Of a stretch of DNA of 64,000 bases, positions 1 through 64,000 are shown piece by piece. The DNA comes from Bifidobacterium sp. ESL0790. Its GTDB lineage: Bacteria > Actinomycetota > Actinomycetes > Actinomycetales > Bifidobacteriaceae. Both the position numbers and the translations under genes were made by a program. The notes beneath the pieces are model-generated. The model ran no database searches, was not told the DNA's origin, and was given only the letters and a program-made list of their open reading frames with translations. Positions within the stretch are counted from its first letter, which is position 1; each line of letters begins with the position of its first letter. The stretch is from assembly GCF_029395435.1 (NCBI RefSeq), contig NZ_CP113915.1, positions 1,736,001 through 1,800,000 of the forward strand, written 5' to 3'.

Positions 1-953
1 ATGTACCAGACGGACGTCGTGTTCGCCAGGTTGGTGTTAATCCACTTGACCCACTTCTGGTCGGTCTTGCCGAACTGCGCGATAAGCGTCGGGATGGCGA
101 GGATCGAGGAGGCGAAGATGGGCGGGATGACGCCGGACATGTTGATCTTGAGCGGCAGGTAGGTGGAGGAGCCACCATACATCTTGCGGCCGATCATACG
201 GCGGGTATATTGCACCGGGATACGGCGCTGCGCGAGCTCGACGAAGTCGACGAAGATGAGGATGACGATCAGCACGCCGGTGACGATGCCGAACTTGGTC
301 CAGTCGCCGTTCTTGCCGTTGGTGCCCCAACCGATCTCCCAGAGCTGCGGCAGGAAGCCGGAGCAGATGGACATGAAGATCAGGACGGACATGCCTTGGC
401 CGATGCCCTTGTCGGTGATCAACTCGGCCATCCACATAATCAGGCCCGTGCCGCCGGTCATGATGAGGACCATGACCACGAGGTTCCACACGGAGCCGTC
501 GGGGATGACCTGGCCGCACTGGTAATTGAACAACGCGCCGGAACGTGCGGTGACCAGGATGGTGGTCGACTGCAGAATCGCCAGGCCGATGGTGAGGTAA
601 CGGGTGTACTGGGTGAGCTTGGTCTCGCCGGACTGGCCCTCCTTGTGCAGCGCCTCGAAACGAGGGATGACCACACGCAGCAGCTGGATGACGATGGACG
701 CGGTGATGTAGGGCATGACGCCGAGCGCGAAGATCGACAGCTGGAGCATGGCGCCGCCGGAGAAGAGGTTGACCAGACCCACGAAGTTCTCCTGGGTGGT
801 CTTCATGGTGCCGACGCACTGCTGCACGACCTTGTAGTCCACGCCCGGGGTGGGTATGAACGACCCGATGCGGTAGATGATGATCATGCCGAGCACGAAG
901 AGGATCTTATGGCGAAGTTCCTTCGTCTTCAGGGCCTGGATTAACGTCCTCAC
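1..953 (-). CDS. secY: Preprotein translocase subunit SecY (partial, C-terminus beyond window)
   Basis: SecY forms the channel of the SecYEG translocon in the cytoplasmic membrane. The visible 317 codons contain the family hallmarks: the early FIPTPGVD segment, the plug/TM2 region rich in Gly (NLFSGGAMLQLSIFALGVMP), and several hydrophobic helices. The chosen start is a GTG at 951-953, preceded by GGAAGG about seven bases away, and gives the usual N-terminus VRTLIQALKTKELRHKI. It is the last visible gene of the spc operon and is separated from rplO by 198 bases, so it may have additional control. The 3' end lies outside the window. Confidence 0.95.
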   Translation of the reverse strand, partial: MRTLIQALKTKELRHKILFVLGMIIIYRIGSFIPTPGVDYKVVQQCVGTMKTTQENFVGLVNLFSGGAMLQLSIFALGVMPYITASIVIQLLRVVIPRFEALHKEGQSGETKLTQYTRYLTIGLAILQSTTILVTARSGALFNYQCGQVIPDGSVWNLVVMVLIMTGGTGLIMWMAELITDKGIGQGMSVLIFMSICSGFLPQLWEIGWGTNGKNGDWTKFGIVTGVLIVILIFVDFVELAQRRIPVQYTRRMIGRKMYGGSSTYLPLKINMSGVIPPIFASSILAIPTLIAQFGKTDQKWVKWINTNLANTTSVWY

Positions 954-1076
954 CTAGATTTCCTTCCCTATTCGGCACAGCGGATGTACCGACACAAACA
1001 CACACTAACCAGTAACACTAGCCTAAAGTATCTACAGCTACCACCATGGCGAACACGCTGCAATGGCCCGGATATG

Positions 1077-1109
1077 ATTGTGGCCCTCCCCAACAGGAAG
1101 AGCCACAAT
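1077..1109. promoter_or_regulatory. Hairpin in the rplO-secY spacer
   Basis: ATTGTGGC and GCCACAAT form perfect 8-base arms, extended by an inner CTCC/GGAAG pairing. The hairpin sits in the only long gap (198 bases, 954-1151) of the S10-spc operon. Neither strand shows a following T-run, so an RNA structure, processing site or attenuator is more likely than a simple terminator. The rest of the gap holds no gene. I saw no convincing -35/-10 pair for secY there. Confidence 0.45.
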
Positions 1110-1151
1110 TGATTAAAACCACAACCTGATTACTCTAAAAGCAACCAGATA

Positions 1152-1613
1152 TCAGTCCTCGGAAATCGAGCCGCCAGCGGCTTCGATCTTGCTGCGGGCC
1201 GACGCGGAGGCCTTCACACCCTTGAGGGTGAAGGCGACCTTGGTCTCGCCGTCGCCGAGCACCTTGACGGGGTAGCCCTCGCGGACCGCTCCCTTCTTGA
1301 CCAAATCGGCCACGGTGACCTCTCCGCCCTTCGGGAAGAGCTTGGAGAGTGCGGAGACGTTGACGACCTGGAACTCCTTCTTGAAGGGGCTCTTGAAGCC
1401 GCGCAGCTTGGGCAGGCGCATGTAGAGCGGCAGCTGGCCACCCTCGAAGCCGGGACGGACCTGGTAACGCTTCAACGTGCCCTTGGCGCCACGACCTGCG
1501 GTCTTGCCCTTGGAGCCCTCACCACGGCCGACGCGGGTGCGGCTCTTTTTGGAGCCGGGCGCCGGACGCAGATCGTGCATCTGCAAAATAGTGTTCTCTT
1601 TTTGTTCTGCCAT
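1152..1613 (-). CDS. rplO: 50S ribosomal protein L15
   Basis: L15 is a 23S rRNA-binding protein of the large subunit. The 153-residue product has the Gly/Arg/Lys-rich N-terminal tail ([17 protein letters not shown]) that threads into rRNA, and the conserved [19 protein letters not shown] core. Length matches the family (about 145-150). The ATG start follows the rpmD stop by two bases, so the genes are probably translationally coupled. The next gene, secY, is 198 bases downstream. Confidence 0.97.
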
Positions 1614-1615
1614 TG

Positions 1616-1795
1616 TCAGACCTCCTCAACCGTGACCAGGTTGCGAACGGCATTGACCAAGCCGCGGGTTTCCGGGGTATCTTCGCGAACAACCGACTGG
1701 CCGATCTTGTGCAGGCCAAGGGTGCGAACGGTGTCGCGCTGCTTGGGCTTGCGGTTGACCAGACCATGGTGCAACGTGATCTTCAAATCAGCCAT
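1616..1795 (-). CDS. rpmD: 50S ribosomal protein L30
   Basis: A small 59-residue L30 with the family signature ([20 protein letters not shown]) and the typical [20 protein letters not shown] tail. The ATG at 1795 overlaps the rpsE stop by one base (TGATG), a normal coupling arrangement. An in-frame GTG at 1798 would add one residue and cannot be excluded from the sequence. It lies between rpsE and rplO in the standard spc order. Confidence 0.93.
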
Positions 1796-2559
1796 CACTC
1801 ACCATCCTTCGCTTGTTCCTGCTTCGCCTTGGCGTCCTCGCGGGCTTTGCGGGCCTCGGCGATGCCTTCGGCGCGCTGGCGGAGCAATGTATCGGGGGCG
1901 ACTTCCTCGACCGTCAGACCACGACGGGCCGCGATCTCCTCGGGCTCCTCGAGCTGCTTCAAACCATCCACGGTGGCGCGAACCACGTTGACCGCGGTCG
2001 CCGAGCCCATGGACTTGGTGAGGATGTCGGTGATGCCGGCGCATTCCATGACGGCACGCACCGCGCCACCGGCGATAACGCCAGTGCCGGGGGCGGCCGG
2101 GCGCATGAACACGGTGCCAGCCGCATCGTGACCGATGACGGTGTGAGGCACGGTGCCGCGAACGCGCGGAACGGTGAACATGTGCTTCTTGGCGTCCAGC
2201 TGGCCCTTGGCGATGGCCGCCGGAACCTCGTGGGACTTGCCATAGCCGACACCGACGGTGCCGTTGCCATCGCCGACCACGACGAGAGCGGCGAAGCTCA
2301 TGCTACGACCACCCTTGCGGGTCTTGGAGACGCGGTTGATGGTCACCACGCGGTCGAGCAGCTCGTCGCCACGATTCTCCTCGTGACGTCCACGGCGCTC
2401 GCCGCGACGGCCTTCACCACGCCCACCGCGACGTCCACCACGACGGTCGTCATTGCGATCGCCGCGACGGTCATTGCGCTGGCCTTGCTTTTCCTGGTCG
2501 GACGCCTGCGTGTTCTGAGTATTTTCAGCCACTTGGGTTTCCTTTTCGTTGTCGCTCAC
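1795..2559 (-). CDS. rpsE: 30S ribosomal protein S5 with long N-terminal extension
   Basis: S5 helps shape the mRNA entry tunnel and decoding accuracy of the 30S subunit. At 254 residues it is much longer than the 166-residue E. coli protein. The first 65 or so residues are a charged low-complexity tail (for example [13 protein letters not shown]), followed by the S5 double-stranded-RNA-binding domain ([20 protein letters not shown]) and the C-terminal S5 fold. A shorter Lys/Glu/Ala-rich tail closes the protein. The start overlaps rplR by four bases. Such Arg/Gly-rich extensions are, to my knowledge, common in bifidobacterial S5. Confidence 0.96.
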
Positions 2560-2927
2560 AGTGCCAGACCTCCCTGACGGGCGCCCTCAGCAACGGCTGC
2601 GACGCGACCATGATACTTGTTGCCGCCACGGTCGAAGACGACGGAATCGATGCCCGCGTCCTTGGCCTTCTTGGCGATCAGCTCGCCGACCTTCTGGGCC
2701 GCTTCGGTCTTGGTGCCCTTGAACCCATCGAAATCATGGGTGATGGTGGACTCGCTGACCAGCGTGATGCCCTTGGTGTCGTCAACGATCTGCGCGACCA
2801 TGTGACGGTTGGAACGGGTGACCACCAGGCGCGGACGCTCGGCGGTACCTGCGATGTGCTTGCGCAGACGTGCGTGACGACGCAGTCTCGCGACCTTCTT
2901 GCCCTTACCGAAAATCTTGACTGTCAT
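2556..2927 (-). CDS. rplR: 50S ribosomal protein L18
   Basis: L18 binds 5S rRNA and ties it to the central protuberance. The 123-residue product begins with the basic [19 protein letters not shown] helix region and carries the conserved [20 protein letters not shown] core and the final [12 protein letters not shown] motif. The ATG follows the rplF stop by one base, and its stop overlaps the rpsE start, so it is internal to a tightly packed operon. Confidence 0.96.
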
Positions 2928-2928
2928 A

Positions 2929-3468
2929 TTACTTACCAGCCTTTCCAGCCTTGCGCAGGATATGCTCGTCGGAGTACTTGATGCCCTTGCCCTTGTAAGG
3001 TTCCGGCTTCCTCAGCTTGCGGATGTTGGCGGCGGCCTGGCCGACTGCCTGCTTGTCCGTGCCCTTGACGACCACCTGGTTGGCGTTCGGCAGCTCGAAG
3101 GTGATGCCCTCGGGCGGGTTGACGGTGATGGTGTGCGAATAGCCAAGCGAGAACTCGATGCCCTTGCCCTTCATCTGCGCACGGTAACCGGTGCCGACGA
3201 TGTCGAGGGTCTTGCTGAAGCCCTCGTGCACGCCCTGGACCATCGAGGCGACGATGGAACGCGCGAGACCGTGGTTGGCACTGGTCTGGCGGTCATCGTT
3301 GGCCGGCTCGAAGAAGATCGTGTTGTCTTCGACACGAGCGGTGATGCCCTCGGGGATGGTGTAGGAGTCGGAACCCTTCGCGCCCTTGACGCTGAAGTCC
3401 TGACCCTTGATCGTGACTTCCACGCCTGCCGGGATGGCGACGGGGAGCTTACCAATATGTGATGCCAT
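2929..3468 (-). CDS. rplF: 50S ribosomal protein L6
   Basis: L6 lies near the factor-binding site of the large subunit. The 179-residue product has the two related L6 domains. The second contains the conserved [20 protein letters not shown] and the C-terminal [18 protein letters not shown] motifs, which are diagnostic. Length equals the family norm. It is 17 bases downstream of rpsH and one base upstream of rplR. Confidence 0.97.
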
Positions 3469-3485
3469 GTTCTAGCTCTCCTTCC

Positions 3486-3884
3486 TCACCAAACGAAGGC
3501 GACGATCTCGCCACCGATGCCCCTGTCGAGGCATTCCTTCTGGGTCAACAAACCTGAGCTGGTCGAGATGATGGCCACGCCCATGCCACCGAGCGGCATA
3601 GGGAGCGCATCCGACTTCGCGTAGCGACGCAGGCCAGGCTTGGAGATGCGCTTGATGCCCTGGATGGCACGCTCGCCATTGGGGCCGTACTTCAGCGTGA
3701 TCTCAAGGTTCTGGCCGACGCGAGCATCCGTGGCGGTGAAGTCGCTGATATAGCCTTCACGCTTGAGGATCTCGGCGATCGCCGCCTTGAACTTGGAGTA
3801 AGGCATAGCAACTGTCTCATGCTTTGCCGCACTCGCATTACGCAGACGCGTGAGCATGTCTGCGATTGGATCTGTCATTGTCAT
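3486..3884 (-). CDS. rpsH: 30S ribosomal protein S8
   Basis: S8 is a primary 16S rRNA-binding protein; in E. coli it also represses the spc operon. The 132-residue product starts [17 protein letters not shown] and ends with the conserved [20 protein letters not shown] signature. The start used is the first ATG. A second ATG two codons later would give MTDPIADML, the common family start. It is preceded by an 87-base gap after rpsN, one of the longer spacers in this cluster. Confidence 0.96.
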
Positions 3885-3971
3885 GTGGGCTAACGCCCTT
3901 TCTCGCCGTGGTTTCCTCCCACCGGCCGCCGGCTTAGCGGCGACCGGAAAGAGGACCTTCAGCGTCGATGT

Positions 3972-4157
3972 TTACCAACTGGACTTCGTAACTCCGGGCA
4001 GCTCGCCGCGGTGCGCCTTCTCGCGAAGGCAGATGCGGCACAGGCCGAACTTGCGATAAACGGAGTGGGGACGGCCGCAAACCCGGCAGCGCGTATAGCC
4101 GCGCACCTTGAACTTTGGTTTGGCAGCTGCCTTGTTTCTCAAAGCGGTTTTTGCCAT
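3972..4157 (-). CDS. rpsN: 30S ribosomal protein S14 type Z (zinc form)
   Basis: This 61-residue S14 carries four cysteines (C24, C27, C40, C43) in two CxxC pairs (CRVC and CRIC), the zinc-binding form found in many actinobacteria and firmicutes. The start MAKTALRNK was chosen because it matches the family length and follows an AGGAG site; a longer upstream reading frame has no homologous content. It sits one base after rplE, in the normal spc position. Confidence 0.96.
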
Positions 4158-4158
4158 T

Positions 4159-4731
4159 TCAGTTCTCCTTGAAGGGGAAGCCAAGGTGCTTGAGCAGAGC
4201 CCGAGCCTCCTGGTCATCCTTGGTGCTGGTCACCACGGTGATGTCCATACCACGCTGGTGATCGATCGCGTCCGGATCGATCTCGTGGAACATGGACTGC
4301 TCGGTGAGACCGAAGTTGTAATTGCCCTGGCCGTCGAACTGCTTCGCGCTGATACCACGGAAATCGCGGATGCGAGGCAGAGCGAGGGTGAGCAGCCTGT
4401 CGAGGAACTCCCACATGCGGTCGCCACGAAGAGTGACGTACGCGCCGATGGCCTGGCCCTCACGCAGATGGAACTGCGCGACGGACTTCTTGGCCTTGGT
4501 GATCTTCGGCTTCTGGCCGGTGATGGCCGTGAGGTCGCGGACGGCGCCCTCCATGAGCTTGGAGTCGCGAGCCGCGGCGCCAACACCCATCGAGACGACG
4601 ACCTTCTGGACCTTGGCCACCTGCATCGGGTTGGAATACTTGAATTCCTTCTCGAGCTCGGGCACGATCTTGTCGATGTACTGCTGCTTCAGGCGCGGTG
4701 TTGCCGGCGCTTCAACTGCTGTATCGGTCAT
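4159..4731 (-). CDS. rplE: 50S ribosomal protein L5
   Basis: L5 binds 5S rRNA and contacts the P-site tRNA. The 190-residue product has the family motifs [18 protein letters not shown] and [19 protein letters not shown], followed by [18 protein letters not shown] and the terminal [20 protein letters not shown] short acidic/Ala extension precedes the core. The start overlaps rplX by four bases and the stop is one base from rpsN. Confidence 0.97.
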
Positions 4732-5063
4732 GCCAGCTCCTTTCCTGACTTCTTGGCGATGCGAGTGCGCACGGTCTTGACCTTGCCGTCATGGGCTTCG
4801 GTGGTGACCTTGACGCCCACGCGGGTCGGCTTCTTGGTCTCGGGGTCGATGACCATCACGTTGGAGCGATGGATCGGCGCCTCGACGGAGACGATGCCGG
4901 ATTCCTGACCCTGCTGGGTGGCGCGGACGTGCTTCTTGACGATCTGCACGCCCTCGACGATCAGACGATCATTGGGGAGCACGCGGGTCACCTTGCCCTC
5001 TTTGCCACGGTCCTTGCCACGAATGACCTTGACCTGGTCGCCTGTCTTGATCTTGGCTACCAT
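4728..5063 (-). CDS. rplX: 50S ribosomal protein L24
   Basis: L24 is an assembly initiator of the large subunit with a KOW domain. The 111-residue product opens with the KOW motif ([20 protein letters not shown]) and contains the [16 protein letters not shown] and [14 protein letters not shown] signatures. It lies one base after rplN and overlaps rplE by four bases, so translation is likely coupled on both sides. Confidence 0.97.
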
Positions 5064-5064
5064 C

Positions 5065-5433
5065 TCAGATCACCTCCGGGGCGAGGGACACGATCTTCAT
5101 GAAGCGCTTGTCGCGCAGTTCACGTCCGACCGGTCCAAAGATACGCGTGCCCTTCGGCTCATGACCAGAGCCGAGAATGACAGCGGCGTTCTCATCGAAC
5201 TTGATGTATGAGCCGTCGTTGCGACGATGCTCCTTGACTGTGCGGACGACGACGGCCTTGACCACGTCGCCCTTCTTGACCGACCCGCCAGGGATGGCAT
5301 CCTTGACGGAGGCGACGATGACGTCGCCGATGCCGGCATAGCGTCGCTTCGATCCGCCGAGCACTCGGATGGCCAAGATCTCCTTGGCACCCGTGTTGTC
5401 GGCGACATGAAGCCGCGATTCCTGCTGAATCAT
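5065..5433 (-). CDS. rplN: 50S ribosomal protein L14
   Basis: L14 forms part of an intersubunit bridge. The 122-residue product is highly conserved, with [18 protein letters not shown] at the start, the [15 protein letters not shown] region and the [20 protein letters not shown] end. Length is exactly that of the family. A 71-base gap separates it from rpsQ; this gap holds a small CTGC/GCAG hairpin around 5463-5485 that could be an RNA processing site. Confidence 0.97.
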
Positions 5434-5504
5434 TGATTCTCCTTAGCCGCGCTGGTTCTCCCCTGCCACCCGTGAGGGTGAGCAGCGGAGCCTTGCCGAA
5501 CTTA

Positions 5505-5771
5505 TTACTTGGCGCGCTCGATAATCGAGTCGAGACGCCAACGCTTGGTCTTGCTCAGAGGCCGAGTCTCCATGATACTCACGCGGTCGCCAATGTGGGC
5601 GTCGTTGTTCTCGTCATGGACCTTGACCTTACGAGTGGAGCGGACGACCTTGCCGTAGAGCGGGTGGGTCGTACGCAGCTCGAGCTCGACGGTGATGGTC
5701 TTGTCCATCGCGTCGGACACGACATAACCGCTGCGAGTCTTGCGGAAGTTGCGCTCTTGCTTTTCAGCCAT
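5505..5771 (-). CDS. rpsQ: 30S ribosomal protein S17
   Basis: S17 is an OB-fold primary 16S rRNA-binding protein. The 88-residue product contains [20 protein letters not shown] and the [18 protein letters not shown] signature. It follows rpmC by two bases and belongs to the usual rplP-rpmC-rpsQ trio. Nothing is unusual in length or composition. Confidence 0.96.
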
Positions 5772-5773
5772 GC

Positions 5774-6031
5774 TTACTTCTCCTCAGTCTTCGTCTCGCC
5801 CGCCGCAGGCTCCTGGCTGATGCCAAGCTCACGCTCGCGCAGGACGGTGTACATCCTGGCGATGTCGTGCTTGACGGCCTTGAGCCTGGCCGAGTTGTCG
5901 AGCTGACCAGTGGCGTTCTGGAAGCGCAGGTTGAACAGCTCTTCCTTGGACTTCTTGAGGAAGCCCTCGATATCGGCATTGGTCTTCTCGTTGAGATTCT
6001 TGATGCTATAGTCTGCAGTTCCGACTGCCAT
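5774..6031 (-). CDS. rpmC: 50S ribosomal protein L29
   Basis: L29 lies at the peptide exit tunnel. Residues 7 to 70 hold the two-helix L29 fold with [20 protein letters not shown] and the [16 protein letters not shown] end. The product is 85 residues, longer than the typical 65, because of an acidic/Ala C-terminal tail ([16 protein letters not shown]). The start overlaps the rplP stop by one base. Confidence 0.95.
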
Positions 6032-6450
6032 CAGATGTCACCGCCTTCACGAGCGATAATACGGCACTTCATCGGAAGCTTGTCGATGGCGCGGCGAAGG
6101 GCTTCCTTCGCGGTGGCCTCATCGACGCCGCCGATCTCGAACATCACACGGCCGGGATGCACGTTGGCGATCCACGACTCGGGGGTGCCCTTGCCGGAAC
6201 CCATTCGGCTTCCGAGCGCGTGCTTGGTCAAGGGACGATCAGGGAAAATCGTGATCCACACACGACCGCCACGCTTGATGTAGCGGGTCATGGCGATACG
6301 AGCAGCCTCGATCTGACGGTTGGTGATGTAGGCAGGGGCCAGAGCCTGGATGCCATAATCGCCGAACGCGATCTCGTTGCCGCCCTTGGACATGCCACGG
6401 CGCTTCGGCCGCTGCTGTTTACGGTACTTAGTCCTCTTTGGGATAAGCAT
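6031..6450 (-). CDS. rplP: 50S ribosomal protein L16
   Basis: L16 organizes the A-site region of the large subunit. The 139-residue product begins [19 protein letters not shown], contains the [20 protein letters not shown] signature, and ends in the expected [14 protein letters not shown]. Length matches the family. It starts six bases after rpsC and overlaps rpmC by one base. Confidence 0.97.
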
Positions 6451-6456
6451 ATCTGC

Positions 6457-7281
6457 TCACTCCTTCGTTTCCGCCGCAGGCTGGGCCGCAGCTTCGGCCT
6501 TCGCCGGAGCCTCGGGGGCCTTGGCCTCGGGCTTGGAGCCACGGGGGCCGGACGCGGGACGACCACCACGACGCGGGCGGCGATCGCCACCACGGCGTCC
6601 ACGGTTGTTGCCCTGCTGGGCCTGCTGCTCATCGAACTCATGCTCGGTCATATCGCCCTTGTAGATCCAGACCTTCACGCCGATGCGGCCGTAGGTGGTC
6701 CTGGCCTCGAAGAAGCCATAATCGATCAAGGCACGAAGGGTCTGAAGCGGAACGCGACCCTCGCGATAGAACTCGGAACGGCTCATCTCGGCGCCTCCAA
6801 GGCGGCCGGAGAGCTTGATGCGGATGCCCTTGGCACCGGCGCGCATGGCGTCCTGCTGGGCCTTGCGCATGGCGCGACGGAACGTGACGCGGTTGGTCAG
6901 CTGCTCAGCGATGCCCTGGGCGACGAGCTGCGCGTCGAGCGCGGCGTTCTTCACCTCGAAGATGTTGAGCTGGACCTGCTTGCCCGTGATCTTCTCGAGC
7001 TTGGCGCGAACACGCTCGGCCTCGGCTCCACGACGGCCGATGACGATGCCCGGACGCGCGGCGTGGATGTCCACACGCACGCGGTCACGGGTGCGCTCGA
7101 TGACGATGCGGGACACGCCCGCACGCTCGAGGTCCTTGTTCATGGCCTTGCGGATCTTGTCGTCCTCGAGGACGAAATCGCTGTAACGCTCGCCAACCTT
7201 GTTGGAGTCGGAGAACCACTTCGAACGGTGGTCTTCAGTGATGCCCAGGCGATAGCCAAGGGGATTGATCTTCTGACCCAT
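6457..7281 (-). CDS. rpsC: 30S ribosomal protein S3
   Basis: S3 lines the mRNA entry site. The 274-residue product has the N-terminal [14 protein letters not shown], the KH type 2 domain with [20 protein letters not shown], and the C-terminal S3 domain with [19 protein letters not shown]. After about residue 215 it carries an RG-rich segment followed by an Ala/Glu/Pro-rich tail, which makes it longer than the 233-residue E. coli protein. It follows rplV by two bases. Confidence 0.97.
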
Positions 7282-7283
7282 CT

Positions 7284-7643
7284 TTAGCGGGCTCCTTCCT
7301 TGCTGGCGACAACGACCGTGATGTGGCTGGTGCGCTTGTTGATGCGACCGGCGCGGCCCTGTGCACGGGCGCGGAAACGCTTGAGCGTCACACCCTCGTC
7401 CACATAGGTCTCTTTCACATACAAATCGTTCTCACGGAACGCCTCGCCGGCCTTGTCGGCCTTGACGCGCGCGTTCGCGGTGGCGCTCTTGAGGACCTTG
7501 AGCACAGGCTCGGAGGCATCCTGGGGAGCGAATTTCAGAATGGTGACGGCCTCGTCCACTTTCTTGCCACGGATGAGGTCGACCATGCGGCGAGCCTTGC
7601 GCGGCGTCACACGGACGTGACGTGCGATTGCTTTAGCTTCCAT
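7284..7643 (-). CDS. rplV: 50S ribosomal protein L22
   Basis: L22 lines the nascent-peptide tunnel. The 119-residue product starts [20 protein letters not shown] and contains the beta-hairpin signature [20 protein letters not shown] and the C-terminal SHITVVVA. Length and order are standard: 15 bases after rpsS and two before rpsC. Confidence 0.97.
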
Positions 7644-7658
7644 AATCTTTCTCTTCCT

Positions 7659-7937
7659 TTAGCGACGGGCTTTTTTGTCGTCATGAACGTGACCGCGGAA
7701 GGTCTTCGTCGGAGCGAACTCGCCGAGCTTGTGGCCGACCATGGACTCGGTCACGAAGACCGGGACATGCTTGCGGCCATCGTGCACAGCGAAGGTGTGA
7801 CCGATGAAATCCGGGGTGATCATGGAACGGCGCGACCACGTCTTGATGACGTTCTTCGTGCCCTTCTCGTTCTGTTCGTCGACTTTCTTCTGCAAATGGG
7901 CGTCGACGAAGGGGCCCTTCTTGATGCTACGTGACAT
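7659..7937 (-). CDS. rpsS: 30S ribosomal protein S19
   Basis: S19 sits in the head of the 30S subunit. The 92-residue product starts [19 protein letters not shown] and contains [20 protein letters not shown] and the [17 protein letters not shown] signature. The start was set at this ATG because upstream sequence is the rplB tail in another frame. It follows rplB by 14 bases. Confidence 0.97.
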
Positions 7938-7951
7938 CTGTTCGACGCTCC

Positions 7952-8782
7952 TTACTTGCGGTTCTTGCCATTGGGACGACGACGGACAATCATCTTGTTC
8001 GAAGCCTTCTTCGGACGACGAGTACGAACCTCGCCCTTGCCCCAAGGCGACACTGGCGGCTTGCCGCCGCGGGTGGTGCCACCATGCGGGTGGTCGACCG
8101 GGTTCATGGACTCACCACGGGTGATCGGGCGCTTGCCCATCCAGCGGGCGCGTCCGGCCTTGCCGAGCTGCACGTTGGCGTGGTCGGAGTTGCCGACCTC
8201 ACCGACGGTGGCGCGGCAACGCGCGTCGACGTTGCGGATCTCGCCCGAAGGCATACGCAGCTGGGCGTAGGCCCCGTCCTTGGCGACGAGCTGGACGCCC
8301 GCGCCTGCGGAACGCGCGATCTTCGCGCCGCCCAGGGGACGGAGCTCGATGGCGTGGACGATGGTACCGGTGGGGATATTGCGCAGCGGCAGATTGTTGC
8401 CGGGCTTGATATCGGCCTTCTCGCCGGTCTCGATCACATCGCCCTGCTTGACGCCCTCGGGGGCGATGATGTAGCGCTTCTCGCCGTCTGCATAGTGCAG
8501 CAGCGCGATGCGTGCGGAGCGGTTCGGATCGTATTCGATCTCAGCGACCTTGGCGGGAACGCCGTCCTTGTCCCAACGCTTGAAGTCGATGAGACGATAC
8601 TGGCGCTTATGGCCGCCGCCGCGATGGCGGGAGGTCACACGGCCGTAAGAGTTACGACCGCCAGTCTTGCTGAGCTTGCGTACCAGCGACTTCTCAGGCG
8701 TGGAGCGCGTGAGGTCGGAGAAATCCGACACAGACGCGTTGCGGCGGCCCGGAGTCGTCGGCTTATAAACGCGGATAGCCAT
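7952..8782 (-). CDS. rplB: 50S ribosomal protein L2
   Basis: L2 is essential for subunit joining and peptidyl transfer. The 276-residue product has the RNA-binding domain ([17 protein letters not shown]), the [19 protein letters not shown] core and the universally conserved C-terminal [20 protein letters not shown], whose histidine lies near the peptidyl transferase centre. Length is standard. A 35-base spacer separates it from rplW. Confidence 0.98.
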
Positions 8783-8817
8783 AATGTAGTTCTTCCTTTG
8801 ACTTTCTCGGCTAACCT

Positions 8818-9114
8818 TCAGTTACCGAAGATGTCGATCGTCTGGCCCTCTGCCAGGGTCACGATCGCGTGCTTCTCATTGACACGCTGACCGAAACCGG
8901 TGCGGGTGCGCTGACGCTTGCCTGCACGGTTGAGGGTGTTGACGTTCGTCACCTTGACCTTGAAGATCTCTTCAATAGCCTGCTTGATCTGCACCTTGTT
9001 TGCATCAGGCGCGACCACGAAGGTGTACTGGCCACGGTCACCCGCCGCGTAGCTCTTCTCGGAGACAACGGGCTTGATGATGACATCGTGGGCGGGGTTG
9101 TGAATAGCGACCAT
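8818..9114 (-). CDS. rplW: 50S ribosomal protein L23
   Basis: L23 docks trigger factor and SRP at the tunnel exit. The 98-residue product begins [20 protein letters not shown] and has the [20 protein letters not shown] core and the [11 protein letters not shown] loop. The start was chosen at this ATG, four bases from rplD, because it fits the family; upstream in-frame sequence is the rplD tail in another frame. Confidence 0.97.
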
Positions 9115-9118
9115 TGGT

Positions 9119-9778
9119 TCAGGCCTCCTTAGGCTCAGTCTTCGCGGCGACGAAGGCATCGAAGCCTTCCTTGCTGAAGACGACATACTGAGCGGTCACC
9201 ACATCGTAGGTGTTGAGCTGATCTGCGAAGAGCACATGCACCGTCGGGATGTTACGAACGGAGAGCCACTCGTTCACGTTGTCGCGCGAAAGCACGACGG
9301 TGGTGAACTGGTTGTTGCTCACAGGGGTCAGCGCTGCGACGGCGGCCTTGGTGGACGGAGTGTCCTTGATGCCAAAGTCGACGACGGCGACGCGACCGGC
9401 GTTCGCGCGGTTGGAAAGCACATAACGCAGGGCGCTGGCCTTCATCTTCTTGGGGGTGCGCTGGGCATAGCTGCGCGGAACCGGTCCGTGCACCACGCCA
9501 CCGTGGACCCACTGGGGAGCGCGGGTCGAGCCCTGACGAGCACGGCCGGTTCCCTTCTGCTTCCAAGGCTTCTTGCCACCACCGGAGACATCACCACGGC
9601 TCTTGACGGCGTGAGTGCCCTGACGGGCGGCCGCGAGCTGAGCGATGACCACTTGGTGGATCAGCGGAACATGGGCCTCGACGTCCTCGTTCGAGATACC
9701 GAAGATCTCGACGGGAGCCTCGACGGTTCCAGCGGACTTGCCCTTGGCGTCTGTGACATTGAGTGTTACGTTAGCCAT
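9119..9778 (-). CDS. rplD: 50S ribosomal protein L4
   Basis: L4 lines the exit tunnel; in E. coli it represses the S10 operon by binding its leader. The 219-residue product has the tunnel-extension loop ([18 protein letters not shown], then [13 protein letters not shown]) and the C-terminal Rossmann-like half with [13 protein letters not shown]. It is six bases after rplC and four before rplW. Confidence 0.97.
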
Positions 9779-9784
9779 GATTTA

Positions 9785-10438
9785 TCAGGCTCCCTTCACA
9801 GCCGTGCGGAGCAGGACGATGCCACCCTTGGGCCCGGGAAGGGCACCCTTGATGGCGATGACGCCGTTCTCCACGTCGGAGGAAACGATCTCGAGGTTCT
9901 GCACCGTGGAGGTGACATGGCCCATACGACCGGCCATGCGCTTACCCTTCAGGATGCGGCTCGGGGTGGCGCAGGCGCCAACCGAACCTGGACGACGCTC
10001 GTTCTTGTGAGAGCCGTGGGTACGACGATAGGACTTGAAGCCCCAGCGCTTGATCGTACCGGCGAAGCCCTTGCCCTTGGTCGTACCGGTGACATCCACC
10101 TCGGAGCCGTCGGCGAAGAGCTCGGCGGTCAGTTCCTGACCGGGCTTGAACTCCTCGGCGTCCTCCGTGCGGACCTCGACCAAGTGACGACGCGGGGTGA
10201 CGCCCGCCTTGGCGAAGTGACCGGCCATCGGCTTGGTCACCTTCGTCGGGTCGATCTGGCCATAACCGAGCTGGACGGCCTTGTAGCCATCGGTCTCCTC
10301 GGTCTTGACGCCCGTGACCACGTTGGTGGACACATCCACGAGCGTCACAGGGACGAAGAATCCGTTCTCGTCCCACACCTGCGACATACCGAGCTTGCGG
10401 CCCAGCAGCGCAGAGCGGTTTGCTTTCTGCAGCGACAT
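9785..10438 (-). CDS. rplC: 50S ribosomal protein L3
   Basis: L3 is an early assembly protein that reaches toward the peptidyl transferase centre. The 217-residue product starts [20 protein letters not shown] and contains the signature [20 protein letters not shown] and [20 protein letters not shown]. Length matches the family. It follows rpsJ by 14 bases. Confidence 0.97.
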
Positions 10439-10452
10439 TGATTCTCCCCTCC

Positions 10453-10761
10453 CTACAGCTTGATCTCGATATTGACATCCGCGGGCAGATCGATGTGCAT
10501 CAATGAATCCACGGCCTTGGGGGTCGGGTCCACGATGTCGATGAGGCGCTTATGAGTGCGCATCTCGAAATGCTCGCGAGAATCCTTGTATTTATGAGGA
10601 GAACGAATTACCACGAAGACGTTCTTCTCGGTAGGCAGAGGAACCGGGCCCACCACAGTGGCGCCCGCGTTCGTGACCGTCTCGACGATTTTCTTCGCCG
10701 ATTGGTCGATGACCTCATGGTCATAGGACTTAAGCCTGATGCGGATTTTCTGTCCCGCCAT
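10453..10761 (-). CDS. rpsJ: 30S ribosomal protein S10
   Basis: S10 is a 30S head protein and the NusE partner in antitermination. The 102-residue product begins [20 protein letters not shown] and contains the conserved [14 protein letters not shown] and [20 protein letters not shown] segments. It is the first gene of the S10-spc operon. The promoter candidate at 10920-10948 would give a leader of about 150 bases. Confidence 0.98.
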
Positions 10762-10919
10762 TGCCGTCCGCCCTTTCTAGCGATTTGTTGAACATTACCA
10801 ACCCGTTTCAAGGACACCGGCGCGTAAGGCCCCCGGGAAATCCCGTGGCCAACCACATCAGTGTGCAACACGACAATCTTCTTGTTTCCAAGCCGACTGG
10901 GTTGCACCCGCTATTTTGA

Positions 10920-10948
10920 ATAACAATTTGCGAGCCCAAAACAGGCAA
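10920..10948 (-). promoter_or_regulatory. Candidate promoter of the S10-spc operon
   Basis: On the minus strand TTGCCT (-35) is followed by exactly 17 bases and TGTTAT (-10), four of six matches to consensus in each box. It would start a leader of about 150 bases before rpsJ. The 450-base gap 10762-11211 holds this site, an AT-rich stretch around 10990-11110 with no gene, and the rpsI terminator near 11151-11189. Confidence 0.5.
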
Positions 10949-11150
10949 CTGTTCTATTAAACCATCGGGGGGCTACTTGAGGAATTCGGGCGTGTCGTTG
11001 GTATTGTTTGGATTTCGGGGTGGTTTGCCGTGGATTTCTTCGTAGTTTCGATGTTGATTTTGATGTTGATTTCGGTGTCTAATTAAATATTGAATTCCGT
11101 CTTAACCATCTACCTGATCGCACGCCATTGGTCCGTTCGATACCGGATAT

Positions 11151-11189
11151 GAAAATCCCTCCGCAACCATGTGGCTGGGAGGGATTTTC
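11151..11189 (-). terminator. Terminator-like hairpin downstream of rpsI
   Basis: GAAAATCCCTCC and GGAGGGATTTTC are perfect 12-base arms, with a further CCA/TGG pairing in the loop. The hairpin lies about 22 bases after the rpsI stop, and on the minus strand the second arm ends in ATTTTC, so it very probably ends the rplM-rpsI transcript. Confidence 0.8.
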
Positions 11190-11211
11190 GAAAACAGTTT
11201 GAAAGCGAAAA

Positions 11212-11703
11212 TCAACGCTTCGAGAACTGAGGCGCGCGACGGGCCTTGTGCAGACCCGCCTTCTTGCGCTCCACGACGCGGGCGTCGCGGGTGAGGAAGC
11301 CGGCCTTCTTGAGCGTGGCGCGGTTGGCGTCGCGATCGATGGCGTTCAGCGCACGAGCCACGCCGAGGCGGATGGCGCCGGCCTGGCCGGTGGTGCCGCC
11401 ACCGTTGACGAGGACGTTGATGTCGAACTTGTTCTCAAGCTTGAGCAGGACGATCGGGGAATTGACCTCGCGCTGCTGCAGACGGGAGGGGAAGAACTCC
11501 TCGAGCGTGTGGCCGTTGATGGTCCACTTGCCGGAACCAGGAACGAGGCGAACGCGGGCGATGGCCTCCTTGCGACGGCCGGTGCCGTAGCCGGGGGTGA
11601 TCTGCGAGGTGCCGGTGCCAGCGCCGGAGTTGGTCTCGGTGCTGTAGGAAGTCATTTCCTCTTCATTCTCCTGAACCGCGGAGTTGTCAGTGTTTTCAGC
11701 CAT
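11212..11703 (-). CDS. rpsI: 30S ribosomal protein S9
   Basis: S9 contacts P-site tRNA with its C-terminal KR tail. Residues from about 35 onward hold the S9 fold ([40 protein letters not shown]), ending in the conserved RRAPQFSKR. The 163-residue length reflects an acidic/Ser/Thr N-terminal extension of about 33 residues. It is 21 bases after rplM, the usual L13-S9 operon. Confidence 0.96.
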
Positions 11704-11724
11704 GATTCATTGTCTCCTTTCGGT

Positions 11725-12174
11725 TCACTTGCCCTGCTGCGAAATCTTGTCGACTTCGATGGGCTGCGGCTTCTGAGGGGTGTGCGGGTGATCGGGGCCA
11801 GCGAAGACGTGGAGACGATCGAGCTCGACCTTGGAGAGGCGGTTCTTCGGCATCATGCCCTTGACCGCTTCCTTGACGATGCGAGCAGGGTTGGTCTTGA
11901 GCAGCTTGGCGTAGCTGTCGGCGCGCAGGCCACCTGGGCGGCCGGAGTGCGCGTAGAGGACCTTGTCCATCTTCTTGCCGGTCAGCGCGATCTTCTCCGC
12001 GTTGACGATGATGACATGATCGCCAAGATCGGCGTTGGGCGCGAACGTCGGCTTGTTCTTGCCGCGCAGCAAAAGCGCAGCCCTGGTCGCAAGCTTGCCC
12101 AGCACCACATCGGTGGCGTCGATGATGTACCAGTCGTGAGTCAGATCAGCTGGCTTCGGTGTGAAAGTTTTCAC
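11725..12174 (-). CDS. rplM: 50S ribosomal protein L13
   Basis: L13 is an early large-subunit assembly protein. The 149-residue product has the signature [40 protein letters not shown] and [19 protein letters not shown]. It is the first gene of the rplM-rpsI operon and lies downstream of a strong promoter at 12329-12357, with a leader of about 145 bases. Confidence 0.97.
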
Positions 12175-12328
12175 GAGTGTACCTTTTCCTTATATTGTGT
12201 TCCCGGCCAAATCGGCAAAACCTTGCGATGATGCCTCTCCGACCGCTTAATCCGTGGGCTCCCTGAAAGTCCTAGTGCGAGTGGGAAAGCGCTTTGAAGG
12301 ACCCCGTAGGGAAACACAACAACTCACC

Positions 12329-12357
12329 ATTATACCTACGCCCGAGACTAACGGCAA
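12329..12357 (-). promoter_or_regulatory. Strong promoter of rplM-rpsI
   Basis: On the minus strand TTGCCG is followed by 17 bases and a perfect TATAAT -10 box. Position and orientation fit the rplM-rpsI operon. This is the best sigma70-type match in the ribosomal region. Confidence 0.75.
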
Positions 12358-12400
12358 CACAGCGTGATGGGTGTGCGGCTTCCTGCCCCTAACGTGTCGT

Positions 12401-12518
12401 TCCTGCCCTTTTTAGCACATTTTCGGGCGGAAAAATGTGGTATTTAGGGCAGAAAGTGCGCGTTAGGGGCAGGAACGACACGTCAGGGAGTAGAAATGGT
12501 GCCGTTAGGGGCAAGAAC
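12401..12518. repeat. 118-bp dispersed repeat, copy 1
   Basis: This stretch is about 90 percent identical by eye, and in the same orientation, to 16881-16998. Internally it contains degenerate tandem copies of a TTAGGGGCAGGAAC word, an inverted copy just upstream (12380-12407), and a small hairpin around ACATTTTCGGGCGGAAAAATGT. It lies in the 620-base gap between rplM and the ATPase gene (12175-12797). The rest of that gap is AT-rich near 12600-12720 and shows no gene. Confidence 0.7.
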
Positions 12519-12797
12519 AATAGGTTGAAGACAGGAGCGCCACGCTGGGCAGCGGGAAACGTTCTTATTAAGGCAAGCCTTCGAGGATGACCTGCCGAAC
12601 ATGAGTAGATGATAAGCAAAATTACGTAATCCAAATACACTAAAAGATTTAATTAGAAGATATTGTTTATGATTATTCTAATCTTACCTAAGATAACTAT
12701 GCTATCCTTATTTTACACATACCGGATCCGTCAGTCATAGGTGACACCAACCTCATCCGACGGAAACATAACACACGCAAAAGAAAGGCGGCAGACG

Positions 12798-14231
12798 ATG
12801 TTCGTCGGACGAGAGCATGAACTTGAGACCATGCAGCGCCTCTATGACAGCGGCAAATTCGAGATGGTCGTGGTCTACGGACGCCGCCGTGTCGGCAAAA
12901 CAGCGCTGATCGACGAGTTCACCCGAGACAAACGAACCTTGTATTTCACCGCGGCGCAACAGAGCACCCGGCTCAACCTGGCGGAATTCACCCGTGCGGT
13001 ATGCAGGTTCTTCGGCGAGCCCGAAAGCACCCCGACTTTCGCTTCCTGGAGCTCGGCGCTCGACTTCATCGTCAAACGAACCCAACGAGAACAATCCGAG
13101 GGAGCCAAGCCTTACGTATTCGTTTTCGACGAGTTCCCCTACGCGGCGCAGACGGAACCTGGCCTGCCCTCAATCCTGCAAATCGCCATCGATCATGGTT
13201 TCAAAAACACCGATGTGACGATGATTCTTTCGGGAAGCAATGAAGGATTCATGGAAAGCCGGGTACTTGGCGGCAAAAGCCCGCTATACGGCCGGCGCAC
13301 AGCGCAAATCAGGCTAAAGCCTTTTGATTACTATGATGCCGGCAAATTCTTGCCCGACACCCCCAACGAGGAACGGGTGGAATATTACGCCGCCTTCGGA
13401 GGCACGCCCTATTATCTCGCGGCGATCGACCCTGCGGCCGGCTTCACCGAAAATGTCAAAAGACTGATGTTCGACCAACTGGGCCTGCTTTACGACGAGC
13501 CGATGATGTTGCTGCGCGAGGAGATGCGCGAACCCACGCTCTATAATTCGGTACTTCAGGCCATCGCCAACGGCAACTCGACGCCCAAAAGAATCGCGGA
13601 ACACGCCGGCATGGAGGTCTCAAGCGCGTCGCAGTATCTGCGCACATTGGTCGATCTCGGCCTGGTGGAGCGCAAGGTTCCATTTGGCGACAATCCGCAA
13701 AAATCCCGAAAGGGGATGTACGTCATCTCCGATCCGTTCTTCGCCTACTGGTTCCGTTTCGTCGGGCCGAACGTCGACGCCATCGAAAGGGGCATAGGCG
13801 CCCAGGCGGCCGACAACACCGCGTTGGGAGAGGCGTTCTCCACATATGTGGGGCAGCAATTCGAAAACATCTGCCTGCAATGGGCCGTACGCCGTGACGG
13901 CACGAACGACCTTCCGTTTTTCGCCACCCAATTCGGCAAATGGTGGGGCAACAACCCCGTGGCCAGGGAACAGACGGATATCGATTTGGTCGCCGCGGAC
14001 CCTACGAGCAGGCAGATTCTTCTCGGAGAATGCAAGTGGCGCAACAGCTTCGACGAGAGCGAAGCCATCGCAAAACTGCAAGGACGAACGGGGCTGGTTC
14101 CAGGATTCCCGACCGAGAAAACGCAATATATGTTGTTCAGCAAGCTAGAAGTCAGCAGGGCCACCCGCGAACGGTTTTCCGGCAGCGAGACCATGCGGTT
14201 CGTCTCGACCGATGATTTATACCGCCTGTAA
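12798..14231 (+). CDS. ATP-binding protein of the archaeal-type ATPase / DUF234 family
   Basis: The 477-residue product opens with FVGREHELETMQRLY and a Walker A motif VVYGRRRVGKTALI (about residues 24-37), followed by a Walker B-like YVFVFDEFPY, the pattern of STAND-like archaeal ATPase_2 proteins. A winged-helix stretch around residues 270-310 precedes a DUF234-type C-terminal domain with ISDPFFAYWFRFV, DIDLVA and LLGECKW, which resembles a PD-(D/E)XK nuclease core (D...ExK). The role of this family is poorly defined. The ATG at 12798 was chosen for its AAAGG site; an upstream GTG lacks one. It stands alone between two repeat copies. Confidence 0.85.
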   Translation: MFVGREHELETMQRLYDSGKFEMVVVYGRRRVGKTALIDEFTRDKRTLYFTAAQQSTRLNLAEFTRAVCRFFGEPESTPTFASWSSALDFIVKRTQREQSEGAKPYVFVFDEFPYAAQTEPGLPSILQIAIDHGFKNTDVTMILSGSNEGFMESRVLGGKSPLYGRRTAQIRLKPFDYYDAGKFLPDTPNEERVEYYAAFGGTPYYLAAIDPAAGFTENVKRLMFDQLGLLYDEPMMLLREEMREPTLYNSVLQAIANGNSTPKRIAEHAGMEVSSASQYLRTLVDLGLVERKVPFGDNPQKSRKGMYVISDPFFAYWFRFVGPNVDAIERGIGAQAADNTALGEAFSTYVGQQFENICLQWAVRRDGTNDLPFFATQFGKWWGNNPVAREQTDIDLVAADPTSRQILLGECKWRNSFDESEAIAKLQGRTGLVPGFPTEKTQYMLFSKLEVSRATRERFSGSETMRFVSTDDLYRL

Positions 14232-14292
14232 ACAGCTTTCGCCGCATCATCAACAGTCGGTCTGGTATTTTTGCTTGGCAACTTGCCCAATA

Positions 14293-14381
14293 GTGCTGTC
14301 AACAAGACAGTCCTGCTGGTTTTCGTATGTTTTCAGGACATGAAACGTACGTTTAGCAGCAGGACTGTCTTGTTAGCAGCA
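14293..14381. terminator. Long palindrome between convergent genes
   Basis: AACAAGACAGTCCTGCTG (14301-14318) and its perfect complement CAGCAGGACTGTCTTGTT (14357-14374) form 18-base arms, extended outward by GTGCTG/CAGCAC. It lies between the ends of the convergent ATPase and surface-protein genes and probably acts as a bidirectional terminator. The loop is itself partly palindromic (AAACGTACGTTT), which is more structure than a terminator needs. Confidence 0.6.
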
Positions 14382-14446
14382 CAGTGAAACAGCACAGCGA
14401 AAGTACGCACATACGACAGACTGCGAAATTGACACCGTGAGCCGGG

Positions 14447-16651
14447 CTATAGGCCGCGAGCGCGGCGGCGCTTGGACCACATGCGGATGTTGAGGGCGAC
14501 GGCCGCGGCGGCCAGGACCGGAAGCAGCCACGTGCGCCACCAGACGCTTGGAGCGTCACCGCCGGTCAGAGGCAGGGCCGTGACCACGGGCATCGTGGAA
14601 TCGAAGGTCGCCACAGATGAGACGTTCGGCTCGCCGCTGCCGACCAAGGTCGGCTCGCTGGCCGCCGGAGAATCCTTCGCCCGCATCTGCGCGTCGCCCT
14701 TCAACAGCACGCCACTGGGGACCGGCAGCGTGAAAATGCCATCGCCCGAACCGGATGTGGGGCACGTCGCGCCCGAGATGGACGCTGCGCCTGACGTGCA
14801 GGTGAGCGTCGTCGACGAGGTGGACGAACCAGCCGGCCACGTCACCGTCACCGAGAACTTCGTCTCCTTCACGCGATTGGACTGGTTGGTGGCGTCACCG
14901 CTCCACACCACGCCAGTCACCGTGCGAGCACCCTTGTTGAACTTGGCGTCAGTGATGGTTGGGGCGACCAAATCGGCCTGCTTGCCCGCGGAGAAGGCAT
15001 AACTCGAATCACCATCGGAAGTCGTCACCAATCGGGCACGGAACACATACGACAAGCCTTGGCCCACGTCGTCCTCCCCCACCAACGCGGACAGCGGGAA
15101 CGTCGCAGACCAAGTGCCGGTCGAGGTGTCAAGGGTCACGTCATTCGCGGCGGCCGCGGTACCGACGGTCGGCGTGGTCGAGCTCGGATCGTTCTTGGGC
15201 ATCAACGCGGCCTCGACCTTGTCACCGTTTTGCAGGGCATAGATACCAGAACCCTGCGGAATGGTGCCCGTCACCTTCACCTTGTCAGGCACACCACCAT
15301 TCATCCACGGGAATATCAGGTCGTTCGACACCGTCGGGGTTGGTAGCCACACGCCATATAGCGTCACATTGCCAGTGGGTACATAAGCGCCACCGGCTAA
15401 TCCATCCGGCGTAGTTGCATTGCGGTTAGTGCTCCATCCAAGCAACTGATAGCCTGGACGAGACAAAGTAGAGCTCGAAGGCAAAATCATATTAGGCCAA
15501 CCAACATGTTGCACATCGGAAGGAGAACCGGTCGCATCAGAAGCATTTTTATCAAATGTTACAGTGTATGGACGCCCATACCACATCGGTACCGAAAGTT
15601 GCGGCAAACCCACATAATAGGGCGAACCCGACCAACCATTTTCATTTTTGAAAGGTGCAGCACCTGACCAGTCGGACTCTGGCCAATGCAAATCCGGCCA
15701 TTGCTCACTTGGCCAACCATTGCTATAAAAAGCAGTGGCAGGCAGACTCACATTCGCAGGTAAGCAAAGGAAATGCAATTCAGTGCCAGTACTTCCAAAC
15801 ATCCAAGTCTTTGAAGCATCAGCACGAATATTCCAATTTGATAAATCAAGAATTGAAAGACTTTTGCAAGCCTGGAACAAATTTTCCATATTTGTCAAGT
15901 TAGATACATTCCAATGCTTAATACTGTCTAATGATTGCAATGCAAAATCAAATTGAAACAAGTATTTCATGTTATTTATTTGCGAAGTGTTCCAATGATC
16001 CAAACCTATAATCGAAGTTACCCGATAACATCGGCAAAATGTACCATACAAACTAGTGACGCCACTAATATCTAAATTAGTGACATCTATTGTTTTAACA
16101 TGGTCAAATCCAAAAATACCGTCAAAAATATAACTCATATCAGAAGCAGTTACATGTCCTGACACCGTTGCATATGTCACCGTTGAATTAGTCATCCATG
16201 GAGTTGTAGAGGGATCAGGATGATTCGGAATCCTTCCACTTTCTAATTCAAGTATGCATTCATTCCCGTCACCACTTAGATGAATATTCCAATATAATGT
16301 GCCACCACCAGTACCAGACCATGGGGTGTGAGCTGGAACCGTATTGCATGTAACTCCTTGTGGTGAAACCACAGGCGTGGTTTGCGGAGGATCGGATTGG
16401 GCTTCTACTTTCGACGCGGTATCTGAATCAGGGGCGCCAGGGTTCTTCTCTGAAGTTTGAGCGCGAGCCGAGATGGACGTAGTAGGGTCAGCCACTGATG
16501 CAGGAGAAGCCTTTACAGAACCAGACTGTGAACTTTCTGGGAGATCGTGCCCCCCCCCAGACGCGACCGCAACCGACGGAGAGACGGAGAAGAACAACGT
16601 TAAGGCGGTCAGGCCTGCTAACAACTTGCAGACTGCACCCCTTATGGTCAT
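14447..16651 (-). CDS. Sortase-anchored BspA-like leucine-rich-repeat surface protein
   Basis: The 734-residue product has a signal peptide (basic start, hydrophobic core LLAGLTALTLFFSVSPSVAV). A Ser/Thr/Pro-rich linker and a BspA/DUF285 LRR region follow, with repeats such as MSYIFDG, SLYGTFCRC, NMKYLFQ and NMENLFQ, about residues 150-280. Next is an InlB/Listeria-Bacteroides-type repeat (YTVTFDKN ... GWSTNRN ... LYGVW), then Ig-like regions. The C-terminus is LPLTGG, a membrane helix and RRRRARGL, a classic sortase signal. The ATG at 16651 follows GAGGAG; an in-frame GTG at 16660 is less well placed. The LRR-coding part is visibly more AT-rich than its ends, which suggests transfer. A 9-G run near codon 35 may switch expression. 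Confidence 0.9.
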   Translation of the reverse strand: MTIRGAVCKLLAGLTALTLFFSVSPSVAVASGGGHDLPESSQSGSVKASPASVADPTTSISARAQTSEKNPGAPDSDTASKVEAQSDPPQTTPVVSPQGVTCNTVPAHTPWSGTGGGTLYWNIHLSGDGNECILELESGRIPNHPDPSTTPWMTNSTVTYATVSGHVTASDMSYIFDGIFGFDHVKTIDVTNLDISGVTSLYGTFCRCYRVTSIIGLDHWNTSQINNMKYLFQFDFALQSLDSIKHWNVSNLTNMENLFQACKSLSILDLSNWNIRADASKTWMFGSTGTELHFLCLPANVSLPATAFYSNGWPSEQWPDLHWPESDWSGAAPFKNENGWSGSPYYVGLPQLSVPMWYGRPYTVTFDKNASDATGSPSDVQHVGWPNMILPSSSTLSRPGYQLLGWSTNRNATTPDGLAGGAYVPTGNVTLYGVWLPTPTVSNDLIFPWMNGGVPDKVKVTGTIPQGSGIYALQNGDKVEAALMPKNDPSSTTPTVGTAAAANDVTLDTSTGTWSATFPLSALVGEDDVGQGLSYVFRARLVTTSDGDSSYAFSAGKQADLVAPTITDAKFNKGARTVTGVVWSGDATNQSNRVKETKFSVTVTWPAGSSTSSTTLTCTSGAASISGATCPTSGSGDGIFTLPVPSGVLLKGDAQMRAKDSPAASEPTLVGSGEPNVSSVATFDSTMPVVTALPLTGGDAPSVWWRTWLLPVLAAAAVALNIRMWSKRRRARGL
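16550..16558 (-). repeat. Poly-G tract (nine G on the coding strand)
   Basis: Nine consecutive C on the plus strand encode Gly-Gly-Gly right after the signal peptide of the surface protein. Homopolymers of this length are slippage-prone, and gain or loss of one base would truncate the protein before the LRR domain. Confidence 0.85.
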
Positions 16652-16880
16652 TGCAAGCACTCCTCGTTGTCCGAAACCAATAACCCAGTTATTCGCAAAC
16701 GATTAACTAAGTAAGACAAATCATATATTGAAAATATACACGATACTGCTCACAAATCATATCCAAAACAACACATTCAGATATCGGAATATACGTCACA
16801 CGTCATATTTTTAGCACTAGTTTTCTATACCCTTTAGCCGAAAGCAACGCAAGCACTGAGGAACTACCCTAACAGGCGAG

Positions 16881-16998
16881 TCCTGCGCTTTTTAGCACAT
16901 TTTCGGGCGGAAAAATGTCACATTTAGGGCAGGAAGCGCACGTTAGGGGCAGGAACGACACGTCAGGGAGTAGAGATGGTGCCGTTAGAGGCAGGAAC
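16881..16998. repeat. 118-bp dispersed repeat, copy 2
   Basis: Same orientation as and about 90 percent identical to 12401-12518, 4.48 kb away. Together the two copies bracket the ATPase and surface-protein genes. The surrounding gap 16652-17098 is AT-rich just upstream of the surface-protein gene (its likely promoter region) and otherwise holds no gene. Confidence 0.7.
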
Positions 16999-17098
16999 CA
17001 CTTGATAAGCAACAAGGTAATCTTGCGCGAAAACGTATGTTTCAACGATTCGGGGGATTCAAAAAATTAACGAAACCGTTTTGTTGATGGCGCTGCTT

Positions 17099-18001
17099 TC
17101 AGCCAAGACGAGTTGCGGCGGCGTGGCTGACATCCGTGGACTTGTCCTTTGCGAGCCTCGTCAAAGTGTCTTGCGAGCAGTTCGGGTTGAGCGCGACGGC
17201 GCGACGGACCATCGCGGAGAGGACTGAAGGGGCATCGGGTTCGTTCTCCACGCCCAAACTGCCCAAGAAATCTAGGGCGTCGGCCGAAATCTCAGGATTC
17301 TGGGCGCCCTCGAGGCGCATCTTCCATGAGGTCTGGGGATTGCGCAGCGCGGCCTCGCGCACCTTGCCGTCCTGGTCCTTGGTGAGCCGGCCGACCAGCC
17401 AGTTCTTGTCGTCGGGGTTGGCGGCGACGGCCTCACGCACGGAGGCGTCCGCGTCCTCCGAAAGTTTGACCAGGATGTTCGGGAAGGGCATCGTGGAGGC
17501 CAGGAACACGCGATCCTCGAGCGGGGTGTTGACATTGCCCGCCACGGCCTCGAGCAGTGCGGTGGCGCGGGAGAAGGCGGCCTGGTTCTCCTTGGGCGGC
17601 AGGGGCTCGCGGGCGAAGTGGCTGAGCTCGGCGGAATCGGTGGTGTGGCGCAGCTCCTCGTAGGTGTCGGTCAGCGGCTCGAAAGTGGGAGTGTCGGTGT
17701 CGGAGTCGGTATTTGAGCCTGCATCAGCGGAACCGTTCGATTTACCGGAACCGTTGGAATCGCCAGAAGCCTTAGCATCGGCGGAATTGCTGGAACCGTT
17801 TAAGTCAGAAGAATCGCTGGAGGTCTTCGAGTCGTTGGCTGAAGCGACCGCCGGAACGCCTTCGTTGGCGACATCGTTCTCAACGCTCGCCTGCGCGTCC
17901 GTCTGCACCTCGGCTTGCTGCGCCACTACGGAATCGTTCTGGGGCATGGCCTCGGAATCACTGTTCTCGCCATTCATCGCTTGGGGTTCCATTTCGCTCA
18001 T
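17099..18001 (-). CDS. LRV/HEAT-like repeat protein with Ser/Asn-rich N-terminus
   Basis: The first 105 or so residues are low complexity, rich in Ser, Asp, Asn, Gly and Ala, probably disordered. The rest is helical with repeats of the variant leucine-rich (LRV) type: EDADASVREAVAANPDDKNW, then KDQDGKVREAALRNPQTSW, then MVRRAVALNPNCSQDTLTRL and KSTDVSHAAATRL. The VREAVAANP/VREAALRNP pattern is diagnostic of such HEAT-like repeats. No signal peptide or membrane segment is seen, so it is probably cytoplasmic. Function unknown; it stands alone. Confidence 0.75.
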   Translation of the reverse strand: MSEMEPQAMNGENSDSEAMPQNDSVVAQQAEVQTDAQASVENDVANEGVPAVASANDSKTSSDSSDLNGSSNSADAKASGDSNGSGKSNGSADAGSNTDSDTDTPTFEPLTDTYEELRHTTDSAELSHFAREPLPPKENQAAFSRATALLEAVAGNVNTPLEDRVFLASTMPFPNILVKLSEDADASVREAVAANPDDKNWLVGRLTKDQDGKVREAALRNPQTSWKMRLEGAQNPEISADALDFLGSLGVENEPDAPSVLSAMVRRAVALNPNCSQDTLTRLAKDKSTDVSHAAATRLG

Positions 18002-18101
18002 GGTCCCAGCTTAACGCCAGCCGGAGAATCACGGACGAGGCAATGCCGCCCCACATAGCACGGAACCAGAAAACCGTAATATTCGGGTATCGAAACTGTA
18101 A

Positions 18102-18290
18102 AGACGCAGCAGCGAGGATATAAACGTGAAATTTTCCGTTTCTCTGCTGCCAGACCGCGATGCGTCTACTGTCGACTCCGCGCGATTCCGCCGTTTTGAT
18201 TTTTCATGATTTCATATCCACAGCACGGTGGAGCAGAAATCCTGGGAATCCGCTTCCCTGCTGTGCTCGCCGAAAACGACACTCAGAATC
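18102..18290. repeat. Palindromic intergenic region
   Basis: The 352-base gap 18002-18353 holds no gene. It contains a GCAGCAG...CTGCTGC inverted pair at about 18110-18152, with flanking AAACG/CGTTT pairing, and a second set built on CAGCACGG/CCCTGCTGTG at about 18220-18268. These are hairpin-forming and resemble the other word-palindrome loci of this window. Confidence 0.45.
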
Positions 18291-18353
18291 CGCGAGCATT
18301 GAATCAGTCCAAACGGTTTCATGGCATCGCATCAACGTTGAAATCCGGAGCCA

Positions 18354-19004
18354 TCACACAGCAGCAAGCGTTGCCCGGGCGTTGAACGCCTCACGAACGC
18401 GCGTCTCGAAATCCCCGGCGTTTGCCGATGGAACAGCAAAACGAATGGTGACGTGGTCGGTGAAGTCCTTGGCTTCCTCATTGCCGCCCGCGCTGGCCAG
18501 CAACTGCTCGAAACGGCCCAGCCAGGCGTATTCCAGCACCACACGGTAGCGCCGCATGGGCACGATGCGCTTTGTGCCGGCGGCCTTCACCGCCATCGAC
18601 GCGCCTGTGGAATAGGCGCGGATGAGACCACCGGAACCCAGCAGAATGCCGCCGAAATATCGGGTGACGGTGACAACGCAATCGGTGAGCTTGTTGACGC
18701 GGATGACGTCGAGGATCGGCTTGCCCGCCGTGCCCGAAGGCTCTCCGTCATCGCTCATCCGCTCCTTGGCCGCGCCCTGGGCGGCCCCGACGATCGCAGC
18801 GTAGGCGACATGACGGGATTTTGGGTGTTGCTCACGAACTTGAGCGACGAATGCGAGCGCCTCGTCGAGGGTGCTTACATGGCAGGCGTCGCCGATGAAC
18901 TCGGATTTCTTCTCGACGAACGAATCATGCGCGGGGCTCTCAGGGCTCTCGGCAACCGTGGAGAAGCCGTCAATGGTCTCAAGTTGTTTACTGATACCTG
19001 CCAT
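18354..19004 (-). CDS. YigZ/IMPACT family protein
   Basis: The 216-residue product has the UPF0029/IMPACT N-terminal domain: KKSEFIGDACHVSTLDEAL, SRHVAYAAIVG, the DDGEPSGTAGKPIL signature, and VVTVTRYFGGILLGSGGLIR. A C-terminal DUF1949-type domain follows. The family acts in translation stress regulation in eukaryotes; the bacterial role is unclear. The ATG at 19004 was chosen because AAAGGAGA precedes it; longer upstream readings lack family content. Confidence 0.92.
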   Translation of the reverse strand: MAGISKQLETIDGFSTVAESPESPAHDSFVEKKSEFIGDACHVSTLDEALAFVAQVREQHPKSRHVAYAAIVGAAQGAAKERMSDDGEPSGTAGKPILDVIRVNKLTDCVVTVTRYFGGILLGSGGLIRAYSTGASMAVKAAGTKRIVPMRRYRVVLEYAWLGRFEQLLASAGGNEEAKDFTDHVTIRFAVPSANAGDFETRVREAFNARATLAAV

Positions 19005-19229
19005 CACGTCTCCTTTCGCACTCGTTTCGTCGTTCGTGTCCATCTGTCTGCGCGACACGCGACACGCCATGCCGCCTTTCGCGCAAACCCGCAACCCCCA
19101 CTGTAGCGAAGGTCTTTCACATCTCAGCATCCGAGAAAAATCGAGAATTGACACGCCTCACGAAAAAAGAGGCTAAACTAGCAACTTAGGAGACAAGGGG
19201 ACAAAGACGTACCTTTGGCTCCCCTACTA

Positions 19230-19258
19230 TTGACAAAGGCACGCCTTGCACGTATAGA
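19230..19258 (+). promoter_or_regulatory. Strong sigma70-type promoter for the acetyltransferase gene
   Basis: A perfect TTGACA is followed by 17 bases and TATAGA (five of six). It points toward the gene at 19378, about 115 bases downstream. The gap 19005-19377 otherwise shows no gene. No structured leader was obvious. Confidence 0.7.
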
Positions 19259-19377
19259 CATAGCATGATTCACTGACTAGGCTTCTGGCGCGGCCGCCAT
19301 TCGGCACAGCGACAGGGACACGGCCGCGATGCGATACGGCACCGGAAACGCAACCGGCCATCCCCTACCATTGACGA

Positions 19378-20028
19378 ATGGAAATCACCACTTCGCGTCT
19401 TGTGCTGCGGCCTTGGAAGAAGAACGACTCCGACGAAGCTGCCGCGCTCTTTAAATACGCCTCAGACCCTGAGATTGGGCCGCGTTGCGGATGGATGCCG
19501 CACCGGGATGTCGTCGAAAGCATGGAGACGCTCAACCATGTGTTCACCGGCGACGAGAACTATGCCATCACGTTGCGCGGCGGCGATGACACGCCAACCG
19601 GCGCCATCGAACTCAAGAAAACCGGACCGGACGACCATGCCGGCGAATTCGTGTGCTCGGCGATTGAGGGGCACAGCCTTTTCGAAGGCGTCGACGAAAG
19701 CGAGATGGAGCGGGCGCTTGCCCATTATGACGGCGACCGAGTGCTCGGCTACTGGATCGGGCGGCCGTTCTGGGGGCGGGGCCTGATGACCGAGGCGCTG
19801 CGGGCGATGATTCGGCACGCGTTCACGGACCTCGGGTGCGACGCCGTGTGGGGCGGGCACTACGTGGAGAATCCCGCTTCCGGCAAGGTGATGGAGCACT
19901 GCGGCATGCGGGCGGTGTGCCGCAAGGACGGCGATTACTTCCCTCTTATCGATGAACGCCACGACGCCATCATGCGGGTGATCACGAAAGATGAATGGCT
20001 GAAACGCGCAAATACGCAACAGATGTGA
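19378..20028 (+). CDS. GNAT family N-acetyltransferase (RimJ/RimL-like)
   Basis: The 216-residue product opens with the RimJ/RimL-type pattern EITTSRLVLRPWKKNDSDEA. It carries GYWIGRPFWGRGLMTEALRA, which corresponds to the acetyl-CoA-binding motif A (Q/RxxGxG/A), then the terminal ENPASGKVMEHCGM helix-strand typical of this subgroup. It probably acetylates a small molecule or protein N-terminus; the substrate cannot be deduced. A residue block around 80-110 (about 25 residues) appears inserted relative to the short RimJ fold. Confidence 0.88.
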   Translation: MEITTSRLVLRPWKKNDSDEAAALFKYASDPEIGPRCGWMPHRDVVESMETLNHVFTGDENYAITLRGGDDTPTGAIELKKTGPDDHAGEFVCSAIEGHSLFEGVDESEMERALAHYDGDRVLGYWIGRPFWGRGLMTEALRAMIRHAFTDLGCDAVWGGHYVENPASGKVMEHCGMRAVCRKDGDYFPLIDERHDAIMRVITKDEWLKRANTQQM

Positions 20029-20196
20029 CAGCTCAAGCGAGTGGAAGATTGCGGAACTCGCTCACGTAAAGATCGGCTGCTTACAACATCTTTGCGCATT
20101 TTATCGGAGCACCATTCGCGATTAATCAATAAGTAATTACGAACCCCGACACGGCAGACGAGCATCGGCAGACAACGGAAACCAAATAAACCCAAT

Positions 20197-20234
20197 AAAA
20201 AAGGCCTGAAGCGCAACGCTCCAGACCTTTTCTC
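20197..20234 (-). terminator. Rho-independent terminator of the DUF2165 gene
   Basis: On the minus strand AAAAGGTCTGGAGCG and CGCTTCAGGCCTTTTTT form a GC-rich stem ending in a run of six T, about 25 bases after the stop of the gene at 20259. Confidence 0.85.
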
Positions 20235-20258
20235 TTACCTAGAAGGCAGGCTCAGCAT

Positions 20259-20807
20259 TCAGTCCTTGGTGACCTTCTCGGCGGTCTCCTCAATCTTCTT
20301 GCTGCCGGACTTGACCAGCGGAAGCATGAAGACGACGAGGAAGGCCACGGCGACCTCGGTGATGTCCATCGCGGTCTGCTTGCCGTTCCACACCTTCGAC
20401 TGCCACATGGCGAACCACTCGGAGCCGACGATGGCGAAACCGCCGTACCAGAGCACAATGGCCAGGGCGAACATGATGTAGCCGAAGGTCTTGGCCTTCG
20501 AGAACTCCTCGTCACCCTTGTTGATGACGCGGATCATCTTGTAGACCGAGATGTAGCCGGCCAGGGCGATGACGCCCTCGAGGATGATGAGGAACCAGTA
20601 GGCGACCAGCCACACCCAGTGGTACGGCAGCGCGCGCCACATCAGGGAGTTGCCCGGGAACGTGGTGTCCATCGACAGGACGTGCTGGACGAAATCATAG
20701 TTGGAACCGAAATCCATCAGGTTGCCGATGAACACGAAGAACGCGAACGTCGCGAACATGAAGACCACCAGGATCTTCATCCATTTCTGGACTTTTGCCT
20801 CAGTCAT
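20259..20807 (-). CDS. DUF2165 family membrane protein
   Basis: The 182-residue product has four predicted membrane helices, at about residues 10-30, 65-90, 110-130 and 150-170, and the conserved NLMDFGSNYDFVQHVLSMDT segment between helices 1 and 2 typical of the DUF2165 (small integral membrane) family. The ATG at 20807 follows AGGAGAAG. The gene is monocistronic with its own terminator. Function unknown; membrane location inferred from helices. Confidence 0.85.
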   Translation of the reverse strand: MTEAKVQKWMKILVVFMFATFAFFVFIGNLMDFGSNYDFVQHVLSMDTTFPGNSLMWRALPYHWVWLVAYWFLIILEGVIALAGYISVYKMIRVINKGDEEFSKAKTFGYIMFALAIVLWYGGFAIVGSEWFAMWQSKVWNGKQTAMDITEVAVAFLVVFMLPLVKSGSKKIEETAEKVTKD

Positions 20808-21094
20808 ATTTTCTTCTCCTATACCGCATGTATCGCAAGGCGGACGCGGCGGAAACCATTCGGGAGGATGAACCATCCCGAAATGGCCAAACGAAATCGC
20901 GATGGGGCGGGCGTTGCCTACGACATTGCGCGACTTCGCATCGTTGCCGCAAGCCAATTTTCCTTGCTTAACCAATAAAGCAGAATTAATGATAACGTGA
21001 AATTTCGTCGTAACACGGCATAAATCAGTGAGAAAGAATACACTTGCGGGAACTTCGGCGCCATAAGCGCCTTTAGACGGGGCTATCGTGACGA

Positions 21095-21183
21095 AAACGA
21101 CAATCGGGAGTAAGCGTTTACCTACTCCCGATTGAATCTTGATTTATATCCAAAAAGCGGAGCCGGAGGGATTCGAACCCTCG
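21095..21183. other. attL: Prophage attachment site attL (left)
   Basis: An 89-base segment matches 56380-56468 with three mismatches; the last 34 bases (21150-21183), which correspond to the tRNA-Ser 3' end, are identical. It contains the duplicated downstream hairpin CGGGAGTA...TACTCCCG and the T-arm/acceptor part of tRNA-Ser. Only the 3' tRNA fragment is here; the intact gene is at the right end. The gap 20808-21239 contains this site and no other gene. Confidence 0.85.
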
Positions 21184-21239
21184 CAAAACAAAAGTGTTCC
21201 ACGCATGAAAACGTTGGAATCAAGCCATTCCTGAGCTTA

Positions 21240-22382
21240 CTAGGACGCCGTGGTTACGTCCTGTGAGTACATTTTGAGTACATTCTGGAGAAGTATGCCG
21301 TTCATCGCGTCCCGCATTCCATTCAGATCATCGTCGAAAAGGTCGGCATAGACGTCCAGCGTCATCGCCGCGCTGCTGTGCCCCAGCTGCCTCTGCACCG
21401 CTTTGACATTTGCGCCTGAGCGCACCATCAGGCTGGCGGCGGTATGCCGGATATCGTGGATAGTCATGTGTGGGACGCCCGCGGTCTCGCAGGCCCGGTA
21501 GAACCACTTCCCCCTTCCGTTGGGATTGGTACGGCGCAAGTATGACCCGTCCGCTCCCGTGAAGAGCAGGTCGTCGTCCTTCTTCCCCTCCATGAGCTTC
21601 TTCAGGCCAGCGTCCAGGGCGTCGGGATAGACGATGGTCCTCGACTTGCCATTCTTCGGTGTCCCCTCCACGATCTCCGAACCAAGCTCGGTCGCCGTCC
21701 TCTCGATCAGTATACGATGGCGACCCGTGTCCACGTCCCCGACCCGCAGGCCCACGGCCTCACCCCACCGCATGCCACATGTGCCCAGCATCAAGACAAT
21801 CAGGCCACGCTGCTCCCCCATCGCACCGCCAGTGTTTCTGCAGGCCCGAGCCAGTGCGAAAAGCTGATCCTCGGTGAGATACACATGCTTCCGCCTCGAC
21901 TTCCGCGGCAATTCGACGCCACGCACAGGATTCCGAGCCAAAAGCCTATCCGCCACGGCATCATCCAATATGCCGGCCAGCACCCCATACGCACGGATCA
22001 CAATCGTCGCGCTGCGCTCGCCGGCCAGCCGCGTGACCCATTCCTGCACCGAACCGCGCACAATGTTCCGCACCTGCACGGGCCCCCATTTCGGCAAGAC
22101 ATGCACCCGCAAGCTGGTCTCGAGAATCCTGTATGTGCTGGGCTTGACGCTCATCCGCTTCTTCGCAAGCCAAGGCACGCTGCGCTCGCGGATTGTGACG
22201 GAGCCCGATGATTCGTCGACGAATTCGCCGTGGATCTTGCTCGACTCTTTTTCGACGGCCCATCTACGGGCGTCAATCTTGCGCTTGAAGCCTCTTTTGA
22301 CTGTTTTCCGCCCTTCGGGGGTACGGTACTGCACCATGTACTTCGTACCGCCAGAAGTCTGATACGAGCTGATGCTTGCCAT
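21240..22382 (-). CDS. int: Prophage integrase, tyrosine recombinase
   Basis: The 380-residue product has an arm-binding-type N-terminus (GTKYMVQYRTPEGRKTVKRG), a SAM-like core-binding domain (about 70-160) and a catalytic domain. The catalytic residues are visible: Arg in CGMRWGEAVGL, His-x-x-Arg in HDIRHTAASLM, LGHSSAAMTLDVYADL with the second His and the nucleophilic Tyr. It lies 57 bases inside attL and is transcribed toward it. Its 3' end overlaps a GAGTACAT tandem repeat that recurs next to attR, so the gene and an Int-binding arm appear to overlap. Confidence 0.95.
   Translation of the reverse strand: MASISSYQTSGGTKYMVQYRTPEGRKTVKRGFKRKIDARRWAVEKESSKIHGEFVDESSGSVTIRERSVPWLAKKRMSVKPSTYRILETSLRVHVLPKWGPVQVRNIVRGSVQEWVTRLAGERSATIVIRAYGVLAGILDDAVADRLLARNPVRGVELPRKSRRKHVYLTEDQLFALARACRNTGGAMGEQRGLIVLMLGTCGMRWGEAVGLRVGDVDTGRHRILIERTATELGSEIVEGTPKNGKSRTIVYPDALDAGLKKLMEGKKDDDLLFTGADGSYLRRTNPNGRGKWFYRACETAGVPHMTIHDIRHTAASLMVRSGANVKAVQRQLGHSSAAMTLDVYADLFDDDLNGMRDAMNGILLQNVLKMYSQDVTTAS
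21263..21283 (+). repeat. Putative integrase arm-type site, left copy
   Basis: Two GAGTACAT words separated by TTT, preceded by GT. The same 21-base string occurs at 56293-56313, in the same orientation, next to attR. Repeated short words on both sides of an att core are typical of arm-type Int sites. Confidence 0.6.
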
Positions 22383-22460
22383 AGTATGCTCCGTCCCGTC
22401 GTTGGGCGCTATACTGGAGCGCGGAACGACTTCTTATTGGTTGTTGAATCCGTTTCACCA

Positions 22461-22488
22461 CCCTCGCCGGGTTGCCTCTCGGCGAGGG
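22461..22488. terminator. Terminator-like hairpin between int and the next gene
   Basis: CCCTCGCCG and CGGCGAGGG form perfect 9-base arms followed on the plus strand by TATTTT. It sits just downstream of the gene at 22501 (minus strand) and upstream of int, so it may separate int expression from the lysogenic cluster. Confidence 0.6.
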
Positions 22489-22500
22489 TATTTTCGTACA

Positions 22501-23091
22501 TTAGAGGCTGCGCTTTGACGCATCGTCAAACGACATGTTAGAGACAACGAGACCATATTTATAAAAATCAAAATATGCAGCCAAACTATTTTTATGTTCG
22601 AACGAGTTTAACAGTTCACAAACCTTGAGCTCTTCTATAGTAGTCCAATATTTAAAATCGCTATCAAACACCTCACTTTCAGTGACTCCGAAGTGTTTAC
22701 GCTCTCTTACATACGGACAATAAAATTTTCCGCCGTCAGCGGGGAAAATCTCGTAACGATCTACGAGCGACCCTCGGTAAAGTAGGTCCGCGAATTCTGA
22801 GGATACAGGGGTACGATCGGGGAATTTGTCAGTCCAAAAAGACTTCCACCCATCGACCTCGCTGACATATGGGAGCGTCAGTTGCCCCCACTCGATGGCG
22901 ATGTCGATGTCCTCGCGAAGCACCGCACGGCCGTATGGGCTGTTCGTGTGTTTTTGGTAGGTCTCGTGGTCATCGGGATCGTCGATGTAGCGCCGCATCG
23001 ACGCGGGCTCCTGCCCCTCTTCGACACGCACGTGGTGCCACGCATCAGCGGTACGGTCAAGGATGATCTTCTTCAGCTCGTAGAATTGCAA
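22501..23091 (-). CDS. Hypothetical prophage protein (moron candidate)
   Basis: A 196-residue hydrophilic protein with no signal or membrane segment. It is rich in aromatic residues (WHHVRVEEG, YCPYVRERKHFGV, YFDFYKYG) and I do not recognise a family. It has no good Shine-Dalgarno beyond a weak AGGAG at the start. Its DNA is visibly more AT-rich at the 3' end than the late phage genes. It lies between int and the immunity genes, where bifidobacterial and other prophages often carry exclusion or defence cargo, but this role is only inferred from position. Confidence 0.65.
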   Translation of the reverse strand: MQFYELKKIILDRTADAWHHVRVEEGQEPASMRRYIDDPDDHETYQKHTNSPYGRAVLREDIDIAIEWGQLTLPYVSEVDGWKSFWTDKFPDRTPVSSEFADLLYRGSLVDRYEIFPADGGKFYCPYVRERKHFGVTESEVFDSDFKYWTTIEELKVCELLNSFEHKNSLAAYFDFYKYGLVVSNMSFDDASKRSL

Positions 23092-23127
23092 CTGAAACTC
23101 CTGTCTGTTGAGATTTCGGTTTTACTA

Positions 23128-24018
23128 TTAGATTCCCAGGGCTTTTGCTTTTGCCGCCGTGAATTCCTCGTCGGTAAGCACTCCTGAATCATGGAGCTGG
23201 GCAAGCTTCGCAAGGATGTCCGCAGTCGAATCGGCTGCATGCTGCTGGGGTGCTGGATTTGCAAGGCCTGCGCCCTCTGGCGCAGCCGGTTCCACTGGCG
23301 CTTGCTTTGCCTGGTTGTTGACTTTGACGGCGAATGCTTCCGCTTTCGAGATTTTCTTCCGGTTGACCTCTGTGGCCCACATGAAGTCCGGTCCCTCTAT
23401 GGTCAGATAACGTTCTCCGCCTTTCTTTTTCTTGGCGGCGAAAGCGAAGACTCCAAGGGCGAGGAGCCTCGTCATAGTGACCCTGGACTGCAGGTCGGAC
23501 CCCATTTCCAGACGTGCCGTCACTCCTGCGAGGCTTTGCTTCTCTCCCCCGTTCTCGATCGTGTTTTTGTTGAGAATCAGGAAGGTCCCGTCATCGCCGG
23601 AGAAATGAGCGATCATGGAGTCGGCGGTCTTCTGCAGATACTGTTTCCCGCTTTGCTCCAAATCGTCGATGTTCTCGAGCGGTACCCTAGGCGTCGCCGC
23701 GATCCTCTCGTTTATAGCATTGATGAGCTCGTTGAATTTATTGCGCTGCCCGTAAGTGACCAGCACGGTAAAAGGGTTCCCATTGGTGGAGGCCGCATCG
23801 TCGGGATGACCGGTTTCGGATCCGTCCGGTCTCAGGACGCTGAAACTCAACGCCCCATTGGTCATCAGCTTCACGCCTCGCAAGGCGACCGACACCACGG
23901 AATCCACCGGGATCCGCACATGCTCGCCGCCAAGGCTTTTCTGGATCATCTTGCTGTGTTGTATATCGATGTTCTCGCCGTCGAAACTGACCGAACTCAG
24001 ATATCCTTTGACTTCCAT
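23128..24018 (-). CDS. DUF4429/SHOCT domain protein
   Basis: The 296-residue product has a PH-like DUF4429-type N-terminal half (GYLSSVSFDGENIDIQHSKM, RIPVDSVVSVALRGVKLMTNG, then FTVLVTYGQRNKFNELINAI). A region with a second PH-like part (LEMGSDLQSRVTMTRLLALG) and a Pro/Ala linker follow. The C-terminus is a SHOCT motif (DILAKLAQLHDSGVLTDEEF). SHOCT tails act as oligomerization or localization modules. Its place in the lysogenic cluster suggests expression from the prophage and a possible host-protective role; this is inference. Confidence 0.75.
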   Translation of the reverse strand: MEVKGYLSSVSFDGENIDIQHSKMIQKSLGGEHVRIPVDSVVSVALRGVKLMTNGALSFSVLRPDGSETGHPDDAASTNGNPFTVLVTYGQRNKFNELINAINERIAATPRVPLENIDDLEQSGKQYLQKTADSMIAHFSGDDGTFLILNKNTIENGGEKQSLAGVTARLEMGSDLQSRVTMTRLLALGVFAFAAKKKKGGERYLTIEGPDFMWATEVNRKKISKAEAFAVKVNNQAKQAPVEPAAPEGAGLANPAPQQHAADSTADILAKLAQLHDSGVLTDEEFTAAKAKALGI

Positions 24019-24073
24019 TATCCCTACTTTCTCTTATTTAAACCGTCAATTTATGCAACACGAATATGGTCGA

Positions 24074-24484
24074 TCAGGCCACGGCACTCCATATTGGACG
24101 CTGGCTTAACCAGGACTTGAAATCCTCGATCACCTGCACCGTCACGTCAAGCTCCGCCGCGATCTTGAAGGCATCGCCCTCATAAACGTTTTCGGCGCTC
24201 GCGTATTCCATGGGGTTCACCAGGGTGAGAGCGGTCTCGCGCCGCGTCCGCCTCTCGGCGTCCTTGCCAGCGAGCTGGCACCCGTTGTCGTGGTATCTCG
24301 CATGCACCAGCTCGTGGCATAATGTGCACCTTTTCTGGTTGTCGGACATGCGTGGGTCGATAAGGATCAGTCCTAGGTCGTCGAAATAGCAGCCGCAATA
24401 GTCCTGGCCGAGAACGTCTTCCCTGACGTCCAGGTGGCTGGCGTCGGCTATGGACAGCAGATCGCCGTATGTAGGGTGCCTCAT
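24074..24484 (-). CDS. ImmA/IrrE-type metallopeptidase
   Basis: The 136-residue product carries the zinc metallopeptidase motif CHELVHARYH (HExxH), followed by an ETALTLVNPMEYA helix, the layout of ImmA/IrrE proteins. In the ICEBs1 system ImmA cleaves the repressor. The gene sits 29 bases downstream of the CI-like repressor gene, as expected for a partner. The ATG at 24484 (MRHPTYGD) was chosen for its AAGGG site; an in-frame upstream start at 24517 is possible. Confidence 0.88.
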   Translation of the reverse strand: MRHPTYGDLLSIADASHLDVREDVLGQDYCGCYFDDLGLILIDPRMSDNQKRCTLCHELVHARYHDNGCQLAGKDAERRTRRETALTLVNPMEYASAENVYEGDAFKIAAELDVTVQVIEDFKSWLSQRPIWSAVA

Positions 24485-24513
24485 TGGATCCCTTTTCCTC
24501 CTTCCGAATCCCG

Positions 24514-24951
24514 TCAATCCTGCGGGGTCTCCATCTCCGCTTCCTTGTTTGGATCACGATGAGCCACAAGCGTGTATTCCTCTGGGTGAGCAATCATCGC
24601 TTGGATCTTCGCCTCACGCTCAGCAACAGCATCAATTTCAAAAGCACTGTTATCGACCTGCTCGCTTTCATCTTGAGCACGAATCTCTGCAGCACGATTA
24701 AGAATTTTTTTTAGCGTAGCGACAGGGTCGACTTCGTAGACGCTGCACAAAGCAACTAACTCTGACAAGCGAACCGAAGATCGTCTGCCTAAACAAATAT
24801 CCCTCACCCTGTTGTAGGTAATCCGCGTATCAGAGCGTTCTTCAGTTAGCTCTTCGACACGCCGATAAGAGTGTCCGGAATCGATATAGAGATCATCTAA
24901 AACCTCTTGGGACGCATAATCTACGGATCCCCAATCAACTTTTGTTGCCAT
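24514..24951 (-). CDS. CI-like phage repressor (HTH)
   Basis: The 145-residue product has an N-terminal helix-turn-helix-like region (SYRRVEELTEERSDTRITYN, then VRLSELVALCSVYEVDPVATL) resembling XRE-type domains, and a charged C-terminal part without a peptidase motif. No Shine-Dalgarno precedes the ATG at 24951; a TACCAT six bases upstream could be a -10 for a leaderless transcript. It is divergent from the Cro-like gene across a 53-base control region with three repeated sites, and the ImmA-like gene follows, which supports a repressor role. Confidence 0.75.
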   Translation of the reverse strand: MATKVDWGSVDYASQEVLDDLYIDSGHSYRRVEELTEERSDTRITYNRVRDICLGRRSSVRLSELVALCSVYEVDPVATLKKILNRAAEIRAQDESEQVDNSAFEIDAVAEREAKIQAMIAHPEEYTLVAHRDPNKEAEMETPQD

Positions 24952-24960
24952 ATATTAATG

Positions 24961-25021
24961 GTAACACTTGCAAACTTAAGTTAACACGTGCTATCATCAC
25001 GATTATGACGATAACACGTGC
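24961..25021. promoter_or_regulatory. Three operator-like repeats between repressor and cro genes
   Basis: Copies GTAACACTTGC (24961), TTAACACGTGC (24981) and ATAACACGTGC (25011) share the word TAACACGTGC. They are spaced 20 and 30 bases apart, that is whole helical turns, so all lie on one face of the DNA. The first two cover the rightward promoter and the third lies within the first codons of the Cro-like gene. Confidence 0.65.
24968..24997 (+). promoter_or_regulatory. Early rightward promoter (PR-like)
   Basis: TTGCAA, 18 bases, TATCAT (five of six). The -10 ends seven bases before the ATG at 25005 and no Shine-Dalgarno is present, so the transcript is probably leaderless. It overlaps the operator-like repeats. 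Confidence 0.55.
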
Positions 25022-25277
25022 AAACAAAATAGCTGCCTGCGCAGTAAAAATACTGCACGACAAGCAGCTTCTCAGCAAAATCCCCAAAACAAAGATTGCC
25101 AAACAAACAGCAGTTAGTCGAGTAACTGTGAGTAAACGTCTTGAAGCAAACGACATCAGTTTAACTGCGCTCATTGCAACCGCTGATGCCATCGACGTTG
25201 ATCCGACCGAAGTACTCAAACAAGCAATTGCTGAATCCGAATCTACAAAAACGAGCACGGCGCTCGCGGACGACTAG
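25005..25277 (+). CDS. Cro/CI-like HTH regulator
   Basis: The 90-residue product has a helix-turn-helix with KTKIAKQTAVSRVTVSKRLE at about residues 29-48, then ALIATADAIDVDPTEVLKQA, the usual XRE/Cro second half. It is divergent from the repressor gene and starts the early operon. The ATG at 25005 was chosen because the following HTH is complete and the -10 box lies seven bases upstream; a further upstream reading frame would run through the operators. Confidence 0.75.
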   Translation: MTITRANKIAACAVKILHDKQLLSKIPKTKIAKQTAVSRVTVSKRLEANDISLTALIATADAIDVDPTEVLKQAIAESESTKTSTALADD

Positions 25278-25297
25278 CAATCGAAGGAGATGGAGTC

Positions 25298-25798
25298 ATG
25301 AGCGATTGCATAGAGATCGTCACCGGTGATTTCACCGATGAATACAAGGTCAGGAATTTCGGCGGCGTGGTCATCGTGCTGGGATATAACGTTTCGCCAA
25401 AATACATCGCCCAGGCGGAGAAGTACCTGGACGATGAGAAGTCACGGCTGGAGTCAGGAGAAGGCGACTCTGGTCCCCTTCACGACGTCGTCGCTGTCGA
25501 CAAGCATCCACCAAGCCATTGCGCGCGGGTTGACGCTGACGTCGCATGGGACGGAAATCCCTTTGACGTTAGCCATCACGGTCACTGCCTCTCCGTTCCT
25601 CACCGCGTGGTCAAGGTCGTCAAGAAGCTTTTTCGGATACTTCTCGTCGGCAAGGTCAATCTGTCGCATCTGACCGGCCATCGTTTCGAATCTAAGACGG
25701 TACGTCATGACGATACTTCCTTCCCTTCGTTGGGGTTGAACCGCGATTCCAATTCTAACGAGGGAAGGAACCCTACTTCTCCTGTTTCCCGGAAGTGA
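25298..25798 (+). CDS. Hypothetical early prophage protein (C-terminal half doubtful)
   Basis: A start with a good AGGAG site opens a 166-codon frame. The first 56 residues (MSDCIEIVTGDFTDEYKVRN, FGGVVIVLGYNVSPKY) look like ordinary protein. From about 25454 on, the frame runs antisense to a well-formed minus-strand gene and its sequence becomes His/Ser/Arg-rich, as shadow frames do. The gene may therefore be a truncated or frame-shifted remnant extended by chance. No family recognised. Confidence 0.4.
   Translation: MSDCIEIVTGDFTDEYKVRNFGGVVIVLGYNVSPKYIAQAEKYLDDEKSRLESGEGDSGPLHDVVAVDKHPPSHCARVDADVAWDGNPFDVSHHGHCLSVPHRVVKVVKKLFRILLVGKVNLSHLTGHRFESKTVRHDDTSFPSLGLNRDSNSNEGRNPTSPVSRK
25454..25708 (-). 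CDS. Small hypothetical prophage protein
   Basis: An 84-residue soluble protein (MTYRLRFETMAGQMRQIDLA, with DLDHAVRNGEAVTVMANVKG) with a strong GGAAGGAAG site before its ATG. The pattern suggests a small beta-rich fold. It lies on the minus strand inside the rightward early region and has the same kind of palindromic leader as the gene at 26420. I do not recognise the family. Confidence 0.6.
   Translation of the reverse strand: MTYRLRFETMAGQMRQIDLADEKYPKKLLDDLDHAVRNGEAVTVMANVKGISVPCDVSVNPRAMAWWMLVDSDDVVKGTRVAFS
25717..25770 (-). promoter_or_regulatory. Hairpin leader that can mask the ribosome binding site, copy 1
   Basis: On the minus strand TTCCTTCCCTCGTT pairs with AACGAAGGGAAGGAA (one bulge). 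The right arm contains the GGAAGGAA ribosome binding site of the gene at 25708. A related leader precedes the gene at 26420. A TAGAAT in the loop could alternatively be a -10 box. Confidence 0.55.
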
Positions 25799-26420
25799 CT
25801 GATCTTGAAAGGCGTTGGTGATTCCTATGAGCGAATGCGCTCAAACGGATACGGAGTCGAAGGGCTGTTTCCGTCGCCCACGAAAGATGACCGGCTTCTC
25901 GCTCGGGTTCGGGAAGGGGTCGTCTGGGTTGCACTCTGTCCGCTCGGTCGTTCAGGAAGTAGTCCTGGCGGACGGCCTTCATACTACGAGTGGGTTGAAG
26001 GACCCAATGAAACCTTATGGCTTGTTCAGCATCCTGAATGGGTTCCAGCCAGACCAGGAGAATCATGTGCTCCCCTATTGGAATCCGGGGAATCGTCTGA
26101 AGGTCCACGAACGGACGATCCGGAATGCCCGTGCGTTGAAGGGTCGTCACCCTGCAGCCGACGCCATCGACGCTCACCTGGTAGGCGTCGCCGTCGCCGT
26201 CGTTGGTGGCGGTCACGACGAGGCCGGGCTCGCTGAAACCCCTGGACGCGACATACGCCCTCAGGCCGGGAATCACGTCGACGGAGGGCACGTTCGCCAT
26301 GAGGGCGGTCACGGACCAGCTTGCCTCGGGTCTTGTGTGCCAGTTCCACCAGACGGCGAATCCCGCGGTCAGCAGGGATATGAGAGCGCCGAACCACGAC
26401 GCCAAGGATCCGATGTCCAT
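25773..26420 (-). CDS. Membrane-anchored hypothetical prophage protein
   Basis: The 215-residue product begins with one membrane helix (SLASWFGALISLLTAGFAVW, about residues 4-24) and continues with a soluble domain rich in beta-type segments (VVTATNDGDGDAYQVSVDGV, EHMILLVWLEP), then an Arg-rich tail. The form recalls small membrane-anchored sensors or exclusion proteins, but no family is recognised. The start at 26420 was chosen for its AAGGAAGGA site. The leader is similar to that of the gene ending at 25708. Confidence 0.65.
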   Translation of the reverse strand: MDIGSLASWFGALISLLTAGFAVWWNWHTRPEASWSVTALMANVPSVDVIPGLRAYVASRGFSEPGLVVTATNDGDGDAYQVSVDGVGCRVTTLQRTGIPDRPFVDLQTIPRIPIGEHMILLVWLEPIQDAEQAIRFHWVLQPTRSMKAVRQDYFLNDRADRVQPRRPLPEPEREAGHLSWATETALRLRIRLSAFAHRNHQRLSRSVTSGKQEK

Positions 26421-26425
26421 GATTC

Positions 26426-26479
26426 TTCCTTCCTTCGTTGGACTGGTTGCCACGATTCCAAGTCTATCGGAGGAAGGAA
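26426..26479 (-). promoter_or_regulatory. Hairpin leader that can mask the ribosome binding site, copy 2
   Basis: TTCCTTCC and GGAAGGAA pair around a loop containing TTGGAATCG, as in the first copy at 25717-25770. The two leaders share the order of blocks GGTTCCTTCC, TTGGAATCG, CCAACGAAGG and AAGGAAG before the ATG. Confidence 0.55.
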
Positions 26480-26495
26480 CCCCTCTCCGGTCTTG

Positions 26496-26672
26496 ATGGG
26501 GATGGCCATGGCGCTCCTGGCCGCGTCGATGGTCGCGTTGATGGCGTGGATGTGCGTGGTGCCGGCATGCATGGCACCCCTGCGGCATCTGATCGGGTTC
26601 CTTTGGGTGGCGTTCGCCTGTCCGGGCTTGTTCATCGCCGGCATGGAGTCTTTGGCAAGGAAAAGCCGTTAA
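26496..26672 (+). CDS. Possible small two-helix membrane protein
   Basis: A 58-residue frame encodes two hydrophobic segments (MALLAASMVALMAWMCVV and LIGFLWVAFACPGLFIAG) and a basic end (ESLARKSR), as in small phage membrane proteins. The start is uncertain because no clear Shine-Dalgarno precedes it at the usual distance. It could be a chance frame opposite another gene's leader, though hydrophobic pairs of this length are uncommon by chance. Confidence 0.35.
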   Translation: MGMAMALLAASMVALMAWMCVVPACMAPLRHLIGFLWVAFACPGLFIAGMESLARKSR

Positions 26673-26753
26673 AAACCCTCGTGATAACTGAATCCCCGGC
26701 GTCGGTCTCTTCGAGCATTTGCGAGAACAGGCAACAACCGGCAGCCGGGATCT

Positions 26754-26836
26754 GCTGGAGAGCATGGTTGGCCGCGCGAGGCCAGGCCGTTGGATGGTCG
26801 GGCGGCGCGCACCGGGTTCGAGTCCCGGCTCCGGCG
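26754..26836 (+). tRNA. tRNA-like element (irregular, possibly phage-borne or degenerate)
   Basis: A perfect T-arm (CCGGG TTCGAGT CCCGG, 26812-26828) is followed by CTCCGGC, which pairs over seven positions (one G-U) with GCTGGAG at 26754-26760 as an acceptor stem. A loop GTTGGAT with a 4-bp stem would give a UGG (Pro) anticodon. The D-arm is poor and the spacing is about seven bases longer than usual, so identity and function are uncertain. No CCA is encoded. A GCCCCG hairpin follows. Confidence 0.35.
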
Positions 26837-26850
26837 CGCAGGAAAAAGAA

Positions 26851-26872
26851 AAGCCCCGCTGCAACGGGGCTT
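26851..26872 (+). terminator. Hairpin after the tRNA-like element
   Basis: AAGCCCCG and CGGGGCTT form perfect 8-base arms around a CTGCAA loop. It separates the tRNA-like element from the early gene at 26904. There is no T-run after it, so it may be an RNA end-processing or attenuation structure. Confidence 0.5.
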
Positions 26873-26903
26873 CGAAATCAAGTTACGAGGAAAGGATACC
26901 ACG

Positions 26904-27308
26904 ATGGGTCATCTTATCCAGGGCAGTATCGACGAGCCCGCGGTCGCCGGCACACGCGCCGGGGACCCGTGGACGAGCCAGCTGGCCTCGACCGGTGTCG
27001 CCGTGCGTGAGAAGCAGCGGCTGACGTTGGTGGCGATGTACCAGCTTCGTCGTCATTCCGGGGTGCCGCTTGAGGCGTGGCGAGTGCAGAGGCAGGCGCA
27101 ACGGATCAACAGGCTTCGGCCTCCCGAGGCGCATCCGTTGGGCGAGAGCACGATTCGCACCAGGCTGAAGGAATTGACGAAGCTTGGCATGGTCGTGGAG
27201 ATCGACCGTGACGGCGTCACCGAGTCCGGTGGCAGGTGCACACGGTACGGGCTTACGCCTGCAGGTCGCAGCGAGGCGAAGGAGGTAGAGGATGCCGAAA
27301 GCCGATAG
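26904..27308 (+). CDS. Winged-helix DNA-binding protein of the early region
   Basis: The 134-residue product has a winged-helix arrangement: TLVAMYQLRRHSGVPLEAWR, then STIRTRLKELTKLGMVVEID with the wing (GGRCTRYGLTPAGRSEA). The GLTPAG tail is typical of MarR/PadR-like readers. It probably regulates early genes or recognizes an origin. The ATG at 26904 follows GAGGAAAGG; upstream sequence belongs to the hairpin. It overlaps the next gene by 17 bases. Confidence 0.75.
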   Translation: MGHLIQGSIDEPAVAGTRAGDPWTSQLASTGVAVREKQRLTLVAMYQLRRHSGVPLEAWRVQRQAQRINRLRPPEAHPLGESTIRTRLKELTKLGMVVEIDRDGVTESGGRCTRYGLTPAGRSEAKEVEDAESR

Positions 27309-27519
27309 GGAGCGTGTGTGGCTGACCAGCAAGGATCTCGCCGCGCGGTGGCATTGCGCGCTGGGGACGCTGGCGAACTGGCGATATCGGGGCTACGGCC
27401 CGCGATTCAGCAAGAACGGCCGGGTCGGCTCGCATGGCGGGCAGGTCCTTTACGATCTCGCGGACGTGGCTCGCTGGGAGCGGGACCACATGATGCGTTC
27501 GACGGTGGAGGCGGCATGA
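27292..27519 (+). CDS. Small MerR/AlpA-like HTH protein
   Basis: The 75-residue product contains a MerR-superfamily helix-turn-helix, VWLTSKDLAARWHCALGTLA NWR with the GYGPRFSKNGRV wing, as in excisionase-type and AlpA-like phage proteins. It may act as an excisionase or control factor. It overlaps the previous gene and shares an ATGA junction with the next, so it is translated within a packed early operon. Confidence 0.75.
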   Translation: MPKADRERVWLTSKDLAARWHCALGTLANWRYRGYGPRFSKNGRVGSHGGQVLYDLADVARWERDHMMRSTVEAA

Positions 27520-27677
27520 GTGTGTCGAGGCTGCCGCGTTGGGCCCTGGTGGATTACTGCAGGGCTTTAGCGAAAAGCAAGGAGAGTTTCGATTCGATGG
27601 ACGCGCTAATCATCTGCACGGTGAGGCACGCCATGGATGGAGAGGAGACCGGGTTATGGCCGGAGAGACGACGTTGA
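27516..27677 (+). CDS. Small hypothetical early protein
   Basis: A 53-residue product (MSVSRLPRWALVDYCRALAK, then FDSMDALIICTVRHAMDGEE) starting in an ATGA overlap with the preceding stop and running 22 bases into the ssb gene in another frame. Helical in character; no family recognised. The tight overlaps on both sides support it being a real gene. Confidence 0.6.
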   Translation: MSVSRLPRWALVDYCRALAKSKESFDSMDALIICTVRHAMDGEETGLWPERRR

Positions 27678-28183
27678 CGATCATCGGCAACCTGACCGCC
27701 GACCCCGAGTTGAGGACTCTGGCGGACGGGACGACGGTCGCCAATTTCACGGTCGCCAGCACGCCGCGGACGTTCAACCGCAACACCCAGCAATGGGAGG
27801 ACGGCAACGCGCTGTTCATGCGCTGCTCGGTCTGGCGCGACATGGCCACCCACTGCGCGCAGACCCTTTCCAAGGGCATGCGCGTCATCGCCCAGGGCCG
27901 TCTCCAGCAGAGGAGCTACCAGGCCAACGATGGCACGAACCGCACGGTCGTCGAGATGACGGTCGACGAGATCGGGCCCTCGCTGCGCTACGCCACTGCC
28001 CAAGTCGAGCGCCAGTCGGGCAGGAGGGGTTTCGACGGCACGTATGGGAATCCCGACCGCAAGAGCTTCACCGATAGCCGTCAGCAGCCGAAGCCCGCCG
28101 GCGACGACCTGGGCATGGACCCGTTCAGCCAGTCCCAGGACGACGCCGAGTTCGGTGGCGATTCGGACGAGCCGGAGTTCTGA
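27656..28183 (+). CDS. ssb: Single-stranded DNA-binding protein
   Basis: The 175-residue product has the OB-fold of bacterial SSB (LTIIGNLTADPELRTLADGT, VANFTVASTPR, LFMRCSVWRDMATHCAQTLS, GMRVIAQGRLQQRSY), a Gly/Gln-rich linker and an acidic end (GDSDEPEF) comparable with the canonical DDIPF tail that recruits partner proteins. It protects ssDNA during phage replication. The ATG at 27656 was chosen by family fit. Confidence 0.95.
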   Translation: MAGETTLTIIGNLTADPELRTLADGTTVANFTVASTPRTFNRNTQQWEDGNALFMRCSVWRDMATHCAQTLSKGMRVIAQGRLQQRSYQANDGTNRTVVEMTVDEIGPSLRYATAQVERQSGRRGFDGTYGNPDRKSFTDSRQQPKPAGDDLGMDPFSQSQDDAEFGGDSDEPEF

Positions 28184-28254
28184 TGGCCGATCTGATTCTT
28201 GGACTCATTGTCATGGCGACGATTTTCGTCGCGTGGCTCGGCGACAGGAAATAA
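28183..28254 (+). CDS. Very small membrane protein
   Basis: A 23-residue peptide, essentially one membrane helix (LILGLIVMATIFVAWL) with a GDRK end, starts on the ATG of a TGATG overlap with the ssb stop. The coupled start and the clean helix favour a real product. A similar tiny helix protein occurs at 35437. Confidence 0.5.
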   Translation: MADLILGLIVMATIFVAWLGDRK

Positions 28255-28276
28255 CCAAATTTAGGAGGACATGATC

Positions 28277-28906
28277 ATGGAGAAACACGTATACATCACG
28301 AAGAGGCAGGCGCAGATCCTGACCCGGTACGCCACGCAGGAAAGCAACAACCCCCTGCTGCAGCACATCTTCTACCGCGACGGTTTCGCCTGGTGGACGA
28401 ACAAGTTCATCGCGTTGCGCTGGGATCTGCGCGGGAGCAAGATCGAGGACGGCCAGTGGATCGACCTGCTGCCTCCCGAGACCGCCATGGTGCCCAACCA
28501 GAAGTTCGATGTGGACGGGAACCTGGCCGCCTGGGCGAAGGTGGCCACGGCCCGCAGCTCCTGGGACATGATGGACCCGGAGCGCTGGAAGTCGGGCATA
28601 TGCAAGCCGCAGCCCGACCTGCGCGGCCTGTTCGTCCTGCCCGAGACGCCGGCCACCGTGGAGGAGGTGGCCATCAACCCCAGGTTCCTCTTCGACATGG
28701 CGGAGATGGTGGGCGGCGAGCCCAACGCCCCGCTGCGCCTGCTGCCCTCGAAATCCGACACCCCCGGGACGTCGCCATGGTGGCTGCTGGGCGGAGACGA
28801 CTACGTGGCGGCGCTGGTCGTCCCGATGCGGTCCTCGGGCTCCCAGAACCTCCCCTACACCATCAGCCAGGACACAAGCGAAGAGACTGAAGGAGACGAA
28901 TCATGA
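28277..28906 (+). CDS. Sliding-clamp-like phage replication protein
   Basis: The 209-residue product has a DnaN-like C-terminal pattern: INPRFLFDMAEMVGGE, LRLLPSKSD, WWLLGGDDYVAALVVPMR, close in form to the last domain of the beta clamp, whose end is ...MPVRL. Earlier parts (HIFYRDGFAWWTNKFIALRW) are also clamp-like strands. It probably acts in DNA replication, beside ssb. The ATG at 28277 has an AGGAGG eight bases upstream; an ATG at 28271 is too close to it. Confidence 0.65.
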   Translation: MEKHVYITKRQAQILTRYATQESNNPLLQHIFYRDGFAWWTNKFIALRWDLRGSKIEDGQWIDLLPPETAMVPNQKFDVDGNLAAWAKVATARSSWDMMDPERWKSGICKPQPDLRGLFVLPETPATVEEVAINPRFLFDMAEMVGGEPNAPLRLLPSKSDTPGTSPWWLLGGDDYVAALVVPMRSSGSQNLPYTISQDTSEETEGDES

Positions 28907-30333
28907 GCGCAAGCAAGCCAACGAAGACAGCCAACACCATCCAGATGCTGAAAGTGACCGACCTGCACCCCCATCCGGACAATCCCCGCAAGGACGTGGG
29001 CGACGTCTCGGAGCTGGCGGACAGCATCAAGGCCCAGGGAGTCAGGCAGAACCTCTTGGTGGTGCCGAACCCCGACGGCAAGGGCTGGCGTGTGGTGATC
29101 GGCCACCGTCGTCTCGCCGCGGCCAAGCTCGCGGGACTCACCCAGGTGCCCTGCGTCGTCGACGAAACTTTGGACGCCAAGAGGCAGCTCGAGCTGATGA
29201 TCGTGGAGAACTGCCAGCGGTCCGACCTGAAACCCATCGAGGAAGCCGATGCCTACCAGGGATTGCTTGACCTGGGCTCCACGGCCCCCAAGATCGCCAA
29301 GCAGACCGGCCGCAGCGCCAAGTATGTGCGTGGACGCCTGAAGATGGCCACGATACCCGATGACGTGCGAGCCAAGTCCAAGGACTTCACGCAACTCTCC
29401 GTCTCCGATCTGGAGGCGCTCGCGGAGTTCGAGGACGATCCGGAGTCCCAGGCTGAGCTCGCCGAGAAGGCCGGCACCGACAATTGGGGCTACAAGCTCG
29501 ACCAGCTGCGGGAACGCCGCATGGAACGCAAATGGAGCGCCGCCGCCCGCCTGGTCGTGGATGACCTTGGCCTGAAGGTCGAGGAGCTCGAAGGCGACCC
29601 CTATGGCCATCACGACGGCTACCGGTGGCCCGACCTGATCTATCCCATGAAGAGCGAGACCTTCAAGTACCAGTGGCTGGGGTGGCTCAACATGCATGAC
29701 GACCCCGACCCGTTGATCAGGGTGCGGCACGATCCGCACGGGATCGACAGGTACTGGGTATACGAGCACAATGCCGAAGACGCGTCCAAAGAGGAGAAAC
29801 ACAAGGAGGAGGAGAAGAAGCGCAAGGCCGAGGAACGCGCCAGGACCCAGCCGATCATGGACCTCGACAACGCCAGCCGCAAGCTCCGCGGCCAATGGCT
29901 CCACGCCAACCTCCACTCGCTCACCGAAGCCCAGTGGAGAAAGGCCGTGTCCACGATATTCCTCCACTTCATGCTGGGCGACGGCGTCTACTACTTCAAC
30001 TCGGGCGCGTCAGCCATATCCTACAAGGCCTTCATCAAGGCCTACAACCTCATCAGCGGGTGCAAGCTGGACGACAAAAGCGACACCGGTTTCATCGCCA
30101 CGACGACATTCAAGGAGCTCCAGGACAGGCAAGGCAAGAACCCCGAACACGAGACCATCCTCGCGCTCTTCGCCGACTGGGAGGCCGAAATCTGGTGGAG
30201 CCTATGGGACGACGAGGACGACCGCAAAACCACCATCCAACCCTATTACGACCTCCTCGAGTCCATCGGCTACCCCGTCAGCGACGCCGAGAAACAGGCG
30301 CTCGCGGGCGAATTCGGCAAGGACGTGTCATGA
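28903..30333 (+). CDS. ParB-like nuclease domain protein
   Basis: The 476-residue product begins with a ParB/Spo0J N-terminal domain: LHPHPDNPRKDVGDVSELAD, GWRVVIGHRRLAAAKLAG (the GHRR motif), and VENCQRSDLKPIEEADAYQG. A central helical HTH part (APKIAKQTGRSAKYVRGRL) follows, then a long C-terminal region with a charged coiled coil (about residues 290-312, KEEKHKEEEKKRKAEERART). Without a ParA gene nearby it is more likely a replication-associated ParB-like factor than a partition protein. It shares an ATGA junction with the clamp-like gene. Confidence 0.85.
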   Translation: MSASKPTKTANTIQMLKVTDLHPHPDNPRKDVGDVSELADSIKAQGVRQNLLVVPNPDGKGWRVVIGHRRLAAAKLAGLTQVPCVVDETLDAKRQLELMIVENCQRSDLKPIEEADAYQGLLDLGSTAPKIAKQTGRSAKYVRGRLKMATIPDDVRAKSKDFTQLSVSDLEALAEFEDDPESQAELAEKAGTDNWGYKLDQLRERRMERKWSAAARLVVDDLGLKVEELEGDPYGHHDGYRWPDLIYPMKSETFKYQWLGWLNMHDDPDPLIRVRHDPHGIDRYWVYEHNAEDASKEEKHKEEEKKRKAEERARTQPIMDLDNASRKLRGQWLHANLHSLTEAQWRKAVSTIFLHFMLGDGVYYFNSGASAISYKAFIKAYNLISGCKLDDKSDTGFIATTTFKELQDRQGKNPEHETILALFADWEAEIWWSLWDDEDDRKTTIQPYYDLLESIGYPVSDAEKQALAGEFGKDVS

Positions 30334-31256
30334 GTGTGCAGGCTTTGAGCTGGGCCTTGGACGAGGCCCCTGTGGCCGACAAGGCGGCCCGCCTGGTGCT
30401 GCTGTACATGGCTGACGTGTGCGACAGGAGGGGGCGTGGCAGCTGGCAGTCGGTGACGACGCTGGTCAAGCGCACCCGCTACGGGCGCACGGCCGTGAAG
30501 GCGGCGATCGCGGAGCTGCGCGACCTTGGGGTGATCGTGGTGAGCGACGACCAGTCGCCGGCCATGAAGCTGCCCAGGGGTCGCCGGCCGATCGTGTATG
30601 ACCTGTGCCTCGATGTGACCTGGGACAGCGTGGCAGGGGGTCGGAATACGACCCCCATGGGCGTGGTCGGTGAGGGTCGGAATACGACCCCCTGTGAGGG
30701 TCACATTTCGACCGGGTCAGATTCCGACCGGGTCGAAAAAACGGCGTTGAGGGGGTCAGAATGTGACCCCAATACAAAAGATAAACCAACTACTAATCCC
30801 CCTGTTGTCCCCCAGGGGGACCAGCAGCAGGAATCGAAACCGGCTAAGAGTCCGCGTACCGAACTGCCGGACGGGTGGATGCCCAACAAATCTCATCGCG
30901 TTTATGCGGCTGAGCATGGCGTTGATCTCGAGCGTTCCACACGACGTTTCCGCCGCAACGCCCGGGACAACCGAACCCGCAGCCGCAACTGGGACTCGAA
31001 GTTCCAGTCCTGGCTCGAGGACGAGCTGCCCAACAACCGTCCCGACACCTACGCGCAAGAGCCCAAGCCCAAGCCGCACACCCACACCTGGAAGTGCCGG
31101 CATGTGCTAGCCCTGCTGCACCGCGACGAGGATAACGCCGAGTACGACGACCTGTCGTGCCACTTGGCCAGCCTGCTCAACCAAGGCAAAACTTCCGGCG
31201 AGGCCCTCAAGGAGCTCGGCCTGCCAAACGAAGACGAGGAATGGGAGATCGCATGA
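30330..31256 (+). CDS. HTH replication protein with internal iterons
   Basis: The 308-residue product has an N-terminal helix-turn-helix of the HTH_36/DnaD-like type (SWALDEAPVADKAARLVLLY, SWQSVTTLVKRTRYGRTAVK). A low-complexity linker (about residues 100-170), encoded by five GGGTCG-type repeats, comes next, then an Arg-rich C-terminal domain with a conserved WDSKFQSWLEDELPNN. Organisation as an initiator whose gene contains the origin, like lambda O, is the likely reading. The start overlaps the ParB-like stop (ATGA). Confidence 0.75.
   Translation: MSVQALSWALDEAPVADKAARLVLLYMADVCDRRGRGSWQSVTTLVKRTRYGRTAVKAAIAELRDLGVIVVSDDQSPAMKLPRGRRPIVYDLCLDVTWDSVAGGRNTTPMGVVGEGRNTTPCEGHISTGSDSDRVEKTALRGSECDPNTKDKPTTNPPVVPQGDQQQESKPAKSPRTELPDGWMPNKSHRVYAAEHGVDLERSTRRFRRNARDNRTRSRNWDSKFQSWLEDELPNNRPDTYAQEPKPKPHTHTWKCRHVLALLHRDEDNAEYDDLSCHLASLLNQGKTSGEALKELGLPNEDEEWEIA
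30636..30770. repeat. Iteron array, putative prophage replication origin
   Basis: Five palindromic or half-palindromic copies of a GGGTCGGAATACGACCC-type word: 30636-30656, 30672-30692, 30697-30714 (half diverged), 30714-30732 and 30751-30770. They lie inside the replication-protein gene. An A-rich stretch follows at 30769-30796 that could be the unwinding element, and another CCCCC/GGGGG palindrome at 30810-30822. Confidence 0.6.
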
Positions 31257-31543
31257 GCATCAAAGAAATAATCAACCCGGACTTCTTCGACCATCTGCCC
31301 GATGATCCGGTAGCCGACGTGGATTGCGACGCCCTCGGCTGCACGTGCCACATCAGGCTCATGGAAGAGGATTTCGATGACCTGGATCTCGACCGCCGCG
31401 CGGACAACAGCTACGACCCCACCGCCATCGACGCCGACATCAAAACGGCACTCGCGAGCAAGGGATGGGGCGTCGGCTCCCGTGGGGTGCAGCGCGGCCA
31501 CGTCTACTGCCCTCGGCACGCCGGAATGGGGGTGGAGTCATGA
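31253..31543 (+). CDS. Hypothetical early protein with Cys/His pattern
   Basis: The 96-residue product has an acidic core (DCDALGCTCHIRLMEEDFDD) with Cys residues and a C-terminal VYCPRHAGMG, so a zinc-binding role is possible. It overlaps both neighbours by four bases, consistent with translational coupling. No family recognised. Confidence 0.65.
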   Translation: MSIKEIINPDFFDHLPDDPVADVDCDALGCTCHIRLMEEDFDDLDLDRRADNSYDPTAIDADIKTALASKGWGVGSRGVQRGHVYCPRHAGMGVES

Positions 31544-32142
31544 GCACGCGTCCTAGCGAGGAGGTCTGCGGGATCGTCGACCAGCGCGACGGCTATGAGT
31601 GCCTGGTGTGTGGTGGCATGAGGGCGGATGGCTGGTCGGGCGAGTCACGGCACCACCGTCTCATGCGCTCGCATTCGTTCCCGAGGCTGCATAGTCCGGA
31701 GAACATGATGCGGGTGTGTGGCAGTGGAACGACCGGCTGCCATGGCAGGATCCATGCACATCCAGGCATGGCATACAGGCTGGGCTGGCTGGTGCATGAG
31801 TGGGTCGAGGATCCCAGCGAGGTGCCTTGCAAAACATGCCGGCATGGCTGGGTGTTCCTCGAAAAGGACGGCACGATGCGTCCCCTCACCAAGCCCGAGC
31901 TCGACGAGTGGCTGCTCGCGACCGGTTTGAAGTGGCGTCGGGAGGACATCGGCCCCCATGTCGGCGACATGTGCTCGGTGACCCTGGGCACGGGCTTCCG
32001 TGATTTCGGCAAGCTCACCGGCGTCAAGGAGGATTCGTCTGGTGTCGTGGTCGTCACGCTCGACCACACGCAGCCTTGGAGACTCGAGGACAACGCCACC
32101 ATCAATTTCAACAACTTACAAGGAGAACATCATGAACGCTGA
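31540..32142 (+). CDS. HNH-like endonuclease
   Basis: The 200-residue product has two CxxC-type pairs (CLVCGG and CKTC) and an HNH-type stretch: SRHHRLMRSHSFPRLHSPEN followed by RVCGSGTTGCHGRIHAHPG, with His, Asn and His at the expected spacing. A C-terminal part with beta-type segments (GKLTGVKEDSSGVVVVTLDH) follows. It probably acts in phage DNA processing. It overlaps the previous gene (ATGA). Confidence 0.7.
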   Translation: MSTRPSEEVCGIVDQRDGYECLVCGGMRADGWSGESRHHRLMRSHSFPRLHSPENMMRVCGSGTTGCHGRIHAHPGMAYRLGWLVHEWVEDPSEVPCKTCRHGWVFLEKDGTMRPLTKPELDEWLLATGLKWRREDIGPHVGDMCSVTLGTGFRDFGKLTGVKEDSSGVVVVTLDHTQPWRLEDNATINFNNLQGEHHER

Positions 32143-32566
32143 AAGCAAGGATTACCAGAACCGCCATTGGTGGCACGTCTACGAGCCCGGTGCCGAGGAG
32201 GCCGCCATGATCGTCGACGCGAAAGACGAGGCATCCGCCCGCAAGGAGTACACGCGCATCACCGTTGATTTTATCGACGAGAAGCCAGAGACTCCGGAGG
32301 ACGAGTACGTGGTCGAGCGGCTTCAATGGCTCGACGGCTTGGATCCGGATTCTTCTGATGGGTGGATGGCGCTGCTGCGGCACGGCTGGTTCATCGAAAC
32401 CGATTACGCCCACATGGTTGATGGAGAACTAGGTTACATGTGGCATGGCTCCAAGATGAGCGAGGAGGACTTCAAGGAGTTCGCCGATAAGAGCGGAGCC
32501 ACCTACCCCGACAAGTACGCTCCCGAGAGCTTGTCTGACGCTACCTCGAGCAAGGAGGAGCAATGA
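32132..32566 (+). CDS. Hypothetical early protein
   Basis: A 144-residue acidic soluble protein (RHWWHVYEPGAEEAAMIVDA, then GWMALLRHGWFIETDYAHMV) with a good AAGGAG before the ATG at 32132. It partly overlaps the end of the HNH gene. No family recognised; it looks like a small regulatory or anti-host protein of the early region. Confidence 0.6.
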   Translation: MNAESKDYQNRHWWHVYEPGAEEAAMIVDAKDEASARKEYTRITVDFIDEKPETPEDEYVVERLQWLDGLDPDSSDGWMALLRHGWFIETDYAHMVDGELGYMWHGSKMSEEDFKEFADKSGATYPDKYAPESLSDATSSKEEQ

Positions 32567-33042
32567 GATACCACAAGATCGCCCGCTGCCCTGAGTGCGG
32601 CGGCAAAGTCAAGGCTGACGACGCCTCGTATATGAGGGTCATCGGGGAGGATTCGATTCGTTTCGTGTGCGCCCGCTGCGGGTTCGCGATGAATCTGCGG
32701 TTCCAGGAGTACACGGATTCGTGGGACGACGGCATCCGCCTGCAGGCGTGCATCGCCGAGTTCAACAGGATAGTTAACAGCCTGCACACCCCACGCCACC
32801 CGCTGGCGTCACGCCGACGCTGCCGGGTATGCGGGTGCGACGACCTGCACGCCTGCCAATGGATCACGGGCCCATGCCACTGGGTGGAACCCGACCTGTG
32901 CTCCGCCTGCGCCGACAAGCAGAACATCGACACCATCAACCACTTCATCAGCAAAGCCCTCAACGAATACCGGAAAACACTGACGGCGCTCGCGGGCTGT
33001 CTCGGAGACCTGTTCGCACCGTTCAAGGAGATCATGCAATGA
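32563..33042 (+). CDS. Double zinc-ribbon hypothetical protein
   Basis: The 159-residue product has two zinc-binding clusters: CPECGGK ... CARCG at the N-terminus (about residues 9-40), and a CRVCGCDDLHAC ... CHW ... DLCSAC cluster at about residues 86-118, a phage-type pattern. A helical tail follows. It may bind nucleic acid or a host protein. It shares an ATGA junction with the preceding gene. Confidence 0.7.
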   Translation: MRYHKIARCPECGGKVKADDASYMRVIGEDSIRFVCARCGFAMNLRFQEYTDSWDDGIRLQACIAEFNRIVNSLHTPRHPLASRRRCRVCGCDDLHACQWITGPCHWVEPDLCSACADKQNIDTINHFISKALNEYRKTLTALAGCLGDLFAPFKEIMQ

Positions 33043-33761
33043 GCAAGGAAAACAACATCGACGAGCACGACAAGCTCTTGTGGATCGACATCGAGACCAC
33101 CGGCCTCGACCCTGAGCATGACAGGATCCTCGAGGTCGAGATGCGCGTCACCGGCATGGACGCCACGAACGTCGAATCACGGCTCGCCATGGTCCTGCCG
33201 CTCGACGATCCCCTGATGATATCCCGCGACGCCCTCAGGATGCACACCGCCAACGGTCTGATAGAAGCGGCGCTCGCGGTAGACGACTTTGACCTGCGGC
33301 AGGACAAGGCTGATCTGTTCAATTTCGTCTCTTCGGAGGCTGCCGGCGGCAGATTGCATCCCGCCGGCAGCAGCGTGCATTTCGACATCGCCTTCAAAGC
33401 CGCTGGCGTGGAGCTTTCGAGTCAGGAGCCCACCGACCATCGCGCCCACACGTGCCTCGACCGTGATATCGCGGAGTACCAAGCGATGTTGCGAATGCTG
33501 GGCTGGCTGAGGACTCCCGGCGAGGCGGAGGGATTCGACTCGCTGCATGATTTCGTGTTCTGCCGTGACGGGTGGCGTCCCCTGGACGAGGCCGGGGAAA
33601 AGGAGTACGCGAGGCTCTTGGGCAAGGAGCTTTCGGTCGCGTGGCTGAAGGGTGGCAAATACGTGTACGACAAGCTTGTACCACCCACCAGCCCCGGGTA
33701 CAAGAAATACACCGATCTTCTCGTTAATGACCCCTACCAGGAGCAGGAGGAGGAATCATGA
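33039..33761 (+). CDS. DEDD exonuclease, oligoribonuclease-like
   Basis: The 240-residue product begins with the Exo I motif LLWIDIETTGLDPEHDRILE (D-x-E-T) of DnaQ/Orn-type exonucleases. Exo II fits the SSVHFDIAFKAAG stretch, and a later HTCLDRDIAEY resembles a variant third motif. In cells such enzymes degrade short RNA; in phages they can serve in DNA processing. A tail of about 60 residues is added to the exonuclease core. It overlaps the previous gene (ATGA). Confidence 0.8.
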   Translation: MSKENNIDEHDKLLWIDIETTGLDPEHDRILEVEMRVTGMDATNVESRLAMVLPLDDPLMISRDALRMHTANGLIEAALAVDDFDLRQDKADLFNFVSSEAAGGRLHPAGSSVHFDIAFKAAGVELSSQEPTDHRAHTCLDRDIAEYQAMLRMLGWLRTPGEAEGFDSLHDFVFCRDGWRPLDEAGEKEYARLLGKELSVAWLKGGKYVYDKLVPPTSPGYKKYTDLLVNDPYQEQEEES

Positions 33762-34279
33762 GCAGGCGTACTGAGACGACGGCGATGCTGTCTAGGCTGG
33801 TGGAGCGCAGGTGTGCTTCCCGCCATCGCTTCTCGGCCCCCGAGGTGACGCTGGAGGATTCTGATACAGGCAAGCCAGTGCGGGTCGACTTCATGGGTTT
33901 CGACCCGTACCTGTGCAACAGCCCCTATCCCAATCCGTCGAGCGTCAGCCTCGGCAGGTTCACCTGCTACGAGGTGAAATCCTGCTGGGCCGATCTGACG
34001 AGCGGACATGGTCTCAATATTCTCGGCGACGAGAATTTCCTGGTCACCACCAACGAAGTGGCCGATCGACTTGTCAAGGGGGAAATGCCGCTGCTGCGCC
34101 GGCATCTAGACGGTGTGCTGACGCCTCGCGGCAACAGTTTGTGCGTGTCTCGCAAGTGCAAGTGCTTCGGGCGTTCGGAGCGTTACCGGCATTCCAACGA
34201 CGAGCTCCTGCTCGCTTTGCTGATAGCCCAGACGCACCATGCGCCAATCAAGGAACACATCGGAAAGGAGACGAAATGA
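33758..34279 (+). CDS. PD-(D/E)XK nuclease, MmcB-like
   Basis: The 173-residue product has a nuclease-type core: RVDFMGFDPYL (Asp), then FTCYEVKSCWADLTSGHG (E-x-K), a Cys-rich second part and a C-terminal LLLALLIAQ helix. The YEVK motif with a downstream SGHG loop fits MmcB-type DNA-processing proteins. A recombination or repair role is likely. The start overlaps the exonuclease stop by four bases. Confidence 0.65.
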   Translation: MSRRTETTAMLSRLVERRCASRHRFSAPEVTLEDSDTGKPVRVDFMGFDPYLCNSPYPNPSSVSLGRFTCYEVKSCWADLTSGHGLNILGDENFLVTTNEVADRLVKGEMPLLRRHLDGVLTPRGNSLCVSRKCKCFGRSERYRHSNDELLLALLIAQTHHAPIKEHIGKETK

Positions 34280-34779
34280 GCAGGTTGGAGAAGGGTCATC
34301 CCGGCAACCGCGTGTATCTGGCCCGTGTGGGCTGTGCCGACTGGTGCATATTGGTGTGCGCCCGTAACACGCGTGAGGCCCGCAGGATGGCGTTGCCCGA
34401 GCTTGACGTTTTCACGGGCATCGATGACGGGCCGGTCACGCCGGTCGACCTGCATGTTCACCTTTACCGGCGTCCCTACGGCGGCTTCGTGGAGACCGAG
34501 CACGAGGGTGCCACCGGAGACATCGAGGATTACGCGCTGGTGAACTTCACTGCGGACGATTCCGACACCTGGTACATCCCCGACGGCGACCCGAAACTAC
34601 GGGAGGAAAACGAAACGCGCGAGCCTGTAGGGCTTGCGGAGATTCGCAAACAGGTCTCCGCGAAATACCGTTACGCCGACTCTTATTTCGCTTCGGACCG
34701 GCGTTACCGCGATGGCTACACGGACTGCTTGTCGTGGGTTTTGGGAGTGATCGACGAAAAACTGGAGGAGATAAAATGA
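34276..34779 (+). CDS. Hypothetical early protein
   Basis: A 167-residue soluble protein with alternating beta segments (NRVYLARVGCADWCILVCAR, GDIEDYALVNFTADDSDTWY) and a helical end (YRDGYTDCLSWVLGVIDEKL). It has AAGGAG before the ATG at 34276. It overlaps both neighbours by four bases. No family recognised. Confidence 0.6.
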   Translation: MSRLEKGHPGNRVYLARVGCADWCILVCARNTREARRMALPELDVFTGIDDGPVTPVDLHVHLYRRPYGGFVETEHEGATGDIEDYALVNFTADDSDTWYIPDGDPKLREENETREPVGLAEIRKQVSAKYRYADSYFASDRRYRDGYTDCLSWVLGVIDEKLEEIK

Positions 34780-35216
34780 GCAAAGAAACAACAAACAACA
34801 AACAGATCACTATAGAGGATTTCCATGTGGGCGATGTTGTGCGTTTCGAGCATCATGGCAACCTGCACGAGGGCATCGTCAGCGAGATAGACGTGCCAGG
34901 CCGCAATTTCCGCATGGTATGCGATCAGTGTGACTGTGACCACGCTCCGTGTTGGAATTACGTCGCCGGTGACACCAGTCTGCACGACCTTTCACTGGAA
35001 TCGTCGATACAGGCGCTCAGGGAGTTCGAGGACAAGGCACGCGCGAAAGCCCTGCTCTCGGCCATCACCCCGTCCATTGAAGCATGCGCGCAGCAGGCGG
35101 CGTATCTCTATCAGTCGCTCTTCAGCACCCCCTACATCGCCGGCGCGGGGAAAATCATGAGAAGCACAGACAAGACAAGACTGGCGCTCGCGGATCTGAA
35201 GGAGAAGCTGCAATGA
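34776..35216 (+). CDS. Hypothetical early protein
   Basis: The 146-residue product starts with a small SH3-like beta unit (VGDVVRFEHHGNLHEGIVSE) and a Cys-His cluster (CDQCDCDHAPCWNY), followed by a helical C-terminal half (ARAKALLSAITPSIEACAQQ). A zinc-binding role is possible. It overlaps the neighbouring genes and is part of the early operon. Confidence 0.6.
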   Translation: MSKETTNNKQITIEDFHVGDVVRFEHHGNLHEGIVSEIDVPGRNFRMVCDQCDCDHAPCWNYVAGDTSLHDLSLESSIQALREFEDKARAKALLSAITPSIEACAQQAAYLYQSLFSTPYIAGAGKIMRSTDKTRLALADLKEKLQ

Positions 35217-35440
35217 GCATCGAATACGGTTCCGACGGCCTTCCCTCGGGAATCTCTTCTCATATTGGCGAAGACAGGCTCGACAATCGCCTCACGTACA
35301 CCGCGTCTCAAGTGCCGGTGGCCGCGGATTGGGCGCTTATCGAACGAAAGATGTCCCTGCTGGAACATCGACTTAACGAGGCGCTTGACACGGTGCGGAG
35401 ATGCAAGCGTTACGCACACTCGAAACTGGAGGAATTATGA
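35213..35440 (+). CDS. Small hypothetical early protein
   Basis: A 75-residue product whose second half is a helix of coiled-coil type (ALIERKMSLLEHRLNEALDT). It starts in a four-base overlap with the previous stop and ends in a similar overlap with the next tiny gene. Function unknown. Confidence 0.55.
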   Translation: MSIEYGSDGLPSGISSHIGEDRLDNRLTYTASQVPVAADWALIERKMSLLEHRLNEALDTVRRCKRYAHSKLEEL

Positions 35441-35559
35441 CAATGGACAACTCCGGGACCCTCATCATGCAGGCACTGATCATCACCGCTCTCGCCATCG
35501 CGCTCATCGCCACTGGCATCCTCTTCGTCAAGGAACACCACGACCACAAAAACAAATAA
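35437..35559 (+). CDS. Very small membrane protein
   Basis: A 40-residue peptide with one clear membrane helix (ALIITALAIALIATGILFV, about residues 13-31) and a His/Lys-rich end (KEHHDHKNK). It follows GGAGGAATT and overlaps the preceding gene by four bases (ATGA). Its form resembles the 23-residue protein at 28183; both might modulate host membrane functions. Confidence 0.6.
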   Translation: MTMDNSGTLIMQALIITALAIALIATGILFVKEHHDHKNK

Positions 35560-35590
35560 AACGGCGCTCGCAAAAGGAATAGCACACACC

Positions 35591-36298
35591 ATGGTTGAAT
35601 CGAATGATAGGAAACAACAGCTCGACAAGGATTTGCGGTCACTGTCCGCCAACCTTCCCGCGCTCCGTGACATCGCGGCGAAGAAGGCCAGTGTGGTTGC
35701 TAGACAGTCCGGTGCCGGCTCCTATACCGTCGGCCCGATTCCGGTCAATCTCGGCGCTTGGCAGCTTCTGCAGGACATCCTCAAGTTCGCCCGCGAGCTT
35801 GCCAGAGCCTTGCGCTTCGCACCCAGCTTCGACGCCGAATTCGTTTTCAAGGGCACGCTGCGGCATCTTGACGACCTGCTCGCACGACCCGATGCGGCTA
35901 GCGTTTGCGAGATCGCACATGAGGCTAGCAAGCGCCTCAGCAGACATCTCGAGCCACCTCCCGCTATGGTGATGATCGGCAAGTGCCTGGACCTTGATTG
36001 CCGTGCCGAACTGTGGTGTGGCGAGGACGACCTGGCCTCCGGATGGACTGTGTGCCCTCGGTGTGGCAGGACCACCAGCGTGCACGAGGTGCAACAGCTC
36101 CGCATGGTCGAGGCGGCCACTTATGGGGTGCAGGGCACGGCCGCCGACATCAGCGCCATGCTCCGCGACCAGGGCATCAAGGTGCGACGGCAGACCATCT
36201 CGCAGTGGAAAAACCGCGGGATCATCCAGCCTGTCGGCCAGCAGGACGGCAAGCCGGTGTTCCTCGTATGGGATGTGTGGAAGGCGATGAACAGGTGA
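35591..36298 (+). CDS. Zinc-ribbon HTH protein, putative late regulator
   Basis: The 235-residue product has a helical N-terminal half (about residues 1-125), a zinc ribbon (CLDLDC ... CPRCG, about 132-160) and a C-terminal HTH of the type GTAADISAMLRDQGIKVRRQ with a matching WKNRGI turn. It is the last early gene, 155 bases before the late region, where antiterminators or late activators usually lie. That role is inferred from position and domain layout. Confidence 0.7.
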   Translation: MVESNDRKQQLDKDLRSLSANLPALRDIAAKKASVVARQSGAGSYTVGPIPVNLGAWQLLQDILKFARELARALRFAPSFDAEFVFKGTLRHLDDLLARPDAASVCEIAHEASKRLSRHLEPPPAMVMIGKCLDLDCRAELWCGEDDLASGWTVCPRCGRTTSVHEVQQLRMVEAATYGVQGTAADISAMLRDQGIKVRRQTISQWKNRGIIQPVGQQDGKPVFLVWDVWKAMNR

Positions 36299-36340
36299 CT
36301 GTAATCGTTATTTGACATCGCTACTGTAATCGCACATATT
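36298..36340 (+). promoter_or_regulatory. Putative late promoter with two flanking repeats
   Basis: A perfect TTGACA (36312-36317), a 17-base spacer and CATATT (36335-36340, four of six) point to the late genes. The word ACTGTAATCG occurs at 36298 and again at 36323, one just upstream of the -35 and one within the spacer, 25 bases apart, which suggests a regulator site. Confidence 0.5.
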
Positions 36341-36400
36341 GGTAGTGTTGGTTCTTCCCATGAATCGGTAGGCACCAACGCGCTGACCATAATATGTTCT

Positions 36401-36436
36401 AAGGCATCCGACACAACGTCGGGTGCCTTTCCTTTT
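36401..36436 (+). terminator. Rho-independent terminator before the late genes
   Basis: AAGGCATCCGAC and GTCGGGTGCCTT form a GC-rich stem followed by TCCTTTT. It lies after the putative promoter and before the gene at 36454, so late transcription may require antitermination. Confidence 0.65.
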
Positions 36437-36453
36437 ACCCGCGAAGGAACATC

Positions 36454-36693
36454 ATGCAACTCCAGATTGAATACTCACCCACCATCACCGGCGGAACCAA
36501 GACCGACACCATCGAAGGTGATACCTGGCAGGCCGACGTCAACGCCCTCTCCGTCTTCGCCGACGGCATCAAGATCGCCGAATACAACCGTTGGGCCAGC
36601 GTGCGACAACTCGCAGCGCCCACATCGGCAGATCCTCCAGCCGACGATTCACAGGCCACAAGCGCAAGCACTCCACCGGCACCAGAGGCGTGA
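36454..36693 (+). CDS. Small hypothetical late protein
   Basis: A 79-residue product (MQLQIEYSPTITGGTKTDTI) with a short beta-type domain followed by an Ala/Pro/Thr-rich tail. It has a GAAGGAA site. A first late gene of this kind is common in HK97-like phages but has no known role. Confidence 0.6.
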   Translation: MQLQIEYSPTITGGTKTDTIEGDTWQADVNALSVFADGIKIAEYNRWASVRQLAAPTSADPPADDSQATSASTPPAPEA

Positions 36694-36694
36694 C

Positions 36695-36871
36695 ATGTTC
36701 GCGGTGACGAAGCCTGACGGCACCTCCGACCAATTCCCCGACGCCAAGGGCTACAAGGTGAACCGCCGCGGCGCGCTGGTCGTGTGGGACAGACGATATG
36801 CAACCATGGCGGAATACCCGGCAGAAACATGGTCATACGTCAGCCAGGCAGCGCCCGATTTCATCCGATAG
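36695..36871 (+). CDS. Small hypothetical late protein
   Basis: A 58-residue product (MFAVTKPDGTSDQFPDAKGY, then GALVVWDRRYATMAEYPAET) starting one base after the previous stop. It looks like a compact beta-rich fold. No family recognised. The adjacency and composition support a real gene. Confidence 0.55.
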   Translation: MFAVTKPDGTSDQFPDAKGYKVNRRGALVVWDRRYATMAEYPAETWSYVSQAAPDFIR

Positions 36872-36897
36872 ATCTCCATCCACTGGAGGCACGTTCG

Positions 36898-37269
36898 ATG
36901 CCATACATGCCACAGGGGCGTTGCACCACACCTGGATGCGGCGAGATGGCCACCCAGCACGGCAAATGCGAGAGGCACCAGCGAAAGCCTTGGGAGCAGC
37001 CTAGCCAGCATACCCTGCAGATGGATTCCGCAAGGGAGAAGAAGTGGCGGAGGCAGGTGCGCGAGAACGCGAACAGTGTGTGCGAGCAATGCGGAAGGTA
37101 TGCTCCACGTGGCCAGGCCGACCACATCATAGCCATAGGCGACCAGGGAGCGCTTTACGACCCGGCCAACGGCCAGTGGCTCTGCTATCCGTGCCACAAA
37201 ACAAAAACAATCGAGGAGAATCGCCGACGCAACCATGCCCGTGCCGTCACAAGACGCGCACAGGGGTAG
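36898..37269 (+). CDS. HNH endonuclease next to the terminase genes
   Basis: The 123-residue product carries two CxxC pairs and the HNH core: CEQCGRYAPRGQADHIIAIG with QWLCYPCHKTKT. In HK97-like cos phages a small HNH protein beside the terminase is needed for end cleavage during packaging. The ATG at 36898 was chosen by family fit; the upstream frame lacks a good site. A 133-base gap follows, which may hold the cos region. Confidence 0.85.
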   Translation: MPYMPQGRCTTPGCGEMATQHGKCERHQRKPWEQPSQHTLQMDSAREKKWRRQVRENANSVCEQCGRYAPRGQADHIIAIGDQGALYDPANGQWLCYPCHKTKTIEENRRRNHARAVTRRAQG

Positions 37270-37402
37270 GGGAGTTCGGATTTCAAATTGTAATACCGAT
37301 TCCGGCGGCAAGGTCAACTAGGAGAGAACACGCGCGAGTTTTTCCTTTTTTTGTGAGATTTCCGGTTTTCTTGCCGTTTTTTAGCGTGATTGGGGGCTTG
37401 GA
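37270..37402. other. Candidate cos region between HNH and terS
   Basis: This is a non-coding stretch of 133 bases directly upstream of the small terminase gene and after the HNH nuclease gene, the usual place of cos. It contains T-rich tracts (TTTTTCCTTTTTTT at about 37338) and a GATTTCCGGTTTTC run. No symmetrical nicking site was identified by eye. Confidence 0.3.
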
Positions 37403-37855
37403 ATGGGTGCTCGAGGCCCTTTGAAGCTCGCCCCGGCCGGTGAGAAGCCGGAAATCGAGGGTTCGGCGCAGGAAATGGTCGATCTGAAAGAGCCCGAGAA
37501 GCCAATCGGGCTTCCAGACGAGATCAGCGCGCTGTGGGACGAGATTGTGCCGGTGCTTTCCGAGGCAGGACTGCTCTCGGAGGCCGACGGGATGACTCTG
37601 GAGATGGCTCTGCGGCATTTTAGCACCGCCCGTAAGGCCTCGAACGAGCTTCTGGAGCAGGGAATCGTCGTGGAGGACAAGCGCCACGCGAAACAGAAAA
37701 TCAAAAGCCCGAACGCCCAGATCTTCAAGGATAATTCGGCCGCGTTTTTGGAGTATGCGAAGCAATTGGGGCTCTCTTTCGCGTCACGGTCGCGGATAAA
37801 TGTGGAGGGCGACGATCATGGTGGCAAGGAAGGCAACCCATTCGCTATCGACTAA
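37403..37855 (+). CDS. terS: Terminase small subunit, P27 family
   Basis: The 150-residue product has the P27-type layout: GPLKLAPAGEKPEIEGSAQE N-terminus, a helical core (LWDEIVPVLSEAGLLSEADG, then ARKASNELLEQGIVVEDKRH) and KSPNAQIFKDNSAAFLEYAK near the end. It recognizes the packaging site and directs TerL. It overlaps the terL start by 38 bases. Confidence 0.9.
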   Translation: MGARGPLKLAPAGEKPEIEGSAQEMVDLKEPEKPIGLPDEISALWDEIVPVLSEAGLLSEADGMTLEMALRHFSTARKASNELLEQGIVVEDKRHAKQKIKSPNAQIFKDNSAAFLEYAKQLGLSFASRSRINVEGDDHGGKEGNPFAID

Positions 37856-39548
37856 CCGCCCCTATGCCGCGCCTTTGTCCCCTGAAGTCAAATGGTATCT
37901 GAAGTCGCGTGGCTATGAGTTGCAATCCTGGCAGAAACCCCTGTGGCGCACGCGTGAACCGCGAGATGTCAAAGGCGCGTACTTCGACCCCGCCCGCGTT
38001 GATAAGGTAATCAGGGCACTCAAGCACCTGCGTCACACGCAGGGCAAATGGGCTGGCCACCCACTACGTCCTGACGCTTGGCAGGTCGCCTACATCATCG
38101 CCCCCATCTTTGGCTGGGTAAAAAAGAACGCTGATGGCAAAATCGTCCGCATAATCCGTAACGCCTGGAATGAAGTTCCAAGGAAAAACGGCAAGACCAC
38201 TCTCGCCGGAGGTCTCGGTCTCTATCTTGGATTCGGTGACGGCGAATATGGTGCCCAAGTAATCGCTGCCGCGGGATCCAAGGATCAGGCTATGAACGCT
38301 TATCGTCCGGCCCAACTTCTTGCTGAAAACAGCCCGGACTTCAAAAAAGCTGGCATCAAAGCCATGAAGAAAGAAATCATCCGTCCGCTGGATCAGTCCT
38401 TCTTTAAGGCTGTCGGCTCCATCGGAGACCTCTTGCAGGGATCTAACCCCAGTGGGTACATCGTCGACGAAATGCACGTCCACCGCGATTCCAGTGTCAT
38501 CGACGCGCTCGAGTCCGGCACGGGTGCTCGTGATCAGCCGCTTGGCATCATCATCACGACCGCCGACGACGGCAAGCGCAACAGCCCCTACTCGCAGCAC
38601 CGCGACCGCATCGAGAAACTCTGTAAGGGCATTTACAAAAACCAGACCGAATACGGGGTCATCTTCGCGGCACCCAAGTCCGCGGATCCTTTCAAGGAGT
38701 CGACGTGGATGCGCGCCAACCCCGGATACGGTGTCAGCCCGAGCAAAGAGTTCATGCAGGCCGAGGCCGAGAAGGCCAAGGACTCGCCATTGAACCTCGC
38801 CCGATTCCTGCGCCTCAACCTCAACGTGCGCACCAAACAGGCCACGAAGTTCATCAGCCAACGCTCTTGGAACGCCAACAAGCGTCCTATCGACGAGGTC
38901 GGTCTGCACGGCATGGAATGCTATGGCGGCCTCGACCTGGCCAGCGTATCCGACCTGTCGGCGTTGTGCTGGCTTTTCCCCGTGGAAGGCGACCGGTACA
39001 AGGCCGTCTGGAGGTTCTGGACGCCAGAGGACAACCTCAACGCCCTCGACGTGCGCACCAACGGCATGGCGAGTGTGTGGGCTTCCGACGGATGGCTCAC
39101 CACCACGCCAGGCAACGTGCAGGACTATGACTTCATCCGCCAGCAGATCAACCACGACTGCGAGTCCTTCGAGGTCCAATCGCTCGGCTACGACCCATTC
39201 AATTCGTCCCAGCTGGTCAACGACCTCGTGGCCGACGGCGTGAACATGGTCAAGGTCCGGCAAGGCTATCTGACCCTCTCGCCGCCGCTCAAACAGGTGC
39301 AGCGCCTCGTCCTCTCCGGACTCAAATCCGAGCCGGGGATCATGCACGACAACCCGGTCATGGACTGGTGCGTCGACAACCTCGCCGTCACCACCGACCC
39401 CGCCGGCAACGTCAAGCCCGACAAAGCGAAATCCGGAGACAAGATCGACGGCGTGGCCGCCCTGGTCACCGCCATGAGCGAGGCCATAGCCGCGGACGAA
39501 CGCAACACCCACAGCGCCTACGAGGATCACGGGCTGCTCATCGCATAA
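37818..39548 (+). CDS. terL: Terminase large subunit
   Basis: The 576-residue product is a packaging ATPase-nuclease. The ATPase part shows NAWNEVPRKNGKTT (Walker A-like, about residues 115-130) and GYIVDEMHVH (Walker B). The C-terminal RNase H-like nuclease part begins with GGLDLASVSDLSALCW (first Asp) and ends with a GDKIDGVAALVTAM stretch. The ATG at 37818 has GGAGGG upstream; an in-frame ATG at 37800 would add six residues. It is of the HK97/P27-associated group. Confidence 0.93.
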   Translation: MVARKATHSLSTNRPYAAPLSPEVKWYLKSRGYELQSWQKPLWRTREPRDVKGAYFDPARVDKVIRALKHLRHTQGKWAGHPLRPDAWQVAYIIAPIFGWVKKNADGKIVRIIRNAWNEVPRKNGKTTLAGGLGLYLGFGDGEYGAQVIAAAGSKDQAMNAYRPAQLLAENSPDFKKAGIKAMKKEIIRPLDQSFFKAVGSIGDLLQGSNPSGYIVDEMHVHRDSSVIDALESGTGARDQPLGIIITTADDGKRNSPYSQHRDRIEKLCKGIYKNQTEYGVIFAAPKSADPFKESTWMRANPGYGVSPSKEFMQAEAEKAKDSPLNLARFLRLNLNVRTKQATKFISQRSWNANKRPIDEVGLHGMECYGGLDLASVSDLSALCWLFPVEGDRYKAVWRFWTPEDNLNALDVRTNGMASVWASDGWLTTTPGNVQDYDFIRQQINHDCESFEVQSLGYDPFNSSQLVNDLVADGVNMVKVRQGYLTLSPPLKQVQRLVLSGLKSEPGIMHDNPVMDWCVDNLAVTTDPAGNVKPDKAKSGDKIDGVAALVTAMSEAIAADERNTHSAYEDHGLLIA

Positions 39549-39559
39549 AGGAGAAAACC

Positions 39560-39742
39560 ATGTGGATCATGCCAGGGAAAACCGTCACCGTCAGCCTCAC
39601 CGACGGGAGCAGCCTCTCCGGCCGCTCGCAACTGGCGTGGCCGGGCAGAGTGCGCCTGAGCGGCGTCAAGGTAGAAGAGGGCGAGGTGCCCGGCACCGTG
39701 ACCATCTACAAGCAGTCGATCATGACGGTGCAGGTGGTGTGA
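39560..39742 (+). CDS. Small hypothetical head-region protein
   Basis: A 60-residue product of beta type (MWIMPGKTVTVSLTDGSSLS, WPGRVRLSGVKVEEGEVPG) resembling an SH3/OB-like small fold. It lies between terL and the portal gene and shares a TGATG junction with the latter. Role unknown. Confidence 0.6.
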   Translation: MWIMPGKTVTVSLTDGSSLSGRSQLAWPGRVRLSGVKVEEGEVPGTVTIYKQSIMTVQVV

Positions 39743-41712
39743 TGGTAAGCCTCAGCACAGCAAACGGGATCATCACCCTCGGCGACCCCTCCATCCCGCA
39801 CGCCAACACCCGCACCACGTGGGGAATCCCCGTCGCCGACCCCGGCACGCCGCTCTCGTCGATCGCCAGCCTCGGCCCGGTCAACGTGCAGCAGGTATGG
39901 CGCACCCAACCCAGCGTCCGCAAGGTCGTCGAATTCGCGGCACGCAACGTCGCCATCATCCCCTGGAAGGTCTACCAGCGCGAGGCCGACGACGACCGGC
40001 AGCGCGTCAGCGACAGCACCGCCGAACGGCTGCTACGCGTGCCCAACGCGCAGTCGCGGCGCACCAGCTACGACCTGCTCTACGAGCTCACCTGCGACAG
40101 CATGATGTACGACCGGTGGTGCGTCGCCCTGCTCGACGACAAGGACGGACGCCAATGGCTCCAGCGCATCCCCCCGCGAATGCTCTACATCGAGTCCGAC
40201 GCGCTCGACAACATCGTCAAGATTGGAGTGCAGACATCCCAGGGCATCATCGACCTGACCGGCGAGGCGCTCGCCATCGGCACCGGCTGGTCGGCAGCCG
40301 ACGGCATCGGCGTGAGCCCGCTGCTCACCCTCTCGCAGATCCTGCAGGAGCAGACCAACGCCGTGTCCTGGCGCAACGCCCAATGGGACCGCTCGCCGAA
40401 ATTCACCGGCATCATCACCAGACCGCAGGACGCCGGGAAATGGGACGACAAGAAAAAGGACCGCTTCATACAGTCCTGGCGTGATTTCCGCGACTCGAAG
40501 GCCGGCGGCACGCCGATCTTCGAGGACGGCATGGACTATAAGAATCTCGGCAGCACCATCACCCCCGACGACGCCCAAGACATCGAGGGTCGCCGGCTCA
40601 GCGAGGTGGAAGTGTGCTCGGCGTTCCACATCCCGCCCGAACTTGTCGGCAGCCGTCAGGGAAACTACAGCAACATCGCCGCGTTCCGCCAGATGCTCTA
40701 CGGGCCCACGCTGGGCCCCGTCCTGGAGCGTTTCGAGCAGGCTTTCAACCTGCAGGTCATCCCCGCGCTCGACGCTTCCGGTGACGGACTGTACGGGGAG
40801 CTCGACCGCAACGCCGCGCTCAACGGGTCTTTCTTGGAGATGGCCTCCTACCTGCAGACCGCGGTCGGAGGGCCATACATGACCCGCAGCGAGGCCCGTG
40901 CGATGCTCGACATGTACAAGATTCCCGGAACCGACGAGCTCATCGTCCCCCTCAACGTCACTGCCGGAGGCCTCGCCTCCCCAACCGACACCGGCTCGCA
41001 AAACCGCAAGGCCAAGCAAAGCCAGGCGCGCTCGCAGGCCCGTATGGCCCTGCGCCGATCGGCGCTCGAAGAGCTCGCCACCGCCAAGTCCAAAGCCGAG
41101 GACGGGCTGGCTGACACCCTGCGCGGCATCTACCAGCGCCAGCTCGACGAACACAAGACCGGCACGGACGCCGACGACTTCCACCGAAAGTGGGACAGGA
41201 TCCTCGCCGACGCCATGAGCCCGCACACCTGGGCCACGGCCCTCGCCGCCGCGAAAAGCGTCATCCGCGAGTACAACCCCGACGAGACCGGCTGGTCCGA
41301 AGACGTCATGCGCCCCTACATCTCCGTCGTCAACGCCAACGCCGCCAAAAAAATCAACGACGGGATGATCGGCAGCCTCGACGACCTCGACGAAGCCGAC
41401 GACTCAGGCGACGACGACCCAAGAAAATCACTGCTCGACAGGCTAAAGGACTCCACCGCCCTCGCCTGGGCCGGTGCGCTGGTGGCCAACTGCGCAGGCT
41501 TCGGCCGCCAAGACGCCGCCCACGCCTCCGGACTCACACAAAAGACATGGACGGTGACCTCGGCCAACCCACGCCCAACCCACGCCGCCATGAACGGCGA
41601 GACCGTCGGCATGGACGACACATTCAGCAACGGCGCTCGCTGGCCAGGAGACGGCGGCCTCGACGTCGACGAGACCGCGGGATGCACCTGCGTGCTCAGC
41701 TACACATGGTGA
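39742..41712 (+). CDS. Portal protein fused to a MuF-like head morphogenesis domain
   Basis: The 656-residue product begins with a portal of the HK97-like type (VRKVVEFAARNVAIIPWKVY, MLYGPTLGPVLERFEQAFNL, RRLSEVEVCSAFHIPPELVG) to about residue 400. From about residue 430 on it has Ala-rich helices and a MuF-type C-terminal signature (SANPRPTHAAMNGETVGMDD followed by GCTCVLSY). In many phages these are two genes. The fused form suggests delivery of the MuF part with the portal ring. Start ATG at 39742 overlaps the previous stop. Confidence 0.9.
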   Translation: MVSLSTANGIITLGDPSIPHANTRTTWGIPVADPGTPLSSIASLGPVNVQQVWRTQPSVRKVVEFAARNVAIIPWKVYQREADDDRQRVSDSTAERLLRVPNAQSRRTSYDLLYELTCDSMMYDRWCVALLDDKDGRQWLQRIPPRMLYIESDALDNIVKIGVQTSQGIIDLTGEALAIGTGWSAADGIGVSPLLTLSQILQEQTNAVSWRNAQWDRSPKFTGIITRPQDAGKWDDKKKDRFIQSWRDFRDSKAGGTPIFEDGMDYKNLGSTITPDDAQDIEGRRLSEVEVCSAFHIPPELVGSRQGNYSNIAAFRQMLYGPTLGPVLERFEQAFNLQVIPALDASGDGLYGELDRNAALNGSFLEMASYLQTAVGGPYMTRSEARAMLDMYKIPGTDELIVPLNVTAGGLASPTDTGSQNRKAKQSQARSQARMALRRSALEELATAKSKAEDGLADTLRGIYQRQLDEHKTGTDADDFHRKWDRILADAMSPHTWATALAAAKSVIREYNPDETGWSEDVMRPYISVVNANAAKKINDGMIGSLDDLDEADDSGDDDPRKSLLDRLKDSTALAWAGALVANCAGFGRQDAAHASGLTQKTWTVTSANPRPTHAAMNGETVGMDDTFSNGARWPGDGGLDVDETAGCTCVLSYTW

Positions 41713-41725
41713 AAAGGAGACCACA

Positions 41726-42874
41726 TTGGCAAAAATCACAGTGGTGACCGGACCCCCGGCCGCCGGCAAAACCACCTACATAGCCGAACACAAGCACGAC
41801 GGAGACGTGGTCGTAGACTTCGACGCGCTCGCCAAGGCCCTGGGCCAGACCGCGGAGCATTCCGTGGACGGAGTGCCCGCGAGCTTGGCCCGGACGGCAC
41901 GCGACAACGTCATCGACGACCTGCTCAAAGGCGTCGACACCGACTCGTGGATCATCCAGACATGGATGAACCCGAGCCGCTCCAACGCCTACGAGCAGGC
42001 CAAGGCGGAAATCGTGACCGTCGACCCCGGCATCGACGAGGTTCTTCGGCACGCGAAGGATGATGGCCGCGACGACGCCACCATGGACGAGATCAGACGC
42101 TGGTACGACCACGGCGGCAGCCTCGAGAAACGCAAGAGCGGCACCCAGACCAAGATCTGCAAGCGGTTCGCCGTCAAGGCCGACGCCAGCGCCGGCGAGG
42201 GCAAATTCACGGCGCTCGTCTCGGCGTTCGGCGTCAAGGACTCTCAAGGCCAGATCATCGAGCCGGGGGCCTTCGCGGAATCCTTGAAAGGATTCGACGA
42301 GAAGACGCCGCTACCAATCATCTGGGACCACCAGTGGGACGACATCTGGTCGCACATAGGATCAGCCCAGGCAAGCGAGACCGACGAGGGCCTGCAGGTG
42401 GAAGCCCAACTCGACATGGACAATCCCACCGCCCAGCAAGCCTACAGCCTGCTCAGCCAGGGCCGCGTGCACGAATTCTCCATCGGCGGCTTCGAGGACC
42501 GCTCGCAGATCGAGACCGACGACGACGGCACCGAGCACGTCAAGCAGTTCGACCTCGCCGAGGTCAGCATGACGCTCAAGGGAGCGAACCCCGACACCCG
42601 TCTCATCGACGTCAAACACCACGAATCCGAGCATGTGGACAAGGAGGGGCGCGTCCTCGCTGCCAAGCATGTCGAGGCCCTCAAGTCCACCAGGGCGAGC
42701 CTCGCCGAAGACATCAAGGCGCTCGACGACGTGATCGACGCCGTATCCCCTCCCGGCGACTCCGGGAAATCCAAGAATTTGGCCTCCGAACATTCGGAGG
42801 CCTTTTTGATGCGCCGGCGGAAGGCGCTGGCGCGCATCCATCTAGCAGCCCTGACGGGCGAGGAGGAAAAATGA
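41726..42874 (+). CDS. P-loop kinase-like domain fused to HK97 prohead protease
   Basis: The 382-residue product begins with a P-loop NTPase domain (ITVVTGPPAAGKTTYIAEHK, VVVDFDALAKALG, SWIIQTWM; residues 1 to about 125). A linker follows, then a U35-type prohead protease domain from about residue 145 (KRFAVKADASAGEGKFTALV, PLPIIWDHQW with the active His, VHEFSIGGFEDR with the Ser), and a charged scaffold-like tail. The start is a TTG with AAGGAG. Protease and capsid genes adjacent fits a maturation unit. The N-terminal kinase-like fusion is unusual. Confidence 0.88.
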   Translation: MAKITVVTGPPAAGKTTYIAEHKHDGDVVVDFDALAKALGQTAEHSVDGVPASLARTARDNVIDDLLKGVDTDSWIIQTWMNPSRSNAYEQAKAEIVTVDPGIDEVLRHAKDDGRDDATMDEIRRWYDHGGSLEKRKSGTQTKICKRFAVKADASAGEGKFTALVSAFGVKDSQGQIIEPGAFAESLKGFDEKTPLPIIWDHQWDDIWSHIGSAQASETDEGLQVEAQLDMDNPTAQQAYSLLSQGRVHEFSIGGFEDRSQIETDDDGTEHVKQFDLAEVSMTLKGANPDTRLIDVKHHESEHVDKEGRVLAAKHVEALKSTRASLAEDIKALDDVIDAVSPPGDSGKSKNLASEHSEAFLMRRRKALARIHLAALTGEEEK

Positions 42875-44079
42875 ACAAGAAAGAACGGCTCAAGGCCCTG
42901 CTCGCCGAGGCCAAGACGCTCGAGGCCAAGGGCGAGAGCCTGACCGACGAGGACATCGAACGCGCCGAGAAGCTCACCGGCGAGATCGACGACCTCAAGA
43001 AGGACATCGCCAAGACCGAGAAGACGGCCGCCCTGCTGAAGGGTGCCATCAAGTCCGAGCCCAAGAGCAAGGGCGACGACGGCACCGAGCAGGCCATGAA
43101 GGGCATGACGCTCGGCCAGCGCTTCGTCAATTCCCCGGAGATGAAGGCTTGGCACAAGTCCAACCCGCATGGCGTGGACGGACAGCCCGTCAGTATCAAG
43201 GCCCGTGACCTGGGGTCGTTCCAGTCGGTGCGCAAGGCCGACCCCGATCCCCTGTCCACTGGACTCGCGGGAGCCGTGCAGACCACGCGACTTCCCGGCA
43301 TCGACGACCTGACCTACCGTAACGAGCCGGTGTTCCTCAACCTCATCACGCGAGGAACCACGGACTCCGACCACACCGACTACCGTCAGCTGGTCAAGGT
43401 CACCAACAACGCCGGCATCGTGCCTGAGAAAAGCAAGAAGCCCCTCTCCACCCTCGAGTTCCGTCTCGCGACCGCCAACGGCTACACCTACGCCGACGGC
43501 TTCAAGGTCACCAACCAGGAGCTCAAGGATGATGGCATCATCAGCACCCTCATCGACACCACGTTGCGCAACAATCTTGACGACAAGATTGAGGACATTG
43601 TGCTCAACGGTGCCGGCGGTACTGAACCCGAGGGCATCCTGCACATGACCGGCACCCTGGCGCAGAGCTTCGTCACCGACATGGTGACCACGATCCGCAA
43701 GGGCATCACCAGCCTGCAGAAGACCAGCAAGGCGAAGATCCAGGCCATCGTCCTCAATCCGGAGGATATCGAATCCATCGACCTTCTGAGGGACAAGAAC
43801 GACCGATTCCTTGGACAGGGACCCTTCGGCATGGGCCCGCGCACGCTGTGGGGCTATCCGATCGTCGAATCCCAGAACGTCAACCAGGGTACCGCCATCA
43901 TCGGCGATTTCAGCGTCATCCAGCTCCTTGACTATGAGGGGATCTCCGTGACCGCCTTCAATCAGAACGAGGACGACGCCCGCAACAACCTGACCTATAT
44001 CCGCGCCGAACAGCGCAGCCTCATGCTCTGCCGTGAGCCCGCCAAACTGCTCGTCGCCAACATCAAGGGAGGCGAGTGA
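42871..44079 (+). CDS. Major capsid protein, HK97 fold
   Basis: The 402-residue product has a long charged helical delta-domain (LKALLAEAKTLEAKGESLTD, about residues 5-70) that works as a scaffold and is usually cut by the protease encoded just upstream. The mature part shows the HK97-type segments: LTYRNEPVFLNLITRGTTDS, GAGGTEPEGILHM, GPRTLWGYPIVESQNVNQGT and the terminal RAEQRSLMLCREPAKL. AGGAGG precedes the ATG, and the gene overlaps the protease stop. Confidence 0.93.
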   Translation: MNKKERLKALLAEAKTLEAKGESLTDEDIERAEKLTGEIDDLKKDIAKTEKTAALLKGAIKSEPKSKGDDGTEQAMKGMTLGQRFVNSPEMKAWHKSNPHGVDGQPVSIKARDLGSFQSVRKADPDPLSTGLAGAVQTTRLPGIDDLTYRNEPVFLNLITRGTTDSDHTDYRQLVKVTNNAGIVPEKSKKPLSTLEFRLATANGYTYADGFKVTNQELKDDGIISTLIDTTLRNNLDDKIEDIVLNGAGGTEPEGILHMTGTLAQSFVTDMVTTIRKGITSLQKTSKAKIQAIVLNPEDIESIDLLRDKNDRFLGQGPFGMGPRTLWGYPIVESQNVNQGTAIIGDFSVIQLLDYEGISVTAFNQNEDDARNNLTYIRAEQRSLMLCREPAKLLVANIKGGE

Positions 44080-44330
44080 TGAAGGACGCATACGGCATGG
44101 TCATCTCCGACGGCAAACGCTACCGTCCCGAGGACGCCGAGAAGCTCGGCATCAAGGAGGACGACCCGAAGGATCCTCCCACCAAGGATACGGAGGACAC
44201 ACCAAAGGATCCTCCAGCCGATCCCGATAAGCCCGGTGGCGACCAGAACAAGGACGGCGACGCGGCCTCCACCAAAGAAGTGCCCGCGCCCGACTCCACC
44301 AAGACGAAGTCCCCCAAGAGCGCGAAGTAG
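44079..44330 (+). CDS. Low-complexity head-region protein
   Basis: An 83-residue Asp/Lys/Pro-rich product (DDPKDPPTKDTEDTPKDPPA) with two near-repeats of KDPP. It starts in a TGATG overlap with the capsid stop, so it is likely coupled to capsid synthesis. It may be a decoration or cement protein, but composition gives little support. Unlikely to fold on its own. Confidence 0.6.
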   Translation: MKDAYGMVISDGKRYRPEDAEKLGIKEDDPKDPPTKDTEDTPKDPPADPDKPGGDQNKDGDAASTKEVPAPDSTKTKSPKSAK

Positions 44331-44341
44331 GAGGCGAGGAA

Positions 44342-44878
44342 ATGGCCGACACGACGTATCTCGCCGATCCCGATGACCTGGCGATCCTGACCGGTATGCC
44401 GGCCGACAACCCGAAACTCCTGCTCGCCCTGCGCCGGTCGACCGACCGGTTCGTCGGCGGCACCGGCTGGAACCCGCTGGCCGTCGAGCATGACAGGATC
44501 ACGCTCAATGGCGACGGCACCCAGACCCTGCTGCTGCCCGCCATGCACCTGACCGGCATCGACGGTGTGACGGTCGACGGCACTGATGTCGACGACTGGC
44601 AGGCGGACCGCGGCGCGGGAATCCTGCGCCGTGACGCCCGCTGGCCGTACGGCCTCGGCAACATCACCGTCACCTGCACGCATGGCTGGAGCACGACGCC
44701 GGGAGACATCGCCGACGCCGTGCTCGAACAGGCCGAGATCCAATACCGGGCGCTCGCCGGCCTCCAATCCTATGCGCTCGGTGGGCGCAGCGTCACTTTC
44801 GGCGCTTCCGCCACCGTCGGCGTCACGCAGAAGTGGACGGAGACCATCGAACGCTACTCGCTGGGAGGCCGCGTATGA
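44342..44878 (+). CDS. Head-tail connector protein (gp6-like)
   Basis: The 178-residue product has the helical connector pattern of HK97 gp6 (YLADPDDLAILTGMPADNPK, LALRRSTDRFVGGTGW) with a middle beta region (MHLTGIDGVTVDGTDVDDW) and a C-terminal helix (AVLEQAEIQYRALAGLQ). It sits directly after the capsid genes, where the connector is expected. AGGAGG precedes the start. Confidence 0.8.
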   Translation: MADTTYLADPDDLAILTGMPADNPKLLLALRRSTDRFVGGTGWNPLAVEHDRITLNGDGTQTLLLPAMHLTGIDGVTVDGTDVDDWQADRGAGILRRDARWPYGLGNITVTCTHGWSTTPGDIADAVLEQAEIQYRALAGLQSYALGGRSVTFGASATVGVTQKWTETIERYSLGGRV

Positions 44879-45213
44879 GCGGGCTTGGAATGTTCGGCGG
44901 CACCACCATCAAGTACCGCAACCCCACCTACACGCGCGACCATGGAAGCCTCACGCTCACATGGACCGACGAGTGGAAGACGCTAGGCGGCTGCGACCTG
45001 CAGGAGCCGACGACCGGCACGGACACCAAGAACCGCGAGGGCACGCTCAGCCAGTACACGCTTTACATGCCCTCCGGCTCGCCCGTCGCCGACAACGCCC
45101 AGGTGCGGGTCGATGGTCAGGAGCTGCAGGTCGACGGCATGGTGCTGCGCATACCCGACCCGCTCGGCATCCTCCCGTACTGCAAAGCGACCCTCAAGGC
45201 CTGGAAGGGGTGA
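44875..45213 (+). CDS. Head closure (stopper) protein
   Basis: The 112-residue product is beta-rich (TLTWTDEWKTLGGCDLQE, TLSQYTLYMPSGSPVADNAQ, VRVDGQELQVDGMVLRIP) as in head-closure proteins. It shares an ATGA junction with the connector gene. The assignment rests mainly on order within the head-tail region. Confidence 0.65.
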   Translation: MSGLGMFGGTTIKYRNPTYTRDHGSLTLTWTDEWKTLGGCDLQEPTTGTDTKNREGTLSQYTLYMPSGSPVADNAQVRVDGQELQVDGMVLRIPDPLGILPYCKATLKAWKG

Positions 45214-45216
45214 CCT

Positions 45217-45477
45217 ATGGGGAAAGCGACCGTGAAATTCCATTACGACGCCTTCGACGAGCTGCGGCGCGACCAGGCCGTCGACGCGGGCCTCAAGGCC
45301 AAGGCCGAGGAGATCGCCGCCCGCGCCAACGCGCTCGCCGGCATCGAGGATGGCTACCGGGTCTATCCGGCACCATCGCATTCGCGCAGCAGGTACATCG
45401 TCTCGGCCGCCACCAAGGAGGCCCAGCGCCTCGAGGCGACCAGACGGTGCCTGACACGAGCCCTGAGCGGAGGCTAG
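45217..45477 (+). CDS. Neck protein, HK97 gp10-like
   Basis: The 86-residue product is short and helical then beta (DELRRDQAVDAGLKAKAEEI, then YRVYPAPSHSRSRYIVSAAT), the layout of gp10/minor tail completion proteins. Its position between stopper and tail terminator supports this. It begins three bases after the previous stop. Confidence 0.65.
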   Translation: MGKATVKFHYDAFDELRRDQAVDAGLKAKAEEIAARANALAGIEDGYRVYPAPSHSRSRYIVSAATKEAQRLEATRRCLTRALSGG

Positions 45478-45479
45478 CC

Positions 45480-45893
45480 ATGCAACTCAACATCCCCAGA
45501 GACATCGAGCAGCAGTGCGCCGGCCAGATCAGCGCCGTATTCGACACCATCCCGGAAGTGCGTGGAATCGAGGCGGGCACCAGGATCGCCGTCGACCAGA
45601 ACGGCCAAACGCTCGACGAATTCGTAAGGCTCATCGCCTCCGGCTGCCAGAACGAGACCCCCAAGACCACTTCATGGAACATCACCGTCGAAGGCTGGGC
45701 CCAATCCGAGACACGTGCCGCGAGGATCACCTCCCTCGCGCTGGCTGCCCTCGAGAACGCCCACGGCGAGCTTTTCGGCTACCGGCTCCTTGGAGGCGCT
45801 GGCAACGACCCCGAACCGGACTACCCGCACATGAGCCGCTACTCGGCGACCGTCGAGATGCGCTCACGAAACATCATCACCGACAATCACTAA
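45480..45893 (+). CDS. Tail terminator/completion protein
   Basis: The 137-residue product (MQLNIPRDIEQQCAGQISAV, TTSWNITVEGWAQSETRAAR) has the alpha-beta mix expected of gpU-type tail terminators and lies immediately before the major tail protein gene. The ATG at 45480 follows GGAGGC. Sequence support is moderate; order is the main evidence. Confidence 0.65.
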   Translation: MQLNIPRDIEQQCAGQISAVFDTIPEVRGIEAGTRIAVDQNGQTLDEFVRLIASGCQNETPKTTSWNITVEGWAQSETRAARITSLALAALENAHGELFGYRLLGGAGNDPEPDYPHMSRYSATVEMRSRNIITDNH

Positions 45894-45911
45894 CCAAAAC
45901 AAGGAGCAGAT

Positions 45912-46580
45912 ATGAGTGACAAGAACAACATCGTCGTCGGCTCGGACGCCGTCACCGGCGGGATCCAGCTCGCGCCGCTCGGCACGCCTGTGCCGACCAC
46001 CGCGACTGGCGACGTCGACCAGGCCTTCGCCAAGGCCGGGTTCGTGGCCAGCGAGGGCCTTGAGCGCAACGAGAAGATCGACACCGAGAACATCACCGCA
46101 TGGGGCGTCGGAACCGTCCGCGTGGTCAAGAAAAGCACCGAGGTGACCGTCGGATACAGCTTCATCGAATACCTGAACCCGGTCGTGCAGAAGGCCATCT
46201 ACGGCGACGCCAACGTCACCAGCGCGGCGGCGACCGAAGACCATGGGAACCTTCTGGAGATCGCCGGCAAGGTGGACATGGCCCCGCACCGAGTCCAGGT
46301 CATCGACATGGTCGACGGGGACGTGCGAGGACGCCTCGTCTTCCCCGACTCGCAGATCACCTCGCGCGACAAGTACACCGCCAAGGACAACGACAGCATC
46401 AACCGAGGCGTCACCTGGACCCTCTTCCCCGACGACAACGGCGAGTACTTCCACGAGTACTGGGATGACGGGCGGAAACGTGTCCACGTGCTCAACGACT
46501 CCGACAAGCAGGATTCCACGAAGGCCGAGGAGGCCGCCGATAACGACAGTGTCACAGCCACCTCGAAGGAGGCCGACTGA
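45912..46580 (+). CDS. Major tail protein
   Basis: The 222-residue product is beta-rich and typical of siphovirus tail-tube subunits: DAVTGGIQLAPLGTPVPTTA, GFVASEGLERNEKIDTENIT and VGYSFIEYLNPVVQKAIYGD, then a DDNGEYFHEYWDDGRKRVHV end with a Ser/Ala/Glu-rich tail. AAGGAG lies before the ATG. Next come the tail chaperone genes and tape measure, confirming identity by order. Confidence 0.85.
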   Translation: MSDKNNIVVGSDAVTGGIQLAPLGTPVPTTATGDVDQAFAKAGFVASEGLERNEKIDTENITAWGVGTVRVVKKSTEVTVGYSFIEYLNPVVQKAIYGDANVTSAAATEDHGNLLEIAGKVDMAPHRVQVIDMVDGDVRGRLVFPDSQITSRDKYTAKDNDSINRGVTWTLFPDDNGEYFHEYWDDGRKRVHVLNDSDKQDSTKAEEAADNDSVTATSKEAD

Positions 46581-46912
46581 TGGTGTACAAGATTCCCAAG
46601 TCCGAGGCGCGGAACCCCGAGAACCAGTTCGAGTTCGAGGACCAGCACGGCCGTAAATACCATGTCCCCTACCTGCAGTTCCTGCCGCCCAAGCTGATCG
46701 TCAGCCTGGGCAACCCCGACCAGGACCAGGAGATCGAGGCCGTCGAGAAGATTCTCTCCTACTACAGCACCGACGACATGGACCTCGTAGGCATCTTCGA
46801 CGACGGCAAGCAGATGGTCGACTGGCTCGAGGCTTGGGAGGAGTCGTCGACGGCCAGCATGGGGGAATCGCCAGCCTCGGAGGCCTCATCAGAGGGCACC
46901 GGGGCGCACTGA
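46580..46912 (+). CDS. Tail assembly chaperone gpG-like
   Basis: The 110-residue product (KIPKSEARNPENQFEFEDQH, PPKLIVSLGNPDQDQEIEAV) shares a TGATG start with the tail-protein stop. Its last 27 codons overlap a -1 frame that continues for about 400 bases, the expected G/GT layout before a tape measure gene. A GGGGG run at 46861-46865 within the overlap is the likely slip site. Confidence 0.8.
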   Translation: MVYKIPKSEARNPENQFEFEDQHGRKYHVPYLQFLPPKLIVSLGNPDQDQEIEAVEKILSYYSTDDMDLVGIFDDGKQMVDWLEAWEESSTASMGESPASEASSEGTGAH

Positions 46913-47271
46913 ACGCCGACCTCCTGCAACATGGTCTGAACCTGCGCATGTTCGAGGGCGACCCGTTCGACTGGCGCGACCTCATCGACTATGTCGACCA
47001 CGCCAACATGGACGGGCCGCTCGGCAGCGAGCTCGCCGGCTTCCCCGCCTGCATCCGTTTCAGCCAAGTCCTCCAATCCCTCGAGGTCAACGCCATCCGG
47101 ACGCTCGGCCTCACCAAAGAGGACTACGAGAGCCTTCCCGACGGCTATTTCATCGACCTCATCCATCTGGGAGAGCCACGAACGAAGACGACCAGCAGAA
47201 ATCTGAAGCTCCAGCACCAGCCCGACAGGCTGCCCATCCAGGAGATGAGACGAAGGATCGGCTGGGACTAG
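46834..47271 (+). CDS. Tail assembly chaperone extension (gpT-like, made by -1 frameshift)
   Basis: This frame is open from before the gpG stop and has no good start codon or ribosome site of its own. Its sequence (LNLRMFEGDPFDWRDLIDYV, LQSLEVNAIRTLGLTKEDYE, PIQEMRRRIGWD) resembles gpT-type second halves. A -1 slip on ATG GGG GAA at 46859-46867 gives GGG GGA and joins the frames. The coding portion in practice begins at about 46864; the lower coordinate marks the open frame. Confidence 0.75.
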   Translation: MGGVVDGQHGGIASLGGLIRGHRGALNADLLQHGLNLRMFEGDPFDWRDLIDYVDHANMDGPLGSELAGFPACIRFSQVLQSLEVNAIRTLGLTKEDYESLPDGYFIDLIHLGEPRTKTTSRNLKLQHQPDRLPIQEMRRRIGWD

Positions 47272-47295
47272 CCGCATAACAGAAAAGAGGACGCG

Positions 47296-49140
47296 ATGGG
47301 CACGAAGAAACTCATGACCGCATACTACGAGCTCATCGCGGCCACACCCAACGCCGAGGCGCAGATCACCAGCGCCGTCGTGCCGGCGGCCGCCAAAGCC
47401 GGCGACAGCGGAGGCAGCGCCCTGGGCGGCAACCTCGCCGCCTCGCTCAAGAAATTCGCCGGCCCCGTCGCCGCCGCGCTCAGCGTCGCCGGCGTCAGCA
47501 AGTTCGTCAAGGACTCCGTCGGCCAGTTCTCCAGCCTCACCGGCAGCGTCGCCAGCCTCCAAAGGGTCACCGGAGGCACCACCAGCCAGGTCAGCGCCCT
47601 CCAGGGAGCCATGAGGCTCAGCGGCATGGACGCCGGGGCCGCGACCGGCAGCCTCACCATCTTCGCCAAGAAACTCCAAGGAGTGCAGGGCGACAGCGAG
47701 AAGACCGCCGCCATGCAAAAACTCCTCGGCACCAGCATCACCGACAGCACCGGCAAGCTCAAACCCATGAACGAGCTCCTCCCCCAAGTCGCCGACAAAT
47801 TCAAAAGCATGCCCGACGGCGTAGAAAAGACCGCGCTCGCCACCCAGCTCTTCGGCCGCAGCGGCACCGCCATGCTCCCCTTCCTCAACAAGGGCAGCGC
47901 CGGCATCGGCCAGCTCGAAGCCAAAGCCAAAAGCCTCGGCATCGTCCTCGACGACGGCGCGAAAAACAAGTGGGCCGCCTACCGCAACGCCCAACGCGAA
48001 GTCCAAATGTCAGGCGAAGGACTCAAAGTCACCGTCGGCGAAGCCCTCGTACCAGCCTTCACCGGCTTCGCCAACTTCATCACCAGCTCGGTCACCCCCA
48101 CCCTCCAACGCCTCATCACCTGGCTCAAAACACCAGCCGTCCAAGCCTTCGCCAACAACCTCGGCTCGGCGCTCGCCAGTGTCGGCGGCACCGTCGGCAA
48201 CCTCGTCAGCGGCATGCTCCAGAAGCTCGGCGGTCTGACCAACTGGGCTCAGCAGAACAAGGCGTGGCTCCAGCCCATCGCGGCTGGCATCGCCGCGGCA
48301 ACGGCAGCGTTCAAGGCGTACAAGACCATGCAGACCGCCGTCACGGGCGTCACCAAGGCATGGTCGTCGGCGACGAAGATCGCGACCACGGTGCAGGCGC
48401 TCTTCAACACCACGATGAAGGCCAACGCCTTGGGCATCGCCATCGCGGCCATCGCCGCCATCACGGCGGCCTTGGTGTACTTCTTCACGAAGACGAAGAC
48501 CGGGCGCGCGCTCTGGGCGCAGTTCACGCAGTTCCTTTCGACGACGATCCATTCCATCGAGGCCTTTTTCCTGCACGCCGCGGAATCAATCTATGCCAAA
48601 TGGCATTCCGTGACCGATTTCTTCGGCATGATCTCCGGCATGATTGGAGGATTCTTCGGAGGAATAGGCGAGATTCTATCAATCGGATGGCGTGTAGCCG
48701 GAGAAGCGGTGCTGTCCAAATGGCACGGGATCGTCGACTTCTTTGGAAACATACCTGGCTCGATTGGTGGATTTTTCCACGGGCTGGCCGACACCATCTC
48801 CGCCCCGTTCCGCGACGCTTTCCGCGCCATCAAGAGCTGGTGGAACGGCACGATCGGCGGCAAGGGGTTCGATGTGCCTGACTGGATACCGGGTGTGGGC
48901 GGCAGGAGTTTCCGCATCCCCATGCTCGCCACTGGCGGCATGATCGCCGCGGCCGGCACCGTCATGGTCGGCGAACGCGGCCCCGAGTTGCTGACCCTCC
49001 CGCAGGGCGCGCAGGTCACCCCGCTCAGCAAGGCGGGCTCGGGACGTCCCATCAACGTGACTTTCGAAATCTACGGCAGCGACGCCAACTCGGTGGCGAA
49101 CGAGGCGATGCGTCGCCTGGCGACTGTGATCGGAGGCTGA
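47296..49140 (+). CDS. Phage tail tape measure protein
   Basis: The 614-residue product determines tail length. It has a helical Ala/Gly-rich N-terminal part (LQRVTGGTTSQVSALQGAMR, LFGRSGTAMLPFL), a membrane-like hydrophobic section (GIAIAAIAAITAALVYFFT, about residues 377-395), short aromatic repeats (AESIYAKWHSVTDFFGMISG, AVLSKWHGIVDFFGN) and a C-terminal Gly-rich end (GERGPELLTLPQGAQV). At 614 residues it is short, which would imply a tail of moderate length if the usual proportionality holds. Confidence 0.9.
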   Translation: MGTKKLMTAYYELIAATPNAEAQITSAVVPAAAKAGDSGGSALGGNLAASLKKFAGPVAAALSVAGVSKFVKDSVGQFSSLTGSVASLQRVTGGTTSQVSALQGAMRLSGMDAGAATGSLTIFAKKLQGVQGDSEKTAAMQKLLGTSITDSTGKLKPMNELLPQVADKFKSMPDGVEKTALATQLFGRSGTAMLPFLNKGSAGIGQLEAKAKSLGIVLDDGAKNKWAAYRNAQREVQMSGEGLKVTVGEALVPAFTGFANFITSSVTPTLQRLITWLKTPAVQAFANNLGSALASVGGTVGNLVSGMLQKLGGLTNWAQQNKAWLQPIAAGIAAATAAFKAYKTMQTAVTGVTKAWSSATKIATTVQALFNTTMKANALGIAIAAIAAITAALVYFFTKTKTGRALWAQFTQFLSTTIHSIEAFFLHAAESIYAKWHSVTDFFGMISGMIGGFFGGIGEILSIGWRVAGEAVLSKWHGIVDFFGNIPGSIGGFFHGLADTISAPFRDAFRAIKSWWNGTIGGKGFDVPDWIPGVGGRSFRIPMLATGGMIAAAGTVMVGERGPELLTLPQGAQVTPLSKAGSGRPINVTFEIYGSDANSVANEAMRRLATVIGG

Positions 49141-49144
49141 GACG

Positions 49145-50008
49145 ATGTACGACGGAGGATTGCACGTCACCATCGGAGGCTACCGCCTGTGGGGGCGCGA
49201 CGGCAACGGCTGCGAATGGCTCGCGAACAACGTCACGAACCTGTGGAACGGGGCGGGCACCACCCACGAGCACAGCGTCAAGGTGCGTTCGGACGGGTGG
49301 TTCGCGAACCGCAGCAGCCGTCTGGGACGCACCTTCTCCATCGAGGGCAGCGTCGTCGCTCCCACCTACCAGGCGTTCCTCGCCAGCCGTGACCTGCTCC
49401 TAGCGGCCATACCGCTGTCGCAGGGCGAGATGGTCCACGACCTCTTCGGGGTTCCCCGACTCTTCTTGGTCCGTCAGGACTCCGGCGAGATCCTCTTCAC
49501 CAGCAAGGGCGAGCTCGCGTGGGATTTCAGCATACCGCTCGTGAGCCTGACCCCCTACTCCTTCGATGCCGGCTCTGGCGTCTCCGGGTCAACGGGCCTG
49601 CCGAGCACGACCGGGGGCCTGACCTATCCCTACACGTTCGGCGGCTCCGGCACCCACTATGGTTTCCTCGAGCACACCGTCTCCGGCCAGGTGTCCCTCA
49701 CCAACACCGGCAGCGCGCCGACCCCCGTGCACATGCGCGTCGACGGGCCGGTGTCCGGGCCGATGATCACCCACCAGCCATCGGGCAGGATCCTCGCCCT
49801 GGACGTCGCCCTCGGCGTGGGACATTACGCCGAATTCAACTCGCTCGACCGGCAGGTGCTCATCGACGGCACTGACCCCGCAAGAGGCAAGGTGATTCGC
49901 CGTGGCTGGAGCGAGGCGCTGCCCGGCGAGAACGAATGGCAGTTCAGCGCCGACCACTATGACCCCGGCGCGAGGCTCTCCATCGATTTCAGGAGCGCGT
50001 ATCTATGA
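49145..50008 (+). CDS. Distal tail protein (Dit-like)
   Basis: The 287-residue product is beta-rich with a Dit-type N-terminal domain (SVKVRSDGWFANRSSRLGRT, FSIEGSVVAPTYQAFL) and a galectin-like C-terminal domain (VSLTNTGSAPTPVHMRVDGP). It follows the tape measure gene and overlaps the next gene by four bases, as expected at the tail tip. Confidence 0.8.
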   Translation: MYDGGLHVTIGGYRLWGRDGNGCEWLANNVTNLWNGAGTTHEHSVKVRSDGWFANRSSRLGRTFSIEGSVVAPTYQAFLASRDLLLAAIPLSQGEMVHDLFGVPRLFLVRQDSGEILFTSKGELAWDFSIPLVSLTPYSFDAGSGVSGSTGLPSTTGGLTYPYTFGGSGTHYGFLEHTVSGQVSLTNTGSAPTPVHMRVDGPVSGPMITHQPSGRILALDVALGVGHYAEFNSLDRQVLIDGTDPARGKVIRRGWSEALPGENEWQFSADHYDPGARLSIDFRSAYL

Positions 50009-51096
50009 CGATCGACACCCATCCCAACACCCCACTGTCATGGCTGTCCGTCAGCCTCGTCACCGGCGAGGTAATCGCCGAGCTTCCCGACCTGCAGTGC
50101 GACAGCATCGAATACCATCTCATGGAGGGTTGTACGGCCGACGCCGCGCTCCCTTGGGACAATATACCCGACAACTGGTTCGACGCGTTGCTGCCTGGCG
50201 GCGTCGCCCTGCTCCTGGTGCGTGACGAGGAGCCGCTATGGGGCGGCATCGTCACCGACATGCAGCGTGACGCGGACGGCCCGTCGATAGCGCTCAAACT
50301 CGAGACCATCGAGGCCTACCTCGATTCCTGCCCCGTGGGAGACAAGACCTACACGCAATCCCTGCAGACGGAGATCGGGCGCGACATCGTCCAGAAATGG
50401 GCCATCGACGGCATGAGGAACTGCCTCGTCGCCACCGCCGACGACTCGGACCAGCGCAGGGACCGCACCTACCAGGACCAGGACGACAAAAGCGTACTAT
50501 CGGCCATCCAGGAGCTCGCCGGCATCGAGGATGGACCCGAATGGGGATCATGGTGGGAGCGCCAGGACGACGGCTCCTACCGGTGCCACATCCATTTCAG
50601 CGACCATTACGGCGCGACCGAGCCCGTGACCGAATTCAGCCTCCCGCAGACCACGCAATTCCAGCTCGACTACCAGTTCGGCAAGGACACCGGCGCGACC
50701 CGCGTGCGCGCGGTCTCCACGGCCGACGGTGACACCAGGCCGTCATCTGGATGGATCATCAGCCCGGACCCCTACCGTCCCGTATGGTCCCTGACCTTCA
50801 CCCCGTCCACCTCGATCACCGACATTGAGCAGCTCACCGGCCACGCGACCGCGAAGAGCATAAGTGTCAAGGACGGCGCGAAACCCGTCAACATCGTCCT
50901 CGACCTGCTGACCGCACCCAAGCTCGGCGTCGAATGGACGCCAGGCGACATGGTGCGCTGGGACATCGACTACACCAGCGACCGGTTCCCCGACCTCTCC
51001 GAGGGCGTCATGCGGATCATCGGCTACAAGATCGAGTGGAGTGGCAGCTGGACGATAACGCCGATCACGCAGAAGGAGGCGACCGATGGGCAGTAA
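50005..51096 (+). CDS. Tail hub/tail-associated protein (Tal-like)
   Basis: The 363-residue product is the likely baseplate hub. It has an N-terminal beta domain (SWLSVSLVTGEVIAELPDLQ, LLLVRDEEPLWGGIVTDMQ), an aromatic middle part (WGSWWERQDDGSYRCHIHF) and a C-terminal segment resembling the gp27-type fold (GDMVRWDIDYTSDRFPDLSE). No peptidase motif is visible. It lies between the Dit-like gene and the tip genes. Confidence 0.75.
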   Translation: MTIDTHPNTPLSWLSVSLVTGEVIAELPDLQCDSIEYHLMEGCTADAALPWDNIPDNWFDALLPGGVALLLVRDEEPLWGGIVTDMQRDADGPSIALKLETIEAYLDSCPVGDKTYTQSLQTEIGRDIVQKWAIDGMRNCLVATADDSDQRRDRTYQDQDDKSVLSAIQELAGIEDGPEWGSWWERQDDGSYRCHIHFSDHYGATEPVTEFSLPQTTQFQLDYQFGKDTGATRVRAVSTADGDTRPSSGWIISPDPYRPVWSLTFTPSTSITDIEQLTGHATAKSISVKDGAKPVNIVLDLLTAPKLGVEWTPGDMVRWDIDYTSDRFPDLSEGVMRIIGYKIEWSGSWTITPITQKEATDGQ

Positions 51097-51622
51097 ATTC
51101 CGTTTCCCCGTGGGCGACGGCACCCAGTCGCTGTACAACACAGCCAACGACCTGCGCCGCCACGACCGCGAGCTCTCCTCCTCGGTGCCGAACAGCGTTC
51201 GCCCACTGATTCCCCGCGTGTGGACGAGAACCGAGGACATCGGCAGCGTCAGCGCCCACACCGGCAACGGTGGGGCATGGCACAGCAAGCTCTACACTAT
51301 CCCACGCGTGGACGGCTATGCGGACATCTTCGCCACATTCAGCGCCTTCGGCAGCAACGTCCTCAACTCCAATTTCACCGAAAACCTGATGTGGATCCTC
51401 ATCAACGGCCGCGCCGTCACCCAGGCCTCCGGCATCGTGACCTTCAATCCGGTAGGCAACGTGCCCATCGCGATATCGCTGTCACTCAACGTGCTGCCCG
51501 GCGACACCCTGCAATTGGCCATCGCTCCCACCAACGGCGATCCGAGCTCGTCCACTGTGACCACCGACGTGCGCATATCCCTGCACGCCCAATACACCAA
51601 TCCCATCCAAATCGAGGAGTAA
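51086..51622 (+). CDS. Minor tail/baseplate protein
   Basis: The 178-residue product has a short helical N-terminus (GTQSLYNTANDLRRHDREL) and a beta domain (VDGYADIFATFSAFGSNVLN, PIAISLSLNVLPGDTLQL) that looks like a receptor-binding or trimer module. It overlaps the hub gene by 11 bases and directly precedes the variable RBP gene. Confidence 0.7.
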   Translation: MGSKFRFPVGDGTQSLYNTANDLRRHDRELSSSVPNSVRPLIPRVWTRTEDIGSVSAHTGNGGAWHSKLYTIPRVDGYADIFATFSAFGSNVLNSNFTENLMWILINGRAVTQASGIVTFNPVGNVPIAISLSLNVLPGDTLQLAIAPTNGDPSSSTVTTDVRISLHAQYTNPIQIEE

Positions 51623-51628
51623 GCAATC

Positions 51629-52483
51629 ATGGCAGACTCAAACGGCTTCGTCCTACACCCACTCGCCAGCGACGGCACCACAGACGTCCCCTACACCGCG
51701 GCGGACTACCGCATGGCCGTCAATTCCATCCAAGCCGCGCCTGATGGCACACCCTTCGGCGGCCTCTCAGGCATCCGCGCGGGATCACCCTCACCACTCG
51801 TATCCTGCGACGGCACCACCGTGACGATAGCCGCGCACGCCGGCTGGATCTGCGCTTTTGGGCGCATGTACTCCTACGCCATCACCCGCGACTACGAGCT
51901 CAGAATCCCCACCAGCACAGGCAGCTACAAGATCGCCCTCACCGCCGACGACAAGGCCGCCGGCCATGGCGATGGCGAAAAGCTCTCCGCCACCGCCTAC
52001 CCGGCCACGACCCCGGACTCTCAGATTCCCGGCATGGTCATCGCCCGCATCGACGCCGGAGTAGCCAGCGACACCGCACTCACCCTCCAAACCGACATGC
52101 TCATCACCGCCCCGAGCCTCGACCGACTCAAAACGGTATCTGGCATCGAAGGGCAGCGCGCTGCGCTCGCCGACGGCACAGAATATGCGCTGCGAAACGG
52201 CGTGTGGGTCCCGCGAACCCAGTTTTCGCAGAGTGGCACATGGGAAGGAACCGTCACCAAGGAAAACACCTGGTACGGCTACAATTTTGGGATTGTCCAT
52301 ATCGAGTTGGACACCAACATGGGAAACACGGATTATGAGATTTTCGCGCAGCCCATGCAGGGTGAAGTCATTTCCTGGGTGACAGTAAAAAGCCGAAGCG
52401 TCGACGGCTTTGATCTGCGAGCCACGATGGCCGGAATGGACAGCATGGATCTGCGAATCTTTTGGGAGGTCAGGGCCGCGTAG
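51629..52483 (+). CDS. Receptor-binding protein with the currently expressed C-terminal cassette
   Basis: The 284-residue product has a conserved N-terminal part (residues 1 to about 190; VLHPLASDGTTDVPYTAADY, GGLSGIRAGSPSPLVSCDGT) and, after VWVPRTQ, a variable C-terminal domain (SGTWEGTVTKENTWYGYNFG to IFWEVRAA). The codons for VPRTQ lie on the 16-base recombination site at 52206-52221. Two alternative C-termini lie downstream and an inversion recombinase follows, so the receptor specificity is probably phase-variable. Confidence 0.85.
   Translation: MADSNGFVLHPLASDGTTDVPYTAADYRMAVNSIQAAPDGTPFGGLSGIRAGSPSPLVSCDGTTVTIAAHAGWICAFGRMYSYAITRDYELRIPTSTGSYKIALTADDKAAGHGDGEKLSATAYPATTPDSQIPGMVIARIDAGVASDTALTLQTDMLITAPSLDRLKTVSGIEGQRAALADGTEYALRNGVWVPRTQFSQSGTWEGTVTKENTWYGYNFGIVHIELDTNMGNTDYEIFAQPMQGEVISWVTVKSRSVDGFDLRATMAGMDSMDLRIFWEVRAA
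52206..52221 (+). repeat. Recombination site A in the RBP gene
   Basis: GGGTCCCGCGAACCCA in the reading frame V-P-R-T-Q. An exact inverted copy is at 53064-53079, and its 12-base core TCCCGCGAACCC recurs at 52485-52496. Confidence 0.8.
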
Positions 52484-52484
52484 C

Positions 52485-52496
52485 TCCCGCGAACCC
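52485..52496 (+). repeat. Recombination site B, direct copy of the core
   Basis: TCCCGCGAACCC follows the stop codon of the expressed cassette and reads in frame P-R-T into the silent cassette 2, which continues to 52756. The flanking bases differ from site A, so it may be less efficient. Confidence 0.65.
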
Positions 52497-52504
52497 GCGC
52501 GGGC

Positions 52505-52756
52505 GTGTGGACTGGCAAGATGGATTTGGATCACGAGTGGCACGGCGCATATTTTGGCGAGGTGGATGTGCCACTCGGCATTGATATGGGGTCCGCCGAT
52601 TACGTCTGCCAGGTCACACCAATCAATGACAATATCCTGATCGGCGCGCTGGTCAAGATCCGCAACACAGATTCGCTGCATCTTTTCGTCTGGTCTCAAG
52701 GTCCCCAATCCGCGACCGATGTCACGATCTCGTGGACTGTCGGCGCGCGTCTATGA
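52505..52756 (+). CDS. Silent RBP C-terminal cassette 2
   Basis: An 83-codon frame (KMDLDHEWHGAYFGEVDVPL ... VTISWTVGARL) whose upstream codons read L-P-R-T-R-A-G, matching the crossover in the RBP gene. It is homologous to the expressed cassette (AGVWTG versus SGTWEG, and a common W-x-V end). No ribosome binding site is seen, so it is probably a silent partner that can be joined to the RBP N-terminal part by inversion rather than an independent gene. Confidence 0.7.
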   Translation: MWTGKMDLDHEWHGAYFGEVDVPLGIDMGSADYVCQVTPINDNILIGALVKIRNTDSLHLFVWSQGPQSATDVTISWTVGARL

Positions 52757-53053
52757 CGCGAGCCATGCGCCATAGACGCCGTAATTGGTCTGCGTGGCTA
52801 CGGTCCCGCAGGCGTGGATTTTATGGTCGGTATCAGATAGATCCAGGCGCAGTATTTGGCCGCCTTGTCCGAAAAGCATGATCTGCGCGGGTTTGCGAGC
52901 GGGCCACGCCCATGTGGGGAATGATGACGCCTCACCTATTCCGGTCCAGTTCACGGGCCCGGAATAGGAGGCATACGTATCCCCCGATGCGGTGACCAGA
53001 TCTCCACGCTTGGATAATCTGACGACTATGTTCCACGCGCAAAACCAGTCCAC
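52751..53053 (-). CDS. Silent RBP C-terminal cassette 3 (inverted)
   Basis: The minus-strand frame reads V-P-R-T-Q-V-L-E-V-D-W upstream of the listed start, matching the crossover codons of the RBP gene. The product end (NIVVRLSKRGDLVTASGDTY ... TNYGVYGAWLAS) has a different fold from cassettes 1 and 2 but is similar in length. It lies back to back with cassette 2, overlapping by six bases. Inversion between site A and site C would put it in frame with the RBP. Confidence 0.7.
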   Translation of the reverse strand: MDWFCAWNIVVRLSKRGDLVTASGDTYASYSGPVNWTGIGEASSFPTWAWPARKPAQIMLFGQGGQILRLDLSDTDHKIHACGTVATQTNYGVYGAWLAS

Positions 53054-53063
53054 CTCCAGGACT

Positions 53064-53079
53064 TGGGTTCGCGGGACCC
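53064..53079 (-). repeat. Recombination site C, inverted copy
   Basis: Exact inverted copy of the 16-base site A, one base before the recombinase stop codon. Recombination A-C would invert about 870 bases. Confidence 0.8.
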
Positions 53080-53946
53080 TTACGAAGCCATGATGCTGTG
53101 CTCCCAGAGCTTTTGAGCATCACGCAGGACTGACAGCTCGGGCCTCAAGTAGTAGCGTGCAGTGGTCGATATGTCACTGTGCCCCAGGGCGCGACTGACG
53201 ATTGCGACATCGACGCCGGCGGCGAGAGCCGTGGTCGCCCAAGAGTGGCGTAGGTTTCGTCGGGGTACCCATGGCAAGTTATTTTTCCGACACCGTGTGC
53301 GGTATCTCCTCGCTACTTGGTTAGGATTAAGGTCACCGATTATCCTGCCCTTGCGCCCATGTCGAATTTGTCGAAGGCGCTTGACGGCGAATCTTGGCAG
53401 AATCACGGTCCTTCGCGATAGGTTGGTCTTGGGGTCCACGATGACCTCATGACCTCCTACCCATTGCAAACCCCGCTCGATGGACACATGGCCATCGCGT
53501 AGATTGATATCAGTCCATTCCAGCCCCAATGCCTCCTCGGTGCGCAAGCCTAAGGTCACACTGCAGATAAGCCAAGCTTCGAGGGGATGATTGTAAAACC
53601 CCTGCAGCAAAGTCCGTATCTGATGAGAGTTAAGTACTGCAGGGTGATAGTTACAGCGCTTTGGTGACTGTACCCGAAGTGTGATGTCTCGCTCGAGATC
53701 TCCCCAACGTACGGCTTTGCGGAGGATACTGCGGAGCACAGACCACGCCTTTCTCGCAGCTCCTCTGGAGGGCATGCCCGCGATCCAAGCTTCCACGCCT
53801 TGCACGTCGATATCATCCAGCTTCATTTCGCCGAAGACGGGCAGGATGTGCAGACGCAGCGCAGACTCGTAACCCACCATCGTGCACTCCCTAAGCGCCG
53901 CGCAGGATGGACGCCATTTTGCGTCGACGAATTCATTCAGTATCAA
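53080..53946 (-). CDS. rin: Tyrosine recombinase of the RBP inversion system
   Basis: The 288-residue product is a second tyrosine recombinase, distinct from the integrase. A SAM-like core-binding domain (YESALRLHILPVFGEMKLDD) precedes the catalytic domain with Arg in TLGLRTEEALGLEW, LGHSDISTTARYY (His, then Tyr). The usual HxxR is RNLRHSWAT here, so the box II His appears replaced by Arg. The TTG at 53946 was chosen because AAGGAG lies seven bases before it; the longer upstream frame overlaps plus-strand genes. Placement next to inverted sites and cassettes supports the Rin role described for bifidobacterial prophages. Confidence 0.85.
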   Translation of the reverse strand: MILNEFVDAKWRPSCAALRECTMVGYESALRLHILPVFGEMKLDDIDVQGVEAWIAGMPSRGAARKAWSVLRSILRKAVRWGDLERDITLRVQSPKRCNYHPAVLNSHQIRTLLQGFYNHPLEAWLICSVTLGLRTEEALGLEWTDINLRDGHVSIERGLQWVGGHEVIVDPKTNLSRRTVILPRFAVKRLRQIRHGRKGRIIGDLNPNQVARRYRTRCRKNNLPWVPRRNLRHSWATTALAAGVDVAIVSRALGHSDISTTARYYLRPELSVLRDAQKLWEHSIMAS

Positions 53947-54037
53947 TTCTTCACTCCTTGAAAACCCACACGCTCGCAGGGCTTTCCTGTGGATTCCGCG
54001 TGTGGGATTCCACCATCGATTATCGGGAGGCTCATCG

Positions 54038-54355
54038 ATGCCTGACTGGCTGCAATCGCTTATGGACTGGCTCATCCCCTTTTTGGGTGGCGGCATCGCC
54101 GGCGGGCTCGCCCTGGCATGGCGGTACGGCAGGGCGCTCGTCCACGGCATGCAGGCGATGATGCGGGGCGAGCTCCACCGCATCCACCGCGAGACGGTAG
54201 AACGCGGTCTCCCGGTGGACATGGACGTGGCCGAGGAGGCCGACGACATCTACGAGGCATACCACCAGCTCGGTGGCAATGGCCTTGGCACGAAATTGCA
54301 CCAGGAGATCATCGACGCCCACAACGGGCCCAGCAGCAAGGAGAAGAAAAAATGA
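54038..54355 (+). CDS. Small membrane protein of the lysis region
   Basis: The 105-residue product has an amphipathic start and one membrane helix (IPFLGGGIAGGLALAWRY, about residues 11-28), then a soluble charged tail (LPVDMDVAEEADDIYEAYHQ). It follows GGGAGG. It could be a holin accessory or spanin-like factor, but no family is recognised. It shares an ATGA junction with the next small gene. Confidence 0.6.
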   Translation: MPDWLQSLMDWLIPFLGGGIAGGLALAWRYGRALVHGMQAMMRGELHRIHRETVERGLPVDMDVAEEADDIYEAYHQLGGNGLGTKLHQEIIDAHNGPSSKEKKK

Positions 54356-54531
54356 CCTGGCTCAAAAGATTCGCGAAAAAGCACAAGCTCGCGCTCAAAG
54401 TCGTCATCACGGCGCTCGCGGTCATCGGTGCCGGCGCGGTGCTCGGAGCAATCGGCTTCGCGGTGATCGAGATCCATGACCTGGAACACCTGGTGATTCT
54501 GACCTGGACTCTGCTGAGCGGGGGCCGGTAA
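54352..54531 (+). CDS. Small one-helix membrane protein of the lysis region
   Basis: A 59-residue product with a strongly basic N-terminus (WLKRFAKKHKLALK) and a membrane helix (VVITALAVIGAGAVLGAIGF). The form is like small holin or antiholin proteins. It overlaps the preceding gene by four bases and lies 28 bases before the endolysin gene. Confidence 0.6.
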   Translation: MTWLKRFAKKHKLALKVVITALAVIGAGAVLGAIGFAVIEIHDLEHLVILTWTLLSGGR

Positions 54532-54559
54532 AGGGATTCCGACAAACAAAGGAGGAAAG

Positions 54560-55846
54560 ATGGCACGGAACAGAGCGGCACCTCGGCACAAGTCGGGGTC
54601 CTATTACGCCCGTCACAAAATCGAGAGGCTGAGGCGCGACGTCAAGCGCCTGGCGGTGGCCACGGTGGTCGCGCTGGGCCTGACGGTGACGCCCGCGGCG
54701 TTGGCGGACGCCGGCTTCGACAACGCCAGCTGGCAGGGCTGCTACTCGGCCGGCCAGGCCAGGGCGGCCGGGGCGAGCTTCTCGATCACGAAGCTGACCG
54801 AGGGGCCGGGCTACGAGAACGAGTACGCGGGCTGCCAGATCGCCACGAACCGCGAGGCGGGCCTGCGCATGGCGGCCTACGATTTCGCGCAGAATGGCCT
54901 GTACACGGCCACGGCCTCGGCCGACAACTTCACCCGCGTCGCCCAGAAGTACGGGCTCGTGCACGCCGGCGTCATCCCCGTCCTGGACTGGGAGCCTGCC
55001 GGCAACCTCAAGCGCGATGTCGGGTGGGCCAAGACGTGGCTCGACCGGGTGCAGTCCGAGTGGGGCGTCAAGCCGCTAATCTACATGTCGGCGAACACCA
55101 TCCAGATGGCCGACTGGACTCCCGTGGCCGGCGCGGACTACGGCCTGTGGGTCGCGGGATACCCCCGCGGCTACCAGGGCGAGCGTCTGCGCGACCCCGG
55201 GCCACCGCCCTACGACCTCGGACCGTGGGGCTTCGCCGCGGCATGGCAGTACTCCAGCTCGGGCCTCGTGCCCGGCGTGGGCACCGCGGTCGACGTGGAT
55301 TGGTTCTACGGCGACGCGGTCACCTGGTCGAAGTACGCCGACGCCCCGGTGGGCAGCGCGCAGAACCCCGTCTACCAGACCCCGGACCCCTCGCAGGTCA
55401 GGCCCGCGCAAGGGGCCCCGACCGCCGACGGGAACACCCTGGCCGACGAGGTGATCCGCGGGGAGTTCGGCAACGACCCCACGCGCCGCCAGCTGCTCGG
55501 CAGCCGCTACGACGAGGTCATGGCCATCGTCAACCGCAGGATGGGCCACACGGGCTCGTCCGGCGGATACTACGTGGTGAAGCCCAACGACTACCTGTCG
55601 AAGATCTGGCCGCAGAATTGGCGCAGCGTCGCCAGCCTCAACGGCATCAGCTGGCCGTACACCATCTACCCGGGAGAGAGGATCTACACCGGCGGGGCCT
55701 CCTCCTGGGACCACTCGGTGAGGGTGCGCCCGGGAGACACGCTCAGCGCCATCGCCGCGCGTCTCGGCATCAGCCCCAGCCAGATCCACGGCTACAGGTC
55801 AGGCAACCCCAACCTGATCTACCCGGACGAGGTATTGACCTACTAA
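54560..55846 (+). CDS. Endolysin: GH25 lysozyme with CW_7 and two LysM modules
   Basis: The 428-residue product starts with a long basic n-region and a hydrophobic segment (LAVATVVALGLTVTPAALA), so it is probably Sec-exported. A GH25 muramidase domain follows (VIPVLDWEPAGNL with the catalytic Asp/Glu pair, AVDVDWFYG), about residues 50-245. A CW_7/Cpl-7-type cell-wall binding unit (EVIRGEFGNDPTRRQLLGSR, about 295-330) and two LysM-like modules (YYVVKPNDYLSKIWPQNW; VRVRPGDTLSAIAARLGIS) complete it. AAAGGAGG precedes the ATG. Confidence 0.93.
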   Translation: MARNRAAPRHKSGSYYARHKIERLRRDVKRLAVATVVALGLTVTPAALADAGFDNASWQGCYSAGQARAAGASFSITKLTEGPGYENEYAGCQIATNREAGLRMAAYDFAQNGLYTATASADNFTRVAQKYGLVHAGVIPVLDWEPAGNLKRDVGWAKTWLDRVQSEWGVKPLIYMSANTIQMADWTPVAGADYGLWVAGYPRGYQGERLRDPGPPPYDLGPWGFAAAWQYSSSGLVPGVGTAVDVDWFYGDAVTWSKYADAPVGSAQNPVYQTPDPSQVRPAQGAPTADGNTLADEVIRGEFGNDPTRRQLLGSRYDEVMAIVNRRMGHTGSSGGYYVVKPNDYLSKIWPQNWRSVASLNGISWPYTIYPGERIYTGGASSWDHSVRVRPGDTLSAIAARLGISPSQIHGYRSGNPNLIYPDEVLTY

Positions 55847-55857
55847 GGAGGTGAAAC

Positions 55858-56205
55858 ATGGAAGAGAAACCACGCCACGCGTTCAACAGCCCCGGGCTCG
55901 AACGCCTGGCCACGACCAATGTCGAAACCGAGGCCAGCACGCCGGCGACGCCAGCGCTGGAAACCCCGGACGGGACGATGCCCGCCTGGCTGCTACCGGA
56001 CAAGGTCTATGACGTCCTCTACTGGATCGTCACCACCGTGCTCCCGGATCTCGCCATCCTCGTGGCGTCCATCGGCTACGGGGTCCACTGGCAGCCCACA
56101 AGCGTCGTGGTGCTCGTCATCTCGGCGGTCGACGCCTTCCTCGGCGGCATCATGGGAATCAGCAAGCTGCACGCCAAACTCAAGGCCAAGTCCAATTCAA
56201 GCTGA
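55858..56205 (+). CDS. Phage holin (Dp-1-like)
   Basis: The 115-residue product has two membrane helices (WIVTTVLPDLAILVASIGYG and VVVLVISAVDAFLGGIMGI) joined by a short loop, and a lysine-rich end (KLHAKLKAKS), as in the Dp-1-type holin family. It is 11 bases after the endolysin gene with AAGGAGG before the ATG. A holin would release or activate the lysin at the membrane. Confidence 0.8.
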   Translation: MEEKPRHAFNSPGLERLATTNVETEASTPATPALETPDGTMPAWLLPDKVYDVLYWIVTTVLPDLAILVASIGYGVHWQPTSVVVLVISAVDAFLGGIMGISKLHAKLKAKSNSS

Positions 56206-56224
56206 GCATGTTGGCATAAATCCA

Positions 56225-56266
56225 AGCGCCCCGTTCCGGTCCATGCCGGAGCGGGGCGCTTTCGTC
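56225..56266 (+). terminator. Rho-independent terminator of the late region
   Basis: GCGCCCCGTTCCGG and CCGGAGCGGGGCGC form a 14-base stem (one mismatch) around a TCCATG loop, followed by TTTCGTCTT. It lies about 20 bases after the holin gene, at the end of the late operon. Confidence 0.85.
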
Positions 56267-56292
56267 TTATAGGGGTATTTTCTATAGCACGC

Positions 56293-56313
56293 GTGAGTAC
56301 ATTTTGAGTACAT
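56293..56313 (+). repeat. Putative integrase arm-type site, right copy
   Basis: Exact repeat of the 21-base string at 21263-21283 (two GAGTACAT words around TTT). It lies about 65 bases from attR, as expected for an arm-type Int site of the excised phage circle. Confidence 0.6.
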
Positions 56314-56379
56314 ACATGCGTTATTCGCAGTGATTTGGAATGATTTACGGTGAACTCGCCGGGCTCGCCGGATATGCCG

Positions 56380-56468
56380 AAACGACAATCGGGAGTAAGC
56401 GTTTGCCTACTCCCGACTGAATCTTGATTTATACCCAAAAAGCGGAGCCGGAGGGATTCGAACCCTCG
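56380..56468. other. attR: Prophage attachment site attR (right)
   Basis: An 89-base match to 21095-21183 with three mismatches; the 34 bases at 56435-56468 that overlap the tRNA 3' end are identical. The direct repeat defines a prophage of about 35.3 kb between the two copies. The hairpin CGGGAGTA...TACTCCCG in this block is also a plausible tRNA-Ser terminator. Confidence 0.85.
56390..56418 (-). terminator. tRNA-Ser terminator hairpin within attR
   Basis: On the minus strand TCGGGAGTA and TACTCCCGA pair around a short loop, followed by TTGTCGTTT. It is about 30 bases downstream of the tRNA 3' end, and it is duplicated in attL. Confidence 0.7.
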
Positions 56469-56529
56469 AACCGCTTGCGCAGTTAACACCTTAGCAGGGT
56501 GCCCCTATCGGCCACTCAGGCACAGCTCC
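56443..56529 (-). tRNA. tRNA-Ser (anticodon GCU), intact, prophage target
   Basis: Full class II cloverleaf. The 5' acceptor GGAGCTG pairs with CGGCTCC (one G-U). The D-arm region is CCTGAGTGGCCGATAGGGG, the anticodon loop CTGCTAA gives GCU, and a long variable arm follows. The T-arm is GAGGG TTCGAAT CCCTC. CCA is not encoded. The prophage integrated at its 3' end and kept the gene intact; the left att carries only the 3' part. Confidence 0.95.
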
Positions 56530-56606
56530 ACGTCGCGCACCTACGTGGACGCAACGTTTCAATACTTTAGCATCATCATGAGACGCATGCCAACGAAAGG
56601 CGGCAT

Positions 56607-57575
56607 TCATTCGGTCTCAGCGTGTCGTATATCGCCGGAGAACGTCACGATGACGGCGATGATCACCAACGCGACGCCGGCCAGCTCACCCCATGTCGGC
56701 ACCTCGCCGACGAGCAGGCCGACCAGCACGGCAATGACCGGGTTGACCGACTGGATGACCGAGAAGCGCGCCGAACTCGCGCGGCGCATGAGGAACTGGT
56801 CGATGATGTAGGGCAGGAACGAGGCGAAGAACGCGACGACAAACAGCACCGCGAGCAGTTTCCACGGGCCAAATGGGCCACGCGCCCACGTCGCGCCGGG
56901 CTTGGGGTGCACCACCCCGCGCACGGCGGGGACGGCAAGGAACAGTGACTGCAGCACCCACGCGATCGACATGCCGAGGCTCAGGGAATCGAGCGGGTTG
57001 GAGCGCTGGGCGACCTGGCGGCCGGCGACGATATAGAGGCCCCACATCACCCCATCGATCAGGATCGCGACGAGGCCGACCATGAAATGCGCGTGCTTGG
57101 CGGGGTTGGACAGCGAGATGCCCGCGAGCAGCACCACACCGCAGGCGGCGAGCAGGATGCCGACGCGCTCGCGCCAGCCACGGCCGGTGAGCACCGCGAC
57201 AGCCAGCGGGCCCAGGAACTCGATGGAGACGGCGATGCCCATGTCCATGTTGCTGATGGCCAGGTAGAACATCGTGTTCATCAGCATCACCGACACGCCG
57301 GCGGTGACCACGATGCACCAATCGCGGCGGGTCTTGGGAAGGTTCTTACGCTTGGCACGGGAGAGCGGGCGGCGCCAGGCAAACAGCAGGATGGCGACGA
57401 AACCGACTCGATACCAAGCAGCCAACACAGGGTCGAGCTGGGTGAAGGCAAGCTTGGCGACCGAAGTGGCCAGGTAGATCATGATTCCTTCTACCATCAC
57501 GATGGCGACCACCGGCAGGCGGTTGAGCACGACATCGACGCCGTTGTGCAAGGCTTTGGTGGGTGAGGATTTCAT
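56607..57575 (-). CDS. EamA/DMT-family transporter
   Basis: The 322-residue product has about ten membrane helices in two EamA repeats (YLAISNMDMGIAVSIEFLGP and FSVIQSVNPVIAVLVGLLVG mark the ends of each half). It resembles RhtA-like exporters of amino acids or metabolites. The ATG at 57575 is the first of the frame. It is the first host gene to the right of the prophage. The substrate cannot be told. Confidence 0.9.
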   Translation of the reverse strand: MKSSPTKALHNGVDVVLNRLPVVAIVMVEGIMIYLATSVAKLAFTQLDPVLAAWYRVGFVAILLFAWRRPLSRAKRKNLPKTRRDWCIVVTAGVSVMLMNTMFYLAISNMDMGIAVSIEFLGPLAVAVLTGRGWRERVGILLAACGVVLLAGISLSNPAKHAHFMVGLVAILIDGVMWGLYIVAGRQVAQRSNPLDSLSLGMSIAWVLQSLFLAVPAVRGVVHPKPGATWARGPFGPWKLLAVLFVVAFFASFLPYIIDQFLMRRASSARFSVIQSVNPVIAVLVGLLVGEVPTWGELAGVALVIIAVIVTFSGDIRHAETE

Positions 57576-58087
57576 AAGGCATACGCTACACCGGAAACGG
57601 GTGATGGGGATGTGACTTATCTAATTACGAGAAAGGATAATTGATAGCGGGATATGAATGAGAACCTGAGGGGCAGCGGACAGGACGACAGAGCGAATCT
57701 CTGGCCCAGGCGGCGGCACGGCTGTAGATTTCAGTGATGGAAGTTATGGAAGGTCGCGCGATGTGGATTGGGAGTCTAAGCGCAGACACTGTCATCTCAA
57801 TCAACGCAAGAGCAGTTTTAAAATAGGATGTAGTTAGGATGCAGTCCCAATCCTGAGACCAATGATTGCAACTGGTGGCGTGGTGGGAGCCTCAGTCTTC
57901 CAAACTGATTACGTGGGTTCTGCAAGGGTGCGCTATACAAAGGCCGTGTGATTCCGCCACCGCTTTTAATCGTGCGACGACGTTGCTTCGAACCCGAAAA
58001 ATCAATCCGTTTACAGGGAAGACACCGAACGTATCGCGCCCTCGACGAACCGCGCCCGAAAGCGTGAACCGGCCCTACAATGAGGGT
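57576..58087. other. 512-base intergenic region without a recognised gene
   Basis: I find no convincing gene or long hairpin. A TACAAT (58076-58081) lies just before the dinB ATG and could be a -10 for a nearly leaderless transcript; no good -35 pairs with it. The rest is mixed sequence with moderate A+T near 57600-57650 and 57815-57845. Confidence 0.5.
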
Positions 58088-59782
58088 ATGAGCACTGCAC
58101 CGAGACTGGCGGCCGCGAAACGCGACTGGGGACATGACGAGTCCGGCTGCACCGTGCTGCATATCGACATGGATGCCTTCTACGCCTCACTCGAAACGGC
58201 GCGGCACCCGGAACTGCGCGGGCGGCCGGTGATCATCGGATGGCTCGGCGAGCGCAGCGTGGTCTCCGCCGCCAATTACGAGGCGCGCAAATACGGCGTC
58301 AACTCGGCGATGCCCATGGTTCGCGCCCGGCAACTCTGCCCCGGCGGCGCGTTCGTGCCCGTGGACATGGCCTACTACCGGATGATGTCGAAGCGGATTT
58401 TCGACGAGGTGTTCCGCCAGGTGACCGACCAGATCGAACAGGTCTCGGTGGACGAGGGCTATATGGACGTCTCGGGCGCGCTGCTGCGCTGGAAGTCGCC
58501 GAGCGTCATCGGGGCATGGATTCGTGCGCAGGTGGCGGCGCGGTTCGGCATCACCTGCTCGGTGGGCATCGCGGCCAACAAACTCGTGGCGAAGATGGCC
58601 TCGACCAACGCCAAACCGGATGGGATGCTGCTGATTCCGAAGGCGCGGCACGCCGAATTCGTGCAAATGATGCCACTGCGCGGGATTCCTGGCATCGGGC
58701 CGTCGCTTGAGAAGCGGCTCAACGCATGGGGCGTCAAGACCGTGGCCGACCTGGCCAAGATGGACGAGACGGCGCTGCTGCAGGCGACGCGTTCGAAGAT
58801 CACCGCGCACAACCTTTACCTCGCCGCGCGGGGGCAGGACGAGCGGCCCATCGTCACGCACGCGCCGGAAAAATCGATTGGCGCGGAGATCACGTTCCAG
58901 CAGGACACACGCGACATGGAACGGGTGATGGAGCTGCTGCACCATTGCAGCAACGAGGTGACCGCGGCGCTGCGCAAGAAGAGGCTGGTGGCGCGGACGG
59001 TGACGGTGAAGCTGCGGTTCGCCGACCTCAGCTACGCGACCAAGGCGCACACGCTGGAGCGGCCGGTGGATTCGACCGAGGCCGTGTATCCCGAGGCGGT
59101 CGCGCTGCTGAGGGCCATGCTGAAGGTGCCTTCTTCGGCCGGCGAGAGCACTCCCCTGCCGCGCGAGATCAGGCTCGCGGGAGTGAGCGCGAGTTCGCTG
59201 AGCGACCGCGACGCCACGCCCGTGCAGCTGACGATTGATGATTTGCTTGGGGATGGCGATGCTGGCGGAGCCGCTGGCACTGAAGGCGGAGTCAGCGACG
59301 GAAGCGAAGCCAATGGTGGTATCAGTAATCATGGTGGCCAAGGCAATAGAGATGACAACTCTGCCACACCCGGCAATATCAACAGCAACGGAAACAAGGC
59401 CAATAATTCCACCGCACGCAACACCAACAACAGTCATGACAATAGCGCTGCCAAACACGACGATGCCAATCTAAGCAGTGGCCAAGTCAACGGCAACGAC
59501 CATCGCGACAACGTGGGTAATAATAGCAACAACCAAGATGCTGACGGTGACAAGAACAGCATCAGCCGCGATGACGACGGTACCCGCAACAATGTGAACA
59601 TTACCGGCCACAACTATGGCACTAGCGGGAACCGAAGGAATACCGGAAACCGCATCCGCGCCGCCGAAACCGTGCTCGACGCCGTCCGCGAGCGCTATGG
59701 CTCTGGTGCGGCCAGCCTAGGCTTGGAGCACGGCGATTGGAAAGCCAAGCAGACCGCCCACAACTCCAAGCCCGAGGAATAA
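58088..59782 (+). CDS. dinB: DNA polymerase IV (DinB) with an Asn-rich insertion
   Basis: The first 380 or so residues form a Y-family polymerase: VLHIDMDAFYASLE (catalytic Asp), EQVSVDEGYMDVSG (Asp-Glu pair), a helix-hairpin-helix thumb (LRGIPGIGPSLEKRL) and a little-finger domain. After the polymerase domain the protein carries a stretch of about 120 residues rich in Asn, Gly, Asp and Ser (about residues 395-520), then a conserved-looking end AAETVLDAVRERYGSG. At 564 residues it is much longer than usual pol IV (350-420). It probably makes error-prone translesion DNA. Confidence 0.92.
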   Translation: MSTAPRLAAAKRDWGHDESGCTVLHIDMDAFYASLETARHPELRGRPVIIGWLGERSVVSAANYEARKYGVNSAMPMVRARQLCPGGAFVPVDMAYYRMMSKRIFDEVFRQVTDQIEQVSVDEGYMDVSGALLRWKSPSVIGAWIRAQVAARFGITCSVGIAANKLVAKMASTNAKPDGMLLIPKARHAEFVQMMPLRGIPGIGPSLEKRLNAWGVKTVADLAKMDETALLQATRSKITAHNLYLAARGQDERPIVTHAPEKSIGAEITFQQDTRDMERVMELLHHCSNEVTAALRKKRLVARTVTVKLRFADLSYATKAHTLERPVDSTEAVYPEAVALLRAMLKVPSSAGESTPLPREIRLAGVSASSLSDRDATPVQLTIDDLLGDGDAGGAAGTEGGVSDGSEANGGISNHGGQGNRDDNSATPGNINSNGNKANNSTARNTNNSHDNSAAKHDDANLSSGQVNGNDHRDNVGNNSNNQDADGDKNSISRDDDGTRNNVNITGHNYGTSGNRRNTGNRIRAAETVLDAVRERYGSGAASLGLEHGDWKAKQTAHNSKPEE

Positions 59783-59918
59783 ACCAGTGGGAAAAGCACC
59801 AAAATCACCCCGAAAAGGTGCTTTTCCCACTGGTTGCGGCTTTAACTGTGGGAAAAGCACCGTTTTCAAAGCTTTTTGATGCTTTTCTCACGGGTTTGAA
59901 GCTTTAGCAGTGGAAAAG
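59783..59918. repeat. Palindromic word repeats between dinB and the next gene
   Basis: ACCAGTGGGAAAAGCACC (59783-59800) and its perfect complement GGTGCTTTTCCCACTGGT (59817-59834) form 18-base arms right after the dinB stop. Further partial copies of GTGGGAAAAGCACC follow at 59848-59861 and 59908-59920, with an inverted TGCTTTTCTCACGGG at 59880. The same word returns at 61018-61132, on the other side of the AbiEi-like gene. Confidence 0.65.
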
Positions 59919-60024
59919 CGCCAAATTGTGGCACGACACGCCGAAATGTGGATAACTCAAAGCGTTCGACCACACCACCTTAAAAACCACCGCTGATATC
60001 GCGAATTGCCGTACCGTCTTCCAT

Positions 60025-61017
60025 ATGAAGATGAATAAACACATCGCAGGAGAATTGGCCGAAGCGGAGGCACAACGCCGCTGCTTGCACCTGCCAGACC
60101 ACAATAGCCAACAAATACTGCGTAAACTAGCCAAATCTGGTGAGGTGACGCGAGCCAGACACGGACTGTATGTCCGAACACAAATCTGGCAAAACCTCGA
60201 CCAAAACGAACGATATCTGTGGATTCTCAACGGCTTGCATCATTGGCACCACAATTGGATATTCGCTGGAGTAAGCGCCATCAGCGCCTATGGCATCGAG
60301 CATCCTTCTTGGCTGCATCACAATAATAGGGTATTCCTTGCCTCACCACGGTTCATAGGCAATCGTCCCAGCGACATAACGCAATACATCCATATTCCCG
60401 ATATCGAAGACTATCGTTCCAGCAACGGCTACGTCACTTCTGTAAGCAGGTCGATTGTGGACTGTGCCATCCGCCACCAATTTTACGAGGTTTTGCCAAT
60501 AATCGATTCGGCGTTACGCAAGAATCTGACTTCACCGGAGACGATACAGCAGACCGCTTCCGAGGTTCGCGGGGCCGAACAACCGCTTTCTACTTTGCTG
60601 CGCTACACTGACGAAAAAAGCGAAAACGGCGGGGAATCGCTATGCCGCGCGGTCATGCTCGAGCAGGGGTTTGCCGCTCCGGAGTTGCAGCGGGAATTCA
60701 AGATGCGTGACGCCTATGGTTTCCACACATATCGCGTTGATATGGCATACCCACGATATGACGGAAGCATCATCGCCGTGGAATTTGACGGGCTTGATAA
60801 GTACATTGATCCTGAGATGACCAAGAACCGAGATGTCAGGCAGATTGTCCACGAAGAAAAGGAACGTGAGCGCCGCTTGCTCGATTCAACGCCGATCACG
60901 CAAATTGTCCGCCTTGAGTACCCTGACGTGATACAACGTGAACCGCTGGTGAAAAAACTTACGGAAGCCGGTGCCCCGCGAACCTACGAGTGGCAAATCG
61001 CCAACTCGCAAGTCTAA
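60025..61017 (+). CDS. AbiEi-like / DUF559-like protein
   Basis: The 330-residue product begins with a winged-helix AbiEi-type domain (LPDHNSQQILRKLAKSGEVT, RARHGLYVRTQIW, WIFAGVSAISAYGIEHPSWL). After about residue 195 comes a Vsr/DUF559-like part (TYRVDMAYP, IIAVEFDGLDKYIDPEM, KERERRLLDSTPITQIVRLE). That arrangement of Asp, Glu and Lys is typical of the DUF559 nuclease fold. No AbiEii-type toxin lies beside it, so it is an orphan. It is flanked by the same palindromic word on both sides. Confidence 0.8.
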   Translation: MKMNKHIAGELAEAEAQRRCLHLPDHNSQQILRKLAKSGEVTRARHGLYVRTQIWQNLDQNERYLWILNGLHHWHHNWIFAGVSAISAYGIEHPSWLHHNNRVFLASPRFIGNRPSDITQYIHIPDIEDYRSSNGYVTSVSRSIVDCAIRHQFYEVLPIIDSALRKNLTSPETIQQTASEVRGAEQPLSTLLRYTDEKSENGGESLCRAVMLEQGFAAPELQREFKMRDAYGFHTYRVDMAYPRYDGSIIAVEFDGLDKYIDPEMTKNRDVRQIVHEEKERERRLLDSTPITQIVRLEYPDVIQREPLVKKLTEAGAPRTYEWQIANSQV

Positions 61018-61139
61018 CCAGCGAGAAAAGCATCAAAATCGGCCCAAAATGGTGCTTTTCTCCATAGTAAGCAGCTGAGGCAGTGGGAAAAGCACCTTTG
61101 GGGACCGGTTTTGGTGCTTTTTCCACTGATTAGGGGGGA
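61018..61139. repeat. Second locus of the GAAAAGCACC palindromic word
   Basis: Copies of GAAAAGCATCAAAATCGG and GGTGCTTTTCTCC (inverted) and AGTGGGAAAAGCACC with TTGGTGCTTTTTCCACT form at least two hairpins between the AbiEi-like gene and the DapC gene. They are convergent with both genes and may act as terminators. Confidence 0.6.
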
Positions 61140-62423
61140 TTAGGCGGCGAGGCGGGCGGAGACCTCGGCGATGGTGGAGTCGGTGGCCGTGGCGGAGAAG
61201 CGGAGGCTGGTGGGGTCGCCGTAGAACTCGCCGGGACTGGCGATGATGCCCAGGCGCGCGAGGTCGGCAAGGTCGGTCCAGCAGTCGCCGCTGCGGGCCT
61301 TCACCCAGACGTATAGCGCGCCTTGCGGCATGTGGGCGTCGTAACCGTGGCCACGCAAGGCCGCCACCAAGGCGTGCAGTCTGCGCTCGTAGCGGGCGTG
61401 CTGGGTGACGACGTCATCGGTGTCGCCCATCGCGACGGCCATCGCGGCCTGCACCGGGCCGGGAATGATCTCGCCGATCTGCTTGCGGTAGACTGCCATT
61501 TCGGCGATCAGGTCTTTGTCACCGGCGACGAGCGCGGTGCGGTAGCCCGCCATGTTGGACTGCTTGCTCAGCGAATACAGTACGAGAATACCCCTGGCGC
61601 TGCCACCGCAAACGTCCGGCTGCAACATGCATGAGGCTGGCGCAAATCCAGCACCGACCAACGGCCCACTCAATCCACATGCTTCAGATGCTGGCAATGT
61701 GTCGCCCGTTCCTCTGCGAACATCGACATCTGACGCGAAGGACTGAAGTTTGCCGTTCAATGTAGCGGAACGGTTCCCCGCCTTAGCGCCACCATCATTT
61801 TCATCGTCACTTCCCCAGGTGAGCAGGGCGTAGCACTCGTCGGAGAGCACCACGGCGCCGATCTCGCGGGCCGCGGCGACGATGCCCTTGAGCTGCGCGG
61901 CCGAAAGCGTCTCGCCGGTAGGATTGCAGGGTGAATTGACCCAGACGGCCTTGACACCCGGCACTGAACGCCACGAATCGACGTCGGCGATATCCGCGAC
62001 CTTGTGGGTGCTGGCACCGGCGATCTGCGTGCCGATCTCGTAGGTGGGATAGGAAATAGCCGGCTGCACCACCACATCACCCTCGCCAAGGTGCAGCAGG
62101 GAGGCCATGAGCGCGACGCCCTCCTTCGAGCCGACGGTGGGCACGAAATCAGCGTCGATGGCCTCGAAATCCACGCCACGAACGCTCTTGAACCACTCCG
62201 GGACCGCGCGGCGCAACGCCTCGCTGCCGGTGGCCTTCGGATAACCATGGGAGTCGGGAGCCTCGGCATGCTCCGCGAGCGCCTGTTGCACATTGGCGGG
62301 CACCGGGTCGACGGGCGAACCAACGGAGAGGTTGATCATGCCACCTGGCGCGGCCGCCGCCGTCTTCTTATACGACGAGATGCGGCTCCAGTCATAGGGA
62401 GAGTCGAACGTATGAAAACCCAT
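61140..62423 (-). CDS. dapC: Succinyldiaminopimelate transaminase (DapC)
   Basis: The 427-residue product is a fold type I PLP aminotransferase of the lysine/meso-DAP pathway. It shows PTVGSKEGVALMASLLHLGE, VNSPCNPTGETLS, DECYALLTW and the PLP-Lys segment LYSLSKQSNMAGYRTALVAG, with QGALYVWVKARSG and SPGEFYG near the end. It is longer than the usual 365-370 because of an insertion of about 55 residues before the PLP lysine. The ATG at 62423 (MGFHTFDSPYDWSR) fits actinobacterial homologs; a longer frame upstream is not protein-like. Paired with the ferredoxin gene as in many actinobacteria. Confidence 0.92.
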   Translation of the reverse strand: MGFHTFDSPYDWSRISSYKKTAAAAPGGMINLSVGSPVDPVPANVQQALAEHAEAPDSHGYPKATGSEALRRAVPEWFKSVRGVDFEAIDADFVPTVGSKEGVALMASLLHLGEGDVVVQPAISYPTYEIGTQIAGASTHKVADIADVDSWRSVPGVKAVWVNSPCNPTGETLSAAQLKGIVAAAREIGAVVLSDECYALLTWGSDDENDGGAKAGNRSATLNGKLQSFASDVDVRRGTGDTLPASEACGLSGPLVGAGFAPASCMLQPDVCGGSARGILVLYSLSKQSNMAGYRTALVAGDKDLIAEMAVYRKQIGEIIPGPVQAAMAVAMGDTDDVVTQHARYERRLHALVAALRGHGYDAHMPQGALYVWVKARSGDCWTDLADLARLGIIASPGEFYGDPTSLRFSATATDSTIAEVSARLAA

Positions 62424-62763
62424 GCTTACCACCTTTTGCGTCATCTGGTCGTCGGTTGCCGGCGAACTTTCAGCGGGTCTCGTGCGCTGGCGACCTTCGG
62501 GCCACGCCCCCGGCTTAATCTCAAGCTCAAGCGAAAAGCCATATCCCCGAAGAACGCCATCAACACGCATCCAATAACCACCAATGGTATAACCAACCAG
62601 CCTGCCGACGCGAAAGAGTATCACCACATGTCCGCGTCCGTAAGCAGAAAAACAACGCTCATAATCTGCTTTCTGACGCACGCGACCATATCTTTGCGTC
62701 CGCAAGCAGGAAAACGGTGTCCACAGTCTGCCTAACGACGCAACTTTCGATTCGCGCCACACG

Positions 62764-62804
62764 CACAAGACCCACGGGATTGAGATGAATCCGTGGGTCT
62801 TGTG
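62764..62804. terminator. Palindrome between ferredoxin and dapC
   Basis: CACAAGACCCACGG and CCGTGGGTCTTGTG form perfect 14-base arms around GATTGAGATGAAT. On the minus strand no T-run follows, so partial termination or RNA processing between fdxA and dapC is more likely than a full stop. About 340 bases (62424-62763) upstream of dapC hold no recognised gene. Confidence 0.55.
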
Positions 62805-62854
62805 GACACGCTCCTACGAGGCGCGTAATTGGGAAACTTGAAATCCTAAGAGTA

Positions 62855-63178
62855 TCAGTCCTGGTTCTGCGGCGGAAGGGCGGCGATACGAGCCTCGTCC
62901 TTGCCGGAGGGACCGGCGGCCTGAGCGCCACCGAGGTCGCCCAAATCGTTGAAGTAGGTGACGGCGGCGTCCTTGTACCACGCCCACTCCTCGGGCACAT
63001 CGTCCTCATAGAAGATGGCCTCGGTGGGGCACACCGGCTCGCAGGCACCGCAGTCGACGCACTCGTTGGGGTTGATGTAGAGGGTGCGGTCGCCTTCGTA
63101 GATGCAGTCCACGGGGCATTCGTCGACGCACGCCTTGTCTTTGACGTCAATACAGGGTTGGGCGATTACATAAGCCAT
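62855..63178 (-). CDS. fdxA: Ferredoxin, 3Fe-4S/4Fe-4S (7Fe) type
   Basis: The 107-residue product has the two cluster motifs of 7Fe ferredoxins: C9, C17 and C21 in CIDVKDKACVDECPVDC and the CVDCGACEPVCP set. A C-terminal extension (WYKDAAVTYFNDLGDLGG) follows, typical of the actinobacterial FdxA. It is an electron carrier in the cytoplasm. The gene precedes dapC with a 430-base gap and has AAGGAGGCC before its ATG. Confidence 0.95.
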   Translation of the reverse strand: MAYVIAQPCIDVKDKACVDECPVDCIYEGDRTLYINPNECVDCGACEPVCPTEAIFYEDDVPEEWAWYKDAAVTYFNDLGDLGGAQAAGPSGKDEARIAALPPQNQD

Positions 63179-63261
63179 TCAGGAGGCCTCCTTACAACCT
63201 AAGTCTTTGTTTAGGGTACGTGGGAGCAACGACGGAGCGGACGACACGACGCGACTTCGAC

Positions 63262-63494
63262 GGCAGGAAACGGACGAAAAGTCAGGAAATAATATCCGAC
63301 ACCCGTCGTCAAACCTGAGTCCGCAGAAAACGGACTGAAACCTACAAGATTACTTCCGTTGTCTGCCGTCACGAAGACACAGTGGCAGATAACGGACGAA
63401 AAATCGCGACATCAAATCTGAACCATGCCGTTGGAACCGAGTATCGACAGAAAATGGACGAACCCAGCCGAATCATGTCCATTCTCTGCCGTCG
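63262..63494. repeat. Six degenerate copies of a GGCAGAAAACGGACGAAAA word
   Basis: Direct copies start at 63262, 63321, 63384 and 63445; inverted copies lie at 63354-63370 and 63477-63494. Differences are single bases within the 17-20-base word. The 340-base gap 63179-63517 contains these and no gene; pairs of direct and inverted copies can form alternative hairpins. Confidence 0.6.
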
Positions 63495-63517
63495 AAGGCA
63501 CCGACCGACTAATCAGA

Positions 63518-64000
63518 TCAGGCGCGACGGTCCTCGGCGTCGGTTTCGGTGACGCTGGCGACGGTCTTGGCCTCCATCGCGCGCTCGACGTCGGCGTCCA
63601 GCTCGCCGGTGCCCAGGCGAGAATGGCGGTAGGAGTAGCCGAAGTAGATACAGAAGCCGATGAGCAGCCAGACCACGAATCGAATCCAGGTGACCACGGT
63701 GAGGTTGAGCATCAGCCAGAGGTTGGCGATCGCAATCAGAATCGGCACCCACGGGCTGCCCGGGATCTTGAACGAGCGGGGCAGGTCGGGGCGCTTCTTG
63801 CGCATGATCGGAATCGAAATCGCGACCAAGGTGAAGGCCGAAAGCGTGCCGATATTGACCATATCGGCCAAAATGGAAACGTCGAACGACGACGACACAA
63901 TCGCGAAGAGAATGCCCACGGCGATCTGCAGCTTGGCGGGCGTGCCGTGTTTGCCGACCTTCGAGAGGCCACGCGGCAGCAGGCCGTCACGGCTCATCGC
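63518..64000 (-). CDS. Amino-acid permease, APC family (C-terminal part; N-terminus beyond window)
   Basis: The visible part includes the conserved LPRGLSKVGKHGTPAKLQIA loop typical of CAT/YfnA-type permeases and four membrane helices (for example ILFAIVSSSFDVSILADMVN and PILIAIANLWLMLNLTVVTW). A soluble acidic tail with VERAMEAKTVASVTETDAED closes the protein. It probably imports cationic amino acids or a related substrate. The start is outside the window, and the frame runs to the last base. Confidence 0.85.
   Translation of the reverse strand, partial: AMSRDGLLPRGLSKVGKHGTPAKLQIAVGILFAIVSSSFDVSILADMVNIGTLSAFTLVAISIPIMRKKRPDLPRSFKIPGSPWVPILIAIANLWLMLNLTVVTWIRFVVWLLIGFCIYFGYSYRHSRLGTGELDADVERAMEAKTVASVTETDAEDRRA

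Follow-up and report, generated by a model that had tools for sequence, protein, structure and literature searches.

The window analysed here, a 64,000-nucleotide stretch of DNA from Bifidobacterium sp. ESL0790, contains a prophage (Table 1) in which terminase, portal, capsid, tape measure, Dit and endolysin genes are recognizable. A ParB-like protein (ParB_N + HTH_ParB) is also encoded inside the prophage, at 28903-30333. Dit and the minor tail genes are followed by a putative receptor-binding protein (RBP) gene and then by the lysis genes, which is the usual position of an RBP. Since family and PDB searches with the window RBP gave no matches, its role is assigned from the gene order, from cassette C and from the layout of the locus; the AlphaFold model of the protein is of low confidence (mean pLDDT 41).

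Table 1. Features of the prophage and its RBP locus, with positions in the window
Feature	Position	Strand	Basis or remark
Prophage, ~35 kb	21095-56468		89-bp direct repeat (96.6%), blastn of flanks; ARAGORN
Left copy of 89-bp repeat	about 21095-21183		blastn of flanks
Integrase of the prophage, a different tyrosine recombinase	21240-22382	-	PF00589; 29% identical to the invertase
Stem, constant N-terminal half of the tail RBP, ~193 aa	51629-52205	+	ORF; place after Dit/minor tail genes; homologues G094, BlindUri1, BlindBasel1
Site A	52206-52221	+	Exact 16-mer GGGTCCCGCGAACCCA, within the RBP gene
Cassette A, tip presently fused to the stem, with stop codon	52222-52483	+	ORF; paralogue of cassette B
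Site B	52485-52496	+	12-nt core TCCCGCGAACCC, same orientation as A, right behind the RBP stop
Cassette B, silent tip, with stop codon	52497-52756	+	ORF; paralogue of cassette A
Cassette C, silent tip, with stop codon	52751-53063	-	ORF; belongs to the largest Rin cassette family
Site C	53064-53079	-	16-mer GGGTCCCGCGAACCCA, exact inverted copy of A; touches the recombinase stop codon
Predicted Rin-type tyrosine invertase, 288 aa	53080-53946	-	PF00589 + PF14659; alignment A1; tree
Right copy of 89-bp repeat	about 56380-56468		Overlaps tRNA-Ser(GCT) 56442-56529 (ARAGORN)

Three tips of about 85-105 aa each, all open in frame with the stem, are arranged around three short sites. Site B starts directly downstream of the RBP stop codon (TAG, 52481-52483), has 12 nt in common with A and C and lacks their right-hand CCC. 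A preliminary description of this DNA had placed a 16-base site, its exact inverted copy and a 12-base core copy at these positions, which hold base for base, and had read P-R-T in frame before all three cassettes, as the translations across the sites confirm: GVWVPRTQ for cassette A, LPRTR for cassette B and VPRTQ for cassette C. Its distinction between two paralogous cassettes and an unrelated one also stands, A and B being 32% identical (z ~20 relative to shuffles) and C unrelated in sequence to either. Its statement that the recombinase gene ends one base from the inverted copy was inexact, as nothing separates the stop codon (53080-53082) from site C. Cassette C scored 16.6 bits against a profile of 59 Rin cassettes, compared with 5.3 bits for the best of 500 shuffles. 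Searches of IMG/VR with the window RBP, with cassette C and with a two-row RBP alignment found no relatives.

Exact 16-nt inverted matches no more than 3 kb apart are expected by chance at a mean of 0.05 per window (60 simulated windows that keep the dinucleotide transitions of the real one). A match with three mismatches, like site B, is expected 1.18 times per window and is unremarkable alone; site B is distinctive because of its position after the RBP stop, the open in-frame cassette that it precedes and its 12 shared bases, which span the conserved 11-nt core of the family. The 11-mer CCCGCGAACCC occurs five times in the genome (2.25 Mb), and three of these occurrences are at this locus. 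The possibility that the sites are att remnants was considered and dismissed. In IMG/VR the 15-nt site of the window has four exact matches, none of them near a Rin recombinase or a related RBP, and these are attributed to chance.

The tyrosine recombinase and its relatives

The recombinase encoded next to site C starts with TTG, preceded by AAGGAGTG, and comprises a SAM-like core-binding domain (PF14659, residues 18-56) and a Phage_integrase domain (PF00589, residues 105-266); an arm-binding domain is absent, with nothing N-terminal of residue 18. The latter domain makes it a tyrosine-type enzyme, distinct from the serine recombinases Min, Cin and Gin. Its identification as the integrase of the prophage was rejected, as that function is assigned to the separate, 29% identical gene at 21240-22382. 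R135, K173, R233, H256 and Y265 are invariant across alignment A1, in which the window enzyme shares 50-66% identity with the remaining 13 members; the first His of the usual HxxR motif varies in the family. Relatives at 53-66% identity were found in 14 of 189 Bifidobacteriaceae genomes, the window's own not counted, and split or degraded copies are also present among the 189; IMG/VR has 45 loci with an invertase relative, some of which are the same phages. The recombinase genes of L035 (G067) and L041 (G155) carry one in-frame TAA each and possibly represent locked switches. A profile search of the genome contigs with the recombinase alignment recovered general tyrosine recombinases only (22-33% identity), and these were left out of the comparison.

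In the phylogenetic tree, the window invertase is nested in a Bifidobacteriaceae clade. The core of the published rix site, TTCCCTAACCC (PMC6109161), is present in several members of this clade, which fall on two separate branches. The tie to the published Rin systems runs through this site: several clade members have GGGTTAGGGAA, its reverse complement. The window core equals rix at 7 of 11 positions and differs at the other 4, a mismatch not counted as disqualifying because site cores vary inside the recombinase clade.

The layout of the locus is widely conserved. Almost every relative has a GGGTTnnnGAA-like site that abuts the stop codon of its recombinase or overlaps with it, and 52 of 59 scanned loci (a set that includes some phages counted twice) have an inverted copy of it upstream, as a rule within a tail gene. 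Up to seven further sites occur in either orientation, for a total of up to nine, including many direct pairs; the commonest length shared among the sites is 11-13 nt. The three-site layout of the window recurs in L037, L133, L141 and L158. In L147, the site beside the recombinase stop reads GGGATTCCCTATCCC, with symmetric arms around a reversed spacer; no partner for it was found by the site scan used.

A candidate three-site shufflon

At each of the three sites, the recombinase is proposed to exchange strands inside a core of 11-12 nt. State 1, the arrangement as assembled, would present tip A on the stem. Inversion between A and C would convert it into state 2, with tip C joined to the constant half of the RBP, and inversion between A and B from state 2 would lead to state 3, in which tip B is expressed. 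This order, given in the preliminary description, would indeed reach each cassette; a second route, B with C followed by A with C, would also lead from state 1 to state 3. Inversion between B and C alone would produce a fourth arrangement, with tip A remaining the one expressed. By inversion, the locus would have access to four arrangements and three alternative C-terminal tips, and every fusion would be open because the sites lie in frame. Direct recombination between A and B would instead remove tip A.

Natural rearrangements of this kind are found between relatives. L157 matches L158 at 100% identity over flanks of 3,586 bp and 889 bp; between these flanks, one segment is inverted (100% identity) and another is relocated in unchanged orientation, which requires two inversions. 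The difference is that between the predicted states 1 and 3 of the window. The flanking bases change over at the core of each site; in L158, A-B and A-C have just 12 nt in common. Further pairs that differ by site-bounded inversions are L134/L135 and L159/L164. The last two are prophage loci that are nearly identical and lie on the same 83.7-kb contig (IMGVR_UViG_2877182016_000001, 67701-80567 and 25248-38114), with differently arranged cassettes; their flanks are 99.8-100% identical and one 645-bp segment is inverted, a difference that may be an assembly artefact. All near-identical pairs compared showed inversions, and no cassette was lost. These natural pairs place the crossover within the 11-12-nt core, and a short B site is typical, 12 shared nucleotides having sufficed in relatives. 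In the comparison of related loci proposed in the preliminary description, site-bounded inversions were seen in the loci of relatives, and none was seen of the window's own locus.

Recombinase phylogeny, a layout conserved in dozens of relatives and natural site-bounded inversion pairs, one of them with the same three-site geometry, support the earlier proposal of a Rin-type RBP inversion with a dedicated recombinase. With a probability of slightly more than nine in ten, we interpret the window locus as a three-site Rin shufflon, in which a tyrosine recombinase swaps RBP tips by inversion.

The main competing interpretations accept the ancestry of the locus and limit what it does at present. 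In one, inversion is confined to A and C, because site B has too little length or too much divergence to be used, and cassette B is a silent remnant. The 12 nt that B shares with A and C, and the missing right-hand CCC, would fit such a two-state switch; nevertheless, sites of relatives most often share a similar length, L157/L158 were rearranged through 12 shared nucleotides, and cassette B, itself intact, reads in frame from site B, which makes this interpretation unlikely. We judge it quite improbable that the locus descended from a working Rin switch and is now static in this strain. Inactivation does occur, as the in-frame stops in the recombinases of G067 and G155 imply, and the rin gene of the published Bl30698phi1 likewise has one (PMC6109161). 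Moreover, no second arrangement of the window locus was found in the single assembly covered or in IMG/VR, the latter being without a close relative of its RBP or of cassette C. However, the window recombinase has its full length and retains the conserved catalytic residues, A equals C over 16 nt, and the three cassettes are all open in frame.

The direct orientation of A and B also raises the possibility of a deletion through which tip A is lost and tip B becomes permanent, and the question of how such enzymes avoid deletion arises for the published Rin system too (PMC6109161). Such an outcome is very improbable, given that relatives have kept up to nine sites, many in direct pairs, and that the compared near-identical pairs show inversions without cassette loss. 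Finally, tyrosine recombinases are frequent in prophages, and chance repeats beside an ordinary phage integrase could in principle imitate a switch where there is none. The integrase of this prophage is another gene, however, the repeats are improbable by chance, and the same site position in dozens of relatives, together with the comparative data, contradicts this idea, to which we give practically no weight.

Under the preferred reading of a three-site Rin shufflon, this copy would presumably be active in the strain, and its three tips may bind different host receptors. Tip switching has been proposed as one reason why phages of bifidobacteria are difficult to plaque (PMC6109161).

Stem types and comparison with known systems

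Neither BLASTP nor profiles reveal any similarity between the window stem (193 aa) and the main Rin stem family (42 loci), although the profiles were built from few sequences and a distant common fold is possible. An unlike stem was not counted as disqualifying because other stem types (L034/L035, L043 and L173) also accompany the invertase family. In L173 (1640-3540), a Rin-type recombinase and sites are found on a quite different tail stem, with 113 aa before the site and GAWVPVTR at the joint. The RBP of L142, an ordinary Rin locus with the published rix core, has a predicted fold like those of the RBPs of lactococcal phages p2 and 1358.

Relatives of the window stem also occur where no invertase was detected. 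The G094 stem is 51% identical, its joint (GGGTCCACCGAACGCA) equals the window site at 13 of 16 bases, and sequence searches of the G094 genome gave no match to the recombinase. The stems of BlindUri1 and BlindBasel1 are 31-34% identical to that of the window, a similarity that stops at residues 193/194, which is the position of the site; the tips of the two phages are unlike each other. These bee-gut bifidophages (L196:4308-5258 and L197:4995-5951) show ~80% DNA identity to one another through the RBP stem, followed by different tips. No invertase is annotated near their RBP, and a small reverse ORF behind it resembles a coiled-coil membrane protein. Invertase-free inversion in these phages was rejected, as their inverted repeats frame no second tip.

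Cassette C is a member of the largest family of ordinary Rin cassettes, so tips seem to pass from one stem type to another. One tentative and rather doubtful scenario is that the Rin invertase-cassette module moved onto several unrelated stems, that the site was drawn from the stem's own joint codons, and that recombinase specificity followed.

The closest known system is the Rin shufflon of the dnaJ2 prophages Bb423phi1, Bl157phi1 and Bl30698phi1 (Mavrich 2018, PMC6109161). Both have an arm-less tyrosine invertase adjoining the RBP gene and a separate integrase; short asymmetric sites within the RBP gene, behind its stop and before each inverted cassette; and an in-frame swap of tips of roughly 90-105 aa (PMC6109161). 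They differ in the site core (GGGTTCGCGGG in the window, GGGTTAGGGAA in the usual Rin loci), in the integration site (tRNA-Ser versus dnaJ2) and in the number of tips, three in the window and five possible in Bb423phi1 (PMC6109161), as well as in the stem, since no sequence similarity was detected between that of the window and the usual Rin stem (~165 aa). Bifidobacterium phages PMBT6 and Siphoviridae sp. ctl617 share the recombinase family (53-56% identity) and have related inverted repeats next to genes for small tips, but with the site core TTACGGAA and other cassettes; in their records the recombinase is annotated as 'integrase', and no invertase system is annotated. Clade 1 prophages of Eggerthella lenta have a Rin-like shufflon (PMC8778435) that likewise combines a tyrosine recombinase, small variable tip genes, a constant tail gene and a short asymmetric repeat at every junction. 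However, its repeat is ttccgtat, its host belongs to another class and its tips often have H-type lectin domains; it is set beside the window by its description. Min of p15B and Cin and Gin of P1 and Mu also exchange the C-terminal part of a tail fibre gene by inversion, but they are serine recombinases with other sites, which makes the likeness a functional analogy without kinship.

The window locus is a new, diverged example of Rin, described in 2018, and not a new type of system. What appears to be new, modestly and as judged from sequence, is its site core together with a constant RBP half unlike the usual Rin stem. Judging from this member, the Rin module seems able to operate on a second type of stem and through a diverged site, so that its site specificity and modularity become open to comparison.
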